Shown: in pieces, positions 1-6,084 of the stretch
Position numbering within the stretch: position 1 is the stretch's first letter
Layout of the letters: every line of letters begins with the position of its first letter
DNA from: an uncultured Eubacterium sp.
Lineage (GTDB): Bacteria; Bacillota_A; Clostridia; Lachnospirales; Lachnospiraceae
Reading direction: 5' to 3'
Length of the DNA: 6,084 nt
Assembly: GCA_948759685.1 (NCBI GenBank)
Contig: CAQBGY010000210.1
Location: forward strand, 1-6,084
Made by a program: the position numbers and the translations under genes
Notes under the pieces: model-generated
The model's input: the letters and a program-made list of their open reading frames with translations, nothing else
What the model was told of the DNA's origin: nothing
Database searches by the model: none

Positions 1-211
1 AAATCAGGATTTTACTGTCTTTTGCTTCTCTTCTAAGTGGTGCCACCAGGAATCGTAATCCTTCTTCAAGTGGCTGAATATCATTATTTTCTAAAAGCTA
101 CTCAATTGTAATCTCCTCCGATTGCTCCACCAATGACTTGCGTTGTTTTGCGCAAGGTTGCGTGAAGGTTTCCAAAGGCAAAGGTAGTGAATTAGTTTGA
201 ACTTTTACCAT
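1..211 (-). pseudogene. Possible gene broken by a TAG at codon 38, running off the window
   Basis: An ATG at 211 lies inside the 3' end of RhuM (20-bp overlap). It opens a frame of 37 codons (MVKVQTNSLPLPLETFTQ..., ending SLVEQSEEITIE) closed by TAG at 98-100. The same frame then continues without another stop for 32 codons to the window edge, with gene-like composition (LLENNDIQPLEEG... LRREAKDSK). A single TGG-to-TAG change would explain the break, giving a pseudogene. Alternatives are a real 37-aa peptide, or no gene at all: two other frames on this strand are also partly open here, so the support is weak. I do not recognise the product. Sequence beyond position 1 would settle it. Confidence 0.3.
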
Positions 212-1190
212 TGTTATCTTTCAATTTCTTGATTTCCTTATCAAAATCGCTTTCAAGTAGTTCCATTTCACGCTTGCGATAGATAGCAAACTCCTTTTCT
301 GCCTTCTCAATCGCTTGTTTATGCGAAATGTTTCCCTTGCCAATCAAAACCTTTCGCTTGTGTGCTATAATTTGGTTGTCCAGTGCTTCTATCCAATCTT
401 TCATTGTCATAGGATTCATTTCCAATGCTTGGAACTCGGCAAAGTCCAGGAAACCGGAAACAAGCAGATTCAGACGTTGAAGTTCAATCTCAGACAAATA
501 GTTCTTGGCAATCTTTACATCATCCTTAGTCACATAGTTTCCCTTGAAGTTTGTCATACCCACAAACGGCTTCTCATTGTCCACACGATTGTAAATAACC
601 TCAGCTGCCGTATTCTCGTGAACTGCATAATGCAACTTGTTCTGAACGGTGGCAAAAAAGGTCTTTGTCATCTCGTCACGTGGGTCATAATCCATGGCCG
701 TAGCATAAATATCGGTGATTTGCTGATAGAAGTTGCGCTCGCTACTGCGAATATCCCTAATGCGTTGTAATAACTCTCGAAAATAACGGTTGCCACCTTG
801 TTTCAATCGTTCGTCATCCATAGCAAATCCCTTTTGAATATATTCGTGAAGCCGTTGTGTTGCCCAACGGCGGAAACGGGTTGCTACCTGAGACTGCACA
901 CGATAACCCAAGGCGATGATCATATCAAGATTATAGTGGTCAATGTTACGTTTTACCTGACGATTTCCCTCCTGGCGAACTAACAAGAATTTCTTGTTGG
1001 TTGCTTCTGTGGTCAACTCTCCATCTTTATATATATTGTCCACATGCTGGCTGATATTTTGTTGTGTAGTACAATAAATTTCTGCCAACTGATTTTGTGT
1101 CAGCCACAAATCTTCATCAGCAAAACGAACAGATACACGAGTTATTTCGTTGTCATCCTGATAAAGTATTATTTTGTTTTGTTCGTTCAT
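192..1190 (-). CDS. RhuM-family protein (virulence RhuM, Bro-N-like N-terminus)
   Basis: This 332-residue protein is a full-length RhuM-family member, named after rhuM of Salmonella pathogenicity island 3; its biochemical activity is unknown. The N-terminal part contains the winged-helix-like LWLTQNQLAEIYCTTQQNIS (28-47), then KKFLLVRQEGNRQVKR (66-81) and HYNLDMIIALGYRVQS (85-100), and the conserved FRRWATQRLHEYIQKGF (106-122). The second half has YFRELLQRIRDIRSSE (136-151) and the family-typical LHYAVHENTAAEVIYNR (186-202), loosely reminiscent of Fic/Doc-related sequences. A charged coiled-coil-like tail (about 290-326) closes it. RhuM genes are frequent in restriction and defence islands, often beside type I restriction genes. 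It is the last intact gene here, 3 bp after the NdpA-family stop. Bases 841-900 hold 33 G/C in 60, much more than the cassette upstream, so it probably has a different origin. Confidence 0.92.
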   Translation of the reverse strand: MNEQNKIILYQDDNEITRVSVRFADEDLWLTQNQLAEIYCTTQQNISQHVDNIYKDGELTTEATNKKFLLVRQEGNRQVKRNIDHYNLDMIIALGYRVQSQVATRFRRWATQRLHEYIQKGFAMDDERLKQGGNRYFRELLQRIRDIRSSERNFYQQITDIYATAMDYDPRDEMTKTFFATVQNKLHYAVHENTAAEVIYNRVDNEKPFVGMTNFKGNYVTKDDVKIAKNYLSEIELQRLNLLVSGFLDFAEFQALEMNPMTMKDWIEALDNQIIAHKRKVLIGKGNISHKQAIEKAEKEFAIYRKREMELLESDFDKEIKKLKDNNGKSSN

Positions 1191-1193
1191 TGC

Positions 1194-2225
1194 CTATTTT
1201 TCTTCTTTAAAAAACAACTGATAGTAATGCATTTTTCGCTTCTCATCATAGCCTCTTTTTATATATTGCTCTCCGCCATGAATGTTTATATCAAAGTTCT
1301 TATCAAGCTTAATTGTTGTCATTGTACCTGTAGCTCTACGTTTGATTGCATTAGATGCAGTAGCAAAAGAATCGTCAATTTCAATATCTCTCTCTTTCTG
1401 ATAACTTTCTTTATACTGTTTGAACTCAGAAACTAATTCTGGAGTTTCAAAAACCTGTTCCGCAAAAGTTTCTACATTAACAGATTCCTCTTTCAAAGCT
1501 TCCACACTTCTGTTCATATATGTTGCTTTTTCGACTTTACCATTATCACTTGGTAATTGAGAAACGAAACTCTTGCATAGAGACAGCATGTTTTGTGTTT
1601 GATTGAAGCTATCTTTTCTTGACCGAATATGCAGAAAATCTTCTGTCCAATACTTGGCTTCTGAACCTTTGTTCACGTTATCTACGATAGCAACTACATA
1701 ACCTTTTTCTTTTTCTACATTGAAAATCAAACAGCCTTTATCTAGTCTGTTGATATTGATACCTTTTTCACTTTCAATTTCAAAACTATCTCCTTTAGGA
1801 TATATTTTTAAGAATGTATCTTTGTTTTCTGACTTAAAAAGCCCAATTGCATTTACTCTTTTTTCATCAATAATGCAATCTTCAAAATATACAATATAAA
1901 ACTCTCCACCTTTTATTTTAGGGTGTACACTTTGTTCATATAAATGTTTTGCTAAATCTATTGTATCTGAAATACAAATAGAACCTTTCTTGAATATTCT
2001 ATCGGCAATGGAATAGACTTCATTATATTTAAGATCAATTTGGTGAGATAGTACATAAAGTTCCACGAAATTAAACTTTGACAAAAAATATCTTGAAAGG
2101 ATTTCCTTAGTTAAATCATCAGTGTCAACAAGATTCTTTGATAAAACTAAGGGTTCGTCAATATATTTATTCCCGACCTTATGTAAAGCTATTGCTTGAA
2201 TTTCTGCATTATTGAATTGTATCAT
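1194..2225 (-). CDS. Nucleoid-associated protein, NdpA (37-kDa) family
   Basis: This 343-residue protein fits the 37-kDa nucleoid-associated protein family (NdpA/YejK), whose members bind the bacterial nucleoid. The recognisable blocks are HPKIKGGEFYIVYF (101-114), AIGLFKSENKDTFLK (126-140), the glycine-containing LDKGCLIF (161-168), YWTEDFL (192-198), and a C-terminal block around DINIHGGEQYIKRGYDE (312-328) followed by MHYYQLFF. These match the Bacteroidetes branch of the family in order and spacing. The protein should be cytoplasmic and DNA-associated. It starts 17 bp inside the membrane-protein gene, and its stop is 3 bp from the RhuM start. That embedding in a membrane/defence cassette is unusual for a protein usually regarded as a housekeeping chromatin component, and suggests a role in sensing or binding foreign DNA. 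Composition is AT-rich (bases 1801-1860 hold 15 G/C in 60). The family call is fairly sure; the defence role is inference. Confidence 0.86.
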   Translation of the reverse strand: MIQFNNAEIQAIALHKVGNKYIDEPLVLSKNLVDTDDLTKEILSRYFLSKFNFVELYVLSHQIDLKYNEVYSIADRIFKKGSICISDTIDLAKHLYEQSVHPKIKGGEFYIVYFEDCIIDEKRVNAIGLFKSENKDTFLKIYPKGDSFEIESEKGININRLDKGCLIFNVEKEKGYVVAIVDNVNKGSEAKYWTEDFLHIRSRKDSFNQTQNMLSLCKSFVSQLPSDNGKVEKATYMNRSVEALKEESVNVETFAEQVFETPELVSEFKQYKESYQKERDIEIDDSFATASNAIKRRATGTMTTIKLDKNFDINIHGGEQYIKRGYDEKRKMHYYQLFFKEEK

Positions 2226-2664
2226 TTTTATCTTGAATTAAAATATAGAATATTATGAGAAAATAGATAACCTCAATTAGAAACCAACAGAATCCTCCAA
2301 AGAAAATAGACACCATAATTATAGGAATCTTGTCATGGCTTGAAAGTAAGCTATTCCAATCAAGATAGCCTAAAATATATGAGTAGATGGTTAAAAAAAG
2401 AGAGATAAAAACTACTTTTCTATTGTAGAAAATAAATCTTTTATATGGAATTTTTCTTTTTCGAATTTCGGTAATAATATCGCTATCACTTTGAATAATT
2501 AACCCAAATAAAGTCAGTAAGAATCCAAAAGCACATGTGCCAATTGTTGTAAATTGTTTTATAAATTCCTTACAGTCAGAATAGTTCACAATCTCATGTT
2601 TAAAAAATAGATAACTAACCCAAACTCCTAAAAGAAGTGGAACATATTTCTCAATGACTCTCAT
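2209..2664 (-). CDS. Small four-helix integral membrane protein, unknown family
   Basis: This 151-residue protein is dominated by hydrophobic segments at about residues 7-22, 38-57, 84-102 and 113-143. The last is long enough to be a single tilted helix or a hairpin. A basic loop (EIRKRKIPYKR, 66-76) between helices 2 and 3 should face the cytoplasm. No enzyme motif or signal peptide is visible. Size and topology resemble the inner-membrane partners of some phage-defence systems, such as lambda RexB (four helices, about 144 residues) and the membrane subunit of Kiwa, but I see no sequence motif that establishes homology. It overlaps the 317-aa gene by 14 bp and the NdpA-family gene by 17 bp, so the three products are probably made in linked amounts. 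Very AT-rich: bases 2401-2460 hold 11 G/C in 60. It could be an effector that depolarises the membrane, or an anchor for its neighbours. Confidence 0.8.
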   Translation of the reverse strand: MRVIEKYVPLLLGVWVSYLFFKHEIVNYSDCKEFIKQFTTIGTCAFGFLLTLFGLIIQSDSDIITEIRKRKIPYKRFIFYNRKVVFISLFLTIYSYILGYLDWNSLLSSHDKIPIIMVSIFFGGFCWFLIEVIYFLIIFYILIQDKNDTIQ

Positions 2665-3604
2665 TGCCTTCTCTGTTGAAAATATAATTAAGCTCAGGTA
2701 AGTGCTTTAAATATAGTTTTTCTATTTCTTCTTTCCGCTCTGTTTCTTGAAGATTAGAATGCAATGTTTGGGTCGTTAATTTGATATATACAGTAAAGAC
2801 ATCACTTACGAGATTTATTGGCTGTAATGTTTGAGGTTCGTTTGGGTCTGCAAAATAGCCTTTTACTTGTAACTTTTTTACATTTTTCCGTTGCTCTCCA
2901 GCAAGTAGGAATCCAAATGACTTTGCTAATTCCAAAATCACTTTAGATGATAATCCTAGCTTGTTTAATCGTTTTCCAAAAGTTGCAAATTTCAAAACAA
3001 ATACATCGGAATTATTTTTCATTCCTTTTGAAATATAACTCTTTGCCATGGAAAATAGACTAGATGTACTATCCTTATAATCTTGTAAAATTTCTGTCGG
3101 GTTGGTTAATTCTACATAGAACTCCTTATAATATCTCATTCTTATCAAACGTTGGTATTCTCCTTTTCGAGAAACTGGAAGAAATGACAATTCAATTTTG
3201 TCATCATAATGATTATTCCAATAAGTTTGGATATTTTCAGCTAACTTATCAAGATAACATCCGTTCATATTTAATTCATAGAAAAAGACGTTAATTCTAC
3301 TGTCGTAAAGGAATATATTTCCAAAAGATAATTTCTCTTTATTGACATCAAGGTTCAATTGAGAGAATTCACCTGTTTGATTATTTCGTTTTGGAGGTAG
3401 ATCTTTATTTTGTCCAGTCATGACTATACCAACATTACAATTGGGGTGCGTAGTAGGCATTAATCTAATTTCATGATCTTTGAATTCATTTTGAAATCTT
3501 TTTCCATTTATATCACTAAGTATTTGCTCAAATGTTATTTCACAACCCAAACATTTAATTTTAGGAGATATAACCTCTACTCGTTTGTTTTTCTTTGTTG
3601 CCAT
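2651..3604 (-). CDS. Unrecognised 317-aa soluble protein, first gene of the AT-rich cassette
   Basis: I do not recognise this family. The 317-residue protein has no signal peptide or membrane segment. It begins with a basic tail (MATKKNKR) and two cysteines in CLGC (18-21). It then shows alternating hydrophobic stretches that suggest beta strands: HEIRLMP (44-50), NVGIVMTG (57-64), GNIFLYDSRINVFFYELN (95-112). A probable mixed alpha/beta half follows: FYVELTNP (162-169), VFVLKFATFG (201-210), helical VILELAKSFGFLL (222-234), VFTVYIKL (269-276). A charged helix near 286-302 closes it. No catalytic motif stands out. Its last 14 bases overlap the start of the membrane-protein gene, so the two are probably made together and may interact. 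The soluble-plus-small-membrane pairing recalls RexA/RexB in layout only. Codons are AT-rich compared with the gene before it. Its reality rests on length, a plausible start and tight overlap. Confidence 0.83.
   Translation of the reverse strand: MATKKNKRVEVISPKIKCLGCEITFEQILSDINGKRFQNEFKDHEIRLMPTTHPNCNVGIVMTGQNKDLPPKRNNQTGEFSQLNLDVNKEKLSFGNIFLYDSRINVFFYELNMNGCYLDKLAENIQTYWNNHYDDKIELSFLPVSRKGEYQRLIRMRYYKEFYVELTNPTEILQDYKDSTSSLFSMAKSYISKGMKNNSDVFVLKFATFGKRLNKLGLSSKVILELAKSFGFLLAGEQRKNVKKLQVKGYFADPNEPQTLQPINLVSDVFTVYIKLTTQTLHSNLQETERKEEIEKLYLKHLPELNYIFNREGNESH
2667..2672 (-). promoter_or_regulatory. Ribosome binding site of the membrane-protein gene
   Basis: AGAAGG lies just upstream of the ATG at 2664, still inside the end of the 317-aa coding sequence. 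It supports that start and a coupled translation of the two overlapping genes. Confidence 0.4.
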
Positions 3605-3606
3605 AG

Positions 3607-3612
3607 TCCTTT
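3607..3612 (-). promoter_or_regulatory. Ribosome binding site of the 317-aa gene
   Basis: In the 17-bp gap after the DUF262-HNH stop, the minus strand reads AAAGGA two bases before the ATG at 3604. It is short and very close to the start, but it is one of only two purine-rich, Shine-Dalgarno-like sites in this operon. It supports ATG 3604 as the true start and reinitiation straight after the upstream stop. Confidence 0.4.
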
Positions 3613-3621
3613 ATTTTATAA

Positions 3622-4731
3622 TTATTTTCCTCCCTTAACTCTATTACAATTTTTACAAAGCATTTGGCAATTCTCTGCTACTGTCGTACCACCTTCTTTC
3701 CAAGGGGTTATGTGGTCTGCCTCCATTTCTTCAAGTTCAAAATGTTTGCCACAGTGTACGCAGATACCATTTTGCCGCTCGTATGCCTCACGCTTTTGTT
3801 TTTTGTCAAAAGTGCGGAAACTGAGGTCGCGCAGGTCACCACTCAATACATAACGGTAGATGCCGGATTTTTTCATAATCTCATCGTCCTCCATCAAGTC
3901 GTGGATTTGCTTTTCAAGTACATCTGTATCATAAACGCCTTCACCAAACTCATCGAACATCGTGCCCCAATCCAAGCCTTTCATCTCACGGCGATATTTC
4001 GGAAAGGTGGAGCGTATCCATGTGATGATAGACACGAAATAAGCCCACAACTTGTTGGCATTCGGGTCAAACTGATGTTGCGCCATATAATCATCTATCT
4101 TAGCAATACTATCATGGCGTGCCGCCCATTTAAGGATGGTTGAAAGATATGCCTGTTCAATGGCAGTGCCGTTCAAAAAGTCTGCACCGAGTTTGTATGC
4201 AGGACAACCGGTTTTTGAAAAGTAACGGCGGGCATCTGTCACAAACGGGCCTGTATAAACAGCGTTAAGAAGTTCCTGGTCAAGTAATTTCTCTCCGGCG
4301 ATGTTGATAACTCTAAACCAATCCAGTTTTTCTTTATCCGTCCCCTCACAGAAATATACCGTAAGTTCATAGTTTAAGAACTTCTCTTTTTCCTCATTTG
4401 TCAGTGTTGAGAAATAGAGAGTGCCACGGTCTTTATCCTCTATGTTGAAACCGTGGGTAAGAAACTCGCATATAGACAATGTGCGTTGTTGCCCATCAAT
4501 CATTTCGTAGTTCCCATTTTCACCTACGCTCCAATACATGATATTGAGTGGATATCCCTTTAAAATGGTATCAATGACAGCTTGCTGTTGTTTTAAATCA
4601 TATCGGAACTCACGTTGATATGGTGGACGAATATCCAACTTTCCACCATACCCTCTAACACCAGTATCGGCATCATTACTATAACCTTCAATAAGGTCGA
4701 CTATCTTTATGGATTTCGGATCTATATTCAT
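3622..4731 (-). CDS. DUF262 domain protein with C-terminal HNH endonuclease (GmrSD-like)
   Basis: This is a 369-residue two-domain protein. The N-terminal part is a DUF262 (GmrS-like) domain: IRPPYQREFRYD around residues 34-45 and the signature IDGQQRTLSICEFL starting at residue 78, whose DGQQR is linked to nucleotide hydrolysis in GmrSD, SspE and relatives. The C-terminus (about 324-369) is a compact HNH nuclease with zinc cysteines C324xxC327 and C359xxC362, the ADH core at 338-340, and N354 and N363. GmrSD-type proteins instead carry DUF1524 as the nuclease. The family generally cleaves phage DNA, often modified DNA, in an NTP-dependent way. Here it sits 5 bp after an EcoRI-family methylase, so it may be the restriction half of a methylase-guarded pair. 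Part of its interior is about 53% GC (3961-4020), well above the gene after it. The protein looks complete, since HNH domains commonly end just after the CxxCN..KG motif. Confidence 0.88.
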   Translation of the reverse strand: MNIDPKSIKIVDLIEGYSNDADTGVRGYGGKLDIRPPYQREFRYDLKQQQAVIDTILKGYPLNIMYWSVGENGNYEMIDGQQRTLSICEFLTHGFNIEDKDRGTLYFSTLTNEEKEKFLNYELTVYFCEGTDKEKLDWFRVINIAGEKLLDQELLNAVYTGPFVTDARRYFSKTGCPAYKLGADFLNGTAIEQAYLSTILKWAARHDSIAKIDDYMAQHQFDPNANKLWAYFVSIITWIRSTFPKYRREMKGLDWGTMFDEFGEGVYDTDVLEKQIHDLMEDDEIMKKSGIYRYVLSGDLRDLSFRTFDKKQKREAYERQNGICVHCGKHFELEEMEADHITPWKEGGTTVAENCQMLCKNCNRVKGGK

Positions 4732-4736
4732 GACTG

Positions 4737-5786
4737 TTATTTTTTAATTTTACGAATGATAATACGAGCATAAGGTAGGATTACAATTCCATCTTTCAAT
4801 ATGTATGGTGAGTTCATGTTAGCTGTAACATGAGCTTTGTTTCCTTGTAATCTCAATTTGTCAATTGTACCTTGTCCCATTATTTTGAATCCCACAGATC
4901 TTATCCAGTCTGTATCGCATGTATTACCGATTATCTCGAATTGATCGGGGTTGTATTTATCCATGAAAGTAATAGGTACTCCCATCTTTCCATCATAATC
5001 ACATGGAATTTCTGCTGTTTTGGAAATATCTATAGCATCATAATTCTCATATTTAGGGTATTCCTCGGGAGAATACTTTTTATAAAGAATGATATTCTCA
5101 TGTCTTTTAGGCGTTTCTAAATTTGTGAACCATGTTACTCCAGAAACACGTATCATACCTTCACGGTGGTCACCAGCCGTAGCTTTATCCTCGTAATGGG
5201 AGATAAAATGACCTGCCCCTCCTTTAAAACCATAGCCAAGCCAAAGTTTATTTTGCTGGATAAGAGGGAATATTTCTTTGTACTTGATAGCATTTTGATG
5301 TCCGATAATCAAGAACTTCTTATCATATTCAATGAGTTGTGCAACATATTCTCTAAATAAAGAAAATGGAGGATTAGTGACAACTATATCCGCTTCTTTT
5401 AGAAGTTCTATACACTCTTTACTTCTAAAATCGCCATCCCCCTTTAATGGCATTACACCTATCTCATCTGCATTCGGTATATGGTCTCCGTTTTTGTCTC
5501 CTTCATAAACCAAATATACAGCTTGCTCACTTTTGTTCTGACTGAACAAGTCCATATCTTGATTTTTGTAACAAGTGGTAATCAACTTTTTCAATCCAAG
5601 AAATTCAAAGTTGTAAGCAAAATAGGTGAAGAAATTGCTGACACGTGGGTCATCACAATTACACAATACTGTTTTACCACGGAAATGTTCACGGTAATGC
5701 TTCAGTTCGTTGTTTATATCTTCAAGTTGCGTATAAAACTCGTCCTTTTTCGCTTCTTTAGCCTTATTCAGATTCTTATTCGCCAT
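4737..5786 (-). CDS. EcoRI-family adenine-specific DNA methyltransferase
   Basis: This 349-residue protein fits the EcoRI methylase family (N6-adenine methyltransferases using S-adenosylmethionine; M.EcoRI itself has 326 residues). Visible family signatures are the N-terminal KKDEFYTQ (13-20), the conserved block CNCDDPRVSNFFTYFAYNF (42-60), and the catalytic NPPF motif at 138-141 within VVTNPPFSLFREYV. The end is basic (RIIIRKIKK). It appears intact, with no break in any motif. It follows the HTH gene with an 11-bp overlap and precedes the DUF262-HNH gene by only 5 bp, which suggests it protects host DNA from, or sets the target mark for, that nuclease. The target site cannot be read from the sequence. 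If it kept the EcoRI site GAATTC, I find two full copies in the window, at 3365-3370 and 3482-3487, both inside the 317-aa gene. It could also be an orphan methylase with a purely regulatory role. Confidence 0.9.
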   Translation of the reverse strand: MANKNLNKAKEAKKDEFYTQLEDINNELKHYREHFRGKTVLCNCDDPRVSNFFTYFAYNFEFLGLKKLITTCYKNQDMDLFSQNKSEQAVYLVYEGDKNGDHIPNADEIGVMPLKGDGDFRSKECIELLKEADIVVTNPPFSLFREYVAQLIEYDKKFLIIGHQNAIKYKEIFPLIQQNKLWLGYGFKGGAGHFISHYEDKATAGDHREGMIRVSGVTWFTNLETPKRHENIILYKKYSPEEYPKYENYDAIDISKTAEIPCDYDGKMGVPITFMDKYNPDQFEIIGNTCDTDWIRSVGFKIMGQGTIDKLRLQGNKAHVTANMNSPYILKDGIVILPYARIIIRKIKK

Positions 5787-6003
5787 ATCGTTCTTCGTTG
5801 TTATTTGGATTAATCAGTTTTCGTACATCTATTTTCAGTACATTCGCAATCTTGACAAGCATTTCTAATGATGGTTGTGAAGTATTGGAACACCAACGAG
5901 AAATAGTAGCTTCATTCTTTTGGAGTTGTTCTGCTAACCATTTCCCTGTTCTATTTTGTTCAACCAATACTACTTTTATTCTATTTATTCTTTCTGTTTC
6001 CAC
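5776..6003 (-). CDS. Small XRE-family HTH regulator, controller-protein-like
   Basis: This is a 75-residue protein made almost entirely of one helix-turn-helix domain. The segment from about residue 20 to 64 (GKWLAEQL, then EATISRWCSN, then PSLEMLVKIANVLKID) is the standard Cro/CI five-helix fold, with TISRW at the start of the recognition helix. The length is close to controller (C) proteins of type II restriction-modification systems, which time expression of the nuclease relative to the methylase. The start is GTG: an in-frame TAA lies a few codons upstream, and the next methionine, at residue 48, would remove most of the domain. Its last 11 bases overlap the methylase start (ATGGCGAATAA), so the two genes are probably translationally coupled. 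It most likely represses or tunes its own promoter just upstream. A generic XRE repressor is equally compatible with the sequence. Confidence 0.88.
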   Translation of the reverse strand: METERINRIKVVLVEQNRTGKWLAEQLQKNEATISRWCSNTSQPSLEMLVKIANVLKIDVRKLINPNNNEERYGE

Positions 6004-6046
6004 GCTTGTTTTATTTTAAAGAATAGCAATAAATTGACCATATCTG

Positions 6047-6076
6047 CAAATGTAGTGATAATTTCGGAAAAACAAA
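6047..6076 (-). promoter_or_regulatory. Bacteroidales-type promoter for the whole gene set
   Basis: Read on the minus strand, TTTG at 6076-6073 is followed 18 bases later by TACATTTG at 6054-6047. This matches the Bacteroides -33 (TTTG) and -7 (TAnnTTTG) consensus, with spacing close to the usual 19-21. The start point would fall near 6041, leaving a leader of about 38 bases before the GTG start of the XRE gene. I see no equally good promoter in the short gaps between the genes downstream. No clear pair of inverted operator repeats (C-boxes) could be recognised by eye in the leader. Confidence 0.6.
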
Positions 6077-6084
6077 TATGAATT

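Follow-up and report, generated by a model that had tools for sequence, protein, structure and literature searches.

The window, i.e., the whole stretch of 6,084 nucleotides that was analysed, carries seven genes on the minus strand, in the order of transcription HTH, methylase, DUF262-HNH, 317 aa, 151 aa, NA37, and RhuM. The small HTH protein (5776..6003; PF01381, E 2.8e-9), a possible controller of the island, is followed by an EcoRI-type adenine methyltransferase (4737..5786; PF13651, E 1.4e-138; PADLOC MTase_II), the partner of the HNH gene, and by the GmrSD_N/DUF262-HNH protein itself (3622..4731; PF03235 and PF01844; PDLC03418, 416 bits over residues 1-366; PADLOC REase_II). The next three genes form a cassette, consisting of a 317-aa ORF (2651..3604) whose product is probably RexA-like by fold and profile comparison, a 151-aa membrane protein (2209..2664) that is probably RexB-like by hydropathy and by comparison of its family profile with the RexB family, and a 343-aa protein of the NA37/YejK (NdpA) family (1194..2225; PF04245). 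A RhuM-family protein (192..1190; PF13310, E 1.2e-107; PADLOC candidate PDC-S05, 477.5 bits) is the downstream neighbour. No integrase or transfer protein was found with Pfam among the seven window proteins scanned.

As described in the initial annotation, the genes of the trio overlap by 14 bp (317- and 151-aa genes) and 17 bp (151-aa and NA37 genes), and the trio is flanked by the RhuM (PF13310) and DUF262-HNH (GmrSD_N) genes. The stated difference in base composition is also present: the HNH (0.419) and RhuM (0.401) genes are GC-richer than the trio (0.300), in which the GC contents of the 317-aa, 151-aa, and NA37 genes are 0.306, 0.270, and 0.306, respectively. The methylase gene, at 0.352, hardly differs in GC content from the window as a whole (mean 0.351).

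Comparison of the first two proteins with RexA and RexB

The 317-aa protein has no match in Pfam or NCBIfam at E ≤ 1, and the matches in PADLOC (Cas2_IIIb, E 0.011) and PHROGs (E 0.32) are weak. No PDB sequence was matched at E ≤ 10 by either profile A1 or profile A2. The initial annotation had pointed to RexA for comparison, and a RexA-like fold is predicted: both aligners rank lambda RexA first among the PDB matches, with a clear lead in Z (12.8 versus 7.0). RdgC and Iml3 are also matched by the predicted fold, and both are among the reported relatives of RexA (PMC11077077).

In profile comparison with hhalign, the outcome depended on the alignments used. The alignment of 15 RexA-like proteins (A9) matched that of five lambda-type RexA proteins (A6) with a score of 37.3 (P 1.6e-4); the aligned part spans 209 collinear columns (62-304 versus 55-273). 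The reversed A6 control scored 23.2, and none of 200 shuffled A6 alignments (100 block-shuffled and 100 globally shuffled) reached 37.3. The score was 15.3 for A1 versus the single lambda RexA and 31.4 for A4 versus A6, and the single lambda RexA was not significant against A9 (15 of 60 shuffles reached its score). The RexA signal needs profiles on both sides. The shuffle test is insensitive, because CarolAnn gp44, which is experimentally known to be Rex-like, fails in it to match lambda RexA (16 of 60 shuffles); against the RexA-like family it gave 24 of 60. No window protein matched the curated RexA and RexB models (PF15969, PF15968, PDLC02339, and PDLC02340) at E ≤ 1; the lambda proteins do match these models, and the CarolAnn proteins also miss them. 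The 317-aa protein is regarded as RexA-like and as a probable DNA-binding sensor.

The 317-aa protein is also distantly related to Pfam DUF6731 (PF20505). The PF20505 model did not match the protein itself at E ≤ 1, and it gave 25.9 and 19.7 bits, both below the cut-off of 27, on its relatives P0056 and P0044. On the more distant relatives in loci L008, L029, and L038 it gave 41.1, 64.1, and 27.1 bits, respectively, and none was obtained at E ≤ 0.01 for the RexA-like protein of L041.

The 151-aa protein was initially annotated as having four membrane helices, and this depends on the threshold: four hydrophobic segments are obtained at a Kyte-Doolittle value of ≥ 1.2, but only three at ≥ 1.5. 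It has 49 relatives and a weak match (E 0.0018) to the unnamed phage family phrog_17119 in PHROGs, and a GFL motif in helix 2 is invariant across 14 family members. The profile of these 14 (A8) aligned with that of five RexB proteins (A7) with a score of 22.45 (P 0.0057) over helix 2 and the following loop. None of 200 shuffles reached this score, the highest being 21.1. The narrower membrane profile A5 was not separated from the shuffles (10/100 and 5/100) in comparison with RexB. The alignment is thus suggestive of homology between the 151-aa family and RexB, and the protein is a probable membrane effector and RexB-like partner. The central loop of Sbash gp31 is reported to be required for defence (PMC6426596).

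Recurrence and genomic surroundings of the pair and the trio

RexA-like loci were found in 2 of 393 (A1), 3 of 395 (PF20505), 1 of 123 (A1), 4 of 300 (A4), and 2 of 245 (A4) genomes, in overlapping draws; the A1 and A4 counts include their own centre genome, and the PF20505 count is a lower bound because this model missed the centre genome G001. The prevalence of these loci is therefore low. The nearest named genome with a relative of the 317-aa protein is that of Parabacteroides chinchillae (88% identity); the window trio probably belongs to a gut bacterium of the Bacteroidales. No match was found by tblastn among 50,697 phage and 72,556 plasmid records for the 317-aa protein (E ≤ 1e-5) or its L008 relative (E ≤ 0.01), and scans of IMG/VR with A1 and the L008 protein found no relative; these virus and plasmid scans are seeded by a handful of short words, and relatives at the distance of L030 and L041 would escape them.

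All RexA-like loci from the genome searches, ten together with the window making 11, were examined. In every one of the 11, a gene for a small membrane protein adjoins that of the RexA-like protein, convergently in L008 and co-directionally in the other ten. The close-relative membrane profile A2 detects the partner in eight loci, five of them distant. In L029, L030, and L041 the partner is supported by position, size, and hydropathy, since no profile detects it there other than one built with these three proteins included. The three genes, proposed initially as one cassette, do recur together, in 5 of the 11 loci (the window, L001, L002, L031, and L036), and the membrane and NA37 genes overlap in all five. 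The NA37 protein of L036 was counted as such on 42% identity over the full length (hhalign), with no Pfam match at E ≤ 0.01. NA37 is absent from the other six loci. A co-occurrence proxy taken from coincident record sizes (seven RexA-like/membrane, five membrane/NA37, and two with all three) was not counted; it used 76 of 116 RexA-like, 49 of 49 membrane, and 30 of 120 NA37 matches listed, and some of the NA37 ones had been chosen after a match was noticed.

The surroundings of the pair include both phage-type and defence genes. Two of the 11 loci have a repressor or phage-type context: in L030 the RexA-like gene is preceded by an S24/CI-type repressor and one small ORF and followed by the membrane gene, beyond which lies a tyrosine integrase on the opposite strand, and L041 has an HTH protein, the RexA-like gene, and the membrane gene, with a Mu-type transposase nearby. 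Both orders resemble that of cI-rexA-rexB in the annotated lambda stretch. In the window, an HTH gene lies two genes upstream and no phage gene was seen with Pfam, so that a prophage repressor context is not evident there. Thoeris genes (ThsA_Macro and ThsB_TIR) adjoin the pair in L037, an HsdR gene lies two genes upstream of it in L038, and an AAA_21/AAA_15 ATPase gene is found upstream in L029. The trio lies in a restriction-modification (R-M) island in the window, L001, and L002. Beside the trios of L031 and L036 there are no R-M genes in the stretch read, and the adjacent gene is presumably trmE.

The NA37/YejK protein and its other loci

The assignment of the 343-aa protein to the NdpA family in the initial annotation is firmly supported by PF04245 (E 4.5e-30; 105.6 bits versus a cut-off of 24.6), and its predicted fold is that of YejK. 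Its search against PDB sequences gave one match, a ribosomal protein with E 0.35, and hhalign detected no similarity of NA37 to the RexA-like family or to RexA. Both the family model and the fold are shared with E. coli YejK (NdpA); unlike this protein, the window NA37 is encoded in a cassette, by a gene that overlaps that of a membrane protein.

A search with the window protein (E ≤ 1e-20) gave matches in 6 of 121 genomes, one of which is G001. The NA37 loci of the other five were read, and no RexA-like or membrane gene was detected in them by HMM. In one of them (L082), however, NA37 is directly preceded by genes for a membrane protein of 167 aa and a further protein of 301 aa, the genes of this trio being 1 bp apart. 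By hhalign, the 301-aa protein is similar to the RexA-like family (P 8.4e-5; 0/60 shuffles) and the 167-aa protein to the membrane family (P 7.9e-4; 0/60 shuffles); against lambda's own proteins, 3 of 60 (RexA) and 4 of 60 (RexB) shuffles reached the scores, and no direct relation was found. Judged from these profiles, L082 is a second, very divergent trio. Other loci differ in what accompanies NA37. A RelA/SpoT-domain gene lies between two NA37 genes in L081, a protein of about 390 aa, with no family named, is encoded between two NA37 genes in L079 and L080, and an NA37 gene stands beside RhuM in L079.

From such varied cassettes (L079 to L082), NA37 would seem to be a module that is joined to one effector or another. 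It may be, and we propose this only tentatively, that NA37/YejK proteins serve the defence cassettes of Bacteroidota as an interchangeable module, which senses DNA or acts as an adaptor. Its effectors could then be a RexAB-like pair (the window, L001, L002, L031, L036, and the divergent L082), a RelA/SpoT-type protein (L081), or the protein of about 390 aa (L079 and L080), and RexAB-like pairs would be one among the output arms of a wider, modular system.

Interpretation and significance

The trio is best explained, with reasonable though not high confidence, as a RexAB-like module for abortive infection in which a nucleoid-type protein is an accessory. This explanation is based on the gene order, the overlaps, the folds predicted for the 317-aa and NA37 proteins, the recurrence of the pair and the trio, and their nearness to defence or phage-type genes.

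The R-M genes might be thought to belong to the same system, in which case five genes from the methylase to NA37 would couple an R-M nuclease to the membrane pair and NA37. In L001 and L002, as in the window, the methylase gene is indeed followed by those for the HNH, RexA-like, membrane, and NA37 proteins in this order; the RexA-like proteins of L001 and L002 are 88% and 72% identical to that of the window. The search with the HNH protein, however, gave 25 matches spread over 23 of 247 genomes, one of which is G001 with its trio, and in six of the other 24 that were read the methylase was present in 6/6 and the trio in 0/6. In L073, which has an HNH protein of 89% identity, another soluble and membrane pair takes the place of the trio between HNH and RhuM. 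This pair has no clear relation to the Rex profiles, since its soluble and membrane proteins were matched by 1/60 and 25/60 shuffles against the window-family profiles and by 5/60 and 19/60 against the lambda profiles. Since the R-M pair recurs without the trio, and the trio without R-M genes (L031 and L036), the two can be regarded as separable units, which in the window, L001, and L002 lie in one island. A single five-gene system was rejected on these grounds and appears improbable; the HNH gene is probably a neighbouring restriction gene and not part of the cassette.

Less readily dismissed, though still rather unlikely, is that two independent units lie side by side, the RexAB-like pair and a travelling NA37 module, which differs from the favoured explanation on NA37 only. 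The six RexA-like loci without NA37, and the NA37 relatives that stand in the RelA/SpoT and 390-aa cassettes or beside RhuM, are consistent with it. In contrast, the overlap of the membrane and NA37 genes in all five trios and the recurrence of a closely spaced divergent trio in L082 argue for a joint unit. The layout had initially been compared with both Kiwa and RexAB. The RexAB part is supported by the predicted fold, the pairing, and, less firmly, the profiles, but that of Kiwa is not: no KwaA or KwaB family was among the PADLOC matches at E ≤ 1, and the structural similarity is at noise level. We take PADLOC to include Kiwa models. A Kiwa relative, with the membrane protein as KwaA and either NA37 or the 317-aa protein as KwaB, is very improbable, the likeness being that of a membrane protein with a DNA-binding partner (PMC12904381). 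It is also doubtful that the RexA-like and NA37 proteins serve gene regulation or the maintenance of a mobile element in place of defence. RexA biases the lambda switch independently of RexB (PMC11077077), and NdpA2 is linked to ICE transfer by the title of PMC8565334. On the other side, several of the neighbours are restriction or Thoeris genes, and the window proteins include no integrase or transfer protein. L008 and L082 adjoin DUF5712 genes, which we take to be relaxases and which would favour the non-defence role.

The favoured RexAB-like module may be likened to several known systems. With lambda RexA/RexB it shares the predicted RexA-like fold, an adjacent membrane protein of about 145-150 aa, and the gene order, which in L030 and L041 extends to the repressor; it differs in that the window has no match to the curated models, lies outside a prophage immunity region, and has overlapping genes and a third gene, NA37. 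RexABpp of P. putida prophage 1, compared here by its description, is similar in that its RexA was recognised by HHpred and fold, it lies near a CI-like repressor, and its four-helix membrane partner is described as having no detectable RexB match, but it consists of two genes, is prophage-borne, and occurs in Pseudomonas (PMC12894663). CarolAnn gp44/gp43, Sbash gp30/gp31, and Butters gp30/gp31 likewise combine a soluble and a four-helix membrane protein; CarolAnn gp44/gp43 gave no significant hhalign alignment with the window-family profiles. The YejK system of DefensePredictor, a validated E. coli defence system, is likened to the trio by its domain alone (PMC13092281).

A mechanism may be modelled on lambda and P. 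putida RexAB (PMC11077077; PMC12894663). By analogy with RexA, the RexA-like protein would dimerise and bind DNA without sequence specificity, and what it senses may be a protein of the phage or the complexes of phage replication or recombination. Once triggered, it would act on the membrane protein at its cytoplasmic loop, and this four-helix protein would then open or damage the inner membrane, so that energy-dependent processes and growth stop and the infection is aborted. The YejK-family protein may help to hold or recognise DNA, or may restrain the pair in uninfected cells. The order of events in the trio may be different, because no direct RexA-RexB contact was seen by two-hybrid in P. 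putida and the effector of Butters is the soluble protein (both in PMC12894663).

According to a 2026 paper, lambda RexAB was the earliest abortive-infection system to be connected with phage defence, what triggers it has yet to be solved, and the Rex-like systems number only five, each from a phage or prophage (PMC12894663); orphan RexA homologs have been noted in bacterial genomes (PMC11077077). In the literature searched, which included few subscription papers, no mention of DUF6731 was found, nor, among the titles and openings of abstracts covered, a Rex-like system of Bacteroidota, and the PADLOC RexA and RexB models miss the RexA-like family of the window. The present module would extend a very small family of phage-defence systems. 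The RexA-like family is found in defence islands and phage-type contexts alike, and, related to DUF6731 and accompanied by a membrane partner in Bacteroidota, it would supply natural variants for comparison and would give this unnamed Pfam family a fold and a hypothesis. The trio would also lead one to ask how a nucleoid-associated protein contributes to a RexAB-like pair, and, because the YejK domain has been validated in defence (PMC13092281), the role of the third gene is directly testable.

Features of the NA37 and RexA-like proteins

The protein encoded by the NA37 gene of the window (1194-2225), of the NA37/YejK (NdpA) family, also matches phrog_1974, a family of uncharacterised phage proteins (E 1.3e-7). 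A protein identical to it (P0166) is reported in 519 contigs, whereas P0001, the closest copy (97%) of its RexA-like neighbour, is reported in 2. Residues 88-148 of the RexA-like protein (window:2651-3604) give a weak PADLOC match to Cas2_IIIb (E 0.011). Because a Cas2 fold is reported for the RexA dimerisation domain in PMC11077077, this match may be read as a remnant of such a fold, or it may be due to chance.

Genes adjoining the trio and related cassettes

The RhuM gene of the window (192-1190) starts 3 bp past the NA37 gene, and RhuM likewise comes immediately downstream of NA37 in the loci L001 and L079, while in L002, another copy of the trio, a schlafen-type gene follows NA37 in place of RhuM. 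In L082 (2201-4646), a trio of RexA-like, membrane and NA37 genes that has diverged strongly adjoins a DUF5712 gene, as does the RexA-like and membrane pair of L008, and for this reason the two may be carried by one type of mobilisable element.

NA37 genes also occur in pairs. In L079 (2069-5416) and L080 (693-3948), they flank an uncharacterised gene of about 390 aa; downstream lies RhuM in the former and a schlafen AlbA_2/HATPase gene in the latter. In a contiguous three-gene cassette of L081 (2305-5340), they flank a RelA/SpoT-domain gene, the product of which is possibly a nucleotide-synthetase effector with the NA37 proteins as partners.

The slot between HNH and RhuM

In L073, the slot of the trio between the HNH restriction gene and RhuM is occupied by a different pair (3449-5235), of which the soluble (329 aa) and membrane (266 aa) genes overlap by 4 bp. 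An additional 285-aa ORF (L073:1470-2327), which by its appearance may encode a DinD-type protein, lies between the methylase and HNH genes. Judged from L073, it is as if the island exchanges cassettes at the HNH-RhuM slot.
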